In this document: in pieces, positions 1 to 64,000 of the stretch
How the letters are laid out: each line of letters starts with the position of its first letter
Position numbering within the stretch: the stretch's first letter is position 1
Assembly: GCF_002850745.1 (NCBI RefSeq)
Contig: NZ_KZ559471.1
Span: forward strand, 349,091 to 413,090
Reading direction: 5' to 3'
Length of the DNA: 64,000 nt
DNA from: Nonomuraea indica
GTDB taxonomy: Bacteria > Actinomycetota > Actinomycetes > Streptosporangiales > Streptosporangiaceae
Position numbers and translations under genes: made by a program
The notes under the pieces: generated by a model
Databases searched by the model: none
What the model was told of the DNA's origin: nothing
The model's input: the letters and a program-made list of their open reading frames with translations, nothing else

Positions 1-814
1 GCAGACGATGCCGGTGGGGGAGGCGCTGTCGGCCCCCTCGACGGTCGACGACGCCCGCAGGCTCGGGCTCACCGACGCGCTGTGCGACGCCGTGGGCGTA
101 CCCGCCGTGGGCGAGGCCATGGAGAACGTCTACGCCGAACGGTCGATGAGCTGGGTCGGCTGGCCGTACCCACGATGGCTCGCCAAGCTGCGGCCCAACC
201 CCCTCAAGGCCCTGCGCCTGCACGACGTCGCCGACGAGATCCGCGGCATCGCCTCGGGCAGCGTGAGCGCCCAGCCGGCCGAGGTGGTCAACGCCGTCCA
301 GGCGCTCGCCGACGGCCTGTCGTCCGACATGCACCCGGTGTGGCGCTCGTCGCTCAACCACGCGGCCCGTTCGCAGGCGGCCAAGCTCCCCAAGGCGCTC
401 ACCGACGACCTCTCCGAGGCCGCCCCCCGGCTCGACCGGGTGCCGTGGTGGTGGCGGCTGCTCAAGATGTGGCAGTACACGCTGGTGGCGGGGTTCGTCC
501 TGGGCCTGGCCTGGCTGGCGACGGGGCTGCTGTTCCCGGGGCAGGCGCCGCTCGGCGTCCGGTTGCTCGGCGACACGGCGGCGCTGCCGTGGGTGGGGCT
601 GATGATGGCCGCCGTGCTCGGCCTGGGCGCGTTGTCGGGGATCGCCGCACGCAACTTCGTCGAGTTGGGCGCCTCGAAGGAACGCGAACGCCTCGAACGC
701 GAGATGCGCCGCCGGGTGTCGGCCATCGCCGAGACGATGGTGGTGGAGCCGGTCGAGCGCGAACTGGGGCGTCACCATGCCTTCTACACGGCCATGAGGG
801 CCATGGCCGGCTGA
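1..814 (+). CDS. YfjP-type membrane GTPase, C-terminal part (cut by window edge)
   Basis: The reading frame is open back to the first base, so the gene begins left of the window and its G-domain is not visible. What remains is about 270 residues: a helical, Arg/Ala-rich region, then two hydrophobic segments (WQYTLVAGFVLGLAWLATGL and a second one around PWVGLMMAAVLGLGALSGIA), then a charged C-terminal helix rich in Glu/Arg. This arrangement matches the C-terminal half of the dynamin-like YfjP GTPases of actinomycetes, which commonly occur in pairs immediately before an ssb gene, as here. The assignment to that family rests on this tail and on the ssb neighbour, not on visible GTP-binding motifs. 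The role in the cell is not established from the sequence; membrane association is clear. Confidence 0.7.
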   Translation, partial: QTMPVGEALSAPSTVDDARRLGLTDALCDAVGVPAVGEAMENVYAERSMSWVGWPYPRWLAKLRPNPLKALRLHDVADEIRGIASGSVSAQPAEVVNAVQALADGLSSDMHPVWRSSLNHAARSQAAKLPKALTDDLSEAAPRLDRVPWWWRLLKMWQYTLVAGFVLGLAWLATGLLFPGQAPLGVRLLGDTAALPWVGLMMAAVLGLGALSGIAARNFVELGASKERERLEREMRRRVSAIAETMVVEPVERELGRHHAFYTAMRAMAG

Positions 815-980
815 ACCGCCCGGCCCTGGCCCTCGGCGCGGCCGGCTCGTCCACAGGCCGGCTCGCCGTCGCCCTCCCTGTCCACAGAACGTCGTTCGCC
901 TCCCGTGCGCGCGTACCCGCTGCGGCACCGTGGTACCAGGTCGCGGGCACTCCGCCCGCCCGCCGCATGGGAGGCAACGG

Positions 981-1760
981 ATGAACGACATCTACATCAC
1001 GCTCACCGGCAACGTCGCAGCAGAGCCCCGTCAATACACCTTCGAGGACGGCGCGAGGGTGACGTCGCTGCGGGTGCTGACCGCTCACCGCTACTTCGAC
1101 AGGAAAACCGGGCAGTGGACCGACGGCGAGAAGGTGTGCTTCGCGGTGCGCTGCTGGCGGGCCCTCGGTGACAACGTGGCTCAGTCGATCAAGGTCGGGC
1201 ATCCCGTGGTGGTGTCGGGCAAGCTGCGCATCCGCGAGTTCGGCCCGGAGGGCGACCGGCGCTTCATGCCCGAGGTGGAGGCCAGCGCGGTCGGCCATGA
1301 CCTGCGCTGGGGCACGGGCGTGTTCGCCAAGCCCGACAGGGGCGGCGCGGGGGCGAGCGTCAGCAGGGAGATGCGCGACCGGCTCGACGCCGAGACCGAA
1401 GACTGGGCCATGGGCACCAGGCCCCCCGCCGCGACGCGGCCGGCTCCGAGCCCCCTGGACCTCTCCACCCCGCCCGCGACCCCGCAGCCTGCCACCACAC
1501 CGGACGGCACCGCCACCGCCCCATCCCTGCCCGTGGACCCGGCCCTGTCCGTCGACCCGGGCTCAGCCCAGGTCGTGACCACGCGGCAGGACGTGGCCAC
1601 GACCCCCGCTCCCAAGACGGGCAGCGCCCGGCAGAGCGCCGCCAAGGCGAGGAAGGGCGCCGCCGGCAGCAGCGCCGCGGTGCGCATCCTCGGCGCGGAC
1701 GACAACGAGAGCGAGTCCGAGGACGCCGAATGGCCGACCGACGAACGCGCAGCCGCCTGA
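981..1760 (+). CDS. ssb: Single-stranded DNA-binding protein, long-tailed variant
   Basis: The protein has 259 residues. Residues 1-110 form the OB fold (start MNDIYITLTGNVAAEPRQY, then the typical RVTSLRVLT and KTGQWTDGEKVCFAVRCWR strands). The remainder is a low-complexity Pro/Thr/Ala tail that ends in an acidic patch and then a neutral alanine end. The start at 981 is chosen because GGGAGG lies just upstream and homologues begin with a similar MNxxY motif; an open extension to 930 has no family similarity. The normal SSB tip, an acidic run ending in Pro-Phe that recruits repair and replication proteins, is absent. This looks like the accessory actinobacterial SSB that accompanies YfjP GTPases rather than the replication SSB encoded between rpsF and rpsR. 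It should bind single-stranded DNA; which process it serves is unknown. Confidence 0.88.
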   Translation: MNDIYITLTGNVAAEPRQYTFEDGARVTSLRVLTAHRYFDRKTGQWTDGEKVCFAVRCWRALGDNVAQSIKVGHPVVVSGKLRIREFGPEGDRRFMPEVEASAVGHDLRWGTGVFAKPDRGGAGASVSREMRDRLDAETEDWAMGTRPPAATRPAPSPLDLSTPPATPQPATTPDGTATAPSLPVDPALSVDPGSAQVVTTRQDVATTPAPKTGSARQSAAKARKGAAGSSAAVRILGADDNESESEDAEWPTDERAAA

Positions 1761-2219
1761 CCAAGCGGCCGGACACGGACGCGGAGCCGGGTACGGGACG
1801 CGGGGATGGACGCAGAGCCGGACAGGGACGCGAAGGCGCATCGCGCGGAGCCGGACACACGGACGTGGAGCAGCACACGGCGAACAGGCCGCACATGACC
1901 ACCGACAGTCCTCCACCCGCTGCCCAGGCCGCGCGGACTTTGGTCGGGCGGGCACGAGTGTGGAAGGCGTTGACCCGGGCTCCGGCCACGTTCTCGGCGC
2001 GCGGCACCGAACGGGTGGTCGTCTCGACTGACTCGGGTGTGTGCCTGCCGCAGTGTTCGGGCATCGTGGCATTGGGCCGCGCGACCTTCGCCACGGTGCC
2101 CGCACCTCACTGGATCGTCCCCGTACACGCCGCGTCACTTCCGCCCGCCGACGAGCCGATGCCCCCCGACGACCTCCGCGGCGATGGGTCACTGCCTTGG
2201 CCGCCTCAGGACGATGTCC

Positions 2220-2587
2220 GCCGCGGCCGAGGGCATGGGCCTCACCCGGCTGGCGTACGCCGACGAAACCGTGTCGCCGAGGCTCGCGGACCCGACATGC
2301 AGGTAAGCCTCCGCCTTACCCTGCGCATGTCCAAGCACGCGGCCGGCGAACCCAACCTGCTCATCCCCGTTCGCGACACCTGGGACCGCGTCGCCAGGAT
2401 CGACGTACCTGTGCTGGCCGTCAACGGAGCCCTCGACTCGCCCGACCACATCGGCATGGCAGAACGTGTCGCGTCCGCCGTCGCCAACGGCCGCGCCACC
2501 TCGATCGACGGGGCCGCCCACTACCCGAACATGGAGCGCCCGGACGCCTACGACAAGATCCTCGCTGACTTCCTGCGCACCTTGTGA
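2220..2587 (+). pseudogene. Alpha/beta-hydrolase remnant (C-terminal end only)
   Basis: From about 2300 to the stop at 2587 the frame encodes the last 90 residues of an alpha/beta hydrolase: the beta-strand VPVLAVNGALDSP with the catalytic-acid region, then SIDGAAHYPNMERP with the catalytic His, then a closing helix. Before about 2300 similar text (AAAEGMGLTRLAYADE) continues in a different frame, so a frameshift lies near the CCC at 2300. The nucleophile elbow (GxSxG) and the first half of the protein are missing. I read this as a decayed gene. The preceding stretch (1761-2220) has open frames but nothing recognisable. Confidence 0.5.
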
Positions 2588-3336
2588 CCCTCGGCGAACA
2601 TCGAGGGCTCCGTCGAGGTTCTCGATGTCCAGCCCGTCGTGGATCGGTCGGCGCCTCCACGGCGGCGGCGCGCCAGGCGACGGGGTCCTGAAGGACGGTT
2701 TCTCACCTGCGGGAGGCGGGTGGTCGGCCAGGGCCGGTGTGCCGGCCGTCTCCAGGCGAGTCACGGCCGGCGGTCGGGCGTGGATCTCGGCCGCTGGTGA
2801 ATGCTGTCGCCGCCCCCCGATAATCTTCCTGCCTGCTGGCACGGATCCCGTGATGTGCCGAACCTGCCGGCGTGGTGCTGCTCGTCCGGCGGAGGCGGTG
2901 CGGGCGGCGACGGGCCGCTCCTTGTCCGACGGTGTCCGCTGCGGCGGGCGCGAGAGTTCGGCGATCAGCTGCGGGGTGGGGGAGTGCTTCGCCCTGGCCG
3001 TTCGCACCGGCGGCAGGCGCGCGGCATGGCGCGGGTGACGGAAAGGGGTGAGCAGGAGGGGGCATCGGCCGTTCGCGATCACATGCGGGGCAGGCCGAAG
3101 GAACCGGTTCGGCCGATGATGCTTCCGGTGTCAGCTGGCTAGATCTCTGTCAGGTCCAGATCACGCCCCGCACCATGGCTGCTCCTTTCCGGCACGGCCT
3201 GCTCGCGGAGTGAGCGGGCGCCTTCTCGTGGACCACGGAACGCAGGTGGTCGCGTTGCCCAACGTAGTGGTTCCCATCGCGCAGCGCACACTCCGCAATT
3301 ATTGTGTTACATATCGTTAGTCAGGGAGGAGACGTG
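2588..3336. other. Long non-coding stretch, no gene seen
   Basis: About 750 bases between the hydrolase remnant and the diguanylate cyclase. Several open frames exist on both strands but none has recognisable family similarity or a convincing ribosome-binding site. The last 90 bases (from about 3250) are AT-richer and presumably hold the promoter of the cyclase gene. I read the rest as eroded DNA. Confidence 0.5.
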
Positions 3337-4632
3337 ATGGCGGCCTCCGGTCACCCTTCGATCACACCTCGCGACGGTGCGTCAACACTGGTGAGCAGAT
3401 GGCCGCTCCTGGGCCAGCGCCGCCCCTTGGTGGCCTACCTCGTCGGGCTGGTGATCGTCGATCTCATCGCGATCGTGGCGTTCGCGGCGACCACCGCGTT
3501 CAGCTGGGCGGACGTGTTGACGTTCGCCGCACTCATGGGCTGTGGCGTGGCCTGCATCGAGGCGACCAGGCGGCTCGGGGTTCCGGCGGGGGTCTCCCGA
3601 GACCTTCTGTCGGCCTGGTGGTTGCCGGTGGCGCTGCTGTTGCCGCCGGTCTACGCGTTGTTCGCGCCGATCGTGCTGCAGATCCTCGCGCAGTGGCGGG
3701 TACGCGCGACCGTGCTCCACCGCCGGGTCGTCACAGCGGCGGCCATCGGGCTGGCCGGGTGCGCGGCTTCCGTGGTGTTCCACAGGTTCGTCTCCGGCCC
3801 CGCGGCCCTGTTGCGGGGGGAGTATGCGACGATCGCGCTGGCGGTCGTGGCTGCGCTGGTGTTCGCGCTGGTCAACACGGCGCTCATCGCCATCGCCGCG
3901 CACACCGCCGACCCCGAGGTCCCATGGCGCGCGGTTTTGTGGGACAGGGAGAGCGTGCTGCTCGACGTCGTCGAGCTGTGCCTGGGCGTCATCGTGGCCG
4001 TCGCCACGAGCCTGAGTCTCACCCTGCTCATCATCGCCCTGCCACCGGTCGTCCTGCTCCAGCGCAGTCTCCTGCACGCCCAGCTGCAGGCGGCCGCTCG
4101 CACCGACCCCAAGACCGGGCTGCTCAACGCGGCCGCCTGGCAGCGGGAGGCCGACACCGAGATCGTCCGCGCCCGCCGCACCGGCGAGACGCTCGCGCTG
4201 GTCATCATCGACATCGACCACTTCAAGCGGGTCAACGACCGGCACGGCCATCTCGTCGGCGACCAGGTCCTGGCCGGAGTCGCCACCACCCTGCGCAGCC
4301 AGTTGCGCGACTACGACGTCGTGGGCCGGTTCGGGGGAGAGGAGTTCGTGGTCCTGCTGCCGGGCGCCGACCTGCACGAAGCCCGGCGGGTCGCCGAACG
4401 CCTGCGCAACCGCATCAGCCGCATGGCGGTCACCGCCGACGACGCCCTCGTCACGGTGACGATCTCGGCGGGCGTCGCCATCATGAGCGTGCACGGCGAC
4501 GACCTCATCGAGCTGCTGGCCGCCGCCGACCTCGCCCTCTACCGGGCCAAGGAACTGGGGCGTGACCGCATCTGCATCCCCGCCGTGCAACCCCCGCCCC
4601 CACAGATCCCCGAAGCACCCCCCGCCGCCTGA
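3337..4632 (+). CDS. Membrane-bound GGDEF diguanylate cyclase
   Basis: The protein has 431 residues. Residues 1 to about 250 contain several hydrophobic segments (for example LVAYLVGLVIVDLIAIVAFA) and form a membrane sensor of unrecognised type. Residues about 260-420 are a GGDEF domain that makes cyclic di-GMP from two GTP. The active-site motif is intact as GGEEF (residues 333-337). The product-inhibition site RxxD is intact as RDYD five residues earlier, so feedback control by c-di-GMP is expected. IDIDHFKRVNDRHGH is the usual metal/GTP-binding strand. The ATG at 3337 is chosen because GGGAGGA ends 6 nt upstream; GTG codons at 3304 and 3334 are less well placed. There is no EAL phosphodiesterase domain. 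It is a single gene. In related actinomycetes c-di-GMP controls development. Confidence 0.93.
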   Translation: MAASGHPSITPRDGASTLVSRWPLLGQRRPLVAYLVGLVIVDLIAIVAFAATTAFSWADVLTFAALMGCGVACIEATRRLGVPAGVSRDLLSAWWLPVALLLPPVYALFAPIVLQILAQWRVRATVLHRRVVTAAAIGLAGCAASVVFHRFVSGPAALLRGEYATIALAVVAALVFALVNTALIAIAAHTADPEVPWRAVLWDRESVLLDVVELCLGVIVAVATSLSLTLLIIALPPVVLLQRSLLHAQLQAAARTDPKTGLLNAAAWQREADTEIVRARRTGETLALVIIDIDHFKRVNDRHGHLVGDQVLAGVATTLRSQLRDYDVVGRFGGEEFVVLLPGADLHEARRVAERLRNRISRMAVTADDALVTVTISAGVAIMSVHGDDLIELLAAADLALYRAKELGRDRICIPAVQPPPPQIPEAPPAA

Positions 4633-4654
4633 GGCCCCCACCTGCCGTCCCCTG

Positions 4655-4757
4655 CCTGTCGTCCCCTGCCTGTCGTCCCCTGCCTGGCGTGCTCGTCCTG
4701 TCGTCCTCTGCCTGTCGTCCTCTGCCTGGCGTGCTCGTCCTGTCGTTCCCTGCCTAG
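4655..4757. repeat. 42-bp tandem repeat built of 14-bp units
   Basis: Two full 42-bp copies (4655-4696 and 4697-4738) and a partial third (4739-4757) follow head to tail. Each copy consists of three 14-bp sub-units related to CCTGCCTGTCGTCC, the third ending in GGCGTGCTCGT. The copies differ only by C/T changes. Degenerate versions continue to about 4860. The repeats lie in the 660-bp gap between the diguanylate cyclase and ettA. No gene is visible in that gap; the reverse strand reads through them as an Arg/Gln/Thr-rich open frame that I take as a by-product of the 42-bp (3 x 14) period. Confidence 0.85.
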
Positions 4758-5281
4758 GTCCTTGTCTTGGCGTTCCCGGCTGGGCGTCCTCGGCTGGGCG
4801 TCCTCGGCCTCGTGTCCTGGACCCTCGTCCTGGCATCCTCCCCTGGCGCCCTCGTCCCCTCGGCCCCGCGTCCGCCGCCCCGGCTCCGGGCGGTTCGCGG
4901 CTCTTACCCCGTAGCCGGTGACCGGTCCGCGCCGGTGCCCGATTCGCAGCTCCCCGGGCGCGTGCGGTCCGTTCTTCCTGGGGCCGCCGTTCCCGCGGGG
5001 CTCGGCTTCCCGTACGGCTCGCCGGTCTCGTACGGAGGCCGGGTCGGCGGCGTGCTCGTGTGTGCCGCCACGCCGATCCCGCGCACGGTCGCCATGACCG
5101 TCTTCGGCGACCTGGAGGTCTCCACGGAGAGGGGGAGCGAGGGGCTGTTGCCTCTGGTGGCGGGCGGGCGGAAAGCCGTCGGAGGTGGACGGAGGCGTTC
5201 CCGATCGCCACACGTTCGTACCGGTCCACCGTCATCCACAGGTGCGGGGGACGGAGGGGCGGAAGCTCGCCGAGGAGCCCC

Positions 5282-5287
5282 TAAGCT
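5282..5287 (+). promoter_or_regulatory. -10 box of leaderless ettA transcript
   Basis: TAAGCT lies 7 nt before the ATG at 5295. This is the spacing expected if transcription starts at the start codon itself. Confidence 0.6.
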
Positions 5288-5294
5288 AGAAGGC

Positions 5295-6959
<1,665 letters not shown>

Positions 6960-6977
6960 CACAGCGATGGTGTAGAC

Positions 6978-7062
6978 GAGCGCTTCCCGCCAGAGTCTGA
7001 CCCGGCGCCTGACGGACCTCGCGTCCTCGACGCGATCTGTCGGCCCTGGCCGGGAAGCGTTC
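6978..7062. repeat. Inverted repeat after ettA
   Basis: GAGCGCTTCCCG (6978-6989) and CGGGAAGCGTTC (7051-7062) are reverse complements with one mismatch, separated by 61 bases. A second pair, CGGACATG (7077-7084) and CATGTCCG (7124-7131), follows directly. They may form the 3' end of the ettA transcript, although there is no T-run. Confidence 0.4.
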
Positions 7063-7169
7063 GTGTGTGCTCACCGGACATGCGTGGTGACGGCGTAGGA
7101 GCCCGGCCAAAGGGCCCAACACAGTCATGTCCGAGTGCCCGCCTGGTGCGACGGCGGGTCTCCGCCGCG

Positions 7170-7320
7170 CTTGTACGGGCGTGTGCGGCGTCCGTGCTGC
7201 CAACCCGCGCGAAGTGACTCGCACCCGTACGGGTGGGTGAGGCGTCCGTGCCGGCACCTCGGCCCGAGGCGCCCGTACTCGTACGGCTGCGTCGCCCGTA
7301 CTCGTACGGCTGCGTGGCGT
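7170..7320. repeat. GTAC-palindrome cluster with 23-bp tandem duplication
   Basis: A perfect 23-bp duplication (7270-7292 and 7293-7315) carries the core CCCGTACTCGTACGGC. Upstream lie ACCCGTACGGGT (near 7223) and TTGTACGGGCG (near 7170), each followed by GGCGTCCGTGC. No gene is visible in the whole 6960-7438 interval. Confidence 0.6.
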
Positions 7321-7438
7321 AACACGCGCGGGTAACGGCGGCGCGAGTCGCCGTTACTCGGACGCCCGTGCGAGTCGTCGGGCCTTGTCCGGCGACTTCG
7401 GTGTTCGTCCGAGAGGCGCGCGGGGTGGCGGGTGGTGC

Positions 7439-8443
7439 TCAGAGCCGGATGACCACCTTGCCGAACGCCTGCCCCGACGCGTAGTGGCGGTAGGCGCCGG
7501 CAGCGTCGTCGAAGGGAAACACGCGGTCGATGACCGGCCGCAGCCGGTTGACCTCCATGGCGCGGTTCATCGCGACGAACTGGGCACGGCTCCCCACGGC
7601 CACCGGACGGACCGTGGCGCCGGAGGCGAAGAGCAGACGCGGATCGACGGGCGGCGGGCTCCCCGAGACGAAGCCCACGCACGCGACGTGCCCTCCCAGG
7701 ATCACCGCCCTGAGCGACTGCTCCAGCAGGCCGGCGACGTCGATGACGCGGTCGGCGCCCTGGCCGCCGGTCAGCTCGAGGACCCGGCCGGGCCAGTCGG
7801 GGGTGGCCCGGTAGTCGACGACCTCGTCGGCGCCGAGCTCCGCCAGCCGCGCCGCCTTGGCGGGGCCGCTGGTCGTGGCGATCACTCGGGCACCGAGCGT
7901 CTTGGCCAGGGCCAGCGCGAACAGCGACACCCCGCCCGACCCCTGGACCACCACGGTCTGTCCGGGCCGTAGACCGCCGCCGTCACCGGTGAGGGCGTTC
8001 CACGCGGTGACGGCGGCGCACGGCAGCGTCGCGGCCTCCTCGAAGGACAGATGCGCGGGAACGGGTACGAGCGCGCCCTCCCCGAGGATCGCCAGTTCGG
8101 TCAGCATGCCGTCGAGGGAGCCGCCCAGCTGCGGCAGGTGCCGGACGCCGAACGGGCCGTCCTGCCAGCTCGGGAACACCGTGGCCATGACGCGGTCACC
8201 GACCCGGGCCGAGCGGACCCCCGGGCCGACCGCGACGACCTCACCGGCCCCGTCCGAGATCGGCACCACGTCCGGCTTGACGGGCAGAACGTACTCGCCG
8301 CGCAGCACGAGCAGCTCGCGGTAGCTCAGTGAGGCGGCGCGCACGGCGACCAGGACCTGCCCGGGGCCGGGCGCCGGGTCCTCGTGCTCCCTGATCGACA
8401 GGCCCTCCAGGCCGCCTCCGTCCGCCAGGTGGTAACTGCGCAT
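7439..8443 (-). CDS. Zinc-type NAD(P)-dependent alcohol dehydrogenase / quinone oxidoreductase
   Basis: The protein has 334 residues and belongs to the medium-chain dehydrogenase/reductase superfamily, quinone-oxidoreductase branch. The N-terminal GroES-like domain (PGPGQVLVAVRAASLSYRELLVLRG) is followed by a Rossmann fold with QGSGGVSLFALALAKTLGARV as the nucleotide-binding loop. The ligands of the catalytic zinc are not evident, so it is probably a zinc-free reductase of quinones or enals using NADPH. The start at 8443 (MRSYHLADGG) is chosen because AAAGGAAC lies upstream; a 24-residue extension lacks similarity. It follows the SnoaL-like gene (28 nt apart) and reads away from the TetR gene, so the pair is probably TetR-repressed through the operators at 8890-8933. 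The substrate is unknown. Confidence 0.88.
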   Translation of the reverse strand: MRSYHLADGGGLEGLSIREHEDPAPGPGQVLVAVRAASLSYRELLVLRGEYVLPVKPDVVPISDGAGEVVAVGPGVRSARVGDRVMATVFPSWQDGPFGVRHLPQLGGSLDGMLTELAILGEGALVPVPAHLSFEEAATLPCAAVTAWNALTGDGGGLRPGQTVVVQGSGGVSLFALALAKTLGARVIATTSGPAKAARLAELGADEVVDYRATPDWPGRVLELTGGQGADRVIDVAGLLEQSLRAVILGGHVACVGFVSGSPPPVDPRLLFASGATVRPVAVGSRAQFVAMNRAMEVNRLRPVIDRVFPFDDAAGAYRHYASGQAFGKVVIRL

Positions 8444-8471
8444 GATCTCGGTTCCTTTCCGGGGCCGGTGC

Positions 8472-8873
8472 TCAGCGGCCGTGCTCTGCTTCGGTCGCCG
8501 CCAGCGGGACCTCACCGGCGGTCTTGCTGTAGCCGAGCGCCTCGACGATCCGCCCGTCGTGTACGCGCATGAGGTTCACGCCGCGTACCGAGTCGGCGGG
8601 ACCCGGCCCGAAGTGGTACCGCCAGCGGATGGTGGCGCGGTCACCGGCGACCACCACGTCTTCGGGCACGAATCGGACGTCGCGGTTGCCGGCGAGTGCC
8701 TGCCAGAACGCCAGGCAGGCGGTACGGCCCTCGTAGCGGGCGCCGTCGGGCGCCGGTTGGATCGCCTCCATCACGCAGTCGTCGCCGACGAGGTCGGTGA
8801 GCGCGGCGGCGTCGTGCTCGGTGAAGGCGCGGTTGAAGCGGTCGATGACCTCGGTGGTCGTGGTGAGCGTCAC
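8472..8873 (-). CDS. SnoaL/NTF2-like protein
   Basis: The protein has 133 residues with the cone-shaped NTF2/SnoaL fold signature: helix EVIDRFNRAFTEHDAAALTDLV, strand DCVMEAIQP, then YEGRTACLAFWQAL and closing strands VRGVNLMRVHDGRIVEALGY. Members act as small-molecule isomerases, cyclases or binding proteins; which applies here cannot be told. The start is GTG at 8873 with AGGGAG five bases upstream. The gene is first in a two-gene reverse operon with the quinone oxidoreductase and is divergent from a TetR regulator whose likely operators overlap the promoter. Confidence 0.82.
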   Translation of the reverse strand: MTLTTTTEVIDRFNRAFTEHDAAALTDLVGDDCVMEAIQPAPDGARYEGRTACLAFWQALAGNRDVRFVPEDVVVAGDRATIRWRYHFGPGPADSVRGVNLMRVHDGRIVEALGYSKTAGEVPLAATEAEHGR

Positions 8874-8889
8874 GTGGACTCCCTGGAGA

Positions 8890-8933
8890 TAGAACGTTCG
8901 GTCTACAGTCAGATATATAGAACGGTTGATCTA
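8890..8933. promoter_or_regulatory. Double TetR operator in divergent promoter
   Basis: Two 16-bp near-copies, TAGAACGTTCGGTCTA (8890-8905) and TAGAACGGTTGATCTA (8918-8933), agree at 13 of 16 positions. Each is an imperfect palindrome with TAGA/TCTA ends. Their centres are 28 bp apart. They occupy the whole gap between the SnoaL-like gene and the tetR start, so one bound regulator could close both promoters. Confidence 0.7.
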
Positions 8934-8960
8934 TCCGTCAAGAGGTGGCACCCTGGGAAC

Positions 8961-9530
8961 GTGAGCCCCCGCCCCGCCTCCGGACCCCGAGAACGTCTCA
9001 TCGACGCCGCCCAGGAGCTGACCTACAGCCACGGCATGGGCGTCGGCGTCGACGCCATCCTCAAAGCGGCGAACGTGGCCCGACGCTCGCTGTACGAGCA
9101 CTTCGGCGGGAAGGACGGGCTGATCGCCGAGGTGCTACGGCGAAGCGCCGACGAGGACACGGCGCGCTACGAGGAGACCATGCGAGCCGCCGGCGAGGAT
9201 CCACGGGCCCGCGTCCTGGCCGTGTTCGACCGGCTCGGCGAGATCATCGCGGCGCCCGGCTTCCGCGGCTGCCGCTACCTGGCCGCCGACCTCGCCCTGG
9301 CCGATCCCGCCCACCCCGGCCACGCCATCACCCGCGAATACCGCCGGCGGGTCCAGGACCTTCTGCGGGACGAGCTCGACCGGCTCGGGCATTCCCGGCC
9401 CGAGCACGCCGCCGGGCAACTCCTCCTGCTCATCGACGGCACGCTGGCGGTCGGCGCGACCCGGACCGGCACGGACCCCGCGGCCTCCGCACGCGAGCTG
9501 GCTGAGCAGATCCTCGACGCGGGACGCTGA
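8961..9530 (+). CDS. TetR-family repressor
   Basis: The protein has 189 residues. The N-terminal DNA-binding domain is clear: RERLIDAAQELTYSHGMGVGVDAILKAANVARRSLYEHFGGKDGLIAEVL, with the recognition helix at RRSLYEHF. The rest is an all-helical ligand domain that I cannot assign to an inducer class. The GTG at 8961 gives a normal N-terminus; the frame is open further upstream but that part reads through the operators. It is divergent from the SnoaL/quinone-oxidoreductase operon and probably controls both. The last five codons plus stop are repeated in tandem twice immediately downstream. Confidence 0.9.
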   Translation: MSPRPASGPRERLIDAAQELTYSHGMGVGVDAILKAANVARRSLYEHFGGKDGLIAEVLRRSADEDTARYEETMRAAGEDPRARVLAVFDRLGEIIAAPGFRGCRYLAADLALADPAHPGHAITREYRRRVQDLLRDELDRLGHSRPEHAAGQLLLLIDGTLAVGATRTGTDPAASARELAEQILDAGR

Positions 9531-9560
9531 GCCGCGGGACGCTGAGCCGCGGGACGCTGA
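9517..9560 (+). repeat. 15-bp tandem repeat carrying the tetR stop codon
   Basis: The unit GCCGCGGGACGCTGA occurs at 9531-9545 and 9546-9560, and the gene's own last 14 bases (9517-9530) are the first, nearly identical copy. All three end in TGA in the same frame. Confidence 0.8.
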
Positions 9561-9735
9561 GCCGTAGGCGACCGGTCAGCTCGGGGTGCCGGCGCATCGC
9601 AGCGCGTCGCGGAGAGGTACGGGTCCACGGACGCCGGGTTCGAGGCCGACCATCCGGCGATCACCTTCGCTCCCCTCCGGTACGCGGGCTGGAGGCGGTG
9701 GGGGACCTGGAGGCGGGCCAGGACGCGGGGCCCGG

Positions 9736-9741
9736 TAGCGT
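9736..9741 (+). promoter_or_regulatory. -10 box of leaderless thioesterase transcript
   Basis: TAGCGT is followed by 7 nt and then the GTG at 9749, with no Shine-Dalgarno sequence. Confidence 0.5.
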
Positions 9742-9748
9742 GGCGCCC

Positions 9749-10174
9749 GTGGTGCAGAACTCCCTCGCCCAACGGCACGTCTTCCCCCGCATGGTGCGGT
9801 TCGCGGACATCGACTCGCTCGGGCACGTCAACAACGTCCGCTTCTTCGACTACCTGGAGGACGCGCGCCTCGGGATGCTCCATATCGATCCGTACAAAGC
9901 CGGCGACGCCCCCTTCAACAGCATGGTCATCGCCCGGCACGAGATCGACTACCGTCGCCCGCTGGGCTTCCGCGCCGACCCGGTCCGCGTGGAGACGTGG
10001 GTGACGGAGGTGCGGCCCGTCAGGTTCACCCTGCGCTACGAGATCCGGGACGACGACGAGGTGTTCGTGACGGCGCTCTCCGTCGTCGTGGCCTACGACG
10101 TGGAACGCGGCGCGCCCCGCAGGCTGACCGAGGACGAGGTCGCCTACCTCAACCGCTTCCTCATCCCCGGCTGA
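9749..10174 (+). CDS. Hotdog-fold acyl-CoA thioesterase (YbgC/FadM type)
   Basis: The protein has 141 residues from the GTG at 9749. The motif RFADIDSLGHVNNVRFFDYLEDARL is the active-site signature of 4-hydroxybenzoyl-CoA-type hotdog thioesterases: the Asp, the HVNN turn and the long central helix. HEIDYRRPLGFRADPVRVETWV forms the sheet behind it. It should hydrolyse an acyl- or aroyl-CoA in the cytoplasm; the chain length is not predictable. The start is uncertain: the frame is open to 9698, but a -10 box lies 7 nt before 9749. The MFS gene follows after 11 nt and may be co-transcribed. Confidence 0.85.
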   Translation: MVQNSLAQRHVFPRMVRFADIDSLGHVNNVRFFDYLEDARLGMLHIDPYKAGDAPFNSMVIARHEIDYRRPLGFRADPVRVETWVTEVRPVRFTLRYEIRDDDEVFVTALSVVVAYDVERGAPRRLTEDEVAYLNRFLIPG

Positions 10175-10185
10175 TCCCCGCCCGC

Positions 10186-11379
10186 ATGAAGCGCTGGGCG
10201 ATGCTCGGCCTGGGGGTCAACGCGCATGCCGGGGTGACGCTCGGGCTGTTCGGGTTGCCGCTGGTCATGCCCGACGTCCAGCGGTTCTTCGCGGTGTCGC
10301 TGCCCGTCGCCGGGCTGATCGCGAACGCCCCGTCCATCGGCGTCCTGTTCGCCCTCGTGCCGTGGGGCGCGCTGGCCGACCGGCGCGGCGAGCGCCTCGT
10401 GCTCGGCGTGGGAGTGGGGCTGGCGGCGGTGTTCTTCGCCGCCGTGGCCCTGGTCAGCGAGATCTGGGCGGTGGTCGTCCTGCTGGCCCTCGCCGGAGCC
10501 GCCGGCTCGGCGGCCATGGTGGGAGGCGGGCGGATCGTGCTGCGCTGGTTCGAGCCGCCCGAACGCGGCGTCGCCATGGGGGTGCGTCAGGTCTCCTACA
10601 CGCTCGGCATGGCCGTGGCCGCCTTCGTGCTGCCGCCGGTCTCGCGGGCGTACGGGCTGCGGGGCGTGCTCGCCGTGTGCGCCCTGGTGAGTCTGCTCGC
10701 CGCGGCGCTGGCGGCCCTGTTCCTGGCCGGGCCGCCGCGACGGGTCTCCCGCGCCGGTGCGGCGCCCGCGGCGTCGCCTTACCGGCAGCCGGCGCTGTGG
10801 CGGGTGCACGCCACCAGCGCGCTGCAGCTCGTCCCGCAGGCCGTCGTCGGCACCTACGGGGTGATGTGCCTCGTCGAGGTGTACGGGTGGGACGGTGTCC
10901 GGGCGGGACAGCTGTTCGGCGTGGCGGCGATCGGCGGGGCGGTGGTGCGCGTCGCGGTGGGCCGGTGGTCCGACCGGAGCGGGCTGCGCATGGCGCCGCT
11001 GCGCCGCCTGACCTTCGGCGCTCTGGTGGTGCTCGGCCTGCTGGTGGCCGGCGCCGTCATCGGGTCGTGGCTCGGTCCCGTCATGCTGGCGCTCGCCGCG
11101 GTCATCACGGTGGCGGGGAACGGCCTCGCCTACCTGGCGGCGGGTGAGCTCGCCGGGCCGGGATGGGCGGGACGGGTGCTCGGCACGCACAACACGGTCC
11201 AGAACGTCGTCGCGCTGGGTGTGGCGCCGCTGGCCGGGCTGCTGATCACCGAGGTGGGGTACTGGGCCGGGTTCGCCGCCGGACTGGTGGCCGCGCTGCT
11301 GTCGTTGCCGGTGATCCCGGCCCGGGGCGAACGCAGCGCGCACCACGAGCAGGGCCGGCCCCCGTCCGAGGCGTCCTGA
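10186..11379 (+). CDS. MFS transporter
   Basis: The protein has 397 residues and about 12 hydrophobic segments. The loop between segments 2 and 3 holds the MFS signature as WGALADRRGERLVLGVG, and the equivalent second-half loop is GRWSDRSGLRMAPLRR. This is a proton-linked carrier of the inner membrane. Loop motif and length suit the nitrate/cyanate or drug-efflux branches, and the substrate cannot be named. The start at 10186 (MKRWAMLGLGVNAH) is the first ATG after the thioesterase stop, 11 nt away. Convergent with the GH13 gene, whose stop lies 29 nt downstream; GCGAGC/GCTCGC in that gap can form a short hairpin. Confidence 0.87.
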   Translation: MKRWAMLGLGVNAHAGVTLGLFGLPLVMPDVQRFFAVSLPVAGLIANAPSIGVLFALVPWGALADRRGERLVLGVGVGLAAVFFAAVALVSEIWAVVVLLALAGAAGSAAMVGGGRIVLRWFEPPERGVAMGVRQVSYTLGMAVAAFVLPPVSRAYGLRGVLAVCALVSLLAAALAALFLAGPPRRVSRAGAAPAASPYRQPALWRVHATSALQLVPQAVVGTYGVMCLVEVYGWDGVRAGQLFGVAAIGGAVVRVAVGRWSDRSGLRMAPLRRLTFGALVVLGLLVAGAVIGSWLGPVMLALAAVITVAGNGLAYLAAGELAGPGWAGRVLGTHNTVQNVVALGVAPLAGLLITEVGYWAGFAAGLVAALLSLPVIPARGERSAHHEQGRPPSEAS

Positions 11380-11407
11380 AGGCGAGCGCCGGCCCCGCTC
11401 GCGGGGG

Positions 11408-12922
11408 TCAGGTGTGCAGCCAGGCCGCCGTGTCAGGAGGCAGCAGGCGGTCGTCCGGCAGGGGGCCGCTCGCCAGCAGGATCCGGTCGTGCGCCGGGAG
11501 CGGCACCGCCTCCGTGCCGCAGTTGAGCACGCACACCACCGGCCCGCGGGCGAAGAACAGCGTGTCCGCGGGGGAGTCCAGCCACTCGATGGTGTGCGGG
11601 ATCCGCCCCACCAGCTCGCGCCGTACGGCCAGCGACCGGCGGTAGAACTCCAGCGTCGAGTTCGGGTCCGCTTCCTGCGCCGCCACGCTCAGCGCCCCGA
11701 ACGAGTCCGGCTGCGGCAGCCACGGCAGCACCCCGTCGGGGGCGAACCCGTACGAGGCCCCGCCGGTCGTCCACGGCAGCGGCACCCGGCACCCGTCACG
11801 GCCCGGCATCTCGCCGCCGGTCTGGAAGAAGACGGGGTCCTGCCGCGCCTCCGGGGGAAGATCCTTCACCTCGGGGAGTCCTAGTTCCTCCCCCTGGTAG
11901 AGATATGCACTACCTGGGAGGGCCAGCATGGTGAGCAGCGCCGCCTTCGCCCGCGCGAGACCGGTGCCGGGATCGGCCGTCTCGTAGCGGGTGCGGTGCC
12001 GTACGACGTCGTGGTTGGACAGCACCCACGTGGCGTACGGCACGGTGGCCAGCGTGTCGTCGATGACCTTGCGGAAGGCGGTGGCGGACCACGGCGCCTG
12101 CAGCCAGGCGAAGTTGAAGCTCTGGTGCAGCTCGTCCGGCCGGACGTAGAGCGCGAGGTCGGCCGGGTCGTCGGTCCAGACCTCGCCGACGGCCATGCGC
12201 TCGCCCGGATAGCCGTCGAGCAGCGCGCGCCACCGGCGGTAGACCTCGTGCACCTCCGGCTGCCCCCACACCGGCGACCTCGACTGGAACGACTGGTCCT
12301 CGACGTCCGGCAGCCCCTCGGCCTTGTACAGCCCCATGGCGACGTCGATGCGGAAGCCGTCGACGCCGCGGTCGAGCCAGAACCGCAGCACGTCGAGGAA
12401 CTCGGCGTGCACCTCGGGGTTGCGCCAGTTGAAGTCGGGCTGGTCGGGGGCGAACAGGTGGAGGTACCACTCGCCGTCGGCCACCCGGGTCCAGGCCGGG
12501 CCGCCGAAGGTCGACTGCCAGTTGTTGGGCCGCTCGGCGGAGGAGCGGAAGACGTAGCGGTCACGGTGCTCGCCGCGCAGCGCCTCCTGGAACCACGGGT
12601 GCTCGGCGGAGCTGTGGTTGGGCACGATGTCGACGATCACCCGCAGCCCGTGCTCGTGGGCGTCGGCGACCAGGGCCTCGAAGTCGGCCAGCGAGCCGAA
12701 CAGCGGGTCCACCCCGCGGTAGTCGGCCACGTCGTAGCCGCCGTCGGCCATGGGGGAGGTGTAGAAGGGCGTCAGCCAGATGGCGTCGACGCCTAGCCGG
12801 CGCAGATACGGCAGGCGCCGCCGGATCCCGGCGAGGTCGCCGACGCCGTCCCCGGAGGCGTCGGCGAAGCTGCGTACATAGATCTCGTAGACGACGGCGT
12901 CACGCCACCAAGGGATAGCCAT
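11408..12922 (-). CDS. GH13 alpha-glucosidase
   Basis: The protein has 504 residues and is a complete family 13 glycoside hydrolase that releases glucose from alpha-1,4 or alpha-1,6 oligosaccharides in the cytoplasm (no signal peptide). Conserved regions appear in order: DIVPNHSS (about residue 98), GFRIDVAMG with the nucleophile Asp193, AVGEVW with the acid/base Glu247, and LSNHD with the transition-state Asp305. The N-terminus WWRDAVVYEIYVRSFADASGDGVGDL is typical of actinobacterial alpha-glucosidases. It is the last gene of a reverse group after mscS and glbO, 16 nt after glbO. No sugar ABC transporter or LacI regulator is adjacent, which is unusual for such enzymes. Confidence 0.92.
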   Translation of the reverse strand: MAIPWWRDAVVYEIYVRSFADASGDGVGDLAGIRRRLPYLRRLGVDAIWLTPFYTSPMADGGYDVADYRGVDPLFGSLADFEALVADAHEHGLRVIVDIVPNHSSAEHPWFQEALRGEHRDRYVFRSSAERPNNWQSTFGGPAWTRVADGEWYLHLFAPDQPDFNWRNPEVHAEFLDVLRFWLDRGVDGFRIDVAMGLYKAEGLPDVEDQSFQSRSPVWGQPEVHEVYRRWRALLDGYPGERMAVGEVWTDDPADLALYVRPDELHQSFNFAWLQAPWSATAFRKVIDDTLATVPYATWVLSNHDVVRHRTRYETADPGTGLARAKAALLTMLALPGSAYLYQGEELGLPEVKDLPPEARQDPVFFQTGGEMPGRDGCRVPLPWTTGGASYGFAPDGVLPWLPQPDSFGALSVAAQEADPNSTLEFYRRSLAVRRELVGRIPHTIEWLDSPADTLFFARGPVVCVLNCGTEAVPLPAHDRILLASGPLPDDRLLPPDTAAWLHT

Positions 12923-12938
12923 GGGGCGGTCATGCCCG

Positions 12939-13319
12939 CTACGACGGTGAGTTCACCAGACTGTGGGCGGCGTAGACGAGATAGTCCCACAGCCGCTTCT
13001 CCTGGTCCTCGGGCAGTCCGAGGGACTCGACGCCGTCGCGCATGTGCTTGAGCCAGGCGTCACGCTCGGCCTCGCCGATGACGAACGGCACGTGCCGCAT
13101 CCGCAGCCTGGGGTGGCCGCGCTCCTGGCTGTAGGTGTTGGGGCCGCCCCAGTACTGGACGAGGAAGCCCCGCAGCCGGTCCTCGGCGCCCGTGAGGTCC
13201 TCCTCCGGATAGAGGGGACGCAGCAGCGGGTCCTGGGCGACCCCCTCGTAGAAGCGGTGTACGAGGCGCCGGAAGGTCTCCTCGCCCCCGACGGCGTCGT
13301 AAAAGGACGTTTCAGTCAC
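12939..13319 (-). CDS. glbO: Group II truncated haemoglobin (GlbO)
   Basis: The protein has 126 residues. Group II 2-on-2 globin features are plain: [22 protein letters not shown] (A/B helices with the distal Tyr), then [25 protein letters not shown] with the proximal His in RMRHVPF, then AWLKHM with the group II Trp at G8. It binds O2 and similar ligands through haem; in mycobacteria the homologue is linked to oxygen and peroxide handling. The start is GTG at 13319. It lies 9 nt after mscS and 16 nt before the GH13 gene, suggesting co-transcription, but a functional link between the three is not obvious. Confidence 0.94.
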
Positions 13320-13328
13320 TGTCCAAGC

Positions 13329-14330
13329 CTATGCGCTGGGCACCATGGCGATGTCCGCGGCATCGAGAGCGGTCTTAACCCGCAGGCGAAGCTCCCGGGC
13401 GACGTCGGCCTGCTTGGTGGGCAGCGTCTTGGCGGTGACGCGGAAGACCAGGCTGCTGTCGGAGAGCTGCTCGACGCCGAACACCGTGGGCCGCTCGACG
13501 ACCGACGTCTCGCGGAACTCGGGATCGTCCCAGATCTCCTTGGCGACCCGCTCCAGCACGTCGCGCACGGCGGTGACGTCGGTGTCGTAGCCGACGGGGA
13601 CGTCGACGTAGGCGCGCGACCAGCCCTGCGACTCGTTGCCCACGCGGGTGATGGTGCCGTTGCGCACGTACCAGACCCGGCCGTCGGCGTCGCGCAGCCG
13701 GGTGATCCGCAGGGTGACGGCCTCGACCGTGCCCACGGCGGCGCCCGCGTCGATCACGTCGCCCACGCCGTACTGGTCCTCGAGCAGCATGAACATGCCG
13801 GCGATGAAGTCCTTGACGAGCTCCTGCGCGCCGAAGCCGATCGCGACGCCGAGGATGCCGACGCTGGTCAGCACGGGGGCGATGGGGATGGTCAGCCGGT
13901 CGAGCACGGTCAGGATGGTGGTGCCGAGGATGACGATGGAGGCGACGTGCTTGAGCACCGACCCCATGGTCTCGGCTCGTTGCTTGCGCCGCTCGTGCAG
14001 CAGGGCGTCGATGCCATCGGAGGCGGAGCCGCGGCGGAAGCGGGTGGCGATCGGGCCGCCCACGGCCGCCCGGGTGACCACCCGGGTGATCAGGCGGTGC
14101 GCGACGTTGCGGATGACGAAGCCCAGGAGCAGGATCAGCGCGATGGTGATGGCGCTGGCGACGATCGGCGCCCAAACGGCCCCGTCGAAGAAGCCCGCGA
14201 CCGTGGCACAGATGAAGCCGTCCCCCTGACACGCGCTCGCGATGTCCGAGCCGACCTTGTCGAGGCTGGGCAGCAGCGACTCGGTCGAGCTGGGTTTCGG
14301 GGAGGGCGACGGCGCTGGTGCGGCCAGCAT
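13329..14330 (-). CDS. mscS: Small-conductance mechanosensitive channel (MscS family)
   Basis: The protein has 333 residues from the ATG at 14330. A Pro/Ser-rich start is followed by a transmembrane segment (VWAPIVASAITIALILLLGFVI), a charged cytoplasmic loop, a second segment (VASIVILGTTILTVL), the pore-lining helix (TSVGILGVAIGFGAQELVKDFIAGMFMLLEDQYGVGDVI) and the cytoplasmic beta and alpha/beta vestibule (AVGTVEAVTLRITRLRDADGRVWYVRNGTI). The pore helix and the following beta domain are the diagnostic MscS block. It opens when membrane tension rises and releases solutes on hypo-osmotic shock. Start choice is uncertain: GTG at 14336 or an extension to 14429 are possible; AGGGGGAT lies upstream of both near starts. 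First gene of the mscS-glbO-GH13 group. Confidence 0.92.
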   Translation of the reverse strand: MLAAPAPSPSPKPSSTESLLPSLDKVGSDIASACQGDGFICATVAGFFDGAVWAPIVASAITIALILLLGFVIRNVAHRLITRVVTRAAVGGPIATRFRRGSASDGIDALLHERRKQRAETMGSVLKHVASIVILGTTILTVLDRLTIPIAPVLTSVGILGVAIGFGAQELVKDFIAGMFMLLEDQYGVGDVIDAGAAVGTVEAVTLRITRLRDADGRVWYVRNGTITRVGNESQGWSRAYVDVPVGYDTDVTAVRDVLERVAKEIWDDPEFRETSVVERPTVFGVEQLSDSSLVFRVTAKTLPTKQADVARELRLRVKTALDAADIAMVPSA

Positions 14331-14547
14331 GGACACTGGGCGGATCCCCCTTTGGGAAGCGGTTCGGTCGGCGGGTCCCTGGACCGTTTCGATCCAAAAG
14401 ATACCGCCGACCGAACCGGCCGCCGTCACATCACGCCGGGGAAGACGGGGTCATCAGGGCCCGGGGCCGCGGAGGGCGAGACCTGACGCTCCGGTGACGT
14501 GCGGCTCGGCCGGGACGGGCACCCGGAAGCCGGTCCCGGCCGTTTTC

Positions 14548-14592
14548 CCGGGAGCTTCCTCCCGGACGCCCTCCGGTGTGACCCGGAGGGCG
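14548..14592. terminator. Two adjacent GC hairpins
   Basis: Two hairpins stand side by side in the 477-bp gap between the small gene at 14808 and mscS. The first has 7-bp arms CCGGGAG/CTCCCGG with a 4-nt loop (14548-14565); the second has 10-bp arms CGCCCTCCGG/CCGGAGGGCG with a 6-nt loop (14567-14592). No T-run follows. They may end the reverse transcript from 15092. Nothing else is visible in the gap. Confidence 0.45.
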
Positions 14593-14807
14593 GCTCTGTG
14601 GCGCGCCGCGGCCCCATGGGCCGCACGGCGCTCGGTCACACTCCGTGACGTCGTGGAGTGCTGTGCCGGATGGTGTGGAGCCGGCGGGGCGGCCAGGGCT
14701 CCTGCGTGCAGGGTGACCCTCCGCACCGGCCGTCCCGCCGGCTCCGTGAGACCGCCGTGGGCACGGTGAGCCGAGGTGGCTGCGCTCCACCCGGTTCACC
14801 GTCTACG

Positions 14808-15092
14808 TCACTTCGCCACGGCGGCGAGCACCCGGGCGACCTTGGTCGCCGCGCCCGCCGGGTCGTCGGCGGCGTGCATCGGTTCGCCCCACGACCAGCA
14901 GTAATGCCATTCGGCCAGGTCGGCGACCCGGGACGGCCGGCAGGTGACGTTCTCCGTCAGGCTGGTGGCCTCCGGGTTGATCACCCGGACGAACAGCCGC
15001 CCGGTCTGGGTGCGGACCACTCGTGCGAGCATCCCACGAGCGTCGAGCTCCGACACCAGACGCTCCAGGTGCTCGAAGTTGTCGTCCCCCAC
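14808..15092 (-). CDS. Small conserved-looking protein of unknown function
   Basis: The protein has 94 residues from the GTG at 15092. I do not recognise it. The first half predicts helix then sheet (NFEHLERLVSELDARGMLARVVRTQTGRLFVRVINP) and the second has an aromatic strand (AEWHYCWSWGEPM) followed by a C-terminal helix (TKVARVLAAVAK). A strong Shine-Dalgarno GGGAGGGA lies 6 nt before the GTG, which decides this start over a TTG at 15140. It is divergent from the XRE/TPR regulator, which suggests it is a target or partner of that regulator. Small proteins of this aromatic-strand type often occur near XRE genes in actinomycetes (general observation, not checked here). Confidence 0.65.
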   Translation of the reverse strand: MGDDNFEHLERLVSELDARGMLARVVRTQTGRLFVRVINPEATSLTENVTCRPSRVADLAEWHYCWSWGEPMHAADDPAGAATKVARVLAAVAK

Positions 15093-15312
15093 CTTGGGTC
15101 CCTCCCTCGCATCGTTGCTGGTGGGCCAAAGATGACTCAAGTCGGCCGGTTACGCAACGAGGCCCATGTGCTTACGGGGAGTCGCTTCTCCCTCGTGGGT
15201 ATTAAGAAACAGTCCGCGGGAGGACGATCCTCAACCGTAAGCTTCAAGGCGGCGTTTTCTTACTGTCCTCAATGGTCCATAGTGTTTGCTAGGCGGAGTG
15301 CGACATGGAGGC

Positions 15313-15340
15313 TACGATCCGTAATCAACCGCGGATCGTA
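15313..15340. promoter_or_regulatory. Inverted repeat before the XRE/TPR gene
   Basis: TACGATCCG (15313-15321) and CGGATCGTA (15332-15340) are perfect 9-bp inverted arms with a 10-bp spacer. TACGAT inside the left arm could serve as a -10 box. It lies 26 nt before the regulator's start, a natural autoregulatory position. The rest of the divergent gap (15093-15312) is AT-richer and probably holds both promoters. Confidence 0.6.
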
Positions 15341-15365
15341 CGGGACATGTGGGAGAGGGGCCGGG

Positions 15366-16922
15366 ATGTCCGGCAGACAGCACCGGGAGACGGAGATGGC
15401 ACGGCGGATCCGAGCCAAGGGGCTCGCCGTCGGCCAGACCGCTGCCCAGATCGCTGAAGAGATTCACGAAGCCTGCGGGCCACACTTCGGCACCACGAAG
15501 ATCAAGAGCCATCGCCTGTCGCACGGCATCGCGCTGGCCGACGTCATCGAGCAGGTCCGCGCCCTGTTCGACCGGGACGCCAAACCGGCGCCCGGGATCG
15601 GCGAGACCCTGCTGTCGGCCTACGAGAGCGGGCTCAAGCGACCCGGACCCGAATACCTCCATTACCTGTGCACGGTCTACCGGGTCGAGCCGGTCTCGCT
15701 CGGCTACGACGGGCCGTGCATCTGCGGTCACGGCCACCGCATGACCGGCTCTTCCGGCGACGAGCCCGGCGAGCCCGCAGGCGCGGCAGCCGACCGCGCC
15801 CGCCAGGCCGTCCAGCCGCCGCCGCGTGAGGAGCCGCGGCCGGACGACCAGGAGGACGAGAACATCCTCCGCCGCACGCTGCTCCAGATGCTCAACGGCA
15901 ACTCCGCCAAGAAGCTCGACGGGCCGGTGCTCGGCGCCATCGAAGGGATCAGGCGGCGCATGGACGAGACGCTGGCCTCGTCCACCGTCTCCTACGCGAT
16001 GCTCGACCAGTGGGAGGAGGCCACCGTCGCCTTCGGCCGGCAGTACACGACCACGGCGCCCCTCCGCCTGCTCTGCGACGTCGTGCTGGAGCTCAGCGCC
16101 GTGCGCGCCGCCATGTCGCACCGCCAGCCGATCGACCTGCAGGACCGGCTCTGCCGGATGGCCGCCCAGCTCGCCGGGCTGAGCGGCATGATCCTGATCA
16201 ACCTCGGCGACCACCGTCTGGCCCGGTCGTTCTTCCGCACCGGCCGGGTGGCGGCCGACGAGACAGGCGACCGGGCCCTGCGCGCGTGGGTGATCGCCCG
16301 CGAGTCGCTGGTGCCGCTCTACTACGGCGACGCCCGCGAGGCGCTCAACCTCGCCAAGAAGAGCCGCGACCTCGCCGGGCAGACACCCTGCGCCGCCCAG
16401 GCGATGGCGCCGGTCGTCGAGGCCCGCGCCCTGGCCATGCTGTCGAGCTCCGAGAACAAGAAAGAAGTCGTCGACCAGGCCAAGAAGGCGCTGGCCCGGG
16501 CCCGCACCGCCTTCTCGCACATCAGGGGCGACGAGCGCGAGGACATGGCCTTCGGCTACACCGAGCGGCAGCTCTACTTCTACCAGGGCGACGTGCTGAC
16601 CAAGCTCGGCCAGACGGTCGAGGCCGAGGTCGTGCTGGACCAGGCGCTCGACAAGTACCAGGACCACATCCTCGACCAGACCCTGATCAGGCTCGACCTG
16701 GCCCAGTGCCGACTCATCGAGGGTGAGCTGACCGAGGCGCTCGACGTCGCGACCGAGGCGCTGCGGCTCCTCGGCCCCGACTACCTGACCGACTTCATCA
16801 TCCGTCCCGCCGTCGCCCTGGAGCAGGCGATCGCCAAGCGGGAGCCCGACCATCCGGGCCTCGCGGCCTACCGGGCGCTGCTGAGGCAGCCGATCACGAC
16901 CGAAGGGATTGGCGGTGCATGA
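15366..16922 (+). CDS. XRE-type helix-turn-helix regulator with TPR-like C-terminal domain
   Basis: The protein has 518 residues. Residues about 10-120 hold a helix-turn-helix region (QTAAQIAEEIHEACGPHFGTTKIKSHRLSHGIALADVIEQVRALF and ETLLSAYESGLKRPGPEYLHYLCTVYRV), resembling the Cro/CI-type domains of actinomycete regulators. A short CICGHGH Cys/His stretch follows, then a disordered Pro/Glu linker, then about 350 residues of paired helices of TPR type (ARSFFRTGRVAADETGDRALRAWVIARESL, YYGDAREALNLAKKSRDLA). Such proteins sense a ligand or peptide through the repeats. The ATG at 15366 has GGGAGAGGGG upstream; a much longer open frame upstream is ignored. The stop overlaps the next start (ATGA), so the GNAT gene is translationally coupled. 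Confidence 0.78.
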   Translation: MSGRQHRETEMARRIRAKGLAVGQTAAQIAEEIHEACGPHFGTTKIKSHRLSHGIALADVIEQVRALFDRDAKPAPGIGETLLSAYESGLKRPGPEYLHYLCTVYRVEPVSLGYDGPCICGHGHRMTGSSGDEPGEPAGAAADRARQAVQPPPREEPRPDDQEDENILRRTLLQMLNGNSAKKLDGPVLGAIEGIRRRMDETLASSTVSYAMLDQWEEATVAFGRQYTTTAPLRLLCDVVLELSAVRAAMSHRQPIDLQDRLCRMAAQLAGLSGMILINLGDHRLARSFFRTGRVAADETGDRALRAWVIARESLVPLYYGDAREALNLAKKSRDLAGQTPCAAQAMAPVVEARALAMLSSSENKKEVVDQAKKALARARTAFSHIRGDEREDMAFGYTERQLYFYQGDVLTKLGQTVEAEVVLDQALDKYQDHILDQTLIRLDLAQCRLIEGELTEALDVATEALRLLGPDYLTDFIIRPAVALEQAIAKREPDHPGLAAYRALLRQPITTEGIGGA

Positions 16923-17401
16923 AGCTCCGGATCCGGCGTTACCGTTGGTCTGACCTCGACACGATCCTGGCGCTGCACCAGATCTGCCTCGCGGGGGTCG
17001 GTCTGTTCCCCGGCGACGGGGTCTACTACGACGACGACTTCCCGCGCATCCAGGAGATCTACCTCGCATGCGGCGGCGACTTCCTCGTCGGCGAACTCGA
17101 CGGCCGCGTGATCGCGATGGGCGGGCTCAAACCCGTCGACTCCGACACGGTCGAGGTGTGCCGGCTGCGCGTCCACCCCGACCACCAGCGCCGGGGTCAC
17201 GGCGCCACGATGCTCGCCGCCCTGGAGGCGCGGGCGGCGCGGCTCGGGTTCCGCAGCCTCCGCGGTGACACCACGCTGCGGCAGGAGGCCGCCCTGGCGC
17301 TGTACGAGCGGCACCGGTGGCGGGAGGTCTCCCGGGAGCAGGTCGGCGACCTCACCGTGATCTACATGGAGAAGCGACTGGTGCCCGCGGGCACCGCCTG
17401 A
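16919..17401 (+). CDS. GNAT-family N-acetyltransferase
   Basis: The protein has 160 residues of the Gcn5-related acetyltransferase fold. The acetyl-CoA-binding loop is VHPDHQRRGHGATMLAALEARAARLG (Q/RxxGxG/A form), preceded by strand DTVEVCRLRV and followed by LRGDTTLRQEAALALYERHRWREV. It should acetylate an amine of a small molecule or protein; the substrate is unknown. The start overlaps the XRE/TPR stop by 4 bases (ATGA), so both are made from one message and the regulator may control it directly. Confidence 0.88.
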   Translation: MKLRIRRYRWSDLDTILALHQICLAGVGLFPGDGVYYDDDFPRIQEIYLACGGDFLVGELDGRVIAMGGLKPVDSDTVEVCRLRVHPDHQRRGHGATMLAALEARAARLGFRSLRGDTTLRQEAALALYERHRWREVSREQVGDLTVIYMEKRLVPAGTA

Positions 17402-17412
17402 CGTCCCGAGCG

Positions 17413-17445
17413 CCCCGCCACCGGTTACACTCCGTAGTGGCGGGG
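17413..17445 (+). terminator. Hairpin after the GNAT gene
   Basis: CCCCGCCAC (17413-17421) and GTGGCGGGG (17437-17445) form a perfect 9-bp stem with a 15-nt loop, starting 12 nt after the stop. A short TTCGT follows but no real T-run. Confidence 0.5.
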
Positions 17446-17524
17446 TTCGTGCTGTCGGGCCCGCCGCGCGCCCGCCAGGGGTCCGCGCGCCATTCGGCTC
17501 CCGTGCGAAACCCCCTGCGGATAG

Positions 17525-17599
17525 GGATGTACGAGCCTCCGGGTGAGGCTCTTCACTCCCGGTGGTAGAGGAACCTCACCGGCTGCTGACTGTACATCC
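17525..17599 (+). ncRNA. Candidate cis-regulatory leader RNA (three-way junction)
   Basis: This 75-nt element ends about 20-33 nt before the transporter start. P1 is 8 perfect pairs (GGATGTAC 17525-17532 with GTACATCC 17592-17599). Inside it P2 has 7 perfect pairs (GAGCCTC/GAGGCTC, 17533-17551, loop CGGGT) and P3 has 6 (CCGGTG/CACCGG, 17559-17582, 12-nt loop). P1 and P2 abut and could stack. The loops can pair (GGGT 17541-17544 with ACCT 17573-17576). An alternative helix, 17539-17548 with 17574-17582, excludes P2 and P3 together. I do not recognise it as a known riboswitch class; no ligand is inferred. Confidence 0.5.
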
Positions 17600-17632
17600 G
17601 CGGCTGCGTTATGTAGTGACATGCTGTTGGGC

Positions 17633-18886
17633 ATGGCAGTCGTGGCCGCTCCCCGCCCCCTCCTGGGAGCCGTGCTTCTGTTGTTCGTCAGCGCCGCTTG
17701 GGGGTCGGCGTTCCCGCTGATGAAGGACCTCATCCTCCGGTTACCGGTCGAGGACCTGCTCGCCGAGCGCTACACACTCGCGGCGCTCACCCTGTTCCTC
17801 ATCCGGCCCGGGTGCCTTCGGGGGTTGTCGCGCCGGACCTGGGGACAGGGCGCGCTGCTGGGGGCCATGTTCGGGGTCGGTCAGGCAGGTCAGGCCGTGG
17901 CGCTGGAGAGCCTTCCGTCGGCGGTGTCCGGGTTCGCCGTCGGGTGCAGCGTGGTGATCACGCCGATCCTCGCGCTGGTGCTCTTCCGGGTGCGGGTGCC
18001 GGCGCGGGTGTGGGCGGGCGTGGTGCTCGCCATGGCGGGGATGACGGTCTTCACCCTGCTGCAGGGAGTCGGCGACGAGCGGGTGTCGATGGTCGCGCTC
18101 GGGGTGACGCTCACCTCCGCCGCGCTGTACGCCGGCCACACGCTCCTGCTGGCCCGGCTGTCGCGCAGCGGCGACGGCTTCCCGGCGTACGCGCTGACCG
18201 TCATCCAGCTCGCCACCATCGGCGGCCTGACCGGCGTGCTCGCCGTGCGTGACGGGATCGCCCTGCCGGCCACGCTGCCCGACTGGGGGATCCTCGCGCA
18301 CCTGTCGGTGGTGTCGTGCGCCCTGGGCTTCCTGGCCCGCTCGTACGGCCAGGCCCACGTGGCGGCGGTGCCGAGCGCGGTGCTGATGTCGTCGCAGCCG
18401 CTCTGGGTCGCGGCCATCGCGGTGATCTGGTTCGCCGAGCCGGTGAGCCTGGGCATGATCGTGGGCGGTGGGCTCATGGCGGCGGCGATGCTGCTGGCCG
18501 TACCGTCGCGCACGCCCGCGGTCGTGCCGGCCGAGAGACCGCCGCGCGAGCGCACGCTGCTCGAGGTGTCCTCCCAGGCGTCGAGACGGCTGGCCGACCT
18601 CAAGATCAAACGGCCGGCCCGGCCCAGACCCGCGGACCTTCCCATCCTCTCCAAGGGCGCCTGTGCCGAGACGTGCCGGCTGAGCACGCACGCCGCCAAG
18701 GGCAGCGGGCAGCCCAGTCTCGACCGGCTGATCGAGCGGGCCACGCTCATCGTCCGCGCCCGTAACATGCAGGGGCCGGGCTGCTGCCGATCGGTCACCC
18801 TCGCCGGGCGCTGCATCTGCGCGCTCATGGAAGCAGCGGAAAAGGACGGTGAGGCGCCCCGGCCCTCATGGTTTCGGCCTGGTTAG
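17633..18886 (+). CDS. EamA/DMT-family transporter with Cys-rich C-terminal tail
   Basis: The protein has 417 residues. Residues 1 to about 295 form two EamA repeats of five hydrophobic segments each (start LLGAVLLLFVSAAWGSAFPLMK), as in drug/metabolite exporters of the inner membrane. The last 110 or so residues are an unusual soluble tail: a basic Pro/Arg linker, then GACAETC, a helix (SLDRLIERATLIVRARNMQ), then GPGCC and GRCIC. Six Cys in C-x3-C, CC and C-x-C groups could bind metal or sense redox state. The start is ambiguous between ATG at 17621 and 17633; I take 17633 because a CATGCT -10-like box lies 7 nt upstream. The preceding leader RNA probably regulates it. The substrate is unknown. 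Confidence 0.85.
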   Translation: MAVVAAPRPLLGAVLLLFVSAAWGSAFPLMKDLILRLPVEDLLAERYTLAALTLFLIRPGCLRGLSRRTWGQGALLGAMFGVGQAGQAVALESLPSAVSGFAVGCSVVITPILALVLFRVRVPARVWAGVVLAMAGMTVFTLLQGVGDERVSMVALGVTLTSAALYAGHTLLLARLSRSGDGFPAYALTVIQLATIGGLTGVLAVRDGIALPATLPDWGILAHLSVVSCALGFLARSYGQAHVAAVPSAVLMSSQPLWVAAIAVIWFAEPVSLGMIVGGGLMAAAMLLAVPSRTPAVVPAERPPRERTLLEVSSQASRRLADLKIKRPARPRPADLPILSKGACAETCRLSTHAAKGSGQPSLDRLIERATLIVRARNMQGPGCCRSVTLAGRCICALMEAAEKDGEAPRPSWFRPG

Positions 18887-18952
18887 GTTCGACGGCTCGG
18901 AGAAAATCCGATGCTTTTTATAGCCGGCTTTCCCGCTCATTCGACCGAAAAC

Positions 18953-18981
18953 TTGATAAACGTTCCATCGTCGAATAAAGC
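18953..18981 (+). promoter_or_regulatory. Probable promoter of the small peptide/TPR pair
   Basis: TTGATA (18953-18958), 17 bases, then TAAAGC (18976-18981) resemble -35 and -10 boxes. They sit in a markedly AT-rich patch (18895-18985) that is unusual for this window and contains GCTTTTTATAGC just upstream. Confidence 0.5.
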
Positions 18982-19010
18982 TGGACTAACCGTGTTCGGA
19001 GGGGGACACC

Positions 19011-19085
19011 ATGAAGCGCATCGTCGTGCGTAAACCCGGCACCGCCCAGCTCACCGGGACGGCCAGCGTCATCCACAAGGGGTGA
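19011..19085 (+). CDS. 24-residue peptide coupled to TPR protein
   Basis: A strong Shine-Dalgarno (GGAGGGGG, 18998-19005) lies 5 nt before an ATG that opens a 24-codon reading frame. The peptide begins MKRIVVRKPG, has the middle TAQLTGTAS and ends VIHKG; it is basic, with Thr/Ser but no Cys. Its stop overlaps the next gene's start as GTGA, so the larger gene is translationally coupled. The combination of dedicated promoter, best ribosome-binding site in the neighbourhood and overlap argues for a real gene rather than chance. I do not recognise the peptide. It could be a precursor or signal sensed by the TPR protein, or simply a translational leader. Confidence 0.6.
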   Translation: MKRIVVRKPGTAQLTGTASVIHKG

Positions 19086-20785
19086 GCCGGGGCCGCCGGA
19101 CCCATCTCCGGTTACCGGGCGCTCCGCCCGACCCGGCGGGGGCCGTGCGGCCGCTGATGCCGACGATCGACGGGCACCGACGACCGCACGGCCCGTACAC
19201 CGTGGCCTCCGCCCTGCTGCACCGGATCGTGCCGGAGACATTGGAACGTTCCCCGGAGCTGGTGGCCGCCCACGACATCGAGATCAGGGCGGCCGCGCCC
19301 GGCCTGGCCGACCTGGTGCCGGTCACGCGGGAGACCATCGACGCCCGCCTCACCGACGACGAGCGGATCCTCGTGCCCGCGCCCCGCCGCACGCTGCGGC
19401 TGGCCAACGGCATCACGGAGTTCGTCCGCGAGGCGGTGCCGCACGGCACGACGCTCGTGGTGTGCAACGGCGCCCAGGCAGACCCCACCGACGCCGAACT
19501 GCTCGACGTGATGACGCGCAGGATCGCGCCGGAGGTGCTGGAGATCGTCGTCTACGCGGGCGGCCCCGAGCCGCCCGAGGACCGGCGTGGCCCCGAGGAG
19601 CTGTGGCCGGTCGTGGACCGGTGCCTGCGCGAGGGGTTCCTGCACGCCGTCGCCGAGCTCGGGGCGCGCGGACTGGCCCGCACCGAGCCGGGCGGCGAGC
19701 CGTGGTGGCGGTTCGCCCAGCGCACCGCGACGGCGCTCGGCGGGCTGGGGCGGGTGGACGAGGCTCGCCGGGTGTGGCAGCGGGTGCGCGGGGCGAGCCA
19801 GGACCCGGCCGTCCACGCGGCCTGCGCGTACGGTCTCGCGATGCTCGACGCCCGCCACCAGGACCCCGCCCGGCGCGACCTGGCCGCGGCAAGACAGTGG
19901 ATCAACACCGCCGTCGCCGTCTCGACCCTGCTGCCCGACCCGTACGAGAGGGCCTTCAAGCTCGGCTTCGACCGCAACGGGCTGGCACTGGTCGAGCTGC
20001 GCGAGGGGCGGCCGGAAGCGGCCCTCGCCCTGGTGGACTCGGCCCTCGACCTGGCCCGCGAGCTGGGGGAGCGGCATCCCGTGCACCGGATGGTGCTGCG
20101 CGCCAACCGGGCCCGGCTGCTGGCGGTGCTCGGCCGCGTGAAGGAGGCGCTGGCCGACTACGGGGCGGCCATCGCGCTCGACCCCGGCTTCCCCGACTAC
20201 TACCTCGACCGGGGCAACCTGCTGGCCGGCCTGGGCTGCCAGGACGAGGCGCTGGCCGACTACGAGAGCGCGATGCGGGCCGGCCCTCCGCTGCCCGAGG
20301 CGCACTACAACCGCGCCGAGCTGCGGATCGCCCGAGGCGACCTCGACGGCGCCCTGGCCGACCTCGGACGGGTGATCGACCTCGACCCGTCCTGCCTCGA
20401 CGCCTACATCAACCGGGCGGGGCTGCTGGCCGGGCTGGAGCGTGACGAGGAGGCGTGGCGCGACGTGACGGCCGGGCTCGCGCTGGCGCCGGGCAACCCG
20501 CACCTGCTGGCGGTGCTGGGCCAGCTGGAGACGGCGGCCGGGCGGCTGGCCGAGGCGCGCCGCGCCCTGGACCGGGCCGTCGAGGCGGCCCCGTGGCTGG
20601 CGGCGGCGTGGGGAAACCGGGGGGTGCTGCGGTTCGAGGCGGGCGACCCGGAGGGGGCGGTCGAGGACCTCTCCCAGGCCATCGGCCTCGAACCACAGCC
20701 CGACCTGTACGCCAACCGGGCCGTCGCGTTGCGGGCGCTCGGCCGGGAGGCGGAGGCGGCTGCCGACGAGGAGCGGGCCCGCTGA
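19082..20785 (+). CDS. TPR protein with degenerate STAND-like N-terminal region
   Basis: The protein has 567 residues from the GTG at 19082. Residues about 40-160 resemble the core of a STAND/LuxR-type ATPase: GPYTVASALLHRIVPETL stands where the P-loop region would be, and TTLVVCNGAQADPTDAELLDVM matches the Walker B strand of such ATPases with its key residues altered; no GxxxxGK is present. Residues about 210-560 are at least eight TPR-type units, for example LADYGAAIALDPGFPDYYLDRGNLLAGLG and LADLGRVIDLDPSCLDAYINRAGLL. It has no signal peptide or membrane segment. The start overlaps the 24-residue peptide gene, so the two are made together. It probably binds a peptide or protein through the repeats; its activity is unknown. 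Confidence 0.75.
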   Translation: MSRGRRTHLRLPGAPPDPAGAVRPLMPTIDGHRRPHGPYTVASALLHRIVPETLERSPELVAAHDIEIRAAAPGLADLVPVTRETIDARLTDDERILVPAPRRTLRLANGITEFVREAVPHGTTLVVCNGAQADPTDAELLDVMTRRIAPEVLEIVVYAGGPEPPEDRRGPEELWPVVDRCLREGFLHAVAELGARGLARTEPGGEPWWRFAQRTATALGGLGRVDEARRVWQRVRGASQDPAVHAACAYGLAMLDARHQDPARRDLAAARQWINTAVAVSTLLPDPYERAFKLGFDRNGLALVELREGRPEAALALVDSALDLARELGERHPVHRMVLRANRARLLAVLGRVKEALADYGAAIALDPGFPDYYLDRGNLLAGLGCQDEALADYESAMRAGPPLPEAHYNRAELRIARGDLDGALADLGRVIDLDPSCLDAYINRAGLLAGLERDEEAWRDVTAGLALAPGNPHLLAVLGQLETAAGRLAEARRALDRAVEAAPWLAAAWGNRGVLRFEAGDPEGAVEDLSQAIGLEPQPDLYANRAVALRALGREAEAAADEERAR

Positions 20786-20868
20786 CCACCACCCGGAGAC
20801 GGGAGCGGGCCCGCTGACCGTTCGTAGACGGGGAGCGGGCCCGCTGACCACTACTCGAAGACGGGGAG
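20772..20868. repeat. 30-32 bp tandem repeat across the TPR gene's 3' end
   Basis: The perfect palindrome AGCGGGCCCGCT recurs at 20772-20783, 20804-20815 and 20834-20845, each followed by GACC and then by a GAGACGGG/TAGACGGGG-like stretch. A decayed fourth copy begins near 20864. Each copy carries the gene's final codons and TGA. Confidence 0.8.
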
Positions 20869-20906
20869 CAGCCCGCTGGCGCCCGTCACGTTCGCCGTGC
20901 CGTGGA

Positions 20907-21881
20907 TCAGGGGCTGAGGGCGCTCTCCGCGCCGGACGTCGTCCTGGCGCGGGCGGGCAGCAGCAGCGACTTGCCGGTGACCGTGCGCGACTCGATCGCC
21001 GCGTGCGCCTCGGCGGCCGACTCCAGCGGGAACACGCCGCCGACCGTCGGGCGCAGCCTGCCCGCCGCCGCCAGCTCCAGCGCCTCCCGGGCCAGCTCGC
21101 GCGGGTCCGCCTCCGGCCATGGGACCTGCGTCACCCTGGGGTCCGCCGCGGTCATCGGGCCGCCCGCCATGCCGTACGAGCTGAACCGGCCCCCGTCGCG
21201 CAGCAGCGTCTGCGCGGCCGCGCCGATGGCGCCGCCCACCCCGTCGAAGACCACGTCCAGCGGACCGCCGACGGCGGCCCGCACCTGGTCGGTCCAGCCG
21301 GGATCGGTGTAGTCGACGGTCAGCTCCGCGCCCAGCTCCTCGGCGTGGCGGCGCTTGGCGGCGCTGCTCGCGGCGCCCACCACGCGCGCCCCGGCGGCGG
21401 ACGCCAGCTGGACGAGCAGTCCGCCCACGCCACCGCCAGCCGCCTCGACCAGCACCCATTCGCCCGGCCGCGGCGCCGCGGCGCGCGCCAGGCCGACCGC
21501 GGTGCGCCCGTCGGCCAGCAGCGCCACCGCCTCCTCCAGGGACAGTCCATCGGGAACCGGGATGAGCTGGTCGGCCGCCGCCACCGCCAGCTCCGCGTAG
21601 CCGCCGGTGCCGTTCAGCGTGCTCACCACCCGCGTGCCGGTCAGGGCCTCGTCGACGCCCTCGCCCACGGCCAGCACGGTGCCGCCGACGCCGTTGCCGA
21701 GCACGGCGGGCAGCTCGACGCGGCGCGGGCCGCGGTCGGCGCGCAGCTGGGTCTCGACGAACGTGATGCCCGCCACCGCCACCTCGACGAGCACCTGCCC
21801 CGGGCCCGGGACGGGATCGGGGACCTCTTCGGCGACCAGCGCCTCCGGGCCGCCGTACTTCCTCAACACCACCGCGCGCAT
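20907..21881 (-). CDS. Zinc-type alcohol dehydrogenase / NADPH:quinone oxidoreductase
   Basis: The protein has 324 residues and is a medium-chain reductase of the quinone-oxidoreductase type. The N-terminal domain MRAVVLRKYGGPEALVAEEVPDPVPGPGQVLVEVAVAGI is followed by the Rossmann loop EAAGGGVGGLLVQLASAAGARVVG. No zinc ligands are evident. It should reduce quinones or alpha/beta-unsaturated carbonyls with NADPH in the cytoplasm. The ATG at 21881 is used because homologues start MRAVV; an ATG at 21899 is possible. A perfect inverted repeat (21910-21938) overlaps its promoter, so it is probably repressed by an unlinked regulator. It is not closely similar to the reductase at 7439. Confidence 0.88.
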   Translation of the reverse strand: MRAVVLRKYGGPEALVAEEVPDPVPGPGQVLVEVAVAGITFVETQLRADRGPRRVELPAVLGNGVGGTVLAVGEGVDEALTGTRVVSTLNGTGGYAELAVAAADQLIPVPDGLSLEEAVALLADGRTAVGLARAAAPRPGEWVLVEAAGGGVGGLLVQLASAAGARVVGAASSAAKRRHAEELGAELTVDYTDPGWTDQVRAAVGGPLDVVFDGVGGAIGAAAQTLLRDGGRFSSYGMAGGPMTAADPRVTQVPWPEADPRELAREALELAAAGRLRPTVGGVFPLESAAEAHAAIESRTVTGKSLLLPARARTTSGAESALSP

Positions 21882-21909
21882 GACAACCCCCACGTCCATC
21901 GGAACGATC

Positions 21910-21938
21910 TGCTCCGATCGGAAGGCTATATCGGAGCA
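21910..21938. promoter_or_regulatory. Operator-like inverted repeat
   Basis: TGCTCCGAT (21910-21918) and ATCGGAGCA (21930-21938) are perfect 9-bp arms separated by 11 bp that include GGCTATA. The left arm also begins the 10-bp palindrome TCCGATCGGA (21913-21922). No regulator gene is adjacent. Confidence 0.65.
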
Positions 21939-22130
21939 TTTCGCCCCGGCGACGCGCGTGCCCGCACCCCGGACCGCCGGGCCCTACCACCAGCGGGCCG
22001 GGCACCCTCGGCGCGCTGCGCGCCCCGGCAGTCACCCTCGACGGGCTGCGCTCCCGGCGTGACCCCGCTGCCCGGCGAACGTCCCGCCGCCGAATGGTGC
22101 GAACGCCGCTGGGAGCCGGGCCCGTAGGAC

Positions 22131-22136
22131 TACGGT
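22131..22136 (+). promoter_or_regulatory. -10 box of leaderless transcript
   Basis: TACGGT lies 6 nt before the GTG at 22143. Confidence 0.6.
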
Positions 22137-22142
22137 TGCACC

Positions 22143-22934
22143 GTGGCTTTCGACGAACTGTTGAGTGAGCTGCGGCCGGGCGCCACCGCCCAGGTCTCCG
22201 GCATCGGGCGCGGCTACGGCGGACCACCGGCCCGTTCGGTGACCGTCACCTCGGGCCTGACCCGGCTGCGCTGCGCCTCGCTGCTCAAACCGCTGTACGC
22301 CTGGGCCGCCGCCGCCCACGTGGCTGATCAGGGGCGCTGGCGGCGGCACGCCGAGCCGGCGGTGGTGGTCTCCTCCAACGCCGACACGCTGGCCCTGTGG
22401 CTCTCCGTCGGTCCCCGCGTCATCCTCGACGACCTGCACCGGCGCACCGGCGTGCGGTGGACGGCGCCGAACGGTGACCCGTCGCGGTTCGGGTCCGTCG
22501 AGGTGACGGCGGCCGAGGCCGCCACCGCCTACGCCGTGTTCGCCCAGGCGGCGCTCGCCGGTGACCCGGTGGCCGACGAGATCCTGGGCTGGATGCGCCG
22601 GGTGGGCCCCGACCAGGCGTTCGGCGTGCGGGAGGCGCTGTCCGCCCCGGACGCCGCGGTCAAGTGCGGCTGGTACGGCGGCGCGGACGAGGTGTGGCTG
22701 CGCACGCACGCGGTGGCCGTGCTGCCCCGGGGCGGCAGGGTCGGCGTCGTGGTCGGCCTGACCGCCCAGCCGTACACCGACGAGCGCGAGCGTGAGGTCT
22801 ACCAGGCCAGGGTGGCCGAGGGGCTGCCGGTCGAGGAGCAGCACGAGAAGGCGGGCGGCGCGCTGCTGCGCGGCCTGATGCGCACCGCCCTGGCGGAGCT
22901 GGGCGACCACCGGGACCCCGGACCGCAGGACTGA
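22143..22934 (+). CDS. Beta-lactamase/transpeptidase-fold serine hydrolase, cytoplasmic
   Basis: The protein has 263 residues without a signal peptide. The three class A beta-lactamase/PBP motifs can be aligned: SLLK (CASLLKPLYAWAAAAHV, nucleophile Ser and Lys), SSN (VVVSSNADTLALWL) and KCG (AVKCGWYGGADEV) in the place of KTG. Cys in the middle of the third box and the lack of export are unusual. It is unlikely to act on peptidoglycan if it stays in the cytoplasm; it may be an esterase/amidase or an inactive relative. The start is fixed by a leaderless -10 box. It stands alone, divergent from the quinone oxidoreductase. Confidence 0.75.
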   Translation: MAFDELLSELRPGATAQVSGIGRGYGGPPARSVTVTSGLTRLRCASLLKPLYAWAAAAHVADQGRWRRHAEPAVVVSSNADTLALWLSVGPRVILDDLHRRTGVRWTAPNGDPSRFGSVEVTAAEAATAYAVFAQAALAGDPVADEILGWMRRVGPDQAFGVREALSAPDAAVKCGWYGGADEVWLRTHAVAVLPRGGRVGVVVGLTAQPYTDEREREVYQARVAEGLPVEEQHEKAGGALLRGLMRTALAELGDHRDPGPQD

Positions 22935-22985
22935 CCGGCGACGGCGAGGGCGACGGCGACCGCTCGGCGTGTCATCGTCCGCGTG

Positions 22986-23348
22986 TCACCGCGCGGCGTC
23001 GCCCGGCTCCTCCAGCACCAGGGAGAGCAGGCCGGGGAAGCGGCTGTCGAACTCGGCGCGGCGCAGCCGGTTGAGCCGGCGCGAGCCTTCGTCGCGCTGC
23101 TCCAGCAGGCCGGCGTCGCGCAGGACCGCGAAGTGGTGGCTGAGCGTCGACTTGGCCACCGGCAGGTGGGTGAACGTGCCGCAGGGCCGCGACCAGTCGG
23201 GGACCTCGGCCAGCTCGCGGACGATCCGGCGGCGGACGGGGTCGCCCAGGGCGTCCAGGGCTGCCTGGAGCGAGACCTCGACCGGCGAGGTGTGACTCAG
23301 GGAGCGTGTTCTGTTCGACTGCGGTCGAACACCGGTGTAGTGTTCCAT
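22986..23348 (-). CDS. ArsR-family regulator
   Basis: The protein has 120 residues from the ATG at 23348. The winged helix-turn-helix is clear: LQAALDALGDPVRRRIVRELAEV, then PVAKSTLSHHFAVLRDAGLLEQRDEGSRRLNRL with recognition helix KSTLSHHFAVL. There is no conserved metal-binding Cys pair at the usual positions, so it probably senses an organic ligand or none. It is divergent from the F420-type oxidoreductase. Codons 7-12 coincide with the perfect palindrome at 23313-23330, so the true start may be further downstream at a rare codon, with the palindrome in the promoter. I cannot settle this. Confidence 0.85.
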   Translation of the reverse strand: MEHYTGVRPQSNRTRSLSHTSPVEVSLQAALDALGDPVRRRIVRELAEVPDWSRPCGTFTHLPVAKSTLSHHFAVLRDAGLLEQRDEGSRRLNRLRRAEFDSRFPGLLSLVLEEPGDAAR

Positions 23349-23359
23349 CTCGGTCGAAC
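23313..23359. promoter_or_regulatory. Two ArsR-type operator sites
   Basis: GTTCGAC-N4-GTCGAAC (23313-23330) is a perfect dyad. A second half site GTCGAAC (23353-23359) has a degenerate partner GTTCC at 23343. Centres are about 30 bp apart, three helical turns. They lie between the divergent arsR and oxidoreductase genes. Confidence 0.65.
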
Positions 23360-23382
23360 AGTCTAGGCGGAAGGGCGCAGCC

Positions 23383-24279
23383 GTGGATATCGGACATGTC
23401 GGCGTTTGGCACCCCTTGCTGAACACAGCTCCCGTCGAAGCGGCCCGTTCGGCCGCCGTGGAGATCGAGCGGCTCGGCTACGGGTCCCTCTGGCTGTACG
23501 AGGCGCCGGGCAGCGGCGAGCCGCTGGTGAGCGCCGGGCTGCTGCTGGCGGCCGCCGGCCGGATCGCCGTGGGCACCGGCATCGCCAACCTGTGGGCGCG
23601 TGACGCCATGGCCATGGCCGCGGGCGCCGGGACGCTGGGTGACGCCTTCCCCGGCCGGTTCCTGCTGGGCGTGGGGGTGAGCCACGCCCCGCTCGTGACC
23701 GCCCGCGGTCACGACTACGGCCGGCCGCTGGCCGCGATGCGCGCCTACCTCGACGCCATGGACGAGGCCGCGCACGCGCTGCCCCGCACCGGGGTGCCGA
23801 GGATCCTGGCCGCGCTCAGGCCCCGGATGCTGGAGCTCGCCCGCGAGCGGGCCGACGGGGCCCACAGCTATCTCGTGCCGCCCGAGCACACCGCCCACGC
23901 CCGCGAGATCCTCGGCCCCGACCGGCTGCTCATCCCCGAGCAGGGGGTGGTCGTCACGACCGACCCGGCGCTCGCCCGGACCGCCGCCCGCGCCCACCTC
24001 GCCGGCTACCTGACGCTGCCCAACTACCTCAACAACCTGCGCGAGCTCGGCTTCGCCGACGACGACTTCGCGGGCGGGGGCAGTGACCGGCTCGTCGACG
24101 CGCTCATCGCCTGGGGCGATCCCGCGGCCGTGGTCAAGCGGGTCCGCGACCACCTCGACGCCGGGGCCGACCACGTGGTGCTCCAGCCGCTCGGAGCCAC
24201 GGGCCCCGACCTCGCCGACGCCGTCCTCCAGCTCCGCGCCCTCGCCCCCGAGCTGGACCTGAGGCCTCTCGCCTCCTGA
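23383..24279 (+). CDS. LLM-class F420-dependent oxidoreductase
   Basis: The protein has 298 residues of the luciferase-like TIM-barrel fold. Typical strands are IGHVGVWHPLLNTAPVEAARSAAVEIERLGYGSLWLYEA, RIAVGTGIANLWARDAMAMAAGAGTLGDAFPGRFLLGVGVSHAPLV and AGADHVVLQPL. The short N-terminus and the GVGVSHAP turn match the subfamily of probable F420-dependent enzymes common in mycobacteria and related actinomycetes. The GTG at 23383 has GGAAGGG upstream. It is divergent from an ArsR regulator with operator sites in between. The substrate is unknown. The last 48 coding bases plus stop are duplicated just downstream. Confidence 0.88.
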   Translation: MDIGHVGVWHPLLNTAPVEAARSAAVEIERLGYGSLWLYEAPGSGEPLVSAGLLLAAAGRIAVGTGIANLWARDAMAMAAGAGTLGDAFPGRFLLGVGVSHAPLVTARGHDYGRPLAAMRAYLDAMDEAAHALPRTGVPRILAALRPRMLELARERADGAHSYLVPPEHTAHAREILGPDRLLIPEQGVVVTTDPALARTAARAHLAGYLTLPNYLNNLRELGFADDDFAGGGSDRLVDALIAWGDPAAVVKRVRDHLDAGADHVVLQPLGATGPDLADAVLQLRALAPELDLRPLAS

Positions 24280-24334
24280 CCGGCTCCGCGCCCTCGCCCC
24301 CGAGCCGGACCTGAGGCCTCTCGCCTCCTGACCG
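24231..24334 (+). repeat. 52-bp tandem duplication across the oxidoreductase stop
   Basis: 24231-24282 and 24283-24334 are identical except for one T/C difference. Each copy contains the final 16 codons and the TGA of the F420-type oxidoreductase. Confidence 0.9.
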
Positions 24335-24373
24335 GGCCGCCTTCGCCGACCGGCGCGGTGGCGTGCCGGCCGG

Positions 24374-25006
24374 TCAGCGCTTCATGGCGCCGTCGGCGAT
24401 GGCGTCCGCCGCGTCACCGATGGCGATGCCGACGATCTCCAGGCGGCGCACCAGCTCACGCTCCTTCATCGCCTCGGCCGTCAGCTCCCCCGAGAAGATG
24501 CGCGAGATCTCGTACTGGTACATCCTCCTGATCGCGCCGCCGGTCTTCTTGGCCTCCAGCGCGTCGTGCACCACGGCCGAGGGGCGCGACGCGAGGTCGC
24601 GGACGGCGTTCTCCAGGGCGTCGATGCCGCTGATGACCTGGTCCAGCAGGGGCGAGAAGCGGATCTGGTCGGGCACGCGATACAGATGCGACTCGCGGAC
24701 GAAGTCGCGCAGCGAGTCGAGCACGTCGTCGATGGAGCGCGAGAGCCGGAAGAGGTCCTCGCGGTCGATCGGCGTGACGAGGGCGGTCCGGAGCTCCTCG
24801 ACCAGGCGGCGGCGCTCCTCGTCGCCGAGGTGCTCGATCGCGCGCATCTGCTCGTGCGCACCCGTCCGCCCCACCTCTCCGCCGATCATGGCCATGGCCA
24901 GCCAGGCCCCCTCCTTGGTGGCCTCCAACTGGCCCAGCAGCGCCTCGGTCAGCGCGCTGTCCATCCGTCCCGTCATCAGGTCACGGATGCGTCGCAGTCG
25001 TTTCAT
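24374..25006 (-). CDS. DUF47/PhoU-like accessory protein of the phosphate transporter
   Basis: The protein has 210 residues, all helical, with the DUF47 (PhoU-like) features: EALLGQLEATKEGAWLAMAMIGGEV, TPIDREDLFRLSRSIDDVLDSLRDFVRESHLY with the conserved acidic TPxDRED metal site, and RRLEIVGIAIGDAADAIAD. Such proteins are encoded next to PiT carriers and are thought to modulate their activity. It follows the PiT gene by 17 nt in the same direction; AAAGGGG lies 5 nt before its ATG. No phosphate-box operator can be recognised by eye. Confidence 0.9.
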   Translation of the reverse strand: MKRLRRIRDLMTGRMDSALTEALLGQLEATKEGAWLAMAMIGGEVGRTGAHEQMRAIEHLGDEERRRLVEELRTALVTPIDREDLFRLSRSIDDVLDSLRDFVRESHLYRVPDQIRFSPLLDQVISGIDALENAVRDLASRPSAVVHDALEAKKTGGAIRRMYQYEISRIFSGELTAEAMKERELVRRLEIVGIAIGDAADAIADGAMKR

Positions 25007-25023
25007 CCCACCCCTTTCGCGTC

Positions 25024-25959
25024 TCATGTCCTCGCCAGGACGAACGCCACGACGCCGGCGAGCAGGGCGCTGGCGGGAAGCGTCAGCAGCCAGGCGACAA
25101 CGATCTTGACGGCGGCGTACCAGCGGACGCGGCCGCCGCCGCCCTGGGCCACGCCGGCGCCGATCAGGCCACCGGCGACCGTCTGCGTCATGCTCACCGG
25201 CATGCCCACCAGGGCGCAGGCGATGACCGCGAGGCCGGAAGCGAGCTCCGCCGCCACGCCGTGCAACGGCCGGGAGGCGATGATCTCCTGGCCGAGCGTG
25301 CGGCCGGCCTTCGGCAGGCCGTACATCGAGCCGATCGCGAACAGCAGCGCCACCAGCGACGTGTACGCCGGCGGAGCGTCCCGGAACCCGATCGCGATCA
25401 TGAAGACGGCGAGCATCTTCTGCCCGTCGTTGGCGGCGTAGGCCACGGTCTGCACTCCGAACCCGGCCCGGTGCCAGCGCGACAGGCCGCGGCTGGTGGT
25501 CGTCTGGACCAGCAGCCGCGTCACCCCCCAGGCCACGATCCCGCCGACGAACGGAGCGGCGAGGCCGAAGGCCAGCACGAGCGCCACCCACCCGGCCGAG
25601 ACCGGCAGGCCCCAGCCGAGACCGGCCCCGGTGAGCCCGCCGACGATGGCCAGCGTGAGACTCGTCGGGCGGCCCCTGGCACTCAGCACCGTGACGACGA
25701 CGAGCGCGGACAGCACGGCGATCGTCATGGCGGTCCGCGCGCCGGGCCCCTCGAACGTGGCCAGCCGGTTCACGAAGGTGAGCGCCACGGCGTGGGTGGC
25801 CAGCGGCACCAGCGCCACCATGACGACGAGGGTGAGGATGCCGGTCGCCGGCCGTACGGTGGGCAGCTTGAGGCCGGTCGCGAGCAGGGCGCCGCCGTCG
25901 TTCATCCCGGTCACGATCGCGAAGACGCCGGCGACGGCGACCAGCACGACGGCGTCCAA
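25024..25959 (-). CDS. PiT-family inorganic phosphate transporter
   Basis: The protein has 311 residues with about eight membrane segments. Both PiT signatures are present: GMNDGGALLATGL near residue 18 and YAANDGQKMLAVFM in the middle; SMTQTVAGGLIGAG is the usual second-half loop. It is a low-affinity symporter of metal-phosphate with a proton. The start is a TTG at 25959 with GGAGGGG about 8 nt upstream; no ATG or GTG fits better. It is shorter than E. coli PitA because the long central loop is missing, which is normal for actinobacterial PiT. It forms an operon with the DUF47 gene and is divergent from purU. Confidence 0.92.
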   Translation of the reverse strand: MDAVVLVAVAGVFAIVTGMNDGGALLATGLKLPTVRPATGILTLVVMVALVPLATHAVALTFVNRLATFEGPGARTAMTIAVLSALVVVTVLSARGRPTSLTLAIVGGLTGAGLGWGLPVSAGWVALVLAFGLAAPFVGGIVAWGVTRLLVQTTTSRGLSRWHRAGFGVQTVAYAANDGQKMLAVFMIAIGFRDAPPAYTSLVALLFAIGSMYGLPKAGRTLGQEIIASRPLHGVAAELASGLAVIACALVGMPVSMTQTVAGGLIGAGVAQGGGGRVRWYAAVKIVVAWLLTLPASALLAGVVAFVLART

Positions 25960-26172
25960 CAGGCACCCCTCCCAGCCCGCACCCTGTGTTGATCGGATAA
26001 GTACCCATGATCGGCTGGATAATGGAGATCAGGCGTCTTTTGTGAGGAATGTCGGATTGTGGTGGAGTAGACCTGGTGTTCCTGCCGGCGTGGACAAGGC
26101 GCACCCACCCCCGCGGGCGGTAACCTTCGCAGGTCACCTACCCCCATCCGACACGTTCGCGAGAGTACGACG

Positions 26173-27024
26173 ATGAGCCCTGCCGAGTACGTCCTGACCC
26201 TGTCCTGCCCTGACCGGCCGGGCGTGGTGGCCGCCGTCTCCGGCCTGCTCGCCGGGCACGGCTGCAACATCATCGAGAGCCAGCAGTTCGGCGACCGGGT
26301 CGAGCAGCGCTTCTTCATGCGCGTCCAGTTCGCCGCGACACTCGCCGAGGACGAGCTGCGCGCCGCCTTCGCCGCTCTCGCGCCGGACTTCGGCATGGAG
26401 TTCGAGCTGCGCGACATGGCACGCAGGCCCCGGGTACTGATCATGGTGAGCAAGTTCGACCACTGCCTGAACGACCTGCTCTACCGGGTGCGCAAGAGGA
26501 CCCTGGACATCGAGATCGCCGCAGTGGTCTCCAACCACCCCGACCTGCGGCCCCTCACGCAGTCGTACGGGATCGACTACCACCACCTGCCCGTCTCCCC
26601 GGAGACCAAGCGCAGGCAGGAGGCGGAGGTGCTGACGCTGGTCGAGCACTACCAGGTGGACCTCGTGGTGCTGGCGCGCTACATGCAGGTGCTGTCGGAG
26701 GACCTGTGCGCCAAGCTCGCCGGCCGGGCGATCAACATCCACCACTCGTTCCTGCCGTCGTTCAAGGGGGCCAAGCCCTACCACCAGGCGCACAACCGCG
26801 GCGTCAAGCTGATCGGCGCCACCGCCCACTACGTGACCTCCGACCTGGACGAGGGGCCGATCATCGAGCAGGAGGTGGCGCGCGTCAACCACAGCCACTC
26901 GCCCGAGGACCTCGCCGCCATCGGCCGCGACGTCGAGTGCGTGACCCTGGCCAGGGCCGTCCGATGGCATGCCGAGCAGCGGGTGCTGCTCGACGGGCAC
27001 AAGACGGTGGTCTTCCCCCGCTGA
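26173..27024 (+). CDS. purU: Formyltetrahydrofolate deformylase PurU
   Basis: The protein has 283 residues. An N-terminal ACT domain (YVLTLSCPDRPGVVAAVSGLLAGHGCNIIESQQFGD) precedes a formyltransferase-like domain. The catalytic Asn-His-Asp set appears in INIHHSFLPSFKGAKPYHQA and GATAHYVTSDLDEGPIIEQ. It hydrolyses 10-formyl-THF to formate and THF, balancing one-carbon pools; Met/Gly control acts through the ACT domain in E. coli. The start at 26173 follows GAGAGT 6 nt upstream, a weak leaderless-type box. Convergent with the prolyl oligopeptidase across a strong hairpin. Confidence 0.96.
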   Translation: MSPAEYVLTLSCPDRPGVVAAVSGLLAGHGCNIIESQQFGDRVEQRFFMRVQFAATLAEDELRAAFAALAPDFGMEFELRDMARRPRVLIMVSKFDHCLNDLLYRVRKRTLDIEIAAVVSNHPDLRPLTQSYGIDYHHLPVSPETKRRQEAEVLTLVEHYQVDLVVLARYMQVLSEDLCAKLAGRAINIHHSFLPSFKGAKPYHQAHNRGVKLIGATAHYVTSDLDEGPIIEQEVARVNHSHSPEDLAAIGRDVECVTLARAVRWHAEQRVLLDGHKTVVFPR

Positions 27025-27057
27025 CGCCGCCGGGGTGACCGGGCGGGCCGTACGAGC

Positions 27058-27094
27058 GGCCGACGGGGCGGCCGGGCCGGCCGCCCCGTCGGCC
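27058..27094. terminator. Bidirectional terminator hairpin
   Basis: GGCCGACGGGGCGGCC (27058-27073) and its exact reverse complement (27079-27094) form a perfect 16-bp stem with a 5-nt loop, filling the gap between convergent purU and the peptidase gene. No T-run is present on either side. Confidence 0.8.
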
Positions 27095-27097
27095 CGG

Positions 27098-29152
27098 CTA
27101 CAGCCCCGTGTGCCGGGCCAGGAACGTCAGCGTGTCGGCCGACAGATCCACCGTGCGGCTGATCGAGCGGGCTCCGTGGCCCACCTCCGTCTCGTTGCGC
27201 AGCAGGATCGGCCGCTCCGACGCCGTCGCGTGCTGCAGCGCCGCGCACATCTTCCAGGCGTGCAGCGGGTGCACGCGCGTGTCGGACTGGAAGACCGTGA
27301 ACAGCGTCGCAGGGTAGGCGACCCCTTCGCGGACGTGGTGGTAGGGCGAGTAGGCCAGCAGCCAGCGGAACTGCTCGGGGTCGTCGGCCGAGCCGTACTC
27401 GACGTTCCAGGTGGCGCCCAGCCCGAACTTCTCGTAGCGCACCATGTCGAGCAGCGGCGCCGAGCAGGCCACGGCCGCGTACAGCTCGGGGCGCTGGGTC
27501 AGCGCGGCCCCCACGAGGAGCCCGCCGTTGGAGCCGCCGGAGATAGCGAGCTGCCCCGGCGTCGTGACGCCGGTGGCGATGAGGTGCTCGGCGGCCGCGT
27601 GGAAGTCGTCGAAGACGTTCTGCTTGCTGGCCAGCATGCCCGCCCGGTGCCAGTCCTCGCCCTCCTCGCCGCCGCCGCGCAGGTTGGCGATGGCGTAGAC
27701 GCCGCCCGCCTCCACCCAGGCCAGGATCGACGCCGAGTAGCCGGGGGTCATCGACAGGCCGAAGCCGCCGTAGCCGTACAGGATCGTCGGGCGCGGCCCG
27801 TCGCCGTCGACCGGCGCGATGACGAGCATGCGCACCTCGGTGCCGTCCGCGGACCGGAAGACCTGCTGCGACGTGCGGACGGGCGGCACCTCGACCGCGC
27901 CCGGCGAGGCCGCCCAGAGCGTCGTCTCGCCCGTCCGGGCGTCGTAGCGCTGGATGGTCGGCGGCGTGGTGTTGTCGGTGTAGCCGAACCACGCCTCGTG
28001 GCCGCCCTCCGGCCGCTCCGCGATGCCGCCGATCGTGCCCAGGCCGGGCGTCGGCACCTCGCCGACGCGCTCGCCGGTCGCCAGGTCGTGCACGGTGATC
28101 TCGCTGATGGCGTGGCGCGTCCACCCGACCAGCATGACCGGGCGCTCCAGGTCGTCGAGGATCGCGAAGTCGGACAGCACCGCCTCGGGGTCCTCCGGGA
28201 TCAGGTCGCGCCAGCTCTCCGCCCCGGGCGTCGCGGGATCGGTCACGCACACCCGGCCGCGCGACGCGTCACGGTCGGTGTGGACGTACAGCCTGCCGTC
28301 ACGGCCGAACACCAGCCCGGTCTGGGCGTCCACGCCCTCCTGCACGACCCGCAGCTCGGGCCGCTCCGGCGACGACTCGGTCAGGTCGGCCACCCACAGG
28401 TCGTTGCGCGGAGCCGTGCCCTCACTGGCGGAGATCTGCAGCCAGCGGCCGTCGCGCGACACCGAGACGCCGTAGTAGTTGGTCATCTTCAGGCCATCGC
28501 CGAAGATCATCACGTCGTCCTCGGTGGACGTGCCGACGCGGTGCAGGTAGACCCGGCGGTGGAACTGCCGCTCGTTCTCCGGCACCTCGGTGCCCGGCAG
28601 CCGGCGCACGTAGTAGAACGCCTCGCCGCCCGGCAACCACGCGACGGGGGAGTAGCGGCAGCGGTCGATCGGCCCCTCGACGCGGACGCCCGTCGTGACG
28701 TCCACGATGTAGAGGACCGACTCCTCGTCGCCGCCCACCGAGACCTGGTAGGCCAGCAGGCGGCCCTCCTTGTCGGGCTGCACCGCGTCGAGCGTGGTCA
28801 GCCCCGACGGGTCGATCGCGATCGGGTCGACCAGCGCCCGCTCGGTGCCGTCGGGCTCGACGACGTAGTAGACCGCGTGCTCCTGCTCCGGAGTGCGCCG
28901 GCTGAAGAAGTGGCGCCCGCCCCGCCAGGCCGGGGTGCCGACCGAACCCGACTTGAGCAGCTCGCCGATGCGCTCCTTGAACCGCTGCGGCTCGCTCTCC
29001 CGCTTGAACAGCTCGGCCTGCGCCAGCAGCCACTCCTGCGTCTCCGGGCTGTCGGGGTCCTCCAGCCAGCGGTACGGGTCTGGCACGGGCGTCTCGTGCA
29101 GGAGATCGACGGCGTCCTCGCGTCGCGCGGTGGGGTACGGCTCTCGGGTCAT
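27098..29152 (-). CDS. S9 prolyl oligopeptidase
   Basis: The protein has 684 residues, the usual size. The N-terminus YPTARREDAVDLLHETPVPDPYRWLEDPDSPETQEWL is characteristic. A seven-blade propeller fills residues about 70-420, and the C-terminal alpha/beta-hydrolase domain carries the nucleophile in SGGSNGGLL, the acid in QSDTRVHPLHAWKM and the His in EVGHGARS. There is no signal peptide, so it is a cytoplasmic enzyme that cuts short peptides after proline. The start at 29152 is fixed by a leaderless -10 box (TAGGGT, 7 nt); an open extension to 29233 is rejected. It is a single gene. Confidence 0.95.
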   Translation of the reverse strand: MTREPYPTARREDAVDLLHETPVPDPYRWLEDPDSPETQEWLLAQAELFKRESEPQRFKERIGELLKSGSVGTPAWRGGRHFFSRRTPEQEHAVYYVVEPDGTERALVDPIAIDPSGLTTLDAVQPDKEGRLLAYQVSVGGDEESVLYIVDVTTGVRVEGPIDRCRYSPVAWLPGGEAFYYVRRLPGTEVPENERQFHRRVYLHRVGTSTEDDVMIFGDGLKMTNYYGVSVSRDGRWLQISASEGTAPRNDLWVADLTESSPERPELRVVQEGVDAQTGLVFGRDGRLYVHTDRDASRGRVCVTDPATPGAESWRDLIPEDPEAVLSDFAILDDLERPVMLVGWTRHAISEITVHDLATGERVGEVPTPGLGTIGGIAERPEGGHEAWFGYTDNTTPPTIQRYDARTGETTLWAASPGAVEVPPVRTSQQVFRSADGTEVRMLVIAPVDGDGPRPTILYGYGGFGLSMTPGYSASILAWVEAGGVYAIANLRGGGEEGEDWHRAGMLASKQNVFDDFHAAAEHLIATGVTTPGQLAISGGSNGGLLVGAALTQRPELYAAVACSAPLLDMVRYEKFGLGATWNVEYGSADDPEQFRWLLAYSPYHHVREGVAYPATLFTVFQSDTRVHPLHAWKMCAALQHATASERPILLRNETEVGHGARSISRTVDLSADTLTFLARHTGL

Positions 29153-29159
29153 GCCCCGA

Positions 29160-29165
29160 ACCCTA
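29160..29165 (-). promoter_or_regulatory. -10 box of leaderless peptidase transcript
   Basis: TAGGGT on the reverse strand lies 7 nt before the ATG at 29152. Confidence 0.65.
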
Positions 29166-29252
29166 CTGCGAAGCAGAGCGCGTAAAGCCCTGGTGATACG
29201 GGCATAAAACGTACCGTGCGTCCCTCTCGTCATTCCGGACCGGGGTTATGGG

Positions 29253-29435
29253 GTGGCGGGGACCACGCTCGAAACGCCAGACTTGGTGACAGGACGGTAC
29301 CGTGGTGACCATCCGCTGGGCCGTCCGGCGGAGGTCCACGTGACGGAAGCATCGGTGCCCCAGGAGGGGCCGACAGCCGGGACATGCCGCGGCATGTCCC
29401 CTTTGATACGCGCGCAGCGGGGTGAGGCCCCATGA
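29253..29435 (+). CDS. Possible 60-codon upstream reading frame
   Basis: A GTG-started frame of 60 codons ends in TGA overlapping the HNH start (ATGA). No Shine-Dalgarno is seen, the product is not recognisable, and the frame runs through the 22-bp palindrome. It may be a leader frame coupling translation, or chance. Confidence 0.2.
   Translation: MAGTTLETPDLVTGRYRGDHPLGRPAEVHVTEASVPQEGPTAGTCRGMSPLIRAQRGEAP
29379..29400. promoter_or_regulatory. 22-bp perfect palindrome upstream of the HNH gene
   Basis: The half GGGACATGCCG is followed by its exact reverse complement, 31 bp before the HNH start. As RNA it would form a strong hairpin followed by CTTTG. It could be an operator or an attenuator. 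Confidence 0.65.
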
Positions 29436-29941
29436 TGCGCCAGGTCCTGCTGCTCAATGCCACTTACGAGCCACTCACCACCCTCTCGCTGCACCGGGCC
29501 ATCGTGCTGGTGCTGCGGGAGAAGGCCGACGTCGTGCACCGCGACGGGCGCGGAGCGGTCCTGCGCTCCGCCAGTCGCACGCTCGACGTGCCTTCGGTGA
29601 TCAGACTCCGTAGATACGTCCGCATTCCCTACCGGTCGCGCATCCCTCTGACGAGGGCGGCTCTCATGCGGCGCGACGACTACCGCTGCGCCTACTGCGG
29701 CCAGCGAGCCGAGACCATCGACCACGTCGTGCCCCGATCCAGAGGCGGGGCGCACACGTGGGAGAACTGCGTGGCCTCGTGCACCACCTGCAACCACCGC
29801 AAGGCCGACAAGTACCTGGAGGAGCTGGGGTGGACGCTGCGCGTCACCCCGGCGGTGCCACGGGGCGCCCACTGGAGACTGATCGGCGCGTCCCTCGTCG
29901 GCGATCCCCAATGGGCGCCCTACCTCGAAGAGGCCGCCTGA
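29432..29941 (+). CDS. HNH endonuclease-family protein
   Basis: The protein has 169 residues. Its N-terminal half (VLLLNATYEPLTTLSLHRAIVLVLREKADVVH) is typical of the actinobacterial HNH proteins that are single-copy in most genomes. The nuclease motif follows: CAYCGQRAETIDHVVPRSRGGAHTWENCVASCTTCNHRKAD, with two CxxC zinc pairs and the DHVVP His. It is predicted to cut or nick DNA with a metal ion; its cellular task is not established. ATG at 29432 and 29435 are both possible; GGGTGAGG lies upstream. A terminator follows directly. A perfect palindrome upstream suggests specific control. Confidence 0.9.
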   Translation: MMRQVLLLNATYEPLTTLSLHRAIVLVLREKADVVHRDGRGAVLRSASRTLDVPSVIRLRRYVRIPYRSRIPLTRAALMRRDDYRCAYCGQRAETIDHVVPRSRGGAHTWENCVASCTTCNHRKADKYLEELGWTLRVTPAVPRGAHWRLIGASLVGDPQWAPYLEEAA

Positions 29942-29946
29942 CCCAC

Positions 29947-29975
29947 GGGCCCGGCCCCCTCGCGGGGCCGGGCCC
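29947..29975 (+). terminator. Terminator of the HNH gene
   Basis: GGGCCCGGCCCC (29947-29958) and GGGGCCGGGCCC (29964-29975) form a perfect 12-bp stem with a 5-nt loop, followed by GAAATCTCTTTGT. It begins 5 nt after the stop codon. Confidence 0.85.
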
Positions 29976-30020
29976 GAAATCTCTTTGTGGCGACGGCGTC
30001 CGTGCTGGGATCATCGTCCC

Positions 30021-30824
30021 ATGTGGACCTTCACCACAGACCTCGCCGCCTACTCCAGGGCCGCCGAGCCGTTCCTGCTGGCCGACCCCGTGCGCAACAC
30101 CGTGCCCCTCAGCGTCCTCGCCAACCTGCGGGCAGGCATGCCGGCCGACGGCGCGTACTTCGGCTGGTGGGCCACGGACGGCGACGGCGTCGGCGGCGTG
30201 GTCTTCCGGACCCCGCCGCGTCTGCTCGTCGTCGGCGTCATGCCGGTCGAGGCCGCCGCCCCGCTCGTGAAGGCCCTGCCCGGCCCGATCCCCGGCGTCG
30301 TCGGCAGGCGCGAGCTGGTCGAGGCGGTCGTCGAGGCCATGGGCGTGCCCGGGACCGTGCGCGCCGAACGCCTCTACCGGCTGGACGAGCTCTCCGTCCC
30401 CACGGTGCCGGGCCGGGGGCGGCTCGCCACGGCCGCCCACCGCGCCGTGCTGACCGGCTGGCACGCGGCGTTCGCCGCGGAGGTGGCGCTCGACGCCGGA
30501 GACCCCGACGAGGAGATCTCCCGGCGGCTCGCTCGCCGGGAGCTGTTCGTCTGGGAGGACGACGGCGTCCCGGTGTCGATGGCGGGCCTGTCCCCCGAGT
30601 CCGGTGGCGTGTGCCGCATCGGCCCCGTCTACACCCCGCCGGCCGCCCGCAGGCGCGGCTACGGGGCGGCGGTCACGGCCCACACGTGCCAGGTCGCGCT
30701 GGCGGAGCGCTGCCGCGAGGTGGTCCTCTTCACCGACCTGGCCAACCCGACGAGCAACGCCATCTACCAGTCGATCGGATTCCGGCCGGTGGACGATCAC
30801 GCCCTGGTGACGTTCGCCGGTTGA
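30021..30824 (+). CDS. GNAT-family N-acetyltransferase (two-domain)
   Basis: The protein has 267 residues. The C-terminal half is a complete GNAT domain with acetyl-CoA loop VYTPPAARRRGYGAAVTAHTCQVALAERC and the closing VVLFTDLANPTSNAIYQSIGFRPV. The N-terminal half (AYSRAAEPFLLADPVRNTVPLSVLANLRAG) resembles the degenerate GNAT-like domain found in similar actinobacterial proteins. The target is unknown. The ATG at 30021 fits the homologous start; no clear ribosome-binding site is visible. The FmdB gene follows 14 nt later with its own -10 box. Confidence 0.88.
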   Translation: MWTFTTDLAAYSRAAEPFLLADPVRNTVPLSVLANLRAGMPADGAYFGWWATDGDGVGGVVFRTPPRLLVVGVMPVEAAAPLVKALPGPIPGVVGRRELVEAVVEAMGVPGTVRAERLYRLDELSVPTVPGRGRLATAAHRAVLTGWHAAFAAEVALDAGDPDEEISRRLARRELFVWEDDGVPVSMAGLSPESGGVCRIGPVYTPPAARRRGYGAAVTAHTCQVALAERCREVVLFTDLANPTSNAIYQSIGFRPVDDHALVTFAG

Positions 30825-30826
30825 CC

Positions 30827-30832
30827 TATCCT
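30827..30832 (+). promoter_or_regulatory. -10 box of leaderless fmdB-like transcript
   Basis: TATCCT lies 6 nt before the ATG at 30839. Confidence 0.65.
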
Positions 30833-30838
30833 GGGGTC

Positions 30839-31054
30839 ATGCCGCGTTACGACTATCGCTGCCGCGCCTGCGGTTCCACGTTCGAGGTGTCCCGTCCCAT
30901 GTCGGCCTCGAACGACCCGGCGTCCTGCCCGGAGGGCCACGACGACACGGTCAAGCTTCTGTCGACGGTCGCCATGACGGGCGGCGCCGCCGCCCCGCGC
31001 CAGTCCGGCGGGGGAGGGGGCGGCTGCTGCGGCGGCGGCTGCTGCGCCACCTGA
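30839..31054 (+). CDS. FmdB-family zinc-ribbon protein
   Basis: The protein has 71 residues. The start MPRYDYRCRACGSTFEVSRPM with CxxC, and a later C in DPASCPEGHDD, gives the FmdB/CxxC_CXXC zinc ribbon. The C-terminal tail is a Gly/Cys run (GGCCGGGCCAT type), also common in the family. Its role is unknown; the family name comes from a presumed regulator of formamidase. The leaderless -10 box fixes the start. Confidence 0.9.
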   Translation: MPRYDYRCRACGSTFEVSRPMSASNDPASCPEGHDDTVKLLSTVAMTGGAAAPRQSGGGGGGCCGGGCCAT

Positions 31055-31078
31055 CCGCAGCCGCCCCGCCTGACCCCC

Positions 31079-31125
31079 GGCGGCCCGCCCAGCCTGACCC
31101 GTGGCGTCCCGCCCAGCCTGACCCG
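31079..31125 (+). repeat. 24-bp-period tandem repeat after the fmdB-like gene
   Basis: Two 23-bp copies (31079-31101 and 31103-31125), core CCCGCCCAGCCTGACCCG, differ at one base. Earlier CCTGACC stretches at the stop codon (31050) and at 31068 look like older copies. Nothing else is visible between 31055 and 31349. Confidence 0.7.
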
Positions 31126-31349
31126 CTCCACGGGGCCTTGCGACGCCACCTCGGGGCGCGGGAGGCTTGGCGCGCCCCGAGGCCCTGCCACGCCTCCCGG
31201 CACCCACGCCCGTCGCGCCTCCCGCGTACACGACGGGCCGTCCCGGCACCGGCGCATGCGGCCGGTGACGGGCACTTGGGAGGGACAGGCGAGTGCGCTG
31301 CGCGAGCGGGTCGGCGTCGGGGGTCGGGGGCGGTCGGGAGAGCCGGTCG

Positions 31350-31844
31350 TCAGGCGGCCCTGGCGCGCTTGCGGCGCTGGAAGGGCAGGAAGCGGTCGGC
31401 CAGGTGCGGCCGGGACGGGGTCAGGGTGGGCTCCACGGCCAGGACCCGGTCGAACCGGAACGCCCTGATCGCGCGGCGCATCCGGCAGACGCCCACGAGA
31501 TACCAGTATTCGCGGTGGACCAGGCAGGTCACCGGCTCCACGTCACGGACCGTGACGTGACCGGCGGCGTCGCAGTAGTGGAGCCGGATCATGAGCCGGC
31601 TGGTGATGGCGTCGGCGATGAGCCGTGCCCGGGAGGCGGTCTCCGCGGGAAGCGGGTCGGTGAGTGTCGCGAGCGTGGTGGCGATGACGTCGTCGTCGAG
31701 CTCCAGGTGCTCGAACGCGTGCTGCAGGCCGCGCCTGGCGGTGACGGCCTGCGGGCCCGAGCCCAGGTGAGCCAGGGAGAGGGCGAGGGCGGCGATCTCG
31801 GCGGTCGTCAGCGGGCGGGTGGTGGGCTTCACGACTGTAGCCAT
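31350..31844 (-). CDS. Stand-alone WYL-domain protein
   Basis: The protein has 164 residues. The second half is a WYL domain: LMIRLHYCDAAGHVTVRDVEPVTCLVHREYWYLVGVCRMRRAIRAFRFDRVLAVEP, with Tyr-Trp-Tyr-Leu in the WYL position. The first half is helical (LTTAEIAALALSLAHLGSG) but has no clear helix-turn-helix, unlike the full regulator at 33057. WYL domains bind ligands, often nucleotides, and regulate transcription or defence systems. The start at 31844 is supported by a leaderless -10 box (TACTCT, 6 nt). The 160-bp region upstream is AT-rich and contains the palindrome TTTTCGAAAA (31874-31883). Confidence 0.8.
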   Translation of the reverse strand: MATVVKPTTRPLTTAEIAALALSLAHLGSGPQAVTARRGLQHAFEHLELDDDVIATTLATLTDPLPAETASRARLIADAITSRLMIRLHYCDAAGHVTVRDVEPVTCLVHREYWYLVGVCRMRRAIRAFRFDRVLAVEPTLTPSRPHLADRFLPFQRRKRARAA

Positions 31845-31850
31845 ACCCCA

Positions 31851-31856
31851 AGAGTA
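31851..31856 (-). promoter_or_regulatory. -10 box of leaderless WYL transcript
   Basis: TACTCT on the reverse strand lies 6 nt before the ATG at 31844. Confidence 0.55.
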
Positions 31857-32005
31857 GAGAAGACCACTGACAATTTTCGAAAACGTGTGCCCAAGCAAGG
31901 TAACCCTCGCCTTCGCGTACAGGTTCGCGCGGTGGTGCTCCTGCGCCCTGCGGAGCGCCCGTCTCCCCGCACGCCGCATGACCCGCGCCCCAACCCGGGC
32001 GAGCG

Positions 32006-32563
32006 TCATCGGCGGTCGGCGTCCTCCCCCAGCAGGTCGGCGATCATCTTCTGGACGCGCCTGGCGCGGCCTGCCGGGGTCCTGCTCTTCAGCAGCGGCA
32101 GGACCAGCAGGTAGCGGCCGGTTCTGCCGAGCGCGTCCAAGCGGGCCGCGGCCGAAGGATGCGCCGCCAGCGCCTCGGCCAGCTCGGGCGGGACCGTGGC
32201 GTCACGCTGGGCGGCGTAGGCGGCGTCCCACCGGCCGTCCGCCCGCGCGGCGGCCACCTCCGCCAGGCCGGGCGGCCGCATGCGCCCGGCGGCGGTCAGC
32301 GCCTCGACGTGTTCGACGTTCACCCGCGACCACGGGCTGCCCTTGCGGCGGCGCGAGTAGCGCTGCAGGAAGAAGTGCTCGTCGTGGGACCTGCGGTGGC
32401 TGTCGATCCAGCCGTAGCACAGCGCCACCTCCAGCGCCTGCCCGATCGTGATCCCGGCGACGGGCGCCCCCTTCTTGGCGATCTTGAGCCAGGCCCCGCC
32501 CTCGTCCGCGTGGTGCCCGGCGAGCCATGCCTCCCACGCGGCGGCGTCCGTGAAGTGCATCAT
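32006..32563 (-). CDS. YdeI/OmdA-family protein
   Basis: The protein has 185 residues. MHFTDAAAWEAWLAGHHADEGGAWLKIAKKGA, then ALEVALCYGWIDSHRRSHDEHFFLQRYSRRRKGSPWSRVN, is the signature of the YdeI/OmpD-associated family; the GWIDS and RRKGSPWS blocks are diagnostic. The biochemical role is not established. Its start overlaps the stop of the VOC gene (ATGA), so the two are translationally coupled and share the WYL-type operator at 33014-33038. Confidence 0.88.
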   Translation of the reverse strand: MMHFTDAAAWEAWLAGHHADEGGAWLKIAKKGAPVAGITIGQALEVALCYGWIDSHRRSHDEHFFLQRYSRRRKGSPWSRVNVEHVEALTAAGRMRPPGLAEVAAARADGRWDAAYAAQRDATVPPELAEALAAHPSAAARLDALGRTGRYLLVLPLLKSRTPAGRARRVQKMIADLLGEDADRR

Positions 32564-32967
32564 CGGCCCAGCACGTCCAGGTAGTGCTGGTTGTACATGA
32601 CGCCGAGCACGTTGCCGAACGGGTCCACCACCGAGGCGGCGACGAATCCGGGGCCGTACTCGGTGAGCGGCGTGTGCGGCGTCGCTCCGAGGGCCAGCAG
32701 CCGGTCGAGGGCGGCCGCCACGTCGTCGACGTGCCAGTGGGTGATGGCGCCCCCGGCCGCGGTGGCCGCGCCGGGCGGTGCGTACCGCCGGTCGATGATC
32801 CCGAGCTCGGCCTGGTAGTCGCCGAGCCGGAACTCGTAGTAGGCGGCCGGCTGCCCGTTGCCGGGGCGCTCGAAGTACGGCTCGACGCCGAGCAGTTCGA
32901 CGTACCAGTTCTTGGCGGCCTCCAGGTCGTCGGCCCAGAAGTTGACGGTGGCCAGTCCACGCAGCAT
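32560..32967 (-). CDS. VOC-family glyoxalase/bleomycin-resistance-like protein
   Basis: The protein has 135 residues with two beta-alpha-beta-beta-beta modules: LRGLATVNFWADDLEAAKNWYVELLGVEPYFE and ITHWHVDDVAAALDRLLALGATPHTPLTEYGPGFVAASVVDPFGNVLGVMYN. It may be a metal-dependent lyase/isomerase or a ligand-binding protein; the metal ligands cannot be fixed by eye. The ATG at 32967 has AAAGGAAC upstream. Divergent from the WYL regulator at 33057 with an operator between them. The YdeI gene follows with a 4-base overlap. Confidence 0.88.
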   Translation of the reverse strand: MLRGLATVNFWADDLEAAKNWYVELLGVEPYFERPGNGQPAAYYEFRLGDYQAELGIIDRRYAPPGAATAAGGAITHWHVDDVAAALDRLLALGATPHTPLTEYGPGFVAASVVDPFGNVLGVMYNQHYLDVLGR

Positions 32968-33013
32968 GAGGTGTTCCTTTCTCCGGTCGGTCACAAGAAC
33001 CAGTCTTCCGGGG

Positions 33014-33038
33014 AAAGTGCTCACCAAATGAGCACTTT
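33014..33038. promoter_or_regulatory. Operator between VOC and WYL regulator genes
   Basis: AAAGTGCTCA-N5-TGAGCACTTT (33014-33038) is a perfect 10-bp inverted repeat lying exactly midway between the divergent starts 32967 and 33057. It is the natural site of the WYL regulator. Read rightwards it is also followed by TT, so a terminator role cannot be excluded. Confidence 0.75.
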
Positions 33039-33056
33039 TTCGGCGAACCTGGAGAC

Positions 33057-34010
33057 ATGCGTGCTGACCGTCTCATCGCCGTCCTGCTTCTCATGCAGTC
33101 CCGCGGCCGGGTGACCGCCGCCGAGCTGGCCGCCGAGCTGGAGGTGTCCGTCGCCACCGCGCGCCGCGACCTGGAGGCGCTGTCGGCGGCCGGCGTCCCG
33201 GTGTACCCGCAGCCCGGCCGCGGCGGCGGCTGGTCGCTGCTCGGGGGCGCCCGCACCGACCTCAGCGGCCTGTCGGCGACGGAGGCGCAGGCGCTGTTCC
33301 TGCTCGTCGGCCCGGCCGCCGCCGTCTCGGACGAGGCCAAGGCGGCGCTGCGCAAGCTCGTACGGGCGCTGCCGCGGACGTTCCGGGCGGACGCCGAGGC
33401 CGCGGCGAGCGCCACGATGATCGACCCGACCCGGTGGGGCGAGCGGGACCGCCGCCGGCCGGAGATGGTGGACCGGCTGCAGGCCGCCGTGGTCCGCCGG
33501 CGCAAGGTCCGCCTGACCTACGCCGGCCGCACCCGGGAGCGAACCGAGCGCCTGGTGGATCCGTGGGGACTGGTCGACAAGGACGAGGTCTGGTACCTGC
33601 TCGCCGGGACCGAGCGGGGGCGGCGCACGTTCCGCGTGGACCGGATCGTCGAGGCCGAGCCGACCGACGAGCCCGCCGAACGCCCCGACGACTTCACCCT
33701 CGCCGCGGCGTGGCAGGAGGTCGTCGGCGAGGTGGAGCGCCGGCGCTCACGCACCTGGGCGACGGTGCTCATCGAGGCACGGTTCGTCCCGGTGCTGCGC
33801 GACCACTTCGGACGGCACTGCGAGGTCGGGCACGGCAGCGACGAGCGGGGGCGGGCCACGGTCCGCGTCGGGGCGCCCACGCCGCTGGACATCGCCAGAC
33901 AGCTCGCCGGCTGGGGCGCGCTGGTCGAGGTGCTCGAACCCGCCCCGGTGCGGGCGGAGCTGGCCCGCATCGGGGCCGAGCTCGCTGCCCGCTACGCCGG
34001 CGCCTCCTGA
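33057..34010 (+). CDS. HTH/WYL-domain transcriptional regulator
   Basis: The protein has 317 residues. An N-terminal DeoR/HTH_11-type domain (RADRLIAVLLLMQSRGRVTAAELAAELEVSVATARRDLEALSAAGVPVY) is followed by a WYL domain (VRRRKVRLTYAGRTRERTERLVDPWGLVDKDEVWYLLAGTERGRRTFRVDRIVEAEP) and a WCX C-terminal region (VLIEARFVPVLRDHFG). It probably represses the divergent VOC-YdeI operon and itself through the 33014-33038 dyad. The start is the ATG at 33057; a GGAGA lies too close to serve as a good ribosome-binding site, so the transcript may be leaderless. Confidence 0.93.
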   Translation: MRADRLIAVLLLMQSRGRVTAAELAAELEVSVATARRDLEALSAAGVPVYPQPGRGGGWSLLGGARTDLSGLSATEAQALFLLVGPAAAVSDEAKAALRKLVRALPRTFRADAEAAASATMIDPTRWGERDRRRPEMVDRLQAAVVRRRKVRLTYAGRTRERTERLVDPWGLVDKDEVWYLLAGTERGRRTFRVDRIVEAEPTDEPAERPDDFTLAAAWQEVVGEVERRRSRTWATVLIEARFVPVLRDHFGRHCEVGHGSDERGRATVRVGAPTPLDIARQLAGWGALVEVLEPAPVRAELARIGAELAARYAGAS

Positions 34011-34032
34011 TCAGGGCGCCCAGGATTCCCGG

Positions 34033-35871
34033 TCAGCGGGACAGCTGGGACAGGTCGCGCGAGGCGCCCGTGGAGGCGGACGTGGTCATGGCCGCGTACG
34101 CCTGCAGGGCCACGCTGACCGGCCGGTCGCGGTCACGCGGACGGTAGCCGCCCAGGTCGGCGAGCAGCCGCTCACGACGCGCCTGCAGCTCGTCCTCCGG
34201 CACCCGGAGTTCGAGCCTGCGGGCGGGGATGTCGATGTCGATCATGTCGCCGTCCTCGACCAGGGCGATCATGCCGCCCTCGGCGGCCTCCGGGGAGGCG
34301 TGGCCGATCGACAGGCCCGAGGTGCCGCCGGAGAAGCGGCCGTCGGTGACCAGCGCGCACGCCTTGCCGAGGCCCTTGCCCTTGAGGAAGGAGGTCGGGT
34401 AGAGCATCTCCTGCATGCCGGGCCCGCCCTTGGGGCCCTCGTAGCGGATGACCACCACGTCGCCCTCGCGCACGCGCCCGTTGAGGATGCCCTCGACCGC
34501 CTGCTCCTGCGACTCGAACACGACCGCCGGCCCGCTGAACTTCCAGATCGACTCGTCGACCCCGGCCGTCTTCACCACGGCTCCGTCACGGGAGATGTTG
34601 CCGTACAGGACGGCCAGACCGCCGTCGGCGGTGTAGGCGTGGTCGAGATCGCGCACGCAGCCCTCGGCCCGGTCGAGGTCGAGGTCGTCCCAGCGGTTGT
34701 CCTGGGAGTAGGGCTTGACGGTGCGGACGTTGCCCGGCGCGGCGTGCCACAGCTCGATCGCCTCGGGCCGCACGGACGGCGAGCACGGGTCCCAGGCGGC
34801 GAGCATGTCGCCGAGGGTGCCGCCGTTGACCGTGGGCACGTCGCGGTGGAGCAGCCCGGCGCGGTCGAGCTCGCCCAGGATGGCCGGGATGCCGCCGGCC
34901 CGGTGAACGTCCTCGATGTGGTACTTGCTCGTCGCCGGGGCGACCTTGCACAGGCACGGCACGCGCAGCGAGATCTCGTTGATCTCCTTGAGCCCGAAGT
35001 CGACGCCGGCCTCGCGGGCCGCGGCCAGGATGTGCAGGATGGTGTTGGTCGAGCCGCCCATCGCCACGTCGAGCGTCATCGCGTTCTCGAACGCCTCGCG
35101 GGTCGCGATGTTGCGCGGCAGGACCGACTCGTCATCGTCCTCGTAGTAGCGACGGGTGATCTCCACGAGCCGGCGGCCGGCGTCCTCGAACAACTGCTTG
35201 CGCGCCCGGTGGGTGGCCAGGATCGTGCCGTTGCCGGGCAGCGCCAGGCCGATGGCCTCGGCCAGGCAGTTCATGGAGTTGGCGGTGAACATGCCCGAGC
35301 ACGAGCCGCACGTCGGGCAGGCGGCCTCCTCCATCTCCAGCAGCTCGGCGTCGGACACCGACGCGTCGGCCGAGGCGATCATCGGGTCGATGAGGTCGAG
35401 CTTGCGCCCGGGGGTCTTGCCGGCCTCCATGGGCCCGCCGGAGACGAAGATCGTCGGGATGTTGAGGCGGAACGCGGCCAGCAGCATGCCAGGCGTGATC
35501 TTGTCGCAGTTGGAGACGCAGATCAGCGCGTCGGCACAGTGGGCGTTGACCATGTACTCGACCGCGTCGGCGATCAGCTCGCGCGACGGCAGCGAGTAGA
35601 GCATGCCGCCGTGCCCCATGGCGATGCCGTCGTCGACCGCGATCGTGTTGAACTCGCGCGGGATCGCCCCCGCCTCCCTGATCGCCGCGGACACCACGTC
35701 GCCGACGTCGCGCAGGTGCACGTGCCCGGGGACGAACTGCGTGAAGCTGTTGGCCACGGCGATGATGGGCTTGCCGAAGTCGCTCCCGGCCACGCCGGTG
35801 GCGCGGAGCAGGGCGCGGGCGCCGACCATGTTCCTGCCATGGGTGACCGTGCGTGACCTGAGGGCGGGCAT
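34033..35871 (-). CDS. ilvD: Dihydroxy-acid dehydratase IlvD
   Basis: The protein has 612 residues, full length for the family. It converts 2,3-dihydroxy-isovalerate and -methylvalerate to the keto-acids in Val/Ile/Leu synthesis and needs an Fe-S cluster. Cluster Cys are in [11 protein letters not shown] and [34 protein letters not shown] is the C-terminal active-site segment. The start [21 protein letters not shown] at 35871 has GGGAGAAG upstream. It is not clustered with ilvBNC here. Convergent with the WYL regulator. Confidence 0.97.
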
Positions 35872-35980
35872 TGTGCTTCTCCCATCGCTTTCCAGTCCTC
35901 ACATGGTACGGCGCATCGCCCGTCGACTGAGACGGCTGTCCACGGCTCGGACGCCGGAGAGGATCGGAAAGGGGCCCTGG

Positions 35981-36811
35981 CTAGTCCTCGCCGTAGCGGG
36001 GTGGAAGCACCGTGGCGGCGATCTCGTACAGCCGGTCGATCTCGGCGTCGGTCAGCGCCCGCTCGCGCTTGGTGATCCACCTGCGGGCGCGGACGCCGTC
36101 GTAGACGTCGACGCCGCGGATGCTCATCACCTTCCACGGGACCGCCGGCCCGTAGATGGCCAGCGACGGCACGACCGAGACCTGGCGGCCGAACTCCTTG
36201 CTGATCAGCTCGCCCGCCTTGGTCGCCTCCATCAGGGCCTCGGTGAGGCGCTCCTTCTTGTCGAACGGGCCGTGGTAGAGCTTCTTGCCCATCTGCACCC
36301 GCACCGGCAGGCGCTTGTCCCACTTCTCGGAGTCGACCGCGTAGACGCCGGTCGGCCCGACCACCAGGTGGTCGATCTGGGCTTCGGTGCCCGGGATCGC
36401 CCTGGCGTGCAGGGTGCGGTAGCCGTTGCGTTCGAGCTTGCGCAGCTGGGCCTCGGTGCGTCGTTCGGCGACGGAGGAGCGCCGCCAGGCCGGCACCGCG
36501 GAGTGGGATCTGGCCCGGTAGACCGTGTCGAGGATCGCCGCGATGACGCCGGCCGTCACACCCGCCCGCCAGTCGGCCAGCAGGAATCCCGCGACCAGCG
36601 CCACGCCGACCGCCAACAGCGCGCGCAGGCGCAGATGGTGGAAGCGCGGATGGCTGAGCACGCTGCTCATGGCCACGCGCTTGACGGGCGCGTAGGTGGG
36701 GGGAGTGGGCGCCGATTGCTTGGCGGAGGCCGTCTCGCCCTCGTCAGGTCTGTCGCTCACCCAGATCGGTGAGGTGCTGTGACCGTCTTCTCGCTGGTGG
36801 TCGGAGTCCAC
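35981..36811 (-). CDS. NERD-domain membrane-anchored protein
   Basis: The protein has 276 residues. A polar N-terminal region is followed by one hydrophobic hairpin (LRALLAVGVALVAGFLLADWRAGVTAGVIAAILDTVY) and then a NERD domain: AERRTEAQLRKLERNGYRTLHARAIPGTEAQIDHLVVGPTGVYAVDSEKW, whose E/D-rich IDHLVV and VYAVDSEKW blocks correspond to the nuclease-related core. NERD proteins are suspected DNA-handling nucleases; activity is unproven. The GTG at 36811 is chosen over one at 36820 because TACGGT lies 7 nt before it. It is divergent from the amidase gene. Confidence 0.85.
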   Translation of the reverse strand: MDSDHQREDGHSTSPIWVSDRPDEGETASAKQSAPTPPTYAPVKRVAMSSVLSHPRFHHLRLRALLAVGVALVAGFLLADWRAGVTAGVIAAILDTVYRARSHSAVPAWRRSSVAERRTEAQLRKLERNGYRTLHARAIPGTEAQIDHLVVGPTGVYAVDSEKWDKRLPVRVQMGKKLYHGPFDKKERLTEALMEATKAGELISKEFGRQVSVVPSLAIYGPAVPWKVMSIRGVDVYDGVRARRWITKRERALTDAEIDRLYEIAATVLPPRYGED

Positions 36812-36818
36812 GCGACTC

Positions 36819-36824
36819 ACCGTA
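36819..36824 (-). promoter_or_regulatory. -10 box of leaderless NERD-gene transcript
   Basis: TACGGT on the reverse strand, 7 nt before the GTG at 36811. The box overlaps the alternative GTG at 36820, which argues against that start. Confidence 0.6.
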
Positions 36825-36938
36825 GCCCGAGCGTTCGGTCGATTCCTAGTGTTGCCCTGTCCATAGTTTTATGGCCCCAGCCCACCGTGTTCCGCGCCCG
36901 ATTTCCGGGTATCTATTACGTTCTTCTCTAGAGATCCC

Positions 36939-36944
36939 TAGTGT
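36939..36944 (+). promoter_or_regulatory. -10 box of leaderless amidase transcript
   Basis: TAGTGT lies 7 nt before the GTG at 36952. Confidence 0.65.
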
Positions 36945-36951
36945 GACCAGC

Positions 36952-38358
36952 GTGCGAGACCTTCACGAGCTAACGGCACTCGAGCAGGCGCAGGCCATCC
37001 GCGACCGGGTCGTCTCGCCGGTCGAGCTCACGCGGCACTACCTCGACCGGATCGAGCGGATCGACCCGCGAGTCGGCGCCTACGTGACCGTGACCGCCGA
37101 AAGGGCACTGGAGCAAGCCGGCCGCCTGCAGGAGAACCTGCCGGACGGGCCGCTCGCCGGAGTGCCGATCCCTGTCAAGGATCTTAACCTGGTGAAGGAC
37201 GTGCCGATCATGTTCGGCTCCGCGACGTACCGGGACTTCGTCGCGCCGGTGGACGACACGGTCGTGGAACGGCTGCGCGAGGCCGGCACCGTCATGATCG
37301 GCAAGACCGCGACACCCGAGTTCGGCCTGCCCTGCTACACCGAGACCGACGTGTCGCCGCCCACCCGCTCGCCCTGGGACACCGAACGCTCCGCCGGCGG
37401 GTCGAGCGGCGGCGCGGCGGCGGCCGTGGCCGCCGGTCTGGCCCCCGCCGCCCAGGGCAGCGACGGCGCCGGCTCCATCCGCATCCCCGCCTCGGTCTGC
37501 GGCCTGTTCGGCATCAAGCCCACCCGCGGGCGGATCAGCTTCGCACCGATCATCCCCGACCTCGCCGGCCTGTCGACCAACGGCCCCATCGCCCGGACGG
37601 TCGCCGACGCCGCGGCGCTGCTCGACGTGATGGCGCACAACGTGCCCGGCGACCTCTACCTCGCGCCGCCGGCCGAGGGGACGTTCCTGGCCCACGCCGG
37701 ACGCGAGCCGGGGCGGCTGCGCATCGCCCGCTTCGCCGACCCGGTCGTGCCCGGCGCCGAGGTGGACCCCGCGGTGCTCGCCGCCTACGAGGAGGCGAGC
37801 GTCACCCTGGCCGGGCTCGGCCACGAGGTCGTGGACATCGCCCGGCCGTACGGACCCGACCTCGTGCCGCAGTTCGTCACGATGTGGTACGCCTTCGCCT
37901 GCATGCATCCCGTGGCCGACGACCAGACCGGCCGGCTGCGGCCGATCACCGCCTGGCTGCGCGAGCGCGGCTTCGCCACCCCCGCCCCGGCCTTCCTGCA
38001 GGCCCAGGCGGCGCTGCAGCTGGCGACCAGGGGAGCGCTCGCGGTGACCGACGCCTACGACGCCGTGCTCACACCCACGGTGACGCAGCCGCCCCGCCCG
38101 CTGGGCTGGTTCGAGGACGTGGCGGATCCCGAGGAGACGTTCGAGCGGATGACGAGGTTCGCCGCGTTCCCGGCGATCTACAACGTCTCCGGCCAGCCGG
38201 CCGTCAACCTGCCCCTCCACTGGACCGCCGACGGGCTGCCGATCGGCGTCATGCTCGGCGGCCGGATCGGCGGCGAAGCCACCCTGATCTCGCTGTCGGC
38301 CCAGGTGGAGGCGGCCAGAGGCGGCTTCTGGGGGGAGCGCCGGCCGCCGGTCTGGTGA
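36952..38358 (+). CDS. Amidase-signature-family amidase
   Basis: The protein has 468 residues. The amidase signature is complete: Lys in GVPIPVKDLNLVKDV, the Gly/Ser-rich stretch SAGGSSGGAAAAVAAGLAPAAQGSDGAGSIRIPAS with both catalytic Ser, and the start RDLHELTALEQAQAIRDRVVSPVELTRHYLDRIE. It hydrolyses an amide to acid and ammonia by the Ser-cisSer-Lys mechanism. It is not a GatA: no gatB/gatC is adjacent and the C-terminus differs. No signal peptide. The GTG at 36952 is fixed by the -10 box. The stop lies 1 nt from that of the convergent unknown gene. Confidence 0.92.
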   Translation: MRDLHELTALEQAQAIRDRVVSPVELTRHYLDRIERIDPRVGAYVTVTAERALEQAGRLQENLPDGPLAGVPIPVKDLNLVKDVPIMFGSATYRDFVAPVDDTVVERLREAGTVMIGKTATPEFGLPCYTETDVSPPTRSPWDTERSAGGSSGGAAAAVAAGLAPAAQGSDGAGSIRIPASVCGLFGIKPTRGRISFAPIIPDLAGLSTNGPIARTVADAAALLDVMAHNVPGDLYLAPPAEGTFLAHAGREPGRLRIARFADPVVPGAEVDPAVLAAYEEASVTLAGLGHEVVDIARPYGPDLVPQFVTMWYAFACMHPVADDQTGRLRPITAWLRERGFATPAPAFLQAQAALQLATRGALAVTDAYDAVLTPTVTQPPRPLGWFEDVADPEETFERMTRFAAFPAIYNVSGQPAVNLPLHWTADGLPIGVMLGGRIGGEATLISLSAQVEAARGGFWGERRPPVW

Positions 38359-38359
38359 G

Positions 38360-39319
38360 TCACGCCGACGGTGCCGCCTCCAGCAGCCCGGCGATGTGGT
38401 CGCTGATCCCGGCGAGCAACGTCGCCGGCACGATGCGCGCGGCGGCCACGGCCGAGAACAGCGTCGGCAGGCCGGGCAGCGGGAAGCCGTCGTCCTTCAG
38501 CGCGGCGCCGCCGACCTCGTTCTTGTCCAGCGCGGAGCGGCTGCGCTCCCAGGCGTCGAGCACCTCCTCGGGGGAGGGCACGCCGAACCCGTGCCCGACG
38601 GGCGCCGCGTGGCGCAGCCGTACCAGCGGGGTCTCGGCGAACGCCAGCGCGGTGCGGGCGCGCACACCCAGCTCGGCGCGCGGCTCCGGGTCGATCCAGT
38701 GCATCGCCGTGCACGGGTTGCGGCAGGTCGACACGCACACGGCCAGCGCGCCGGCCACCTGGCTGTGCTGCCGGTCGAAGTAGGCGCGCCAGCCCTCGGC
38801 CGGCTCGCCGGACACCCGCAGCGTCCTGTTGGTGGCCGACTGCTCCGACTTGGTGTGGTCGCAGTCGCGGTCGCCGATGACGCCGAACCTGCTGCCGGGC
38901 GCGCTCAGCCCGTCGGGCCACAGCACCGGGTCGCCCGCATGGCCCAGGTGCGGCTCGAACGCCAGCAGCGGGAGGTACTCGGCGGCGATGTGCACCGCGG
39001 CGATCATCGGGCTCAGCTCCCGGCGGTGCCAGCGAGCCGCGATCACCTCCAGCAGCAGCCCGTAGGCCGGCCGCAGCGACTCCAGCGCGCCGCGCGGCTG
39101 CTCGCGCGGCGTCTGCGGCATGTGGCAGGCGCGGGCCCGCCGCCGCAGCTCCGCCGGCACGGACCTCGCCTCGACCGCGAAGTCCTCGGCGTCGAGCGAC
39201 AGCAGCCGCTGCCCGAACTCGCACACGTCGGCGATCTCCGGGGTCGGGGCCAGCGCCCCGAGGTCGGCGAACGCGTAGCGGCGGGCCAGGGCGATGAGCA
39301 GGTCGCGAGTCGAGTTCAC
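38360..39319 (-). CDS. Unknown protein with Cys-rich motif
   Basis: The protein has 319 residues and I do not recognise it. It appears soluble and mixed helical. Notable are HLGHAGDPVLWPDG, DRDCDHTKSEQSATN and especially CVSTCRNPCTAMHWIDPE, a C-x3-C-x3-C pattern reminiscent of metal or Fe-S binding, with a further Cys at ARACHMP and VCEFG. The start is GTG at 39319 with GAGAGT 6 nt upstream, the same weak box as before purU. It is convergent with the amidase and divergent from the rarD remnant. Confidence 0.6.
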   Translation of the reverse strand: MNSTRDLLIALARRYAFADLGALAPTPEIADVCEFGQRLLSLDAEDFAVEARSVPAELRRRARACHMPQTPREQPRGALESLRPAYGLLLEVIAARWHRRELSPMIAAVHIAAEYLPLLAFEPHLGHAGDPVLWPDGLSAPGSRFGVIGDRDCDHTKSEQSATNRTLRVSGEPAEGWRAYFDRQHSQVAGALAVCVSTCRNPCTAMHWIDPEPRAELGVRARTALAFAETPLVRLRHAAPVGHGFGVPSPEEVLDAWERSRSALDKNEVGGAALKDDGFPLPGLPTLFSAVAAARIVPATLLAGISDHIAGLLEAAPSA

Positions 39320-39417
39320 CGATCAACTCTCTCACGACGGGACCGCCGGGCCATGCCGGCTCCGGCGATGCCGAAGCGCCGGCGGCGCCCGCACCGTGAT
39401 CGCGTAGAGCCGGGGAG

Positions 39418-39825
39418 ATGCCTGTCTCGCGCCAGGGGGTCGTCCTCGGAACGGCCGCGTACGTCCTGCGGGGCCTGTCGGCCCTCTCCTGGCCGCTCGT
39501 CGAGCCCACCGGCCCGGTGGAGATCCTGGCACTGCGGATGGTGTGGTCGCCGGTCGCGATCGGCCTGCTGGTGCTCGCGCTCGGCCGTCGGCGGCAGGTG
39601 GCGGCCATCCTGCGCCGGCACCGCCAGGTGGCGCTGCCGGCCCTCGCCGGTTTCCTCACCACGGTCAACTGGATGGTGTTCATCTGGGCCACCATGAACG
39701 GGCACGTCGTCGACGCCTCGCTCGGCTACTTCATCACCCCGCTGGTCAGCGTCGCGTTCGGGGTGTTCCTTCTCGGGGAGCGGCTGGGCGCCTGGCCGTG
39801 GGCGGGCGTCGGCCTGGGCGCGGAG
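39418..39825 (+). pseudogene. rarD: Truncated EamA/RarD transporter
   Basis: About 135 residues match the first half of a RarD-type transporter: GVVLGTAAYVLRGLSALSWPLVEPTGPVEILALRMVW, then FLTTVNWMVFIWATMNGHVVDASLGYFITPLVSVAFGVFLLGERL. RarD proteins have about 290 residues and ten segments; here similarity stops at AWPWAGVGLG and the frame runs on antisense through the Ser/Thr kinase gene whose stop is at 39831. The second half is gone. A deletion that also touched the kinase's 3' end is the simplest explanation. Confidence 0.8.
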
Positions 39826-39830
39826 CGGCG

Positions 39831-41384
<1,554 letters not shown>

Positions 41385-41391
41385 GTCTTCG

Positions 41392-41397
41392 AGGCTA
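41392..41397 (-). promoter_or_regulatory. -10 box of leaderless kinase transcript
   Basis: TAGCCT on the reverse strand lies 7 nt before the GTG at 41384. Confidence 0.65.
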
Positions 41398-41497
41398 ACA
41401 CCGGGGGAGCGATGCGACCGCCGAATCGCCGTGCGCGTCGTGTCCCCGCCACGGGACTCTCACCGCAGGTCAGCACGTCTCGCGGCCCGGACGCCGC

Positions 41498-41527
41498 GAC
41501 CCCGGCCGCCCGAGGCGGGCCGGGGTC
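41498..41527 (-). terminator. Hairpin between pepN and the kinase gene
   Basis: GACCCCGGCC (41498-41507) and GGCCGGGGTC (41518-41527) form a perfect 10-bp stem with a 10-nt loop, 110 nt after the pepN stop. Between it and pepN lie imperfect repeats of GCGCCGGGAC. Confidence 0.55.
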
Positions 41528-41637
41528 TGGACGAGCCGGTCGGACGGCCCGCGCGCCGGCGCCAGGCCGCGCGCGCCGGGACCGTCCCGGGGCGCGATGC
41601 GCCGGGACGGTCGCGGGACGCGCGCGCCGGGACGGCG

Positions 41638-44199
41638 CTAGGAGGCGTCCTTGGCCCGGTTGCGCAGGGCGCGGACGACGCCGTCGGCCCCCTCCATGAT
41701 CAGGCGGCGCAGCGCCTGCGGCGGCTCCTCCTCGGCCAGGTAGCGCTCGGCCGCGGCCACCGTCTCCTGCTCGATGAGCAGCGACGGGAAGCAGCCCACC
41801 GCGAACGTGCTGGCCTGGTCGAACGTCCACTCCTTGTAGATCCGCCCGACTTCGGCGAAGTACGCCTCGCGGTACGGCTCCAGCAGCTCGGGGTGGTGCG
41901 GGTCCTGGAAGCCGGTGATCGTGGTGCGCGCGATGTGGTTGGCCAGCTTGCCGCCGACGACGCGCTCCCACGCCGCCGCCTTGGCCTCGGCCGTCGGCAC
42001 GGCCGCGCGGCACAGCGCCGCCGACCGCTCACCGGTGGCGGTGGGGTCGCGGCGCAGCTCGGCCTCGATGTCGGTCTCGCCCAGCACTCCGCCCGAGACG
42101 AGCGCGTGCACCAGGCTCCAGCGCAGGTCGGCGTCGACGGTCAGCCCCTCGGGCACCGCCGAGCCGTCCAGGATGCCCTGGAGCAGCGCCAGGTCGTCGC
42201 CGGAGGTGGCGACGGGGGCGAACGCCTGCAGGAACGCGAGCTGGTGGTCGGAGCCGGGCTCGGCCGCGGCCAGCCGCGCGCGCAGCTCGGCGGCCAGCAG
42301 CGCCAGGCCCTCCTGCCGCCAGGCCGGGTCCGCGTACTGCTGCACGGCCTGGCGGGCCTGCCGCAGCACGGCCTGCAGGACCGTGATGTCCTTGACCGTG
42401 CCCGCGCCCGAGACGACCAGCTTGACGTAGTCGCGGGTGGACAGCTCGCCGTCGCGCGTCATGTCCCACGCCGCCGACCAGCACAGGGCGCGCGGCAGCG
42501 ACTCGGTGAACGCGGCGATGCCGCCGTCGACGAGCGTGCGCAGCGACCGCTCGTCCAGGCGGATCTTGGCGTACGTCAGGTCGTCGTCGTTGACCAGCAC
42601 CAGGTCGGGCTGTTCGACGCCGACCAGCTCCGGCACGGCGGTCCGCGCGCCCACGACGTCCAGCTCGACGCGCTTGGTCCGGGTCAGCTCGCCGCCGGCC
42701 AGCGAGTAGAGGCCGATGGCGACCCGGTGCGAGCGCAGCGTCGGGTAATCGGCCGGCGCCTCCTGCAGCACCTCGAAGCTCTCGAACCGGCCGTCGGCGG
42801 ACACCTCGAACGACGGGCGCAGCGTGTTGACCCAGGCCGTCTCCAGCCACTCCTTCGACCACGACGACAGGTCGCGGCCCGAGGTGCGCTCCAGGGCGGT
42901 GAGCAGGTCCTTCAGCTCGGTGTTGCCCCAGGCGTGCTCGCCGAAGTAGTCGCGTACCCCGGCCAGGAAGTTGTCCAGGCCGACGTAGGCGACGAGCTGC
43001 TTGAGCACCGAGGCGCCCTTGGCGTAGGTGATGCCGTCGAAGTTGACCTCGACCGCCTGCATGTCGGGGATGTCGGCGGCGATGGGGTGGGTGGAGGGCA
43101 GCTGGTCCTGGCGGTAGGCCCAGGACTTCTCCACGTTCGCGAACGTGGTCCACGCGCCCTTGCCCCAGCGGGTCGCCTCGGCCTGGGCGAGCACCGACAT
43201 GTAGGTGGCGAACGACTCGTTCAGCCACAGGTCGTCCCACCAGCGCATGGTGACCAGGTCACCGAACCACATGTGCGCCATCTCGTGCAGGATCGTCTCG
43301 GCCCGCCGCTCGACGACGGCGTCCGTGACGCGCGAGCGGAAGACGTAGTCCTCCAGGAAGGTGACGCAGCCCGCGTTCTCCATCGCGCCCGCGTTGAACT
43401 CCGGCACGAACAGCTGGTCGTACTTGCCGAACGGGTAGCGGACGCCGAACACCTCGTGGAAGAAGTCGAAGCCCTGCCGGGTGACCTCGAAGATGTTGTC
43501 GGCGTCGAGGTGCTCGGCCAGCGAGGCGCGGCAGTAGATGCCGAGCGGGATGCCGTCGTGCTCCGACGTCACCTTGTGGTACGGCCCGGCCACCAGCGCG
43601 GTGATGTACGTGGACATGACCGGCGTGGGCGGGAACTCCCACCGCTTGGCGGCCCGCGCCGCGCCGTGCCTGCCGCCCTCCTCGGCCAGCTCCGTCACCG
43701 CGGACGGAGCCGCGTTGGAGACGACCTCCCAGTCGGCCGGGGCCAGCACGGTGAGCTGGAAGGTGGCCTTGAGGTCGGGCTGGTCGAAACAGGCGTACAT
43801 GCGGTGGGCGTCGGCCGTCTCGAACTGGCTGTGCAGGTAGACCTTCTGGTCCACCGGGTCGACGAAACGGTGCAGGCCCTCGCCCGTGCGCATGTAGGTG
43901 CAGTCGGCGTCGATGCGCAGCTCGTTGGACTCGGCCAGGGACGGCAGCGGGAAGCGGCCCCGCTCGGCGTCGTAGGCGGAGACGTCGAGCTCCTCGCCGT
44001 TGAGCGTCACCTTGCGGACCTTGGCGCCGTGCAGGTCGATGAAGGTCGACGCGCCGGCCCGCGTGCTGCCGAACCGGACGGTGGTGATGCTCTCGAAGCG
44101 CTCCTCACCGTCCGTCAGGTCGAGTGCGACGTCGTACGCCTCGACTCTCAGCAGCCGGGCGCGCTCACGAGCCTCGTCCCGGGTCAGGTTGCCTGCCAA
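41638..44199 (-). CDS. pepN: Aminopeptidase N (M1 family)
   Basis: The protein has 853 residues. The M1 metallopeptidase core is intact: GAMEN-type exopeptidase motif in EFNAGAMENAGCVTF, zinc site HEMAHMWFGDLVTMRWWDDLWLNESFA (His305, His309 and a Glu about 20 residues later) and the following Tyr region. A long helical ERAP1-like C-terminal domain completes it. It removes N-terminal residues from peptides in the cytoplasm. The start is a TTG at 44199, which has AAAAGGAGC 5 nt upstream and matches where homologues begin (AGNLTRDEARERARLL); there is no ATG or GTG nearby. It is divergent from the DsbA-like gene with 90 bp between. Confidence 0.95.
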   Translation of the reverse strand: MAGNLTRDEARERARLLRVEAYDVALDLTDGEERFESITTVRFGSTRAGASTFIDLHGAKVRKVTLNGEELDVSAYDAERGRFPLPSLAESNELRIDADCTYMRTGEGLHRFVDPVDQKVYLHSQFETADAHRMYACFDQPDLKATFQLTVLAPADWEVVSNAAPSAVTELAEEGGRHGAARAAKRWEFPPTPVMSTYITALVAGPYHKVTSEHDGIPLGIYCRASLAEHLDADNIFEVTRQGFDFFHEVFGVRYPFGKYDQLFVPEFNAGAMENAGCVTFLEDYVFRSRVTDAVVERRAETILHEMAHMWFGDLVTMRWWDDLWLNESFATYMSVLAQAEATRWGKGAWTTFANVEKSWAYRQDQLPSTHPIAADIPDMQAVEVNFDGITYAKGASVLKQLVAYVGLDNFLAGVRDYFGEHAWGNTELKDLLTALERTSGRDLSSWSKEWLETAWVNTLRPSFEVSADGRFESFEVLQEAPADYPTLRSHRVAIGLYSLAGGELTRTKRVELDVVGARTAVPELVGVEQPDLVLVNDDDLTYAKIRLDERSLRTLVDGGIAAFTESLPRALCWSAAWDMTRDGELSTRDYVKLVVSGAGTVKDITVLQAVLRQARQAVQQYADPAWRQEGLALLAAELRARLAAAEPGSDHQLAFLQAFAPVATSGDDLALLQGILDGSAVPEGLTVDADLRWSLVHALVSGGVLGETDIEAELRRDPTATGERSAALCRAAVPTAEAKAAAWERVVGGKLANHIARTTITGFQDPHHPELLEPYREAYFAEVGRIYKEWTFDQASTFAVGCFPSLLIEQETVAAAERYLAEEEPPQALRRLIMEGADGVVRALRNRAKDAS

Positions 44200-44288
44200 G
44201 TTGTGCTCCTTTTCACCACTTCGTCGGGGTAATCGGTATCCTGTCACGCTCGGAATAGGACACCGACCCACTCAGGTTATGACCACAC

Positions 44289-44909
44289 ATGACTGCGAAG
44301 ACTCCTGTCGATCTGTGGTTCGACCCTTTCTGCCCGTACGCCTGGGCGACGTCGCGATGGCTGCTCGAGGTCGAGAAGGTGCGCCCCATCGAGCCCCGCT
44401 GGCACCTGATGAGCCTTTTCGTGCTCAACGAGGGCAAGGACGTGCCCGACGACTACCGTGAGCTGGTCGGCCGGGCACAGCAGCTGGTCAGGGTCGTGGC
44501 CGCCGCCCAGCAGAAGTACGGCGACCAGGTCACCGGCCCCCTCTACACCGAGCTGGGCACCCGGCTGCACAACGGGCGCATGAGCAAGCGCCCGCACCTG
44601 CTGCGCCAGACTGCCGAGGAGGCCCTGGAGGCCGCCGGCCTCGACCGCAAGCTCGCCGACGCGATGGAGTCCGAGGAGTACGAGGACGCCATCCGCGCCT
44701 CCCACGACGAGGGCATGGCCCTGGTCGGACAGGAGGTCGGCACCCCCGTCATCCGGGTCGGCCCCAACGCCTTCTTCGGCCCGGTCATCACCCGCATCCC
44801 CCGCGGTGACGAGGCCGGCCGCCTGTGGGACGGCGTGCTGCTGGTCACCGCCTTCGAGGACTTCTTCGAGCTCAAGCGCTCCCGTACCCGCGAGGTCAGC
44901 TTCGACTGA
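44289..44909 (+). CDS. DsbA-family mycothiol-dependent nitroreductase-like protein
   Basis: The protein has 206 residues and resembles M. tuberculosis Rv2466c: a thioredoxin fold with a helical insert, beginning [25 protein letters not shown] and ending with [19 protein letters not shown]. Rv2466c has a CPWC active site; here it is CPYA, leaving one Cys, which suits a mycothiol-mixed-disulphide mechanism. [18 protein letters not shown] carries the cis-Pro. It probably reduces disulphides or nitro compounds using mycothiol. The ATG at 44289 has no strong ribosome-binding site. Divergent from pepN; a hairpin pair follows downstream. Confidence 0.88.
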
Positions 44910-44968
44910 CCTCGGCGCGCCGTACCAATCTGGGCAACACATCCCCTTGTCGGGCGCATGACCGTACA

Positions 44969-45007
44969 GTGCTGAAAAAGCACTCCGCTGACTACGCTGA
45001 GTCAGCG
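44969..45007 (+). terminator. Two hairpins after the DsbA-like gene
   Basis: GTGCT-N5-AGCAC (44969-44983) is followed at once by CGCTGAC-N8-GTCAGCG (44986-45007). Together they lie about 60 nt after the stop and before the aldehyde dehydrogenase. They may terminate the first transcript; T-runs are lacking. Confidence 0.45.
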
Positions 45008-45082
45008 CCACCGCGATTTTCGACACTGTGCGTCATGCTCCGGCTCTCGCTTTGTCGGTGTGGGCGCGCGAGGATGGGAGCC

Positions 45083-46486
45083 ATGCGCAGGCTGTACATC
45101 GGGGGCACGTGGACCGCGTCGGTCTCCGGAGAAGCGATCGACGTCGTCAACCCGGCGACGGAAGAGATCATCGACAGGGTGCCCGCCGGCGCCCCCGACG
45201 ACGTGGAGAGCGCGGTCCTGGCGGCGCGAAGAGCGTTCCCCTCCTGGTCGGCCACCGATCCGGCCGAACGCGCCAAGCTGCTGGCAGCCGCCGCCTCCCT
45301 CGTCGAGCAGCGCGCCGACGACATCGCCGCGACGATCGCGACCGACATGGGCGCGCCGCTCAGGTTCGCGCGCAAGGTGCAGACGCTCATGCCCGCCGGG
45401 GTGCTCGCCTCCTACGCGCGGCTGGCCGAGAGCCACCCGCGCGAGACCCGGGTCGGCAACTCCCTCGTCGTCAAGGAACCGGTCGGCGTCGTCGCCGCGA
45501 TCACGCCCTGGAACTACCCGCTCCACCAGGTCGTCTGCAAGGTGGCCCCGGCGCTGGCGGCCGGCTGCACGGTCGTGCTCAAGCCCAGCGAGGTGGCGCC
45601 GCTCGCCGCGTACGCGCTGGCGGACATCCTGCACGAGGTCGGACTGCCTCCCGGAGTGTTCAACCTCGTCAGCGGGCGCGGCCCGGTCGTCGGCGAGGCG
45701 ATGGCCGCCCACCCCGAGGTCGACATGGTCTCCTTCACCGGCTCCACCGCGGCCGGGCGCCGGGTCGCCGCGCTCGCCGTCGAGACCGTCAAACGGGTCG
45801 CGCTCGAACTCGGCGGCAAGTCCGCCGCCATCATCCTGCCCGACGCCGACCTGCCCGCCGCCGTCAAGGCCGGCGTCGCCAACTGCTTCGTCAACGCCGG
45901 CCAGACCTGCTCGGCGTGGAGCCGCATGCTCGTCCACCGCGACCAGTACGACGAGGCCGTCCGGCTGGCCGTCGAGGCGGCCCGCGCGCACACCGTCGGC
46001 GACCCTTTCGACGAGGCCACCCGCGTCGGCCCGCTCGTCTCCGCCGCCCAGCGCGACCGCGTCGTCCGCTACATCAACCGGGGCCAGGAGGAGGGCGCCA
46101 GGCTGGTGGCCGGCGGCACCGAACGCCCGCGTGAGCGCGGCTACTACGTCGAGCCCACCGTCTTCGCCGGCGTGGAGCCCGGCATGTCGATCGAGCAGGA
46201 CGAGATCTTCGGCCCGGTCCTCGTGATCGTCCCCTACACCAGCGAGGACCAGGCGGTCCGCATCGCCGACGGCACCCGCTACGGCCTGTCGGGCGCCGTC
46301 TGGGCCGCCACCGACGAGCGCGCCCTCGCCGTGGCCCGCCGCCTCCGCACCGGCCAGGTGATGATCAACGGCGGCCGGTTCAACCCGATGGCGCCCTTCG
46401 GCGGCTACAAGCAGTCGGGCATGGGCCGCGAACTGGGGGAGTACGGCCTGGAGGAGTACCTGGAGACCAAGTCGCTCCAGCTCTGA
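45083..46486 (+). CDS. NAD(P)-dependent aldehyde dehydrogenase
   Basis: The protein has 467 residues, a full aldehyde dehydrogenase that oxidises an aldehyde to the acid. Catalytic Cys276 lies in [11 protein letters not shown] and general-base Glu242 in [41 protein letters not shown] is the cofactor site and SFTGSTAAG the Rossmann loop. The substrate could be betaine aldehyde, an amino-aldehyde or an aromatic; neighbours give no hint. The ATG at 45083 (or 45074) fits homologues; GAGGAT lies 7 nt before 45083. The long open extension upstream is ignored. Confidence 0.93.
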
Positions 46487-46497
46487 CCAGGTGCGAT

Positions 46498-46983
46498 CTA
46501 CGCCTTGAGCATGATCTTGCGGGCCGCGTCCTTGGGCAGCCGGTCGAGGTAGAGCCTGCCGTCGAGGTGGTCGGTCTCGTGCTGGAAGCAGCGCGCCAGC
46601 GAGCCGCGGGCCTTGATCCGCAGCGGGCGGCCGAGCCGGTCGAGCCCCTCGACGGTCACGCCGGCCGCCCGGCCGACGGGCGCGTACTGGGGCAGACCGG
46701 TCTGCCGGTCGGGCACCGACAGGCAGCCCTCGTCGTCGAGGATCTCCTCGGGATCGTCCACGGTCAGCACCGGGTTGATCACGTGCCCCTTGCGCCCGCT
46801 GATGTCGTAGACGAACAGCCGCCGCGACACGCCGATCTGCGGACCGGCCAGGCCCACGCCGTTCACCGCGTACATCGCCTCGAACATCTCGTCGATGAGG
46901 CGGCGCAACTCCTTGTCGAAGCCCTCGACGGGCTCGGCGGGGGTGCGCAGGACCGGGTCGCCGATCGCGCGGATCTCTCGCAT
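46498..46983 (-). CDS. def: Peptide deformylase
   Basis: The protein has 161 residues. The three deformylase motifs are present: GVGLAGPQIG, DEGCLSVP (Cys metal ligand) and QHETDHLDG (two His and catalytic Glu). It removes the formyl group from nascent proteins. Gly replaces one Ala of motif I (GxGxAAPQ), which is seen in some actinobacterial paralogues. It is not next to fmt. It is convergent with the aldehyde dehydrogenase (11-nt gap) and divergent from rpiB. Confidence 0.95.
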   Translation of the reverse strand: MREIRAIGDPVLRTPAEPVEGFDKELRRLIDEMFEAMYAVNGVGLAGPQIGVSRRLFVYDISGRKGHVINPVLTVDDPEEILDDEGCLSVPDRQTGLPQYAPVGRAAGVTVEGLDRLGRPLRIKARGSLARCFQHETDHLDGRLYLDRLPKDAARKIMLKA

Positions 46984-47076
46984 GGCAGCTCTACTCCCGT
47001 AAGGACTGGTTGCGGTCAGGGGTCCTTACTGTAGCGAGCGCGCGCCCGCCGCTGAACTCCTGGCACCCGGCTGTGG

Positions 47077-47082
47077 AAGACT
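47077..47082 (+). promoter_or_regulatory. -10-like box of leaderless rpiB transcript
   Basis: AAGACT lies 7 nt before the GTG at 47090; only the A and final T of TANNNT match. Confidence 0.4.
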
Positions 47083-47089
47083 GGTCGAC

Positions 47090-47560
47090 GTGCGTGTCTA
47101 CATCGGTGCCGACCATGCCGGCTATGAGCTGAAGAACCACCTGGTGTCCTGGCTGAAGGACCACGGCCACGAGGTGATCGACTGCGGTCCCTTCGTCTAC
47201 GACGCCGAGGACGACTATCCGGCGTTCTGCCTGCGCGCCGCCGAGGGCGTCGCCGGCGACCCGGGCAGCCTGGGCGTGGTCATCGGCGGCTCCGGCAACG
47301 GCGAGCAGATCGCCGCCAACAAGGTGCGCGGCATCCGCGCCGCCCTCGCCTGGAACGAAGAGACCGCCGAGCTGGCGCGCGAGCACAACAACGCCAACGT
47401 CGTCAGCGTCGGAGCCCGGATGCACTCCACGGAGGAGGCGACGAGGTTCGTCGAGGTCTTCCTGACCACGGCGTTCTCCGGGGCCGAACGGCACAGCCGG
47501 CGCATCGCCCAGGTGGCCGCGTACGAGACGATCGGCCAGCTCCCCTCGCTGCCCTCCTGA
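47090..47560 (+). CDS. rpiB: Ribose-5-phosphate isomerase B
   Basis: The protein has 156 residues. MRVYIGADHAGYELKNHL and VVIGGSGNGEQIAANKVRGIRAALAWNEETAELAREHNNANV are RpiB/LacAB signatures. The loop reads GGSGNGEQ as in the mycobacterial enzyme, where a Glu takes the role of the E. coli catalytic Cys. It interconverts ribose-5-P and ribulose-5-P in the pentose phosphate pathway. The GTG start is the only good one. Convergent with the small gene at 47600. Confidence 0.95.
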   Translation: MRVYIGADHAGYELKNHLVSWLKDHGHEVIDCGPFVYDAEDDYPAFCLRAAEGVAGDPGSLGVVIGGSGNGEQIAANKVRGIRAALAWNEETAELAREHNNANVVSVGARMHSTEEATRFVEVFLTTAFSGAERHSRRIAQVAAYETIGQLPSLPS

Positions 47561-47599
47561 GCCTGTCGACGGGAGCGGCGGCGCCGGGCGCCGCGACCG

Positions 47600-47749
47600 T
47601 CAGGACTGGCGGCGCCGGGGCTCACGCCTCGGCATCTCGTCGCGCAGCGGCCGCCGGTCCGCGGCCTCCTGCTGCTCCTTCGACGGCCGCGACACGTCGC
47701 GGGCCCGCATCGCCGTGATCGCCGTGATCTGCAAACTCTGCAACGCCAT
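47600..47749 (-). CDS. 49-residue small protein of unknown function
   Basis: The peptide starts MALQSLQITAITAMRARDVS and continues as a highly charged Arg/Glu-rich tail (SKEQQEAADRRPLRDEMPRR) ending RRQS. The N-terminal 14 residues are amphipathic and the rest is probably disordered. A TAGGCT -10 box stands exactly 7 nt before the ATG, the same leaderless architecture as verified genes nearby, and this is the main reason to accept it. It lies between rpiB (convergent) and the NAD(P)-binding protein gene (same strand). No function can be proposed. Confidence 0.55.
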   Translation of the reverse strand: MALQSLQITAITAMRARDVSRPSKEQQEAADRRPLRDEMPRREPRRRQS

Positions 47750-47756
47750 GGGGGAG

Positions 47757-47762
47757 AGCCTA
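47757..47762 (-). promoter_or_regulatory. -10 box of the 49-residue gene
   Basis: TAGGCT on the reverse strand lies 7 nt before the ATG at 47749. Confidence 0.55.
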
Positions 47763-47786
47763 CGTCCGGACGCGGGAGCGCCTCCT

Positions 47787-48404
47787 TCAGTTCGGCCCGA
47801 CGCCCACGGCCCGGCGGACGGTGGCGGGATCGTCCAGGGCGTCGAGCATGGCGCGGGCGAGATCGCTCCGGGCCAGGCTCCAGCCGGGGACGTTGGCGTC
47901 CATCGCGGTGCGGTAGCGACCGGCGGGCGGGTCGTCGGTGAGGTAGGGCGGCCGCAGGACCGTCCAGTCGGTGTCGCCGGCCGCGAGAATTCGCTCCATG
48001 CGCTCCAGGTCGCGGTAGACGTGGCGGTAGATCGTCCGCAGCAGCGGCCGGGCGGTCAGGCGGTACCACCATGAATCCCCCGCCCCGCCTCTCAGCACCG
48101 GCTGGGCGCTGATGGCGACGATCCGGCGTACGCCCGCCTCTGCCATCGCCTCGGTGATCCCCGCCACCGCGGTCGAGCAGACCGAGGTCGCGGTACGTCC
48201 TCGCGGCCCCAGCACCGACAGGACGGCGTCGTGCCCGGCCAGCAGCGGAACCAGCGACGGCGGATCGAAGATGTCGGCCACGACGGCGTCCGCGAGTGCC
48301 CCGGGCGAGCGCACCACAGCCGTCACGTGATGACCGGCCGCCCGCGCCTGCCGGACCAGTTCGCGCCCTGTCCCGCCGCTGGCGCCGAAGACCACGATTC
48401 TCAT
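47787..48404 (-). CDS. NAD(P)-binding atypical SDR-family protein
   Basis: The protein has 205 residues. The Rossmann loop MRIVVFGASGGTGRELVRQARAAGHHVTAVVR is followed by VVADIFDPPSLVPLLAGHDAVLSVLG and a C-terminal LARSDLARAMLDALDDP. This is the NmrA/BVR-B-like group of atypical short-chain proteins, which may reduce flavins or sense NADPH. There is no YxxxK active site. The ATG at 48404 has GGAGGG 6 nt upstream and overlaps the preceding membrane gene by ATGA. The operon is divergent from a MarR regulator. Confidence 0.88.
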   Translation of the reverse strand: MRIVVFGASGGTGRELVRQARAAGHHVTAVVRSPGALADAVVADIFDPPSLVPLLAGHDAVLSVLGPRGRTATSVCSTAVAGITEAMAEAGVRRIVAISAQPVLRGGAGDSWWYRLTARPLLRTIYRHVYRDLERMERILAAGDTDWTVLRPPYLTDDPPAGRYRTAMDANVPGWSLARSDLARAMLDALDDPATVRRAVGVGPN

Positions 48405-48778
48405 CGGACACCCTCCGTCCTGCGCAGCAGGACGAGCACGAGGACGGCGAACGAGGCCACCCAGACGGCCCCGGCCAGCATGAAGGCCACGCCCAGCCCG
48501 GTGAGCGGCAGGATGCCGCTGACCGTCAGCCCCACCATGGCGATGCCCGCGACGGCGTTGACCGTGGCCGCGATCGAGGGCAGGACGGGATGGCCGCTGA
48601 AGACCAGCAGCAGGACGGCCCCTCCCAGCATGGCGGCTCCGATGGGAACGATCCAGGAGCCGGGCACGCCGATCGCGCCGGCCAGCCCCTGCCCGCCGAC
48701 CAGCACGGAAACCCCGAAGATCCCTGTCCCGACACCGTCGACGCGCAGGCTGGCGCGGAGCGCGCGCTGTTGCGACAC
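48401..48778 (-). CDS. Small four-helix membrane protein
   Basis: The protein has 125 residues from the GTG at 48778 and four hydrophobic segments (for example WIVPIGAAMLGGAVLLLVFSG and FMLAGAVWVASFAVLVLVLL). I do not recognise a family. GGAGGTG lies 4 nt upstream and fixes the start; the in-frame extension crosses the operator region. The stop overlaps the next start (ATGA). It is probably controlled by the divergent MarR protein and works with the NAD(P)-binding protein. Confidence 0.7.
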   Translation of the reverse strand: MSQQRALRASLRVDGVGTGIFGVSVLVGGQGLAGAIGVPGSWIVPIGAAMLGGAVLLLVFSGHPVLPSIAATVNAVAGIAMVGLTVSGILPLTGLGVAFMLAGAVWVASFAVLVLVLLRRTEGVR

Positions 48779-48788
48779 GACACCTCCA

Positions 48789-48825
48789 CAGTTCAAATAT
48801 TTTAACTGTTCGATTTTTTGAACTG
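48789..48825. promoter_or_regulatory. MarR operator region
   Basis: CAGTTCAAA (48789-48797) and TTTGAACTG (48817-48825) are perfect inverted arms, with an extra AACTGTTC between them (48804-48811) that pairs with either arm. The stretch is AT-rich and fills the gap between the divergent operon and marR. Confidence 0.7.
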
Positions 48826-48831
48826 TATACT
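48826..48831 (+). promoter_or_regulatory. -10 box of marR
   Basis: TATACT, near consensus, lies 8 nt before the ATG at 48840 and directly abuts the operator. Confidence 0.65.
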
Positions 48832-48839
48832 CCGTGTCC

Positions 48840-49307
48840 ATGCCCAGCAACTCTGAGGCGGCCCGGCGCGAGATCCTCGAACTGATCCCCCAGGTGGCCG
48901 TCTACTTCCGTCGGCACCCCGCGCCGGGAATGCCCGACGGCCTGCGCATCGTCTTCGAGAGCCACTCCCTCACCCGGCGCCACGGCGCGGTCGTCACACA
49001 GCTCGGCCTCGACTCCCCGCTGACCGTCTCCGAACTCGCGGCACGGTTGGGCGTCTCCCTGCCCAACGCCAGCGACCTGGTGGGCGACCTGTGCCGGGCC
49101 GGTCTGGCCGACCGCGCCCCCGACCCGGCCAACCGGAGGCGCACGCTCGTCCACCTCAACCCCGAGCACCGCGCCGACGTGGCGGAGTTCCTGGAGATGC
49201 GGGCAGGCCCGCTCCTGCGCGCGATGGACGCGCTCACCCCCCAGCAGCGGGAAGGATTCCTGGCCGGGCTGCGCGCGTGGGCGGCCGAGATCGCCGACCG
49301 AGAATGA
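48840..49307 (+). CDS. MarR-family regulator
   Basis: The protein has 155 residues. The winged helix is LDSPLTVSELAARLGVSLPNASDLVGDLCRAGLADRAPDPANRRRTLVHLNPE, with the DxxNRRR wing typical of MarR. The ligand is unknown. The start is ATG 48840 or GTG 48834; the -10 box spacing favours 48840 on a leaderless message. It is divergent from the membrane protein/NAD(P)-binding operon with a shared operator, so autoregulation and repression of that operon are likely. Confidence 0.9.
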   Translation: MPSNSEAARREILELIPQVAVYFRRHPAPGMPDGLRIVFESHSLTRRHGAVVTQLGLDSPLTVSELAARLGVSLPNASDLVGDLCRAGLADRAPDPANRRRTLVHLNPEHRADVAEFLEMRAGPLLRAMDALTPQQREGFLAGLRAWAAEIADRE

Positions 49308-49511
49308 GCAGGCCCCGGCCTGCCGCACGGCGCGCCACCATTCCGGCCGAGGTCCGCCGCCTCCTTCACCCGGGTGGGCGCCTGGCGTGCCTGGCCCCTC
49401 CTCGGTGAGCGTGCACCACTTGCAGGCCGCCCGAAGACGACCGATGCCTCGAACCTGGATGCCATGGCGCGCGCGGCGCCCGGCCCTGCCGGCGCCGCGC
49501 CCGACCGGCGT

Positions 49512-50741
49512 CTAGAACACCAGCCCCGTCCACGGCTTGGGATCCCAGGCCATGGCCGCGGCGAGCGCCCGCACCGAGCCCGGCGTGTGCTCGCGCAGCA
49601 GCCCCGCGCCGAGCTGCGCCGCCAGCACACCGTCGCCCAGGAAGGCCGAGCCGAGGGCCCTGACCGGCAGCGTCACGTCCGGCTCGTCGTCCACCGGCTT
49701 GCACTCGGCGCCCGTCGGGTCGGCGCTGAGCCGCCACCGGCGGGCGTTCCACGGGCACACCGCGTCCTCGACCTCGAGCACCACGTCCACCGGCGCCGCG
49801 TACGAGCGCCCGGCCAGCGCCCGGTCCACCTCCACCAGGCGGACCCACAGCTCGTCGTACCAGCCGGCGCGAAGCTGACGCTGGTTGGCCAGCAGCGCCA
49901 CGATCGGGTCGTCCACCGGCCTGCTCACCGCCTGCACCTGCGAGACCAGGTCACGGTCCAGCACGCTGCGCCACAGCAGCGCGTACGCGGCGGGATCGAC
50001 GGCCTCCAGCTCGTACAGGCTCAGCTCGCCTTCGGGCGTGCCGCCCGCGTCCCAGGACGGCTTGACCCGGAACAGCGCGTAGCCGCGGACGCCCTCGTCG
50101 TCCTCCGCCACGACCGAACGCAGCGAGCCCGCCCCCTGCTGGTCGGCCTCGCTGTCGGCGAGCACACCGGCCCAGAACGAGTCGTTGCGCTCGTAGCGCC
50201 CCGGCCGCAGGCCCACGACGGAGGCGAAGACCCTCTCGTAGGCGGCGCGCGACTCGGCGGGCTTGACCACGCGAAGCCGCAGCGACGGGTCGTGCGGCGC
50301 GCCCGCCACGAAGCCGGTGCCCTCCGTCCGCACCCGGAACGACAGGTTCGACGAGGCCCGGCCGTAGCCGAACCGGCCGTAGATCCCGGCCTCGGAGGCG
50401 TACAGGGCGGCGACGCTCTCCCCGCGCTCCCGGATGTCGGCGAGCTGCCTGCGCATCAGCGACGCCAGGATGCCCCGCCTGCGGTGCGACGGCAGCACGC
50501 TGACGGCCGTCACCCCCGCGACCGGCAACCGCCCGCCGGGCACCGTCATGGTGAGGCTGAAGACGGAGGTGACACCCGCGATCGTGTCGCCGTCGAACGC
50601 CGCCAGCGTACGGTCGAACTCCGTGCCGGCCTTCCACCGCGCCTCCTGCGACGGGTGGGGAGTCGTGTTGAAGCCCTCTTCGAGCACACCGGCGAAGGCG
50701 GGCCACTCGGCCTCACTGATCGGGCGGATGGGATACGTCAT
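49512..50741 (-). CDS. Eis-like GNAT acetyltransferase
   Basis: The protein has 409 residues with the three-domain layout of Eis: an N-terminal GNAT domain (VTAVSVLPSHRRRGILASLMRRQLADIRERGESVAALYASEAGIYGRFGYGRAS), a second degenerate GNAT region and a C-terminal sterol-carrier-like domain (SVRALAAAMAWDPKPWTGLVF). The carboxyl-terminal Phe matches the catalytic C-terminal carboxylate described for Eis. Such enzymes acetylate amines at several positions, including aminoglycosides in mycobacteria. TACGGT lies 6 nt before the ATG at 50741. Single gene. Confidence 0.9.
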   Translation of the reverse strand: MTYPIRPISEAEWPAFAGVLEEGFNTTPHPSQEARWKAGTEFDRTLAAFDGDTIAGVTSVFSLTMTVPGGRLPVAGVTAVSVLPSHRRRGILASLMRRQLADIRERGESVAALYASEAGIYGRFGYGRASSNLSFRVRTEGTGFVAGAPHDPSLRLRVVKPAESRAAYERVFASVVGLRPGRYERNDSFWAGVLADSEADQQGAGSLRSVVAEDDEGVRGYALFRVKPSWDAGGTPEGELSLYELEAVDPAAYALLWRSVLDRDLVSQVQAVSRPVDDPIVALLANQRQLRAGWYDELWVRLVEVDRALAGRSYAAPVDVVLEVEDAVCPWNARRWRLSADPTGAECKPVDDEPDVTLPVRALGSAFLGDGVLAAQLGAGLLREHTPGSVRALAAAMAWDPKPWTGLVF

Positions 50742-50747
50742 CCCTCC

Positions 50748-50753
50748 ACCGTA
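50748..50753 (-). promoter_or_regulatory. -10 box of leaderless eis-like transcript
   Basis: TACGGT on the reverse strand lies 6 nt before the ATG at 50741. Confidence 0.55.
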
Positions 50754-50859
50754 GGAGGGGGCAAAGGGCGTCGGCCACCGATTATCCGTCCTTGATGATC
50801 AAGGCATTGGTCAAGTGGGATGCCCAAAGAGGGGCCAGACCGATACAGTCAGGCGCATC

Positions 50860-51975
50860 ATGACTTCCCGTCCGGCGCCGCTCATCCCGCCACGGCTCCG
50901 CGCGTTCCTCGTGCGGGTGCCGCTGCTGGTGCCCGCCGTCCGGCTGCTCCGCAAGGGGCTGCTGGCCAGTGACCGCAACCTGACGGTGACGCTGATCATA
51001 CTCACCCTCGTGGTGGGCGCGCTCGCCGCGCGGGTGTCCACCGAGTGGTTCTCGCCGTCGCTGCTCATCCTCATCACGCTGGTGGGCGGACTCCAGCTCC
51101 GGCTGACCAGCCTGGCCAAGCTGCTCACGGCGGTCGCCGTCGCGCTCGGCTACATCGCCCTCACCCTGGGGCCGGGCGGCATCGGCGTCGGTCTCATGGT
51201 GACGATCGGGTTCACCACCGTGCTCGCGGTCCTCATGGCGCGCACCCGGGGCAAGCTCGGCGTTCAGGGGCTGCGCGGCGACGCCATGCTGCTGGAGCTG
51301 CGCGACAGGCTCAAGAGCCAGGGCGAGCTGCCGCCGCTGCCCAAGGACTGGGGCGCCAAGGTGGTGCTCAAGCAGGCGGGCGGCTCCTCCTTCGGCGGCG
51401 ACTTCCTGGTCTCGATGCGCGACGGCGACCAGGTGGACATCGCCCTGGTCGACGTCTCCGGCAAGGGCGTCGACGCAGGCACCAGAGCCCTGCTGCTGTC
51501 GGGCACGTTCGGCGGGCTGCTCGGCTCCGTCGACGACTTCCTGCCCGCCTGCAACGCCTACCTGCACCGCCAGCGCGGCGACGAGGGGTTCGTCACCGCC
51601 GTGCACGTCCGGCTCGACCTGACCACCGGCGACTACACGATCACCTCGGCCGGCCATCCGCCCGTGGTGAAGTTCGACGCGGGCACCGGGAGCTGGCAGG
51701 TCGCCTCCGCCAAGGGCGTCGTCCTCGGCGTCGTACCCGACCTGCACTGCGAGCCCGAGCGCGGCACCCTGCGCAAGGGCGACGCGCTGCTGCTCTACAC
51801 CGACGGGCTGATCGAGCAGCCGGGCCGCGACATCGACGCCGGACTCGACCGGCTGCTCGGCGAGGCCGAGCGGCTGCTGCCGTCGGGGTTCCGCGACGGC
51901 GCCCGGGCCCTGGTCAACGCCATGGCTTCCGGCCACAACGACGACTGCGCGCTGGTGCTCGTCTGGCGCCCCTGA
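50860..51975 (+). CDS. Membrane PP2C/SpoIIE-type Ser phosphatase
   Basis: The protein has 371 residues. Two or three hydrophobic segments (NLTVTLIILTLVVGALAARV, LLILITLVGGLQL and LLTAVAVALGYIAL) precede a PP2C/SpoIIE domain: GGSSFGGDFLVSMRDGDQVDIALVDVSGKGVDAG, TSAGHPPVVKF, LLLYTDGLIEQPG and GHNDDCALVLV supply the metal-binding Asp. It should dephosphorylate Ser/Thr, typically on anti-anti-sigma factors. No sigma regulator is adjacent. TACAGT at 50844 is a probable -10 box. The ATG at 50860 is chosen as the start nearest to it; the frame is open to 50815. Confidence 0.9.
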   Translation: MTSRPAPLIPPRLRAFLVRVPLLVPAVRLLRKGLLASDRNLTVTLIILTLVVGALAARVSTEWFSPSLLILITLVGGLQLRLTSLAKLLTAVAVALGYIALTLGPGGIGVGLMVTIGFTTVLAVLMARTRGKLGVQGLRGDAMLLELRDRLKSQGELPPLPKDWGAKVVLKQAGGSSFGGDFLVSMRDGDQVDIALVDVSGKGVDAGTRALLLSGTFGGLLGSVDDFLPACNAYLHRQRGDEGFVTAVHVRLDLTTGDYTITSAGHPPVVKFDAGTGSWQVASAKGVVLGVVPDLHCEPERGTLRKGDALLLYTDGLIEQPGRDIDAGLDRLLGEAERLLPSGFRDGARALVNAMASGHNDDCALVLVWRP

Positions 51976-52092
51976 CCCGTGTCGTTCGTCATGGGTCCGG
52001 CCGTGCGCTCGTACACCCTCAGATCGTGCGCGACGTCACTGGTCCGGCCCCGTGGCCGCTGGGATGCTCATGGTGCTCGCCCATGACCCGAG

Positions 52093-52123
52093 CCCCGGAG
52101 GAGCGGCGCGGCTCCTTCCGGGG
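52093..52123. terminator. Hairpin between convergent genes
   Basis: CCCCGGAGGAGC (52093-52104) pairs with GCTCCTTCCGGGG (52111-52123) with one bulged base and a 6-nt loop. It lies between the convergent phosphatase and NarL-type genes and probably stops both. Confidence 0.65.
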
Positions 52124-52156
52124 CCCGGCTCGCACCGCCCGTACCGGCGGACGTGG

Positions 52157-52762
52157 TCAGAGCCAGCCCGAGTCGCTGGCGATGCGCACGGCGTCCACGC
52201 GGTTGCGCGCCCCGGTCTTGCACATGATGCGCGACAGATGGTTGCGCACGGTGCCGACCGACAGGAACAGCTCGTCGGCGATCTCCGCCGACCGCGCGCC
52301 GCCGGCCGCGATGCGCAGCACGTCGAGCTCGCGCCGCGTCAGCGGGTTGACCGCCGCCTGCAGGGCGGCGACCGCCAGCTCCGCGTCCACGGCGCGGTGG
52401 CCGGCGGCGACCCGGCGCAGCCCGTCGGCGAGCTGCTCCGGCGCCACGTCGAGGCTCATGAAGCCGAGCGCGTGCGCGGCCAGCGCCCGGCGCACCTGCC
52501 CGGGGCTGGGCCGGGCCGACAGCATCAGCGCCCGGCAGCCCGGCGCCTGCTCGCGCAGCCGCGCCACGGCCGGCACGCCGCCCGCGCCGGGCAGGTCGAG
52601 ATCGACGACCGCGGTGTCGGCGCCGCCGGCCAGCGCCGCGGCGACGAGGTCGTCGGCGTGCCCCACCTCGCCCACGACACGCAGATCGGGCTCCGCGCCG
52701 AGGGAGGCGACGAGGCCCCGCCGGACGAGCGGCAGGTGCTCGGCGACCAGGATCCGGATCAA
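52157..52762 (-). CDS. NarL/LuxR-type response regulator, orphan
   Basis: The protein has 201 residues. The receiver domain (LIRILVAEHLPLVRRGLVASLGAEPDLRVVGEV) has a candidate phospho-Asp in AVVDLDLPGAGG, but the conserved Lys of the usual GYLLKD is replaced (GFMSLD), which would weaken or alter phosphorylation. The LuxR helix-turn-helix is intact: LTRRELDVLRIAAGGARSAEIADELFLSVGTVRNHLSRIMCKTGARNRVDAV. No kinase is adjacent. The start is a TTG at 52762 with AAGGGAGC close upstream. The palindrome GTATGATCGCATAC (52794-52807) lies in its promoter. Confidence 0.85.
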   Translation of the reverse strand: MIRILVAEHLPLVRRGLVASLGAEPDLRVVGEVGHADDLVAAALAGGADTAVVDLDLPGAGGVPAVARLREQAPGCRALMLSARPSPGQVRRALAAHALGFMSLDVAPEQLADGLRRVAAGHRAVDAELAVAALQAAVNPLTRRELDVLRIAAGGARSAEIADELFLSVGTVRNHLSRIMCKTGARNRVDAVRIASDSGWL

Positions 52763-52793
52763 GGCGCTCCCTTCCCCATGCCCCAGGGTGATC

Positions 52794-52807
52794 GTATGAT
52801 CGCATAC
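52794..52807. promoter_or_regulatory. Palindrome with divergent -10 boxes
   Basis: GTATG-ATCG-CATAC is a perfect dyad between the NarL-type gene and rip1. TATGAT rightwards and TACGAT leftwards overlap it as possible -10 boxes. A further rightward box TAGTCT (52871-52876) is nearer to rip1. Confidence 0.5.
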
Positions 52808-52919
52808 TGTCAACGCAGTCTGTCGATTCCGCAAAGCGGGCGCAAGCCGTTCAGGAGGGGAGAGTTCGACTAGTCTGGAGGGCTGTCGGGACCTTTCCGC
52901 CTACCTGGAGCACGCCTAC

Positions 52920-54221
52920 ATGGACTGGCTGTACGTCGCGGGGATCGGCATCTTCTTCGTCGGGCTGATGGCCTCCATCGCGCTGCACGAGCTGGGTCAC
53001 CTGGTGCCGGCCAAGCGCTTCGGCATCCGCGTGCCGCAGTACATGGTGGGCTTCGGCCCCACCGCGTGGTCCTTCCGCCGCGGCGAGACCGAGTACGGCA
53101 TCAAGTGGATCCCGCTCGGCGGCTACATCCGCATGATCGGCATGCTCCCGCCGCGCCCCGGTGACGACCCGACGCGGCTGCGCGGCTCCTCGACCGGCCC
53201 GTTCCAGGGGCTCATCGACTCCGCCCGGCAGGCCGCGCTCGAAGAGGTGCGGCCGGGCGACGAGGACCGCGTCTTCTACCGCAAGAAGTGGTGGCAGAAG
53301 GTCATCGTCATGTCCGGCGGCCCGCTGATGAACTTCGTGCTGGCCTTCGTGTTCTTCTCGATCCTGCTGGTCGGCATCGGCCTGCCCGTGAGCGCCCCCA
53401 TCGTCTCCCCCCAGACCAACACCTGCGTGATCCCGGTCGCCGAGAAGCGCGCCGACTGCCGGCCGGGCGACCGGCCCACGCCGGCCGCCAAGGCCGGCCT
53501 GAAGCCCGGTGACAGGCTCGTCTCGTTCGGCGGCCAGAAGATCGCCACCTGGGCCGACGCGACCCGGCTGATCCGCTCCCACGGCGCCGGCCCGGTGCAG
53601 ATCGGCATCGTCCGCGACGGCAGGCCCATGACGCTCCAGGCCACGCTCATCGCCGAGGACCGCCCCCGCCTCGACGACCCGAAGCGGACCGAGAAGGTCG
53701 GCTTCCTCGGCGTGATGCCGACGGAGGTCATGCAGAAGCAGAGCATGGGCCAGGTCGTCGGCTACATGGGCGAGCTGACCGGCCGCGTCGCCGTGTCGCT
53801 GGTCCGGCTGCCGGAGAAGATGGTCGGCGTGTGGAACGCCGCCTTCTCGGGCGCCGAACGCGACCCCGAGGGCCCGGTGGGCGTGGTGGGCGCGGGCCGG
53901 ATGGGCGGCGAGATCCTCGCCTCCGACCTGCCACCCGAGCAGAAGCTCGGGATCTTCATCAACCTGCTGGCCGGCTTCAACCTGGCCATCGGCATGTTCA
54001 ACCTCATCCCGCTGCTCCCGCTCGACGGCGGCCACATCGCCGGCGGCCTCTGGGAGGGACTCAAGCGCGGCTACGCCAAGGTCATGCGCCGCCCCGAGCC
54101 CGCCCACGTCGATATCGCCAAGGTGCTGCCCCTGACCTACGCGCTGGCCATCATGATGATCATCATGGCGGGGCTGCTGCTGTACGCCGACCTGTTCAAC
54201 CCGCTGCGGCTCACCGGCTGA
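52920..54221 (+). CDS. rip1: Site-2 intramembrane metalloprotease (Rip1/RseP, M50)
   Basis: The protein has 433 residues. The zinc motif HELGH is at residues 23-27 in the first membrane helix; the second metal ligand lies in FNLIPLLPLDGGHIAGG near residue 365. A PDZ domain sits between (KAGLKPGDRLVSFGGQKIATWADATRLIRSHGAGPVQIGI). It cleaves anti-sigma factors and other membrane substrates within the bilayer. In many actinomycetes this gene sits between dxr and ispG; neither is present here. The start is the ATG at 52920 just after TGGAG. Confidence 0.94.
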   Translation: MDWLYVAGIGIFFVGLMASIALHELGHLVPAKRFGIRVPQYMVGFGPTAWSFRRGETEYGIKWIPLGGYIRMIGMLPPRPGDDPTRLRGSSTGPFQGLIDSARQAALEEVRPGDEDRVFYRKKWWQKVIVMSGGPLMNFVLAFVFFSILLVGIGLPVSAPIVSPQTNTCVIPVAEKRADCRPGDRPTPAAKAGLKPGDRLVSFGGQKIATWADATRLIRSHGAGPVQIGIVRDGRPMTLQATLIAEDRPRLDDPKRTEKVGFLGVMPTEVMQKQSMGQVVGYMGELTGRVAVSLVRLPEKMVGVWNAAFSGAERDPEGPVGVVGAGRMGGEILASDLPPEQKLGIFINLLAGFNLAIGMFNLIPLLPLDGGHIAGGLWEGLKRGYAKVMRRPEPAHVDIAKVLPLTYALAIMMIIMAGLLLYADLFNPLRLTG

Positions 54222-54237
54222 CGGCCGGGCGCCCGCG

Positions 54238-54243
54238 TAGGGT
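54238..54243 (+). promoter_or_regulatory. -10 box of leaderless YjbR transcript
   Basis: TAGGGT lies 7 nt before the ATG at 54251. Confidence 0.65.
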
Positions 54244-54250
54244 CGTGTCC

Positions 54251-54604
54251 ATGGAGGACCCACTCGACCTGCTGCGCGGACTCTGCCTGGCCCTCCCCGA
54301 GACCACCGAACGGCTCAGCCACGGCGAGCCGACCTGGTTCGTCCGGGACAAGAAGGTGTTCGTCACCTTCGCCGACCACCACCACGACGACCGGCTCGCC
54401 TTCTGGTGCGCCGCCCCGGCCGGGCTGCAGGAGGAACTGGTGGCCGCGGACCCGCGCCGCTTCTTCCGCCCGCCGTACGTCGGACACCGCGGGTGGCTCG
54501 GCGTCCACCTGGACGTCGAGGTCGACTGGACGGAGGTCGCGGAGATCGTCAGGGACGCCTACCGCGTGGTCGCGCCCAGGTCCCTGGTCGCCCGCATGCC
54601 CTGA
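54251..54604 (+). CDS. MmcQ/YjbR-family DNA-binding-like protein
   Basis: The protein has 117 residues. LRGLCLALPETTERLSHGEPTWFVRDKKVFVTF followed by AFWCAAPAGLQEELVAADPRRFFRPPYVGHRGWLGVHLD is the CyaY-like MmcQ/YjbR signature; the GEPTWFVR and GWLGVHLD blocks are diagnostic. A double-wing DNA-binding role has been proposed for the family. The start is fixed by the leaderless -10 box; it lies 29 nt after rip1. Confidence 0.92.
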   Translation: MEDPLDLLRGLCLALPETTERLSHGEPTWFVRDKKVFVTFADHHHDDRLAFWCAAPAGLQEELVAADPRRFFRPPYVGHRGWLGVHLDVEVDWTEVAEIVRDAYRVVAPRSLVARMP

Positions 54605-54697
54605 CCGGCCGGGCCGTGGGAGACACGGTGCCGTCCGTGGACGGCGATTCGTGCAGAGCATGCACACGCCCTGCACGGAATCGCCGCAACCGGTGCC

Positions 54698-54703
54698 TAT
54701 GAT
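54698..54703 (+). promoter_or_regulatory. -10 box of leaderless membrane-protein transcript
   Basis: TATGAT, near consensus, lies 7 nt before the GTG at 54711. Confidence 0.65.
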
Positions 54704-54710
54704 CACCCCC

Positions 54711-55290
54711 GTGCCCACAGACACCGTCGCCACGCCATGGCGTCCCAGCCGGTCGGCGGCGCTCGCCCCTCCGACGCTGGCGTCCCTGGTCACCGGCTAC
54801 GCGACGAGCATCCCGGGCTCCAACGTGTCCTTGCTGGGGGCGAGCGCCGTCTTCTGGGCGATCGTCGGCCTGGCCTGGCTGTGCACGCTCGCCCGCATGC
54901 TGTTCAGGCCAGGCCGCCTGGCCCTGTTGCGGCGCGCCTGGCAGGTGTGGGCCCTGCCTCCCCTGATCGTCGTGCTGACCGGAGGCCTGCTGTACCTCGA
55001 CGCACCCATGCTGGCCCGCTTCACCCTGTCCCGCCCCGCGCTCGACGCCGCCGCCCGGACCGTGTCACAGGGCGGGCCGCTGCCCCGCGACGACGAGTGG
55101 ATCGGCCTGTTCCCGGTGGAAGGGGCGGAGCGCATTCCCGGCGGACTCTTCTTCGCCGTCGAAGGGGCGGGTCTCATCGGGTCCACCGGCTTCGCCTACA
55201 GCCCGGATGGCGAGCCGCCGCAGGTCGGCGGCGAGGAAGCCTACGCCCACCTGCACGGCCCCCTGGTACACCTGGTGGCAGGACATCTGA
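54711..55290 (+). pseudogene. Two-helix membrane protein with a frameshift near its end
   Basis: From the GTG at 54711 the frame encodes two membrane segments (SNVSLLGASAVFWAIVGLAWLCTL and WQVWALPPLIVVLTGGLLYLDAPML) and an extracytoplasmic domain ending GGLFFAVEGAGLIGSTGFAYSPDGEPPQ and then YAHLHGP. At a run of five C (55259-55263) the natural continuation, WYTWWQDI and stop at 55290, is in another frame; as written the frame instead runs on to 55553 through text without family character. One extra C would explain this. The GSTGFAYSPxG block is familiar from actinomycete membrane proteins of unknown role. Whether the shift is real or a sequence error cannot be told. Confidence 0.55.
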
Positions 55291-55657
55291 CGGCGACCTC
55301 TCATGACGGGCCGGACGACCACGTCCTGGATACGAGACACGCCGGGACACTCCGCACCGGCACGCAGACGTTCACCGCCGCTGCCCGGTGCGCCGGCGGC
55401 GCCGCCCGCTCCACCGCCACCCTCCTGACACGCCACGGCACGCGCACATCGACCCGCTCGCGGAATGCGCTGGAGGTAGTGGCGGAGGGGCGTATTCAGA
55501 GTGTGGGAATTCTCGTCACTCGAGGGCGCTGTAGCCCCAGGGCTCCGGCGTAGTGGATATTTGTCCGGTTTCTCGGCCATGCGAGGTCCAGAACGGTGAG
55601 GGTGCGGGTGGTGGGCTGCCGGCCCGCACGCCGACGCGCTGATCGTGGCCGCGGACC
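55291..55657. other. Gap without a recognisable gene
   Basis: About 370 bases between the frameshifted gene and the convergent membrane protein. An open frame runs on to 55553 on the forward strand and another on the reverse strand, but neither is recognisable. GAGTG-N13-CACTC around GAATTC (about 55499-55521) is a weak inverted repeat. Confidence 0.4.
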
Positions 55658-56353
55658 TCACCAACTGCCCTGGAGGAGGAGCAGGAACGGCGGGATGGGG
55701 TTCGCCACGGTGGTCACGTTGGCCGCCACGACCCCCAGCGCGGCCACGGCCAGCACCGCCGTGAGCAGGCTGAGCCACCGACGCCGGCGCCACACCACCA
55801 CCGACAGGCCGATGAGGACGGCTGCCAGGAGGCCGACCAGTACGGCCTTCACCACGTGCCAGCGCACATACTCGTCGAGCATCACGTCCAGGGCGGGCGA
55901 CACCGGGCCGTTCTCAAGCTGGTCGCGGACCTGGGCCTGGACGGCGGCCAGATCGGCGTCGGCGGGTCCGGACGCCAGAATCGGCAGTAGCGTGCCGAAG
56001 GGCGACACGGCCCCCTGGGCGTTGGCGATCAGCAGCACCGCCGCGGCGAGCGCGAGCGCCCCGATCGGCAACCGGAACCGCCGGAGCCGGACGGCGAGTG
56101 TCACCAGCACCGTGAGCAGCGGCAGTGCGATCACCATCCGCGCCAAGTAGTAGCGGAACTGGTGGTCGACGAGGTGCTGGAGGTCGGGCGGGAAGTCCGG
56201 ACCGCCTGAGGCGCAGTAGGCGACAAAGGCGCGCGGGAAGTCGTCAAGCCGGCCGGGGCCCAGCAGCGGCGGGGCGAGGAAGAACGCGGCGGCCAGGAGA
56301 ACGGCCATGGTGAGGAGCCCGGCGTCACGCCGCCGGGCGGTGGTGGTGATCAA
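55658..56353 (-). CDS. Four-helix membrane protein downstream of two-component genes
   Basis: The protein has 231 residues with hydrophobic segments LLTMAVLLAAAFFLAPPLL, MVIALPLLTVLVTLAV, IGALALAAAVLLIANAQG, VLVGLLAAVLIGLSVVV and LTAVLAVAALGVVAANV. I do not recognise a family. The start is a TTG at 56353 with AGGAG 6 nt upstream and 9 nt after the response-regulator stop. As the last gene of the kinase-regulator operon it may be the sensor's partner or the target of regulation. Confidence 0.7.
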   Translation of the reverse strand: MITTTARRRDAGLLTMAVLLAAAFFLAPPLLGPGRLDDFPRAFVAYCASGGPDFPPDLQHLVDHQFRYYLARMVIALPLLTVLVTLAVRLRRFRLPIGALALAAAVLLIANAQGAVSPFGTLLPILASGPADADLAAVQAQVRDQLENGPVSPALDVMLDEYVRWHVVKAVLVGLLAAVLIGLSVVVWRRRRWLSLLTAVLAVAALGVVAANVTTVANPIPPFLLLLQGSW

Positions 56354-56362
56354 AGGGGACTC

Positions 56363-57013
56363 CTAGTCGGATCGGCTGCGCAGGTAGGCGAGCACGGCGA
56401 GGACCCGCCGGTTGGTGTCGTCGCTGACCGGCAGGTTCAGCTTGGTGAGCACGTTGCCGATGTGCTTGGCGACACCGGCCTCGGTCAGGGAGAGGAGCCG
56501 GGCGGCGGCCGCGTTCGAGTGCCCCTGAGCGACCAAGGCGAGGACCTCGCGTTCGCGGGCGGAGAGCTTTTTGAGCGGGTCGCGGCGGTGCTGCATCAGC
56601 TGCCGTACGACCTCGGGATCGACCACCGTGCCGCCCTCGGCCACCCGGCGGAGCTGCCCGGCGAACTCGGCCACATCGCCGATGCGGTCTTTGAGCAAGT
56701 AGCCGATGGACCGGCCGGAACCCGAGGCGAGCAGTTCCCCGGCGTAGCTGTGCTGCACGTACTGGCTGAGGGCGACCACCGCGAGACTGGGATCCTCGGT
56801 GCGCAGCGCGACGGCCGCCCGCAGCCCTTCGTCGGTGTAGTCCGGCGGCATCCGGACGTCGGTGACCACGAGCTCCGGGCGGTGCTCGCGGACAGCGGCC
56901 AGCAACGCGGGGGAATCCCCGACCGCGGCCATGACCTCGACCCCGAACCGGGGCAGCATCGCGCTCAGCCCCTCCCTAAGCAGCACCGAGTCCTCGGCGA
57001 TCACAACGCGCAC
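56363..57013 (-). CDS. NarL/LuxR-type response regulator
   Basis: The protein has 216 residues. The receiver is complete: acidic pocket MRVVIAEDSVLLREG, phospho-Asp in LVVTDVRMPP, and GYLLKD with the conserved Lys. The LuxR domain is LSAREREVLALVAQGHSNAAAARLLSLTEAGVAKHIGNVLTKLNL. The GTG start at 57013 overlaps the kinase stop by 13 bases, so the two proteins are made in step. It should activate a promoter in response to the cognate kinase, possibly its own operon. Confidence 0.94.
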   Translation of the reverse strand: MRVVIAEDSVLLREGLSAMLPRFGVEVMAAVGDSPALLAAVREHRPELVVTDVRMPPDYTDEGLRAAVALRTEDPSLAVVALSQYVQHSYAGELLASGSGRSIGYLLKDRIGDVAEFAGQLRRVAEGGTVVDPEVVRQLMQHRRDPLKKLSAREREVLALVAQGHSNAAAARLLSLTEAGVAKHIGNVLTKLNLPVSDDTNRRVLAVLAYLRSRSD

Positions 57014-58242
57014 GGCAGCTCCACCCGCAGGATCGTCGGGCCGCCGACCGGACTCGACAACAGCAGCTGACCCCCGGCCGCGGCGGCCCGGTCGGCGAGC
57101 CCGGTCAGCCCGGATCCGCGGATGGGGTCGGCACCACCGTTGCCCTCGTCGCGGACCTCGACCAGCAGCCGGTCGGCCTTGCGCCGGACGGTAACGGTGA
57201 CCTCGGTAGCGGCGGCATGCTTCACAGCATTGGCAAGGGCCTCGGAGATCGCCGCATACGCGACCGACTCCACCTCCGCCGGGAGACGCGACGAGGCGAC
57301 GTCGACACGTACCTCAAGGGAACTCGCGGCGGCCAACTCCTCGACCGCGGCCCGCAGGCCCAGTTCCCGCAGCGTGCGAGGGCTGATGCCGCGAATCAGA
57401 TCACGCAGCTCGGCCATCAGCGTCTTGGCCTGGTCGTGCGCGGAGGCCATCGCGGCAGCGGCCGGCGAGGAAGGCGGCAGATCGAGCCGGGCCATCCCGA
57501 TCTGCATGGTCAGGGCGACCAGGCGCTGCTGGGCGATGTCGTGCAGGTCGCGCTCGATGCGCAGCCGCTCGGCGTCGAACGCGTGCACCAGCCGAGTCCG
57601 GGACCGGGCCACCTCGACCAGTTCCTCGGACGACTCCGGGTACAGCAGCATCCGGGCCAGCGCAGCGTGCGCCCCGCCGAACAGCGCGGTCAGGTAGAGC
57701 AGGACCGGGATCAGAAGCAGCCCGCCACTGGCCCGTCCGACGATGCCGCCCAGGGAGTCCATGACCGAAATTCGGTGCTCCACCGAGAACGGCGTCGAGA
57801 CGACGATCAGCCCGATGACCCCGAGCACCCCGAGCCACATCGGGCCGACGACGCCGAGCAGCACCACGGAGGCCACCGCCCGCCAGGCGGCCGGGTCGGT
57901 GTAGAGGTCGCTGAGGCGCCTGGGCGACAGCGGGGCATCGCCGACCAGCCGCAGCCGCCACCGTTCGGCCCGGGCCATCGCGAGCGCCAACCGCGGGCCG
58001 AGCAGTGCGAGCAGGCCAACCCCGACCAGCCCGAGGCTGGCCGCCACGATCAGATGGCCACTCGTACGCCCGGTGTAGAGCACTACGGCGGCCGAGAACA
58101 CCGGCGACAGCGGCACCGCCAGCAGGAGCCACAGAAAGCCGGCAGCCACCGCCGTCGTGGCGGCGTAGGCGAACCCGCGCCACGGCCAGGCCGAGACCAG
58201 GAACCGTCGCTCGGTCACCGACCGGAGCAGCGTGTCTGTCAT
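57001..58242 (-). CDS. HisKA_3-type sensor histidine kinase
   Basis: The protein has 413 residues. Several membrane segments occupy residues about 20-200. The dimerisation and phospho-His box is RIERDLHDIAQQRLVALTMQIGMARLDL. The ATPase domain has its N-box in AISEALANAVKHAAATEVTV and G-boxes in VRDEGNGGADPIRGSGLTGLADRAAAAGG. This is the NarX/DesK class that pairs with LuxR-type regulators, as here. The signal is unknown. TAACTT 6 nt before the ATG suggests a leaderless message; the CTAT repeat lies about 70 bp further upstream. Confidence 0.94.
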   Translation of the reverse strand: MTDTLLRSVTERRFLVSAWPWRGFAYAATTAVAAGFLWLLLAVPLSPVFSAAVVLYTGRTSGHLIVAASLGLVGVGLLALLGPRLALAMARAERWRLRLVGDAPLSPRRLSDLYTDPAAWRAVASVVLLGVVGPMWLGVLGVIGLIVVSTPFSVEHRISVMDSLGGIVGRASGGLLLIPVLLYLTALFGGAHAALARMLLYPESSEELVEVARSRTRLVHAFDAERLRIERDLHDIAQQRLVALTMQIGMARLDLPPSSPAAAAMASAHDQAKTLMAELRDLIRGISPRTLRELGLRAAVEELAAASSLEVRVDVASSRLPAEVESVAYAAISEALANAVKHAAATEVTVTVRRKADRLLVEVRDEGNGGADPIRGSGLTGLADRAAAAGGQLLLSSPVGGPTILRVELPCAL

Positions 58243-58248
58243 GCGCCC

Positions 58249-58254
58249 AAGTTA
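58249..58254 (-). promoter_or_regulatory. -10 box of leaderless kinase operon
   Basis: TAACTT on the reverse strand lies 6 nt before the ATG at 58242. Confidence 0.55.
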
Positions 58255-58312
58255 GGCGGCCGCCCACAACCTCCGACAGTGCGCTGGTTCGACTCTTGGG
58301 GTAGACCTAGCA

Positions 58313-58329
58313 CTATCTATCTATCTATC
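58313..58329. repeat. CTAT microsatellite
   Basis: Four copies of CTAT in a row (58313-58328), rare in DNA of this GC content. It lies between the kinase promoter and the recombinase remnant. Nothing else is visible in 58260-58520. Confidence 0.8.
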
Positions 58330-58520
58330 GGGCGGCGGTCCGGGACCGGGGAACGCCGCCCGGCCGCCCACGGCTCATGGGGCCCGCGGCCCAGCAACGC
58401 CGTCAACCCGGGCAGCCAGCCGTCCTCCATCGCGGCCCGCTCGGCCAACACACGTTCCAGTCTCTCCCAGACGTCGGAGCCCGAGTCCTGATTCGGATCG
58501 ATGCTTGCCTCCCTTCCGCG

Positions 58521-60058
58521 TCAGGTTGGTTGGCTGTAGCGGGCCCATCGACCGCCGGAGATCGTCGCCCACCGATCGACGGTTCCCGGAGCAAGTCCGA
58601 GAAGTCGGCCGATGGCGGGTGGCGGGAGCTGGCGAGCGTAGTCGAGCAGGGCACTGTTGCGATCCGGACGGGCGTCGATGCCAAGCTGAGTGATGCGGCG
58701 GGCCAAACTGGCGGGGTGGAGGGGCTGGCCGGGCCGGCGACCGGGAAATAGCCAGGTTCCGTCGTGGAGGTGGCGGGCAGTGCCATCGCTGCGCGGGTGG
58801 GAAGTCGGTTGATCAGCTCGGCAAGCGGGCCGGAGAGAACGACGTTCGTGGTGCCGAGGCTGAGCTCGGTACGTCCGTCGTCGCGATGGTGGACGTGGCC
58901 GCGGGTGAGTCGGGCTATCCGGCTGACCTGGTGAGCGAACAGCAAGACCAGGAGCGCGGCGACCTGGTCGGCGACTGGAAGGGCGTCTTCGTTCAGCAGG
59001 CGTCGTGCTTGTGCCCATCGATGGTCGTCGGGGGTGAACTGGGACGGCTCTGCCATGATCCTGGTGGGGATCTCCAGAAATGGCATGTTTCTGGTCTTGA
59101 TGGCCCTAGACCAGAAGACGCGGGTGCTGTTCGCGAGCCGAGAGCTAGCAAGCCAGGCGTCCAGGTCGGCCTGCCGGCAGTTGGCCAGGGTGCGGCCCCG
59201 GCGGCGCAAATGGGTGAGAAAACGGCTGGTGGCGGCGAGTCCGGCGCGCGCACGGGAGGCCGTTCCCGGCTGGAGTGGGGACCCGTTGAGGTGCCATTCC
59301 CACACGGTCAGCACGGTCCGCCGCCGCGGCGGCGACCCTTTCACCGCCTTCCCGAACTTCACATAGCAGGCGCCGTAACGCCCGAACTCCGGAGCTTTCG
59401 GGTTCCGGGAGAAATCCGCGAGGTCCAGTTGCGCGGCTTCCCTGCGCCGCAACCCCCACCCGTAGAGGACCTTGAACACGGTCGCGTCCCGGAACGCTGG
59501 CACCCACCCCTTCCGTCCCGCCGCCCGGATGCGCACTACCTGCTCATCGGCATAGTCGAAGAAGTCCTGTAGCTCCCGTCGGGTCAGTGCCCGCACCTCC
59601 GGCCGCCCTTCATATGGAGCGGAATGGGACGGCATGTTGTCTTCGTGACAGCTCTGAACCGGATGCGTTCCGAAGTACTCCAGGCACCGTTCCGCCCAGC
59701 CGTAACGGGTGTCGGTGATGTAGTCACAGAACATCGCGATCTGGTTGAGGTAGTTCCGGACCGTGGAGCGCGTCAACGCATCCGGCGCCGACAGCAGCTC
59801 CGTAGCCCAGTCCTCCACGTCCCCCGCAACCCACTCCCAGGGCGACGTCCCGGTGAACACAGCAAACCGGCGGACCAGATCAACCCGTGTTCGAATCGTC
59901 GAGGTCGCCAGCAGACGGGCCCGCTGCTGTCGCTCCCATCCAGCCAGCATTGCCTCGAACACAGCCTCTGCCGGGCGCAAGGGCACCACACCATCGGCCA
60001 GAACCAGATGAGCGGCCCCCTCCACAGCCACCCTTCTCACCCCAAACACCCCTCGCAT
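58521..60058 (-). pseudogene. Fused and frameshifted tyrosine-recombinase remnant
   Basis: Reading leftward from 60058, about 255 residues match the first part of a phage-type integrase: MLAGWERQQRARLLATSTIRTRVDLVRRFAVFTG (core-binding), then VFKVLYGWGLRRREAAQLDLADF with the first catalytic Arg. After TVLTVWEW the text changes to a second recombinase type (GRTLANCRQADLDAWLAS, PSQFTPDDHRWAQARRLLNEDALPVADQVAALLVLLFAHQVSRIARLTRGHVHH). Near 58790 the frame shifts: the natural ending WLFPGRRPGQPLHPASLARR to RWARYSQPT and stop at 58521 is in another frame. The HxxR and Tyr of the first enzyme are missing. It is a deletion fusion of two neighbouring recombinase genes and is surely inactive. Confidence 0.8.
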
Positions 60059-60068
60059 CAGATGCGAG
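60052..60068. repeat. Inverted repeat at the recombinase start
   Basis: CTCGCAT-N3-ATGCGAG lies across the first codons of the recombinase frame. The region 60040-60230 is clearly lower in GC than its surroundings and has no gene; it may be the old element's edge. Confidence 0.5.
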
Positions 60069-60221
60069 AAGGTGCCCGGAGAACAAGAAGGAAAGCAGCT
60101 CAGGGAACTCCAGGCGACATGACGAGGTCAGCAAGCCGAATCCTCAACACCAGGGCTACTGCCAGTACAAACGCCATCTCGACGTGTGGATATACATCAC
60201 CAGATGCAATATTCCCTAGTT

Positions 60222-61178
60222 TCAGTACATCGAGATGTGGACGTGGTCGAAGTGGTTCTCGGTGATGCTGCCCCGGTTGGACATGGGACTCCAGCCCGAG
60301 CCGTGGTTGATGCGCTGCTTCCAGATCACGTACTTGACGCCGAGCTTCGCCTTGTTCGCCACGGCCCACGCCGCGATGCGGTCGCCCAGCGCCTGGTTGG
60401 CGGTCGACGGCATGGTGCCGCCAGAGCTCATCATGAAGTCGCAGGCCCGGCCCAGCGGGTGCTCGCCGCTCGAACCCGAGCGGAAACAGCCGACGGTGAA
60501 CTGCAGCGCGAAGTTCCGCTTGATCAGGTCGCGCATCGCACGGGTGCGGGGAGTGATGTTGTCGGCCCCGGACGGCAGCTGCGGGGCCCAGCTGCCGTCC
60601 GGACGGCGGCCGGTGCTGACCGGGACGAGGTCTTCGAGCTTCTTCTCGATGTCGCCGATGACGTCCTCGGCCTCGTCACGCTGACCGGCCACGGTCGCCG
60701 TGTCGGTACGGATCTTGACGGCGAGGGCGGCGGCCTCGTCGGCGGCCTTCTTCCTCTCGTCCCGTACGGCGGCGAAGCCGTCGACCACCGCCTGCTGCTC
60801 GGCCAGGAGCTGCTCCAGCACCGCTGCGCCCGCGCCGTTGATCGGCAGCATGAACGTCGGCAGCGACCGGGTGCCGTCCTGGTAGCGCAGCTGCGCGATC
60901 TCGGTGACCTTCTTCTCGGCCTCGGCCAGGGCCTTCTCGGCGGCGGCGAGCCGCTTCTGGGCGGCCTTCGCGGCCTGCTGGGCCTTGGCCAGCTCGACCC
61001 GCTTGAGGTTGTACCTCTCGATGAGTCCGTCGACCTTGGTGTTGAGTTGCTTCAGCTCCGAGCGGAGCTTGGTCTCATCGGGCTTGGGCTTGGCCTGCAC
61101 AGGGGTCGCCGGGCTGGCGGCCACGAGAGCGGCGATGGTGAGACCGATGGCAAGACGCGCGGGGGACGCAGCCGCCAC
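60222..61178 (-). CDS. Secreted coiled-coil protein with peptidase-like C-terminal domain
   Basis: The protein has 318 residues. An N-terminal signal peptide (RLAIGLTIAALVAASPATPVQA, cut after AQA) leads to a long coiled coil (about residues 35-190, KLRSELKQLNTKVDGLIERYN and EKALAEAEKKV), as in RipC-like hydrolases. The C-terminal domain has GSSGEHPLGRACDFMMSSGG and ENHFDHVHIS, resembling the His/Asp metal site of M15/VanY-like domains (the ARB_07466-like group). It is probably a wall-remodelling factor outside the membrane. GTG start at 61178 with GAGAGGAAA upstream. A c-di-AMP riboswitch fills the leader, as for other actinobacterial wall hydrolases. Confidence 0.85.
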   Translation of the reverse strand: MAAASPARLAIGLTIAALVAASPATPVQAKPKPDETKLRSELKQLNTKVDGLIERYNLKRVELAKAQQAAKAAQKRLAAAEKALAEAEKKVTEIAQLRYQDGTRSLPTFMLPINGAGAAVLEQLLAEQQAVVDGFAAVRDERKKAADEAAALAVKIRTDTATVAGQRDEAEDVIGDIEKKLEDLVPVSTGRRPDGSWAPQLPSGADNITPRTRAMRDLIKRNFALQFTVGCFRSGSSGEHPLGRACDFMMSSGGTMPSTANQALGDRIAAWAVANKAKLGVKYVIWKQRINHGSGWSPMSNRGSITENHFDHVHISMY

Positions 61179-61196
61179 GTGGATTTCCTCTCCCTC

Positions 61197-61320
61197 TTGC
61201 CGACCGGGTTAGCTGACGGGTTCGGGAGGGAGTAGCGTTCCCCTACCACAGACGTGGATTCACCCCAGGTGCTTGGGTCCCCGGCTCGCGGGCGACGCGC
61301 CCGAGATTAGGCTTGGCGCA
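61197..61320 (-). ncRNA. Cyclic di-AMP riboswitch (ydaO/yuaA)
   Basis: On the reverse strand the conserved blocks of the ydaO class appear in order: GGGGACCCAAG, CCTGGGGTGAATCCAC, GTGGTAGGGGAACGCTAC, and CCCGTCAGCTAACCCGGTCGGC close to the 3' end. The element ends about 18 nt before the start codon of the coiled-coil hydrolase, with the ribosome-binding site immediately after it. The class senses c-di-AMP and usually turns wall-hydrolase genes off when it is bound. A hairpin GCACCGGCC-N5-GGCCGGTGC (61318-61340) lies at its 5' edge and may be part of it or the galT terminator. Confidence 0.88.
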
Positions 61321-61340
61321 CCGGCCTTTACGGCCGGTGC
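61318..61340 (-). terminator. Possible galT terminator
   Basis: GCACCGGCC (61318-61326) and GGCCGGTGC (61332-61340) form a perfect 9-bp stem with a 5-nt loop, 53 nt after the galT stop and just before the riboswitch. Confidence 0.5.
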
Positions 61341-61393
61341 GAAAGGGACATTAACAGTAAATCCAAGGTCATGCGAGCCTAAGTAGCAATCAA

Positions 61394-62473
61394 TTAGTGA
61401 TCTACCTGTGATCGAATCATGCGTGCCGCCTCCTCCGGCAGCACGTCGTTGACGAACGCGCCCATCGCCGACTCCGAGCCGGCCAGATACTTCAGCTTGC
61501 CGGGCGCCCGCCTGATGCTGAACAGCTCCAGGTGAAGATAGCCCAGGTCACGCTGCTCGCGCACCGGCGCCTGGTGCCAGGCCGCGATGTACGGCATGAC
61601 CACGCCGAACAGGCCGTCGAACGCGCGCAGCACCGAGGTGTAGAGCGGGGCGAACGCGGCCCGCTCCGCCTCCGACAGCGCCGCCAGGTCGGGCACCTGC
61701 CGGTGCGGGTAGACGTGCACCTCGAACGGCCAGCGCGCCGCGGCGGGCACGAAGGCCGTCCACAGCTCGTTGGCGGCCACCACCCGCGGTCCCGCGCGCT
61801 CGGCCGTCAGCACGTCGGCGAACAGGCTGCGGCCCTCGTGCGCGGCGGCGTAGCGGGCGGCCGCGCCGAGCTGGAGTCTGGTCCTCGGCGTCACGTAGGG
61901 GTAGGCGTAGATCTGCCCGTGCGGGTGGGTCAGCGTGATGCCGATCTCCTCGCCGCGGTTCTCGAAGCAGAAGACCTGCTCCACGCCGTCGATCGCGGAC
62001 AGCTCCGCCGTACGGTCGGCCCATGCCTCCATGACCAGCTCGACCTGGTCGTCGGTGAGGCGGGAGAAGGACGAGGAGTGGTCGGAGGTGAAGCACATCA
62101 CCTCGCACCGCCCCACGCCGGGACGCACCTCGCTCAGCCCTCCCACGTCGCCGTAGGCGCCGAGGTTGCCGGAGAAGGAGGGGAAGCGGTTCTCGAACAC
62201 CACCACGTCGTAGTCGTGCGCGGGGATCTCCGACAGACGCGTGTCGGTCGACGGGCACAGCGGGCACTCGTCGGCCGGCGGCATGAACGTGCGGCTCTGC
62301 CGGTGTCCCGCGATCGCGATCCACTCCTCGGTCAGCGGGTCGTAGCGCAGCTCCGAGGCGACCGGCCGGGGGTCGAGCGGGCGGCGGTCGATCGCGCCGC
62401 GGTCGGCGTCGTCGCGGCGGTCGAAGTAGATGAGCTCACGGCCGTCGGCCAGGTGGGTGATGGTGCGCTTCAC
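61394..62473 (-). CDS. galT: Galactose-1-phosphate uridylyltransferase
   Basis: The protein has 359 residues. The active-site triad HPHGQ is at residues 183-187 (ITLTHPHGQIYAYPYV), with the Cys zinc-like pair in DECPLCPSTDT and the ENRFPSFS block. It exchanges UMP between UDP-glucose and galactose-1-P in the Leloir pathway. The GTG start overlaps the DeoR stop (GTGA), which fixes it and couples the two genes. galE and galK are not to its left; they may lie elsewhere. Confidence 0.95.
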   Translation of the reverse strand: MKRTITHLADGRELIYFDRRDDADRGAIDRRPLDPRPVASELRYDPLTEEWIAIAGHRQSRTFMPPADECPLCPSTDTRLSEIPAHDYDVVVFENRFPSFSGNLGAYGDVGGLSEVRPGVGRCEVMCFTSDHSSSFSRLTDDQVELVMEAWADRTAELSAIDGVEQVFCFENRGEEIGITLTHPHGQIYAYPYVTPRTRLQLGAAARYAAAHEGRSLFADVLTAERAGPRVVAANELWTAFVPAAARWPFEVHVYPHRQVPDLAALSEAERAAFAPLYTSVLRAFDGLFGVVMPYIAAWHQAPVREQRDLGYLHLELFSIRRAPGKLKYLAGSESAMGAFVNDVLPEEAARMIRSQVDH

Positions 62474-63249
62474 GGCGACCCCTCTGCGATGATCAGTTCG
62501 CCGGCTCGCTCGGCCAGCTCCAGGCGTGCGTCCTCGGGCAGTCCCGCGTCGCTGACGACCACGTCCGCCTCGGTGAGTTCGGCGATCGTGCTGATGCCGA
62601 CGGTGTTCCACTTCGTGTGGTCGGCGGGGACCACCAGCCGCCGCGCCGCGGCCACCAGCTCCCTGTCGGTCTCCGACTCCAGCAGGTTCGGAGTGGTGAA
62701 CCCGGCCCGCACGCTCATCCCGTGCACGCCGAGGAACAGGGTGTCCACGTGCAGCCGCCGGATCGCGGCGACCGCGACGGGGCCCACCAGCGCGTCGGAC
62801 GGCGTGCGCACGCCGCCGGTGAGCACCACCGTGCGGTCGGGGCGCGGGTTGCGGTGGAAGACGTCGGCAACGGGCACCGAGTTGGTGATCACTGTCAGCT
62901 CGGGTACGCCGACCAGGTGATGGGCGAGCGCCCAGGTGGTGGTGCCGGCCGACAGCGCGACGGCGGTGCCGGGCTCGACGAGCCGGGCGGCGCGCCGCGC
63001 GATCGCCTCCTTCTCGGGCTGCTGGCGGGCGGACTTGGCGGTGAAGCCCGGCTCCTCCGTGGATCCGGGGCCGAGGGCCGTGGCGCCGCCGTGCACCTTG
63101 GCGAGCAGGCCCCGCTCGGCCAGGACCTCGAGATCGCGGCGGATCGTCATGTCGGAGACCCCGAGCTCGCGCACGAGGTCGGCGACCCGCACGCCGCCGT
63201 CGCTGCGGACGCGCTCGAGGATCGCCTGCTGCCGCTGCTGTGCCAGCAC
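62470..63249 (-). CDS. DeoR/GlpR-family repressor
   Basis: The protein has 259 residues. N-terminal helix-turn-helix VLAQQRQQAILERVRSDGGVRVADLVRELGVSDMTIRRDLEVLAERGLLAKVHGGA is followed by the sugar-phosphate sensor domain (VALSAGTTTWALAHHL, VITNSVPVADVF, TLFLGVHGMS). It probably represses itself and galT and responds to a galactose phosphate. The GTG at 63249 has GGGAGGAG 7 nt upstream and matches where homologues begin; an in-frame ATG at 63279 is less likely. Upstream, CATAAT and repeated AACATT (63270-63310) mark the promoter and a possible operator. Confidence 0.93.
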   Translation of the reverse strand: MLAQQRQQAILERVRSDGGVRVADLVRELGVSDMTIRRDLEVLAERGLLAKVHGGATALGPGSTEEPGFTAKSARQQPEKEAIARRAARLVEPGTAVALSAGTTTWALAHHLVGVPELTVITNSVPVADVFHRNPRPDRTVVLTGGVRTPSDALVGPVAVAAIRRLHVDTLFLGVHGMSVRAGFTTPNLLESETDRELVAAARRLVVPADHTKWNTVGISTIAELTEADVVVSDAGLPEDARLELAERAGELIIAEGSP

Positions 63250-63390
63250 GTCCCCGCTCCTCCCAACAGATTCCATCAAATTATGACATGCAAATGTTGG
63301 GGAATGTTAGGTATGGGGTGTCGCTTGTGTCACGGCCGGAGACGAGAGACGTTGGTGAGGCACGTCGGATCCGACCAGCGAGGAGATGCC

Positions 63391-63468
63391 ATGGCAAGGC
63401 GCGCGCGCAAGGGCAGGGCCCGCAAGAAGAAGAAGGCCAACCACGGCAAGCGCCCCACGGCGCGGTGA
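63391..63468 (+). CDS. Ribosomal protein bL37 (AURKAIP1-like small basic protein)
   Basis: The 25-residue product starts MARRARKGRARKKKK and ends ANHGKRPTAR. The KKKxANHGKRPxA ending is that of the mycobacterial bL37, an actinobacterial 50S subunit protein found between 23S rRNA helices. AGGAGA lies 4 nt before the ATG. Such short genes are often missed by gene finders. It stands alone between the divergent galT operon and the TrpB2 gene. Confidence 0.9.
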   Translation: MARRARKGRARKKKKANHGKRPTAR

Positions 63469-63535
63469 TCGCGCACGCGCCCGCGGCGGCCTCCTCCCGT
63501 CCACCACGGGCGCGCTGTCGCGCTGTCCGGCGGGG

Positions 63536-64000
63536 TCAGCCGGGCAGACCGGCGAGGGCGTCGTCGATGCGCGACTGCGGCAGCGTGAAGTCCTCCATCG
63601 CGCCCGACAGGTAGCGGTCGTAGGCGGCCAGGTCGAAGTGACCGTGGCCGCACAGCGCGGTCAGGATCACCTTCGGCTCCCCCGTCTCCTTGCAACGCAG
63701 GGCCTCGGCGATGGTCTCGGCCAGCGCGTGCGTCGGCTCGGGGGCGGGCAGGATGCCCTCGGTGCGGGCGAAGCGCACCCCCGCCTCGAAGCACTCGGAC
63801 TGCGACTTGCTGACCGCCTCGAACATGCCCAGCTCGTACATGTGCGACAGCAGCGGCGACATGCCGTGGTAGCGCAGGCCGCCCGCGTGGATCGGGTCGG
63901 GCACGAAGTCGTGGCCCAGCGTGTGCATCTTCAGCAGCGGCGTGAAGCCGGCGGTGTCGCCGAAATCGTAGGCGTAGACGCCCCTGGTGAACGTCGGGCA
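63536..64000 (-). CDS. TrpB2-type tryptophan synthase beta subunit, C-terminal part (cut by window edge)
   Basis: The last 154 residues are visible; the gene begins right of the window. YDFGDTAGFTPLLKMHTLGHDFVPDPIHAGGLRYHGMSPLLSHMYELGMFEAV and FARTEGILPAPEPTHALAETIAEAL, then ILTALCGHGHFDLAAYDRYL, are the C-terminal blocks of the TrpB2 group, which differs from canonical TrpB in the TLGHDF and GLRYHG regions. It is a pyridoxal-phosphate enzyme condensing indole and serine; TrpB2 often works without TrpA. The Lys that binds PLP lies outside the window. Confidence 0.88.
   Translation of the reverse strand, partial: CPTFTRGVYAYDFGDTAGFTPLLKMHTLGHDFVPDPIHAGGLRYHGMSPLLSHMYELGMFEAVSKSQSECFEAGVRFARTEGILPAPEPTHALAETIAEALRCKETGEPKVILTALCGHGHFDLAAYDRYLSGAMEDFTLPQSRIDDALAGLPG

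Follow-up and report, generated by a model that had tools for sequence, protein, structure and literature searches.

The window, the 64,000-nucleotide stretch of Nonomuraea indica DNA analysed here, contains a 24-codon frame that runs directly into the gene of a TPR protein (Table 1). The peptide frame starts with the ATG at 19011 and ends with the TGA at 19083-19085, and the GTG of the TPR gene at 19082 overlaps this stop codon as GTGA. Both genes are located downstream of an NsdA-family regulator gene, whose true start probably lies inside the listed frame, and of a GNAT acetyltransferase gene. The region between 18900 and 18990 has an AT content of 56% compared with 28% for the whole window, in agreement with the AT-rich patch that an earlier note on this DNA had described upstream of the peptide. 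A generic sigma-70 scan returned no promoter site, and a terminator scan returned one terminator-like site. A tandem array at 20765-20878 of the window, with approximately 3.6 copies of a 32-base unit, spans the TPR stop codon. The host genome is Nonomuraea-like and has a size of 8.29 Mb.

Table 1. Features at the peptide-TPR locus, with positions in the window and the basis of each assignment.
Feature	Position	Strand	Basis
NsdA-family TPR-like regulator	14658..16922	+	NCBIfam NF053720, 143.8 bits, cut-off 75
GNAT acetyltransferase	16919..17401	+	Pfam 2.2e-16
Promoter-like TTGATA-N15-AATAAA	18953..18979	+	pattern in 67/76 upstream regions
Shine-Dalgarno-like GGAGGGGG of peptide gene	18998..19005	+	read from sequence
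24-residue peptide gene, MKRIVVRKPGTAQLTGTASVIHKG	19011..19085	+	homologues in 79/80 loci, pN/pS
567-aa TPR protein	19082..20785	+	Pfam TPR_1 5.7e-25; AlphaFold; overlap 73/75

Relatives of the locus were collected from named genomes by a search with the N-domain of the TPR protein, and the best 80 of 135 relatives were taken as loci. They belong to genera under Streptosporangiaceae, except for one record called [Actinomadura] parvosata. A homologous peptide is encoded 5´ of the TPR gene in 79 of these 80 loci, which were fetched via the TPR N-domain, and all 79 homologues are exactly 24 residues long. The pN/pS ratio of the peptide gene is 0.182 within 39 Nonomuraea, 0.219 within 36 from genera other than Nonomuraea and 0.255 over all 75 window-type genes. 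Judged from these sequences, the 24-codon frame is a real gene that is conserved across a family of soil bacteria.

Two peptide types were distinguished among the 79 homologues. The window type (n = 75) follows the pattern MK[KR]I...RKPG...L.G..SVIHKG and has a tail that is nearly invariant across the 75 genes; the second type (n = 4) is exemplified by MKKVVVHKPGTV.... Across 21 diverse peptides, Lys2 and His22 do not vary, and Lys8 is present in all 75 window-type peptides. His7 was observed in four of the 75 window-type peptides that lie beside a TPR gene and also in all four second-type peptides. The top 10-residue Kyte-Doolittle mean among the 79 peptides is 1.41, and the median is 0.71.

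The in-frame overlap between the two genes is kept in 73 of the 75 window-type loci, 72 times as GTGA and once as ATGA. The codon of Gly24 is GGG in 73 of the 75 window-type peptides, as demanded by the stop/start overlap, and GGG is used at Gly16 in 38/75 and at Gly10 in 7/75. A His-containing motif (a simple pattern) is found in the first residues read from the overlapping GTG in 64 of 73 loci, and a segment similar to this start also opens TPR proteins of other lineages, which suggests that the overlapping GTG is very likely the true start of the TPR protein. The internal ATG, at residue 26, was ruled out as the start, because four of the 73 overlap loci contain no alternative ATG, GTG or TTG ahead of the N-domain. 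An overlap local to two species was likewise rejected, since it is present in 29 of the 30 window-type loci of the genus; the 31st genus locus checked is the paralogue described below. The 24-codon frame with a GTG overlapping its stop, as described in the earlier note, is confirmed.

The upstream elements are also shared. The TTGATA-N15-AATAAA pattern, which was composed after viewing the upstream alignment, occurs in 67 of 76 regions 5´ of window-type peptides (window included), compared with a mean of 4.9 and a maximum of 11 of 76 in two-base-block shuffles. A Shine-Dalgarno-like 4-mer (any of six, a broad pattern) is located within -18 to -4 in all 76 loci.

The TPR protein comprises an N-terminal region, an N-domain of approximately 140 residues (about 19163-19582) and a TPR superhelix. 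Its AlphaFold model has a mean pLDDT of 92.3 over residues 28-567, and the top matches of the full model in a fold search are TPR and other repeat proteins. In the Pfam search, cut-offs were reached by TPR models only, and no HTH or Rap model matched the window protein. The model of the N-domain, with a pLDDT of 79.9, shows three short strands; one of the conserved elements of the domain, in our own reading, is a Walker-B-like strand with ADxTD after it. The earlier note had described the TPR protein as having a degenerate ATPase core that keeps the shape of a STAND ATPase N-terminus and lacks a P-loop. The missing P-loop was verified, as GxxxxGK[ST] is absent from the window protein and its 79 homologues, and also from 51 tree rows that were trimmed to begin at the N-domain; the STAND fold was not recovered by a Foldseek search with the N-domain, in which the best E value was 0.2 with none below. 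A split P-loop completed by the peptide was discarded, as the glycines, judged by eye, are wrongly spaced and the TPR rows of the trios described below also have no P-loop. Of the other 51 tree rows, N. lactucae L123 is the closest to the window protein, with 85% identity.

Among the neighbours, the NsdA-type gene cluster was called in 72 of the 80 loci and the GNAT cluster in 45, and in 30 a downstream gene was named by eye as prolyl-oligopeptidase-like. Gene calls were made by a home-made GC3 rule that misses genes, and neighbours (smc, ftsY, PurU, SARP, flavoenzymes and others) were named by eye unless a family search was run. Other common neighbours in the inspected clusters include MscS, globin, a sugar hydrolase, PurU and the like. 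The shared neighbour clusters inspected showed neither an evident RiPP-modifying enzyme nor an enzyme of the ligase type.

A second pair is located behind ftsY in the host genome. Its TPR protein is a paralogue that is 55% identical to the window protein and has its own 24-residue peptide, and the peptide and TPR genes are separated by a 75-base gap and do not overlap. Four second-type pairs of the 80 loci adjoin ftsY, without the GNAT cluster; smc-like and ftsY-like genes, named by eye, precede the second pair in L182, L191, L201 and L202.

The peptide and the N-domain occur in nearly the same genomes. Among the matches listed for 200 family genomes at E≤1e-3, the N-domain was found in 95 and the peptide profile in 93; all 93 peptide genomes fall within the 95 N-domain genomes, and none of the 105 others contains the peptide. 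The peptide profile, A3, has 24 positions and was built from 21 peptides of the same genomes searched. The two family genomes with an N-domain and no peptide match are G084 and G165. At E≤0.1, weak peptide matches were listed in 15 more genomes without an N-domain, which are taken as noise. A TPR homologue is present in all 54 genus genomes. Genus and family here follow the labels that the search tool assigns to the genomes. Class-wide, the matches listed place the N-domain in 28 of 394 genomes at E≤0.01, including strong matches outside the family in G446, G544 and G740 (E≤3.5e-21).

Six genomes that share a genus (G190, G239, G172, G205, G057 and G216) keep the peptide, and no N-domain gene was found in the 6 kb fetched. 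These orphan peptides follow the NsdA-type regulator at the same syntenic position, and a GNAT gene was called at three of the six loci; their pN/pS ratio is 0.295 (n = 6), and all six contain His7. All six genomes contain a further N-domain gene elsewhere that has a peptide match of its own beside it, and our guess is that this gene could serve the orphan peptide in trans. The orphan peptides weigh against a purely cis role of the peptide and against the neighbouring gene as its sole source of a partner; together with the TPR homologues that lack a peptide, they also speak against a strict two-part device.

The earlier note had named two observations that would speak against the pairing: TPR genes without an upstream short frame, and short frames without amino-acid conservation. 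The conservation proved strong, and a few TPR homologues without an adjacent peptide were encountered (L157, G103 and distant ones). In L157 (N. maritima), foreign-looking sequence, possibly an inserted element, abuts the expected peptide site (upstream of 927). In G103, the TPR gene of the second group has no adjacent peptide, and at L250:1894-3082 a family peptide is located 43 bases after a different, AfsR/HaaT-like TPR protein of 353 aa, which scores 167.7 bits against the HaaT model with a cut-off of 1125. The TPR homologue of G165 has no recognised peptide, and no peptide was detected by pattern at the distant group-4 homologues (L233-L235, L350-L353). In G026, the peptide match is at the very end of one contig of the C69/C79 pair and the TPR gene is on the other, which is probably an assembly break.

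The same profile also recognises peptides in a longer arrangement. Among the matches listed in 296 class genomes, A3 matched G544 (3.6e-8), G446 (3.5e-5) and G740 (4.5e-5), in each case 1.4-1.6 kb ahead of the N-domain of a TPR gene; matches 1.4-1.7 kb ahead of a TPR-gene N-domain were also observed in the home family. A gene for an HExxH peptidase lies between the peptide and the TPR gene in all 18 loci fetched, which were chosen by peptide-profile match, so that the presence of the peptide is by construction and that of the peptidase is not; the peptidase profile itself came from eight of the 18. The precursors of these trios are 26-33 residues long in the 18 loci. They share the start MKKI.[IV]RK.G.[VI][RK]LT, and their tails and lengths differ among the 16 distinct sequences, all of which contain Cys and 15 of which contain Tyr22. 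Position 22 is thus mostly Tyr in the trio precursors, compared with an invariant His in the window-type peptides.

The trio peptidase is approximately 400 residues long and, judged by eye, contains membrane-like stretches. An HExxH motif and a DGLV further along the chain are invariant in the eight aligned proteins (8/8), as in the HExxH and later DG motif of M50 peptidases. Pfam M50 was weakly matched by four of the eight at E≤10, with a best E value of 4.4e-4, and the L300 protein reached 13 bits against a cut-off of 27.2. A PqqD-like N-terminus was weakly detected in one of four proteins tested (E 0.067), and a PDB search with the peptidase profile returned 0 matches. The 20 trio-type loci mapped (L300, L302-L317, L348, L349 and L357) contain a SARP-like regulator cluster in 11, an old-yellow-enzyme-like flavoenzyme in eight and a flavin-reductase-like gene in three (all named by eye), suggesting that they may be small biosynthetic clusters. 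On contig C1 of G200 (1717036-1717214, in L306), two adjacent trio-type peptide matches precede one TPR gene.

None of the 80 pair loci encodes the trio peptidase in the sequence fetched, which extends up to 8 kb to either side. The peptidase-TPR arrangement occurs in two Nonomuraea, in one of which a precursor was recognised; G084 has a peptidase and a TPR gene and no recognised precursor. Of 53 genus genomes, 11 have no peptidase relative among the matches listed at E≤1e-3. The peptide was seen in seven of these 11 (G010, G024, G026, G030, G037, L006 and L007), suggesting that processing by such an enzyme is unneeded there. Another enzyme may act on the peptide, a candidate being the prolyl-oligopeptidase-like product of the downstream gene in 30 of 80 loci. 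The host genome contains three distant relatives of the trio peptidase. One of them belongs to a RiPP-like locus on contig C23 (L347:4900-7595), next to a ThiF-like protein whose score against the TOMM leader-binding model lies above the cut-off (42.7 bits vs 36.9). A short Lys-rich peptide is encoded at the end of a small ORF in the same interval.

In a quick maximum-likelihood tree of 52 TPR proteins, which has SH-aLRT support only and a root that rests on four distant group-4 rows, both pair groups form one clade (SH-aLRT 100), and this clade is nested inside the peptidase-bearing lineages (SH-aLRT 95). The nesting suggests that the pair probably arose from a trio whose peptidase was lost and whose peptide became fixed. 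The simplest history would be a trio that first shed the peptidase gene and was then duplicated.

With about even confidence, we therefore propose that the pair descends, in reduced form, from a RiPP-like trio and that the peptide is now an uncut, cytosolic partner of the TPR protein with which it is translated in step. The ancestral trio would have comprised a short precursor, followed by a membrane-type HExxH peptidase with a weakly PqqD-like N-terminus and by a TPR protein without a P-loop. The common ancestor of the window-type and ftsY-linked pairs would have lost the peptidase gene and retained the TPR protein, and its peptide would have become fixed at a length of 24 residues, lacking Cys and carrying His22 in place of the prevalent Tyr. 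The peptide and the TPR protein are most likely made in step via termination-reinitiation at the GTGA. From genome association and descent, on which the proposal is built, we infer that the peptide is most likely uncut, resides in the cytosol and is bound by the TPR protein as a small partner, and that its function would be to set what the TPR protein can hold. The earlier note had suggested either a peptide-receptor or a precursor-partner pair by analogy with TPR proteins of the Rap/Rgg/NprR types. Its observation of the pair is confirmed and its interpretation is partly supported: the conserved overlapping pair stands and, given the trios, the precursor-partner version fits better, and nothing found here points to signalling of the Rap/Rgg/NprR kind.

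A further reading, which we hold tentatively, concerns the outcome of the peptidase loss. The precursor may have been domesticated into a fixed, unprocessed 24-residue housekeeping subunit of the TPR protein that was duplicated into two pairs, is inherited vertically within a bacterial family and has outlived its adjacent partner in one genus. Under this domestication, one pair would serve in the NsdA-GNAT neighbourhood and the other behind ftsY.

It appears rather unlikely that the peptide is still a RiPP precursor that is modified in trans by an enzyme from elsewhere, with SSVIHKG as the core and the TPR protein as a leader-binding helper. Descent from precursor trios, the distant peptidase relatives of the host genome (one beside the ThiF-like protein) and the prolyl-oligopeptidase-like gene downstream of many loci are consistent with such a role. 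However, the tail is near-invariant in 75 genes, unlike RiPP cores, Cys and Tyr have gone from the peptide, no RiPP-modifying enzyme was recognised among the inspected shared neighbour clusters, and part of the genus has no listed peptidase relative. By sequence, present-day RiPP status fails on the variable core, which is seen in the 16 distinct trio precursors, and on a recognised modifying or processing enzyme nearby (0/80 for the trio peptidase; not every cluster was identified), whereas the trio relatives look like RiPP precursors.

A carrier function, in which the peptide would be a scaffold for building or holding a small molecule and the GNAT or another conserved neighbour would act on it, is improbable. 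The conserved GNAT gene, the invariant Lys2 and His22, the constant Lys8 and the persistence of the peptide beside the NsdA-type regulator without a TPR gene would suit a carrier; the shared neighbours inspected include no ligase-type enzyme, however, and the four pairs by ftsY lie without the GNAT cluster.

Even less credit is due to a cis-acting leader peptide, that is, a short frame whose translation merely controls translation of the TPR gene by coupling or stalling. The conserved overlap and the promoter-like element and Shine-Dalgarno sequence ahead of the peptide would be expected of such a leader, but the second pair has a 75-base gap in place of the overlap, the related trio peptides are 1.4-1.7 kb from the N-domain, and selection on the peptide persists at loci that have lost the adjacent TPR gene; the orphan peptides of the six genomes led us to reject a leader that acts in cis only.

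Most pheromones vary in sequence between species. A quorum-type signal that leaves the cell, is taken up again and is then recognised by the TPR protein or the upstream NsdA-type regulator would accord with the peptide-TPR architecture and with the conserved NsdA-family regulator close by, but it is the least credible reading, as the peptide sequence hardly varies between species, no strongly hydrophobic stretch is present in the 79 peptides (by Kyte-Doolittle only), the TPR protein matches no DNA-binding or Rap model, and export of the peptide appears unlikely.

If the descent from a trio and the partner role of the peptide are true, a natural-product leader would have become a conserved micropeptide with a cellular role, and a route of micropeptide birth would be traceable in living lineages, from trio to pair to orphan peptide. 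At 24 residues, the peptide is small enough for synthesis and direct binding tests. No description of the pair or the trio was found among the titles and abstracts listed from the open literature searched or in passages of PMC12257519, and six precursor motif strings are absent from the open literature searched. The trio of precursor, HExxH peptidase and TPR protein would be a RiPP-like system with no description in the literature searched.

Compared with known systems, the pair resembles RiPP loci with a TPR protein (HaaT, NF041717), of the FxSxx-COOH type, in that a short precursor-like peptide gene lies beside a TPR protein gene; the trios also share with them a membrane-type HExxH protein. 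The pair differs from these loci in that no RiPP enzyme was seen near it in the fetched stretches and inspected clusters, the peptide tail is fixed, and NF041717 is not among the 20 matches of the window protein at E≤1. The trio peptidase, with HExxH and DGLV in 8/8, is similar to M50 peptidases and to the daptide intramembrane metalloprotease (NF041824), but four trio peptidases do not match NF041824; a distant peptidase relative in the host genome matches it weakly, with 23.5 bits against a cut-off of 300. In RRNPP receptors (Rap, Rgg, NprR), a TPR protein is encoded with a short peptide gene beside it. The window pair shares this arrangement, whereas its TPR protein carries no HTH or Rap effector domain by Pfam models and its peptide contains no strongly hydrophobic stretch. 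Finally, stop-start coupled leader peptides and bacterial uORFs are similar in that the end of a short frame coincides with the start codon of the gene that follows. In contrast to these leaders, the window peptide is conserved in its own sequence and is kept where the downstream gene is gone.
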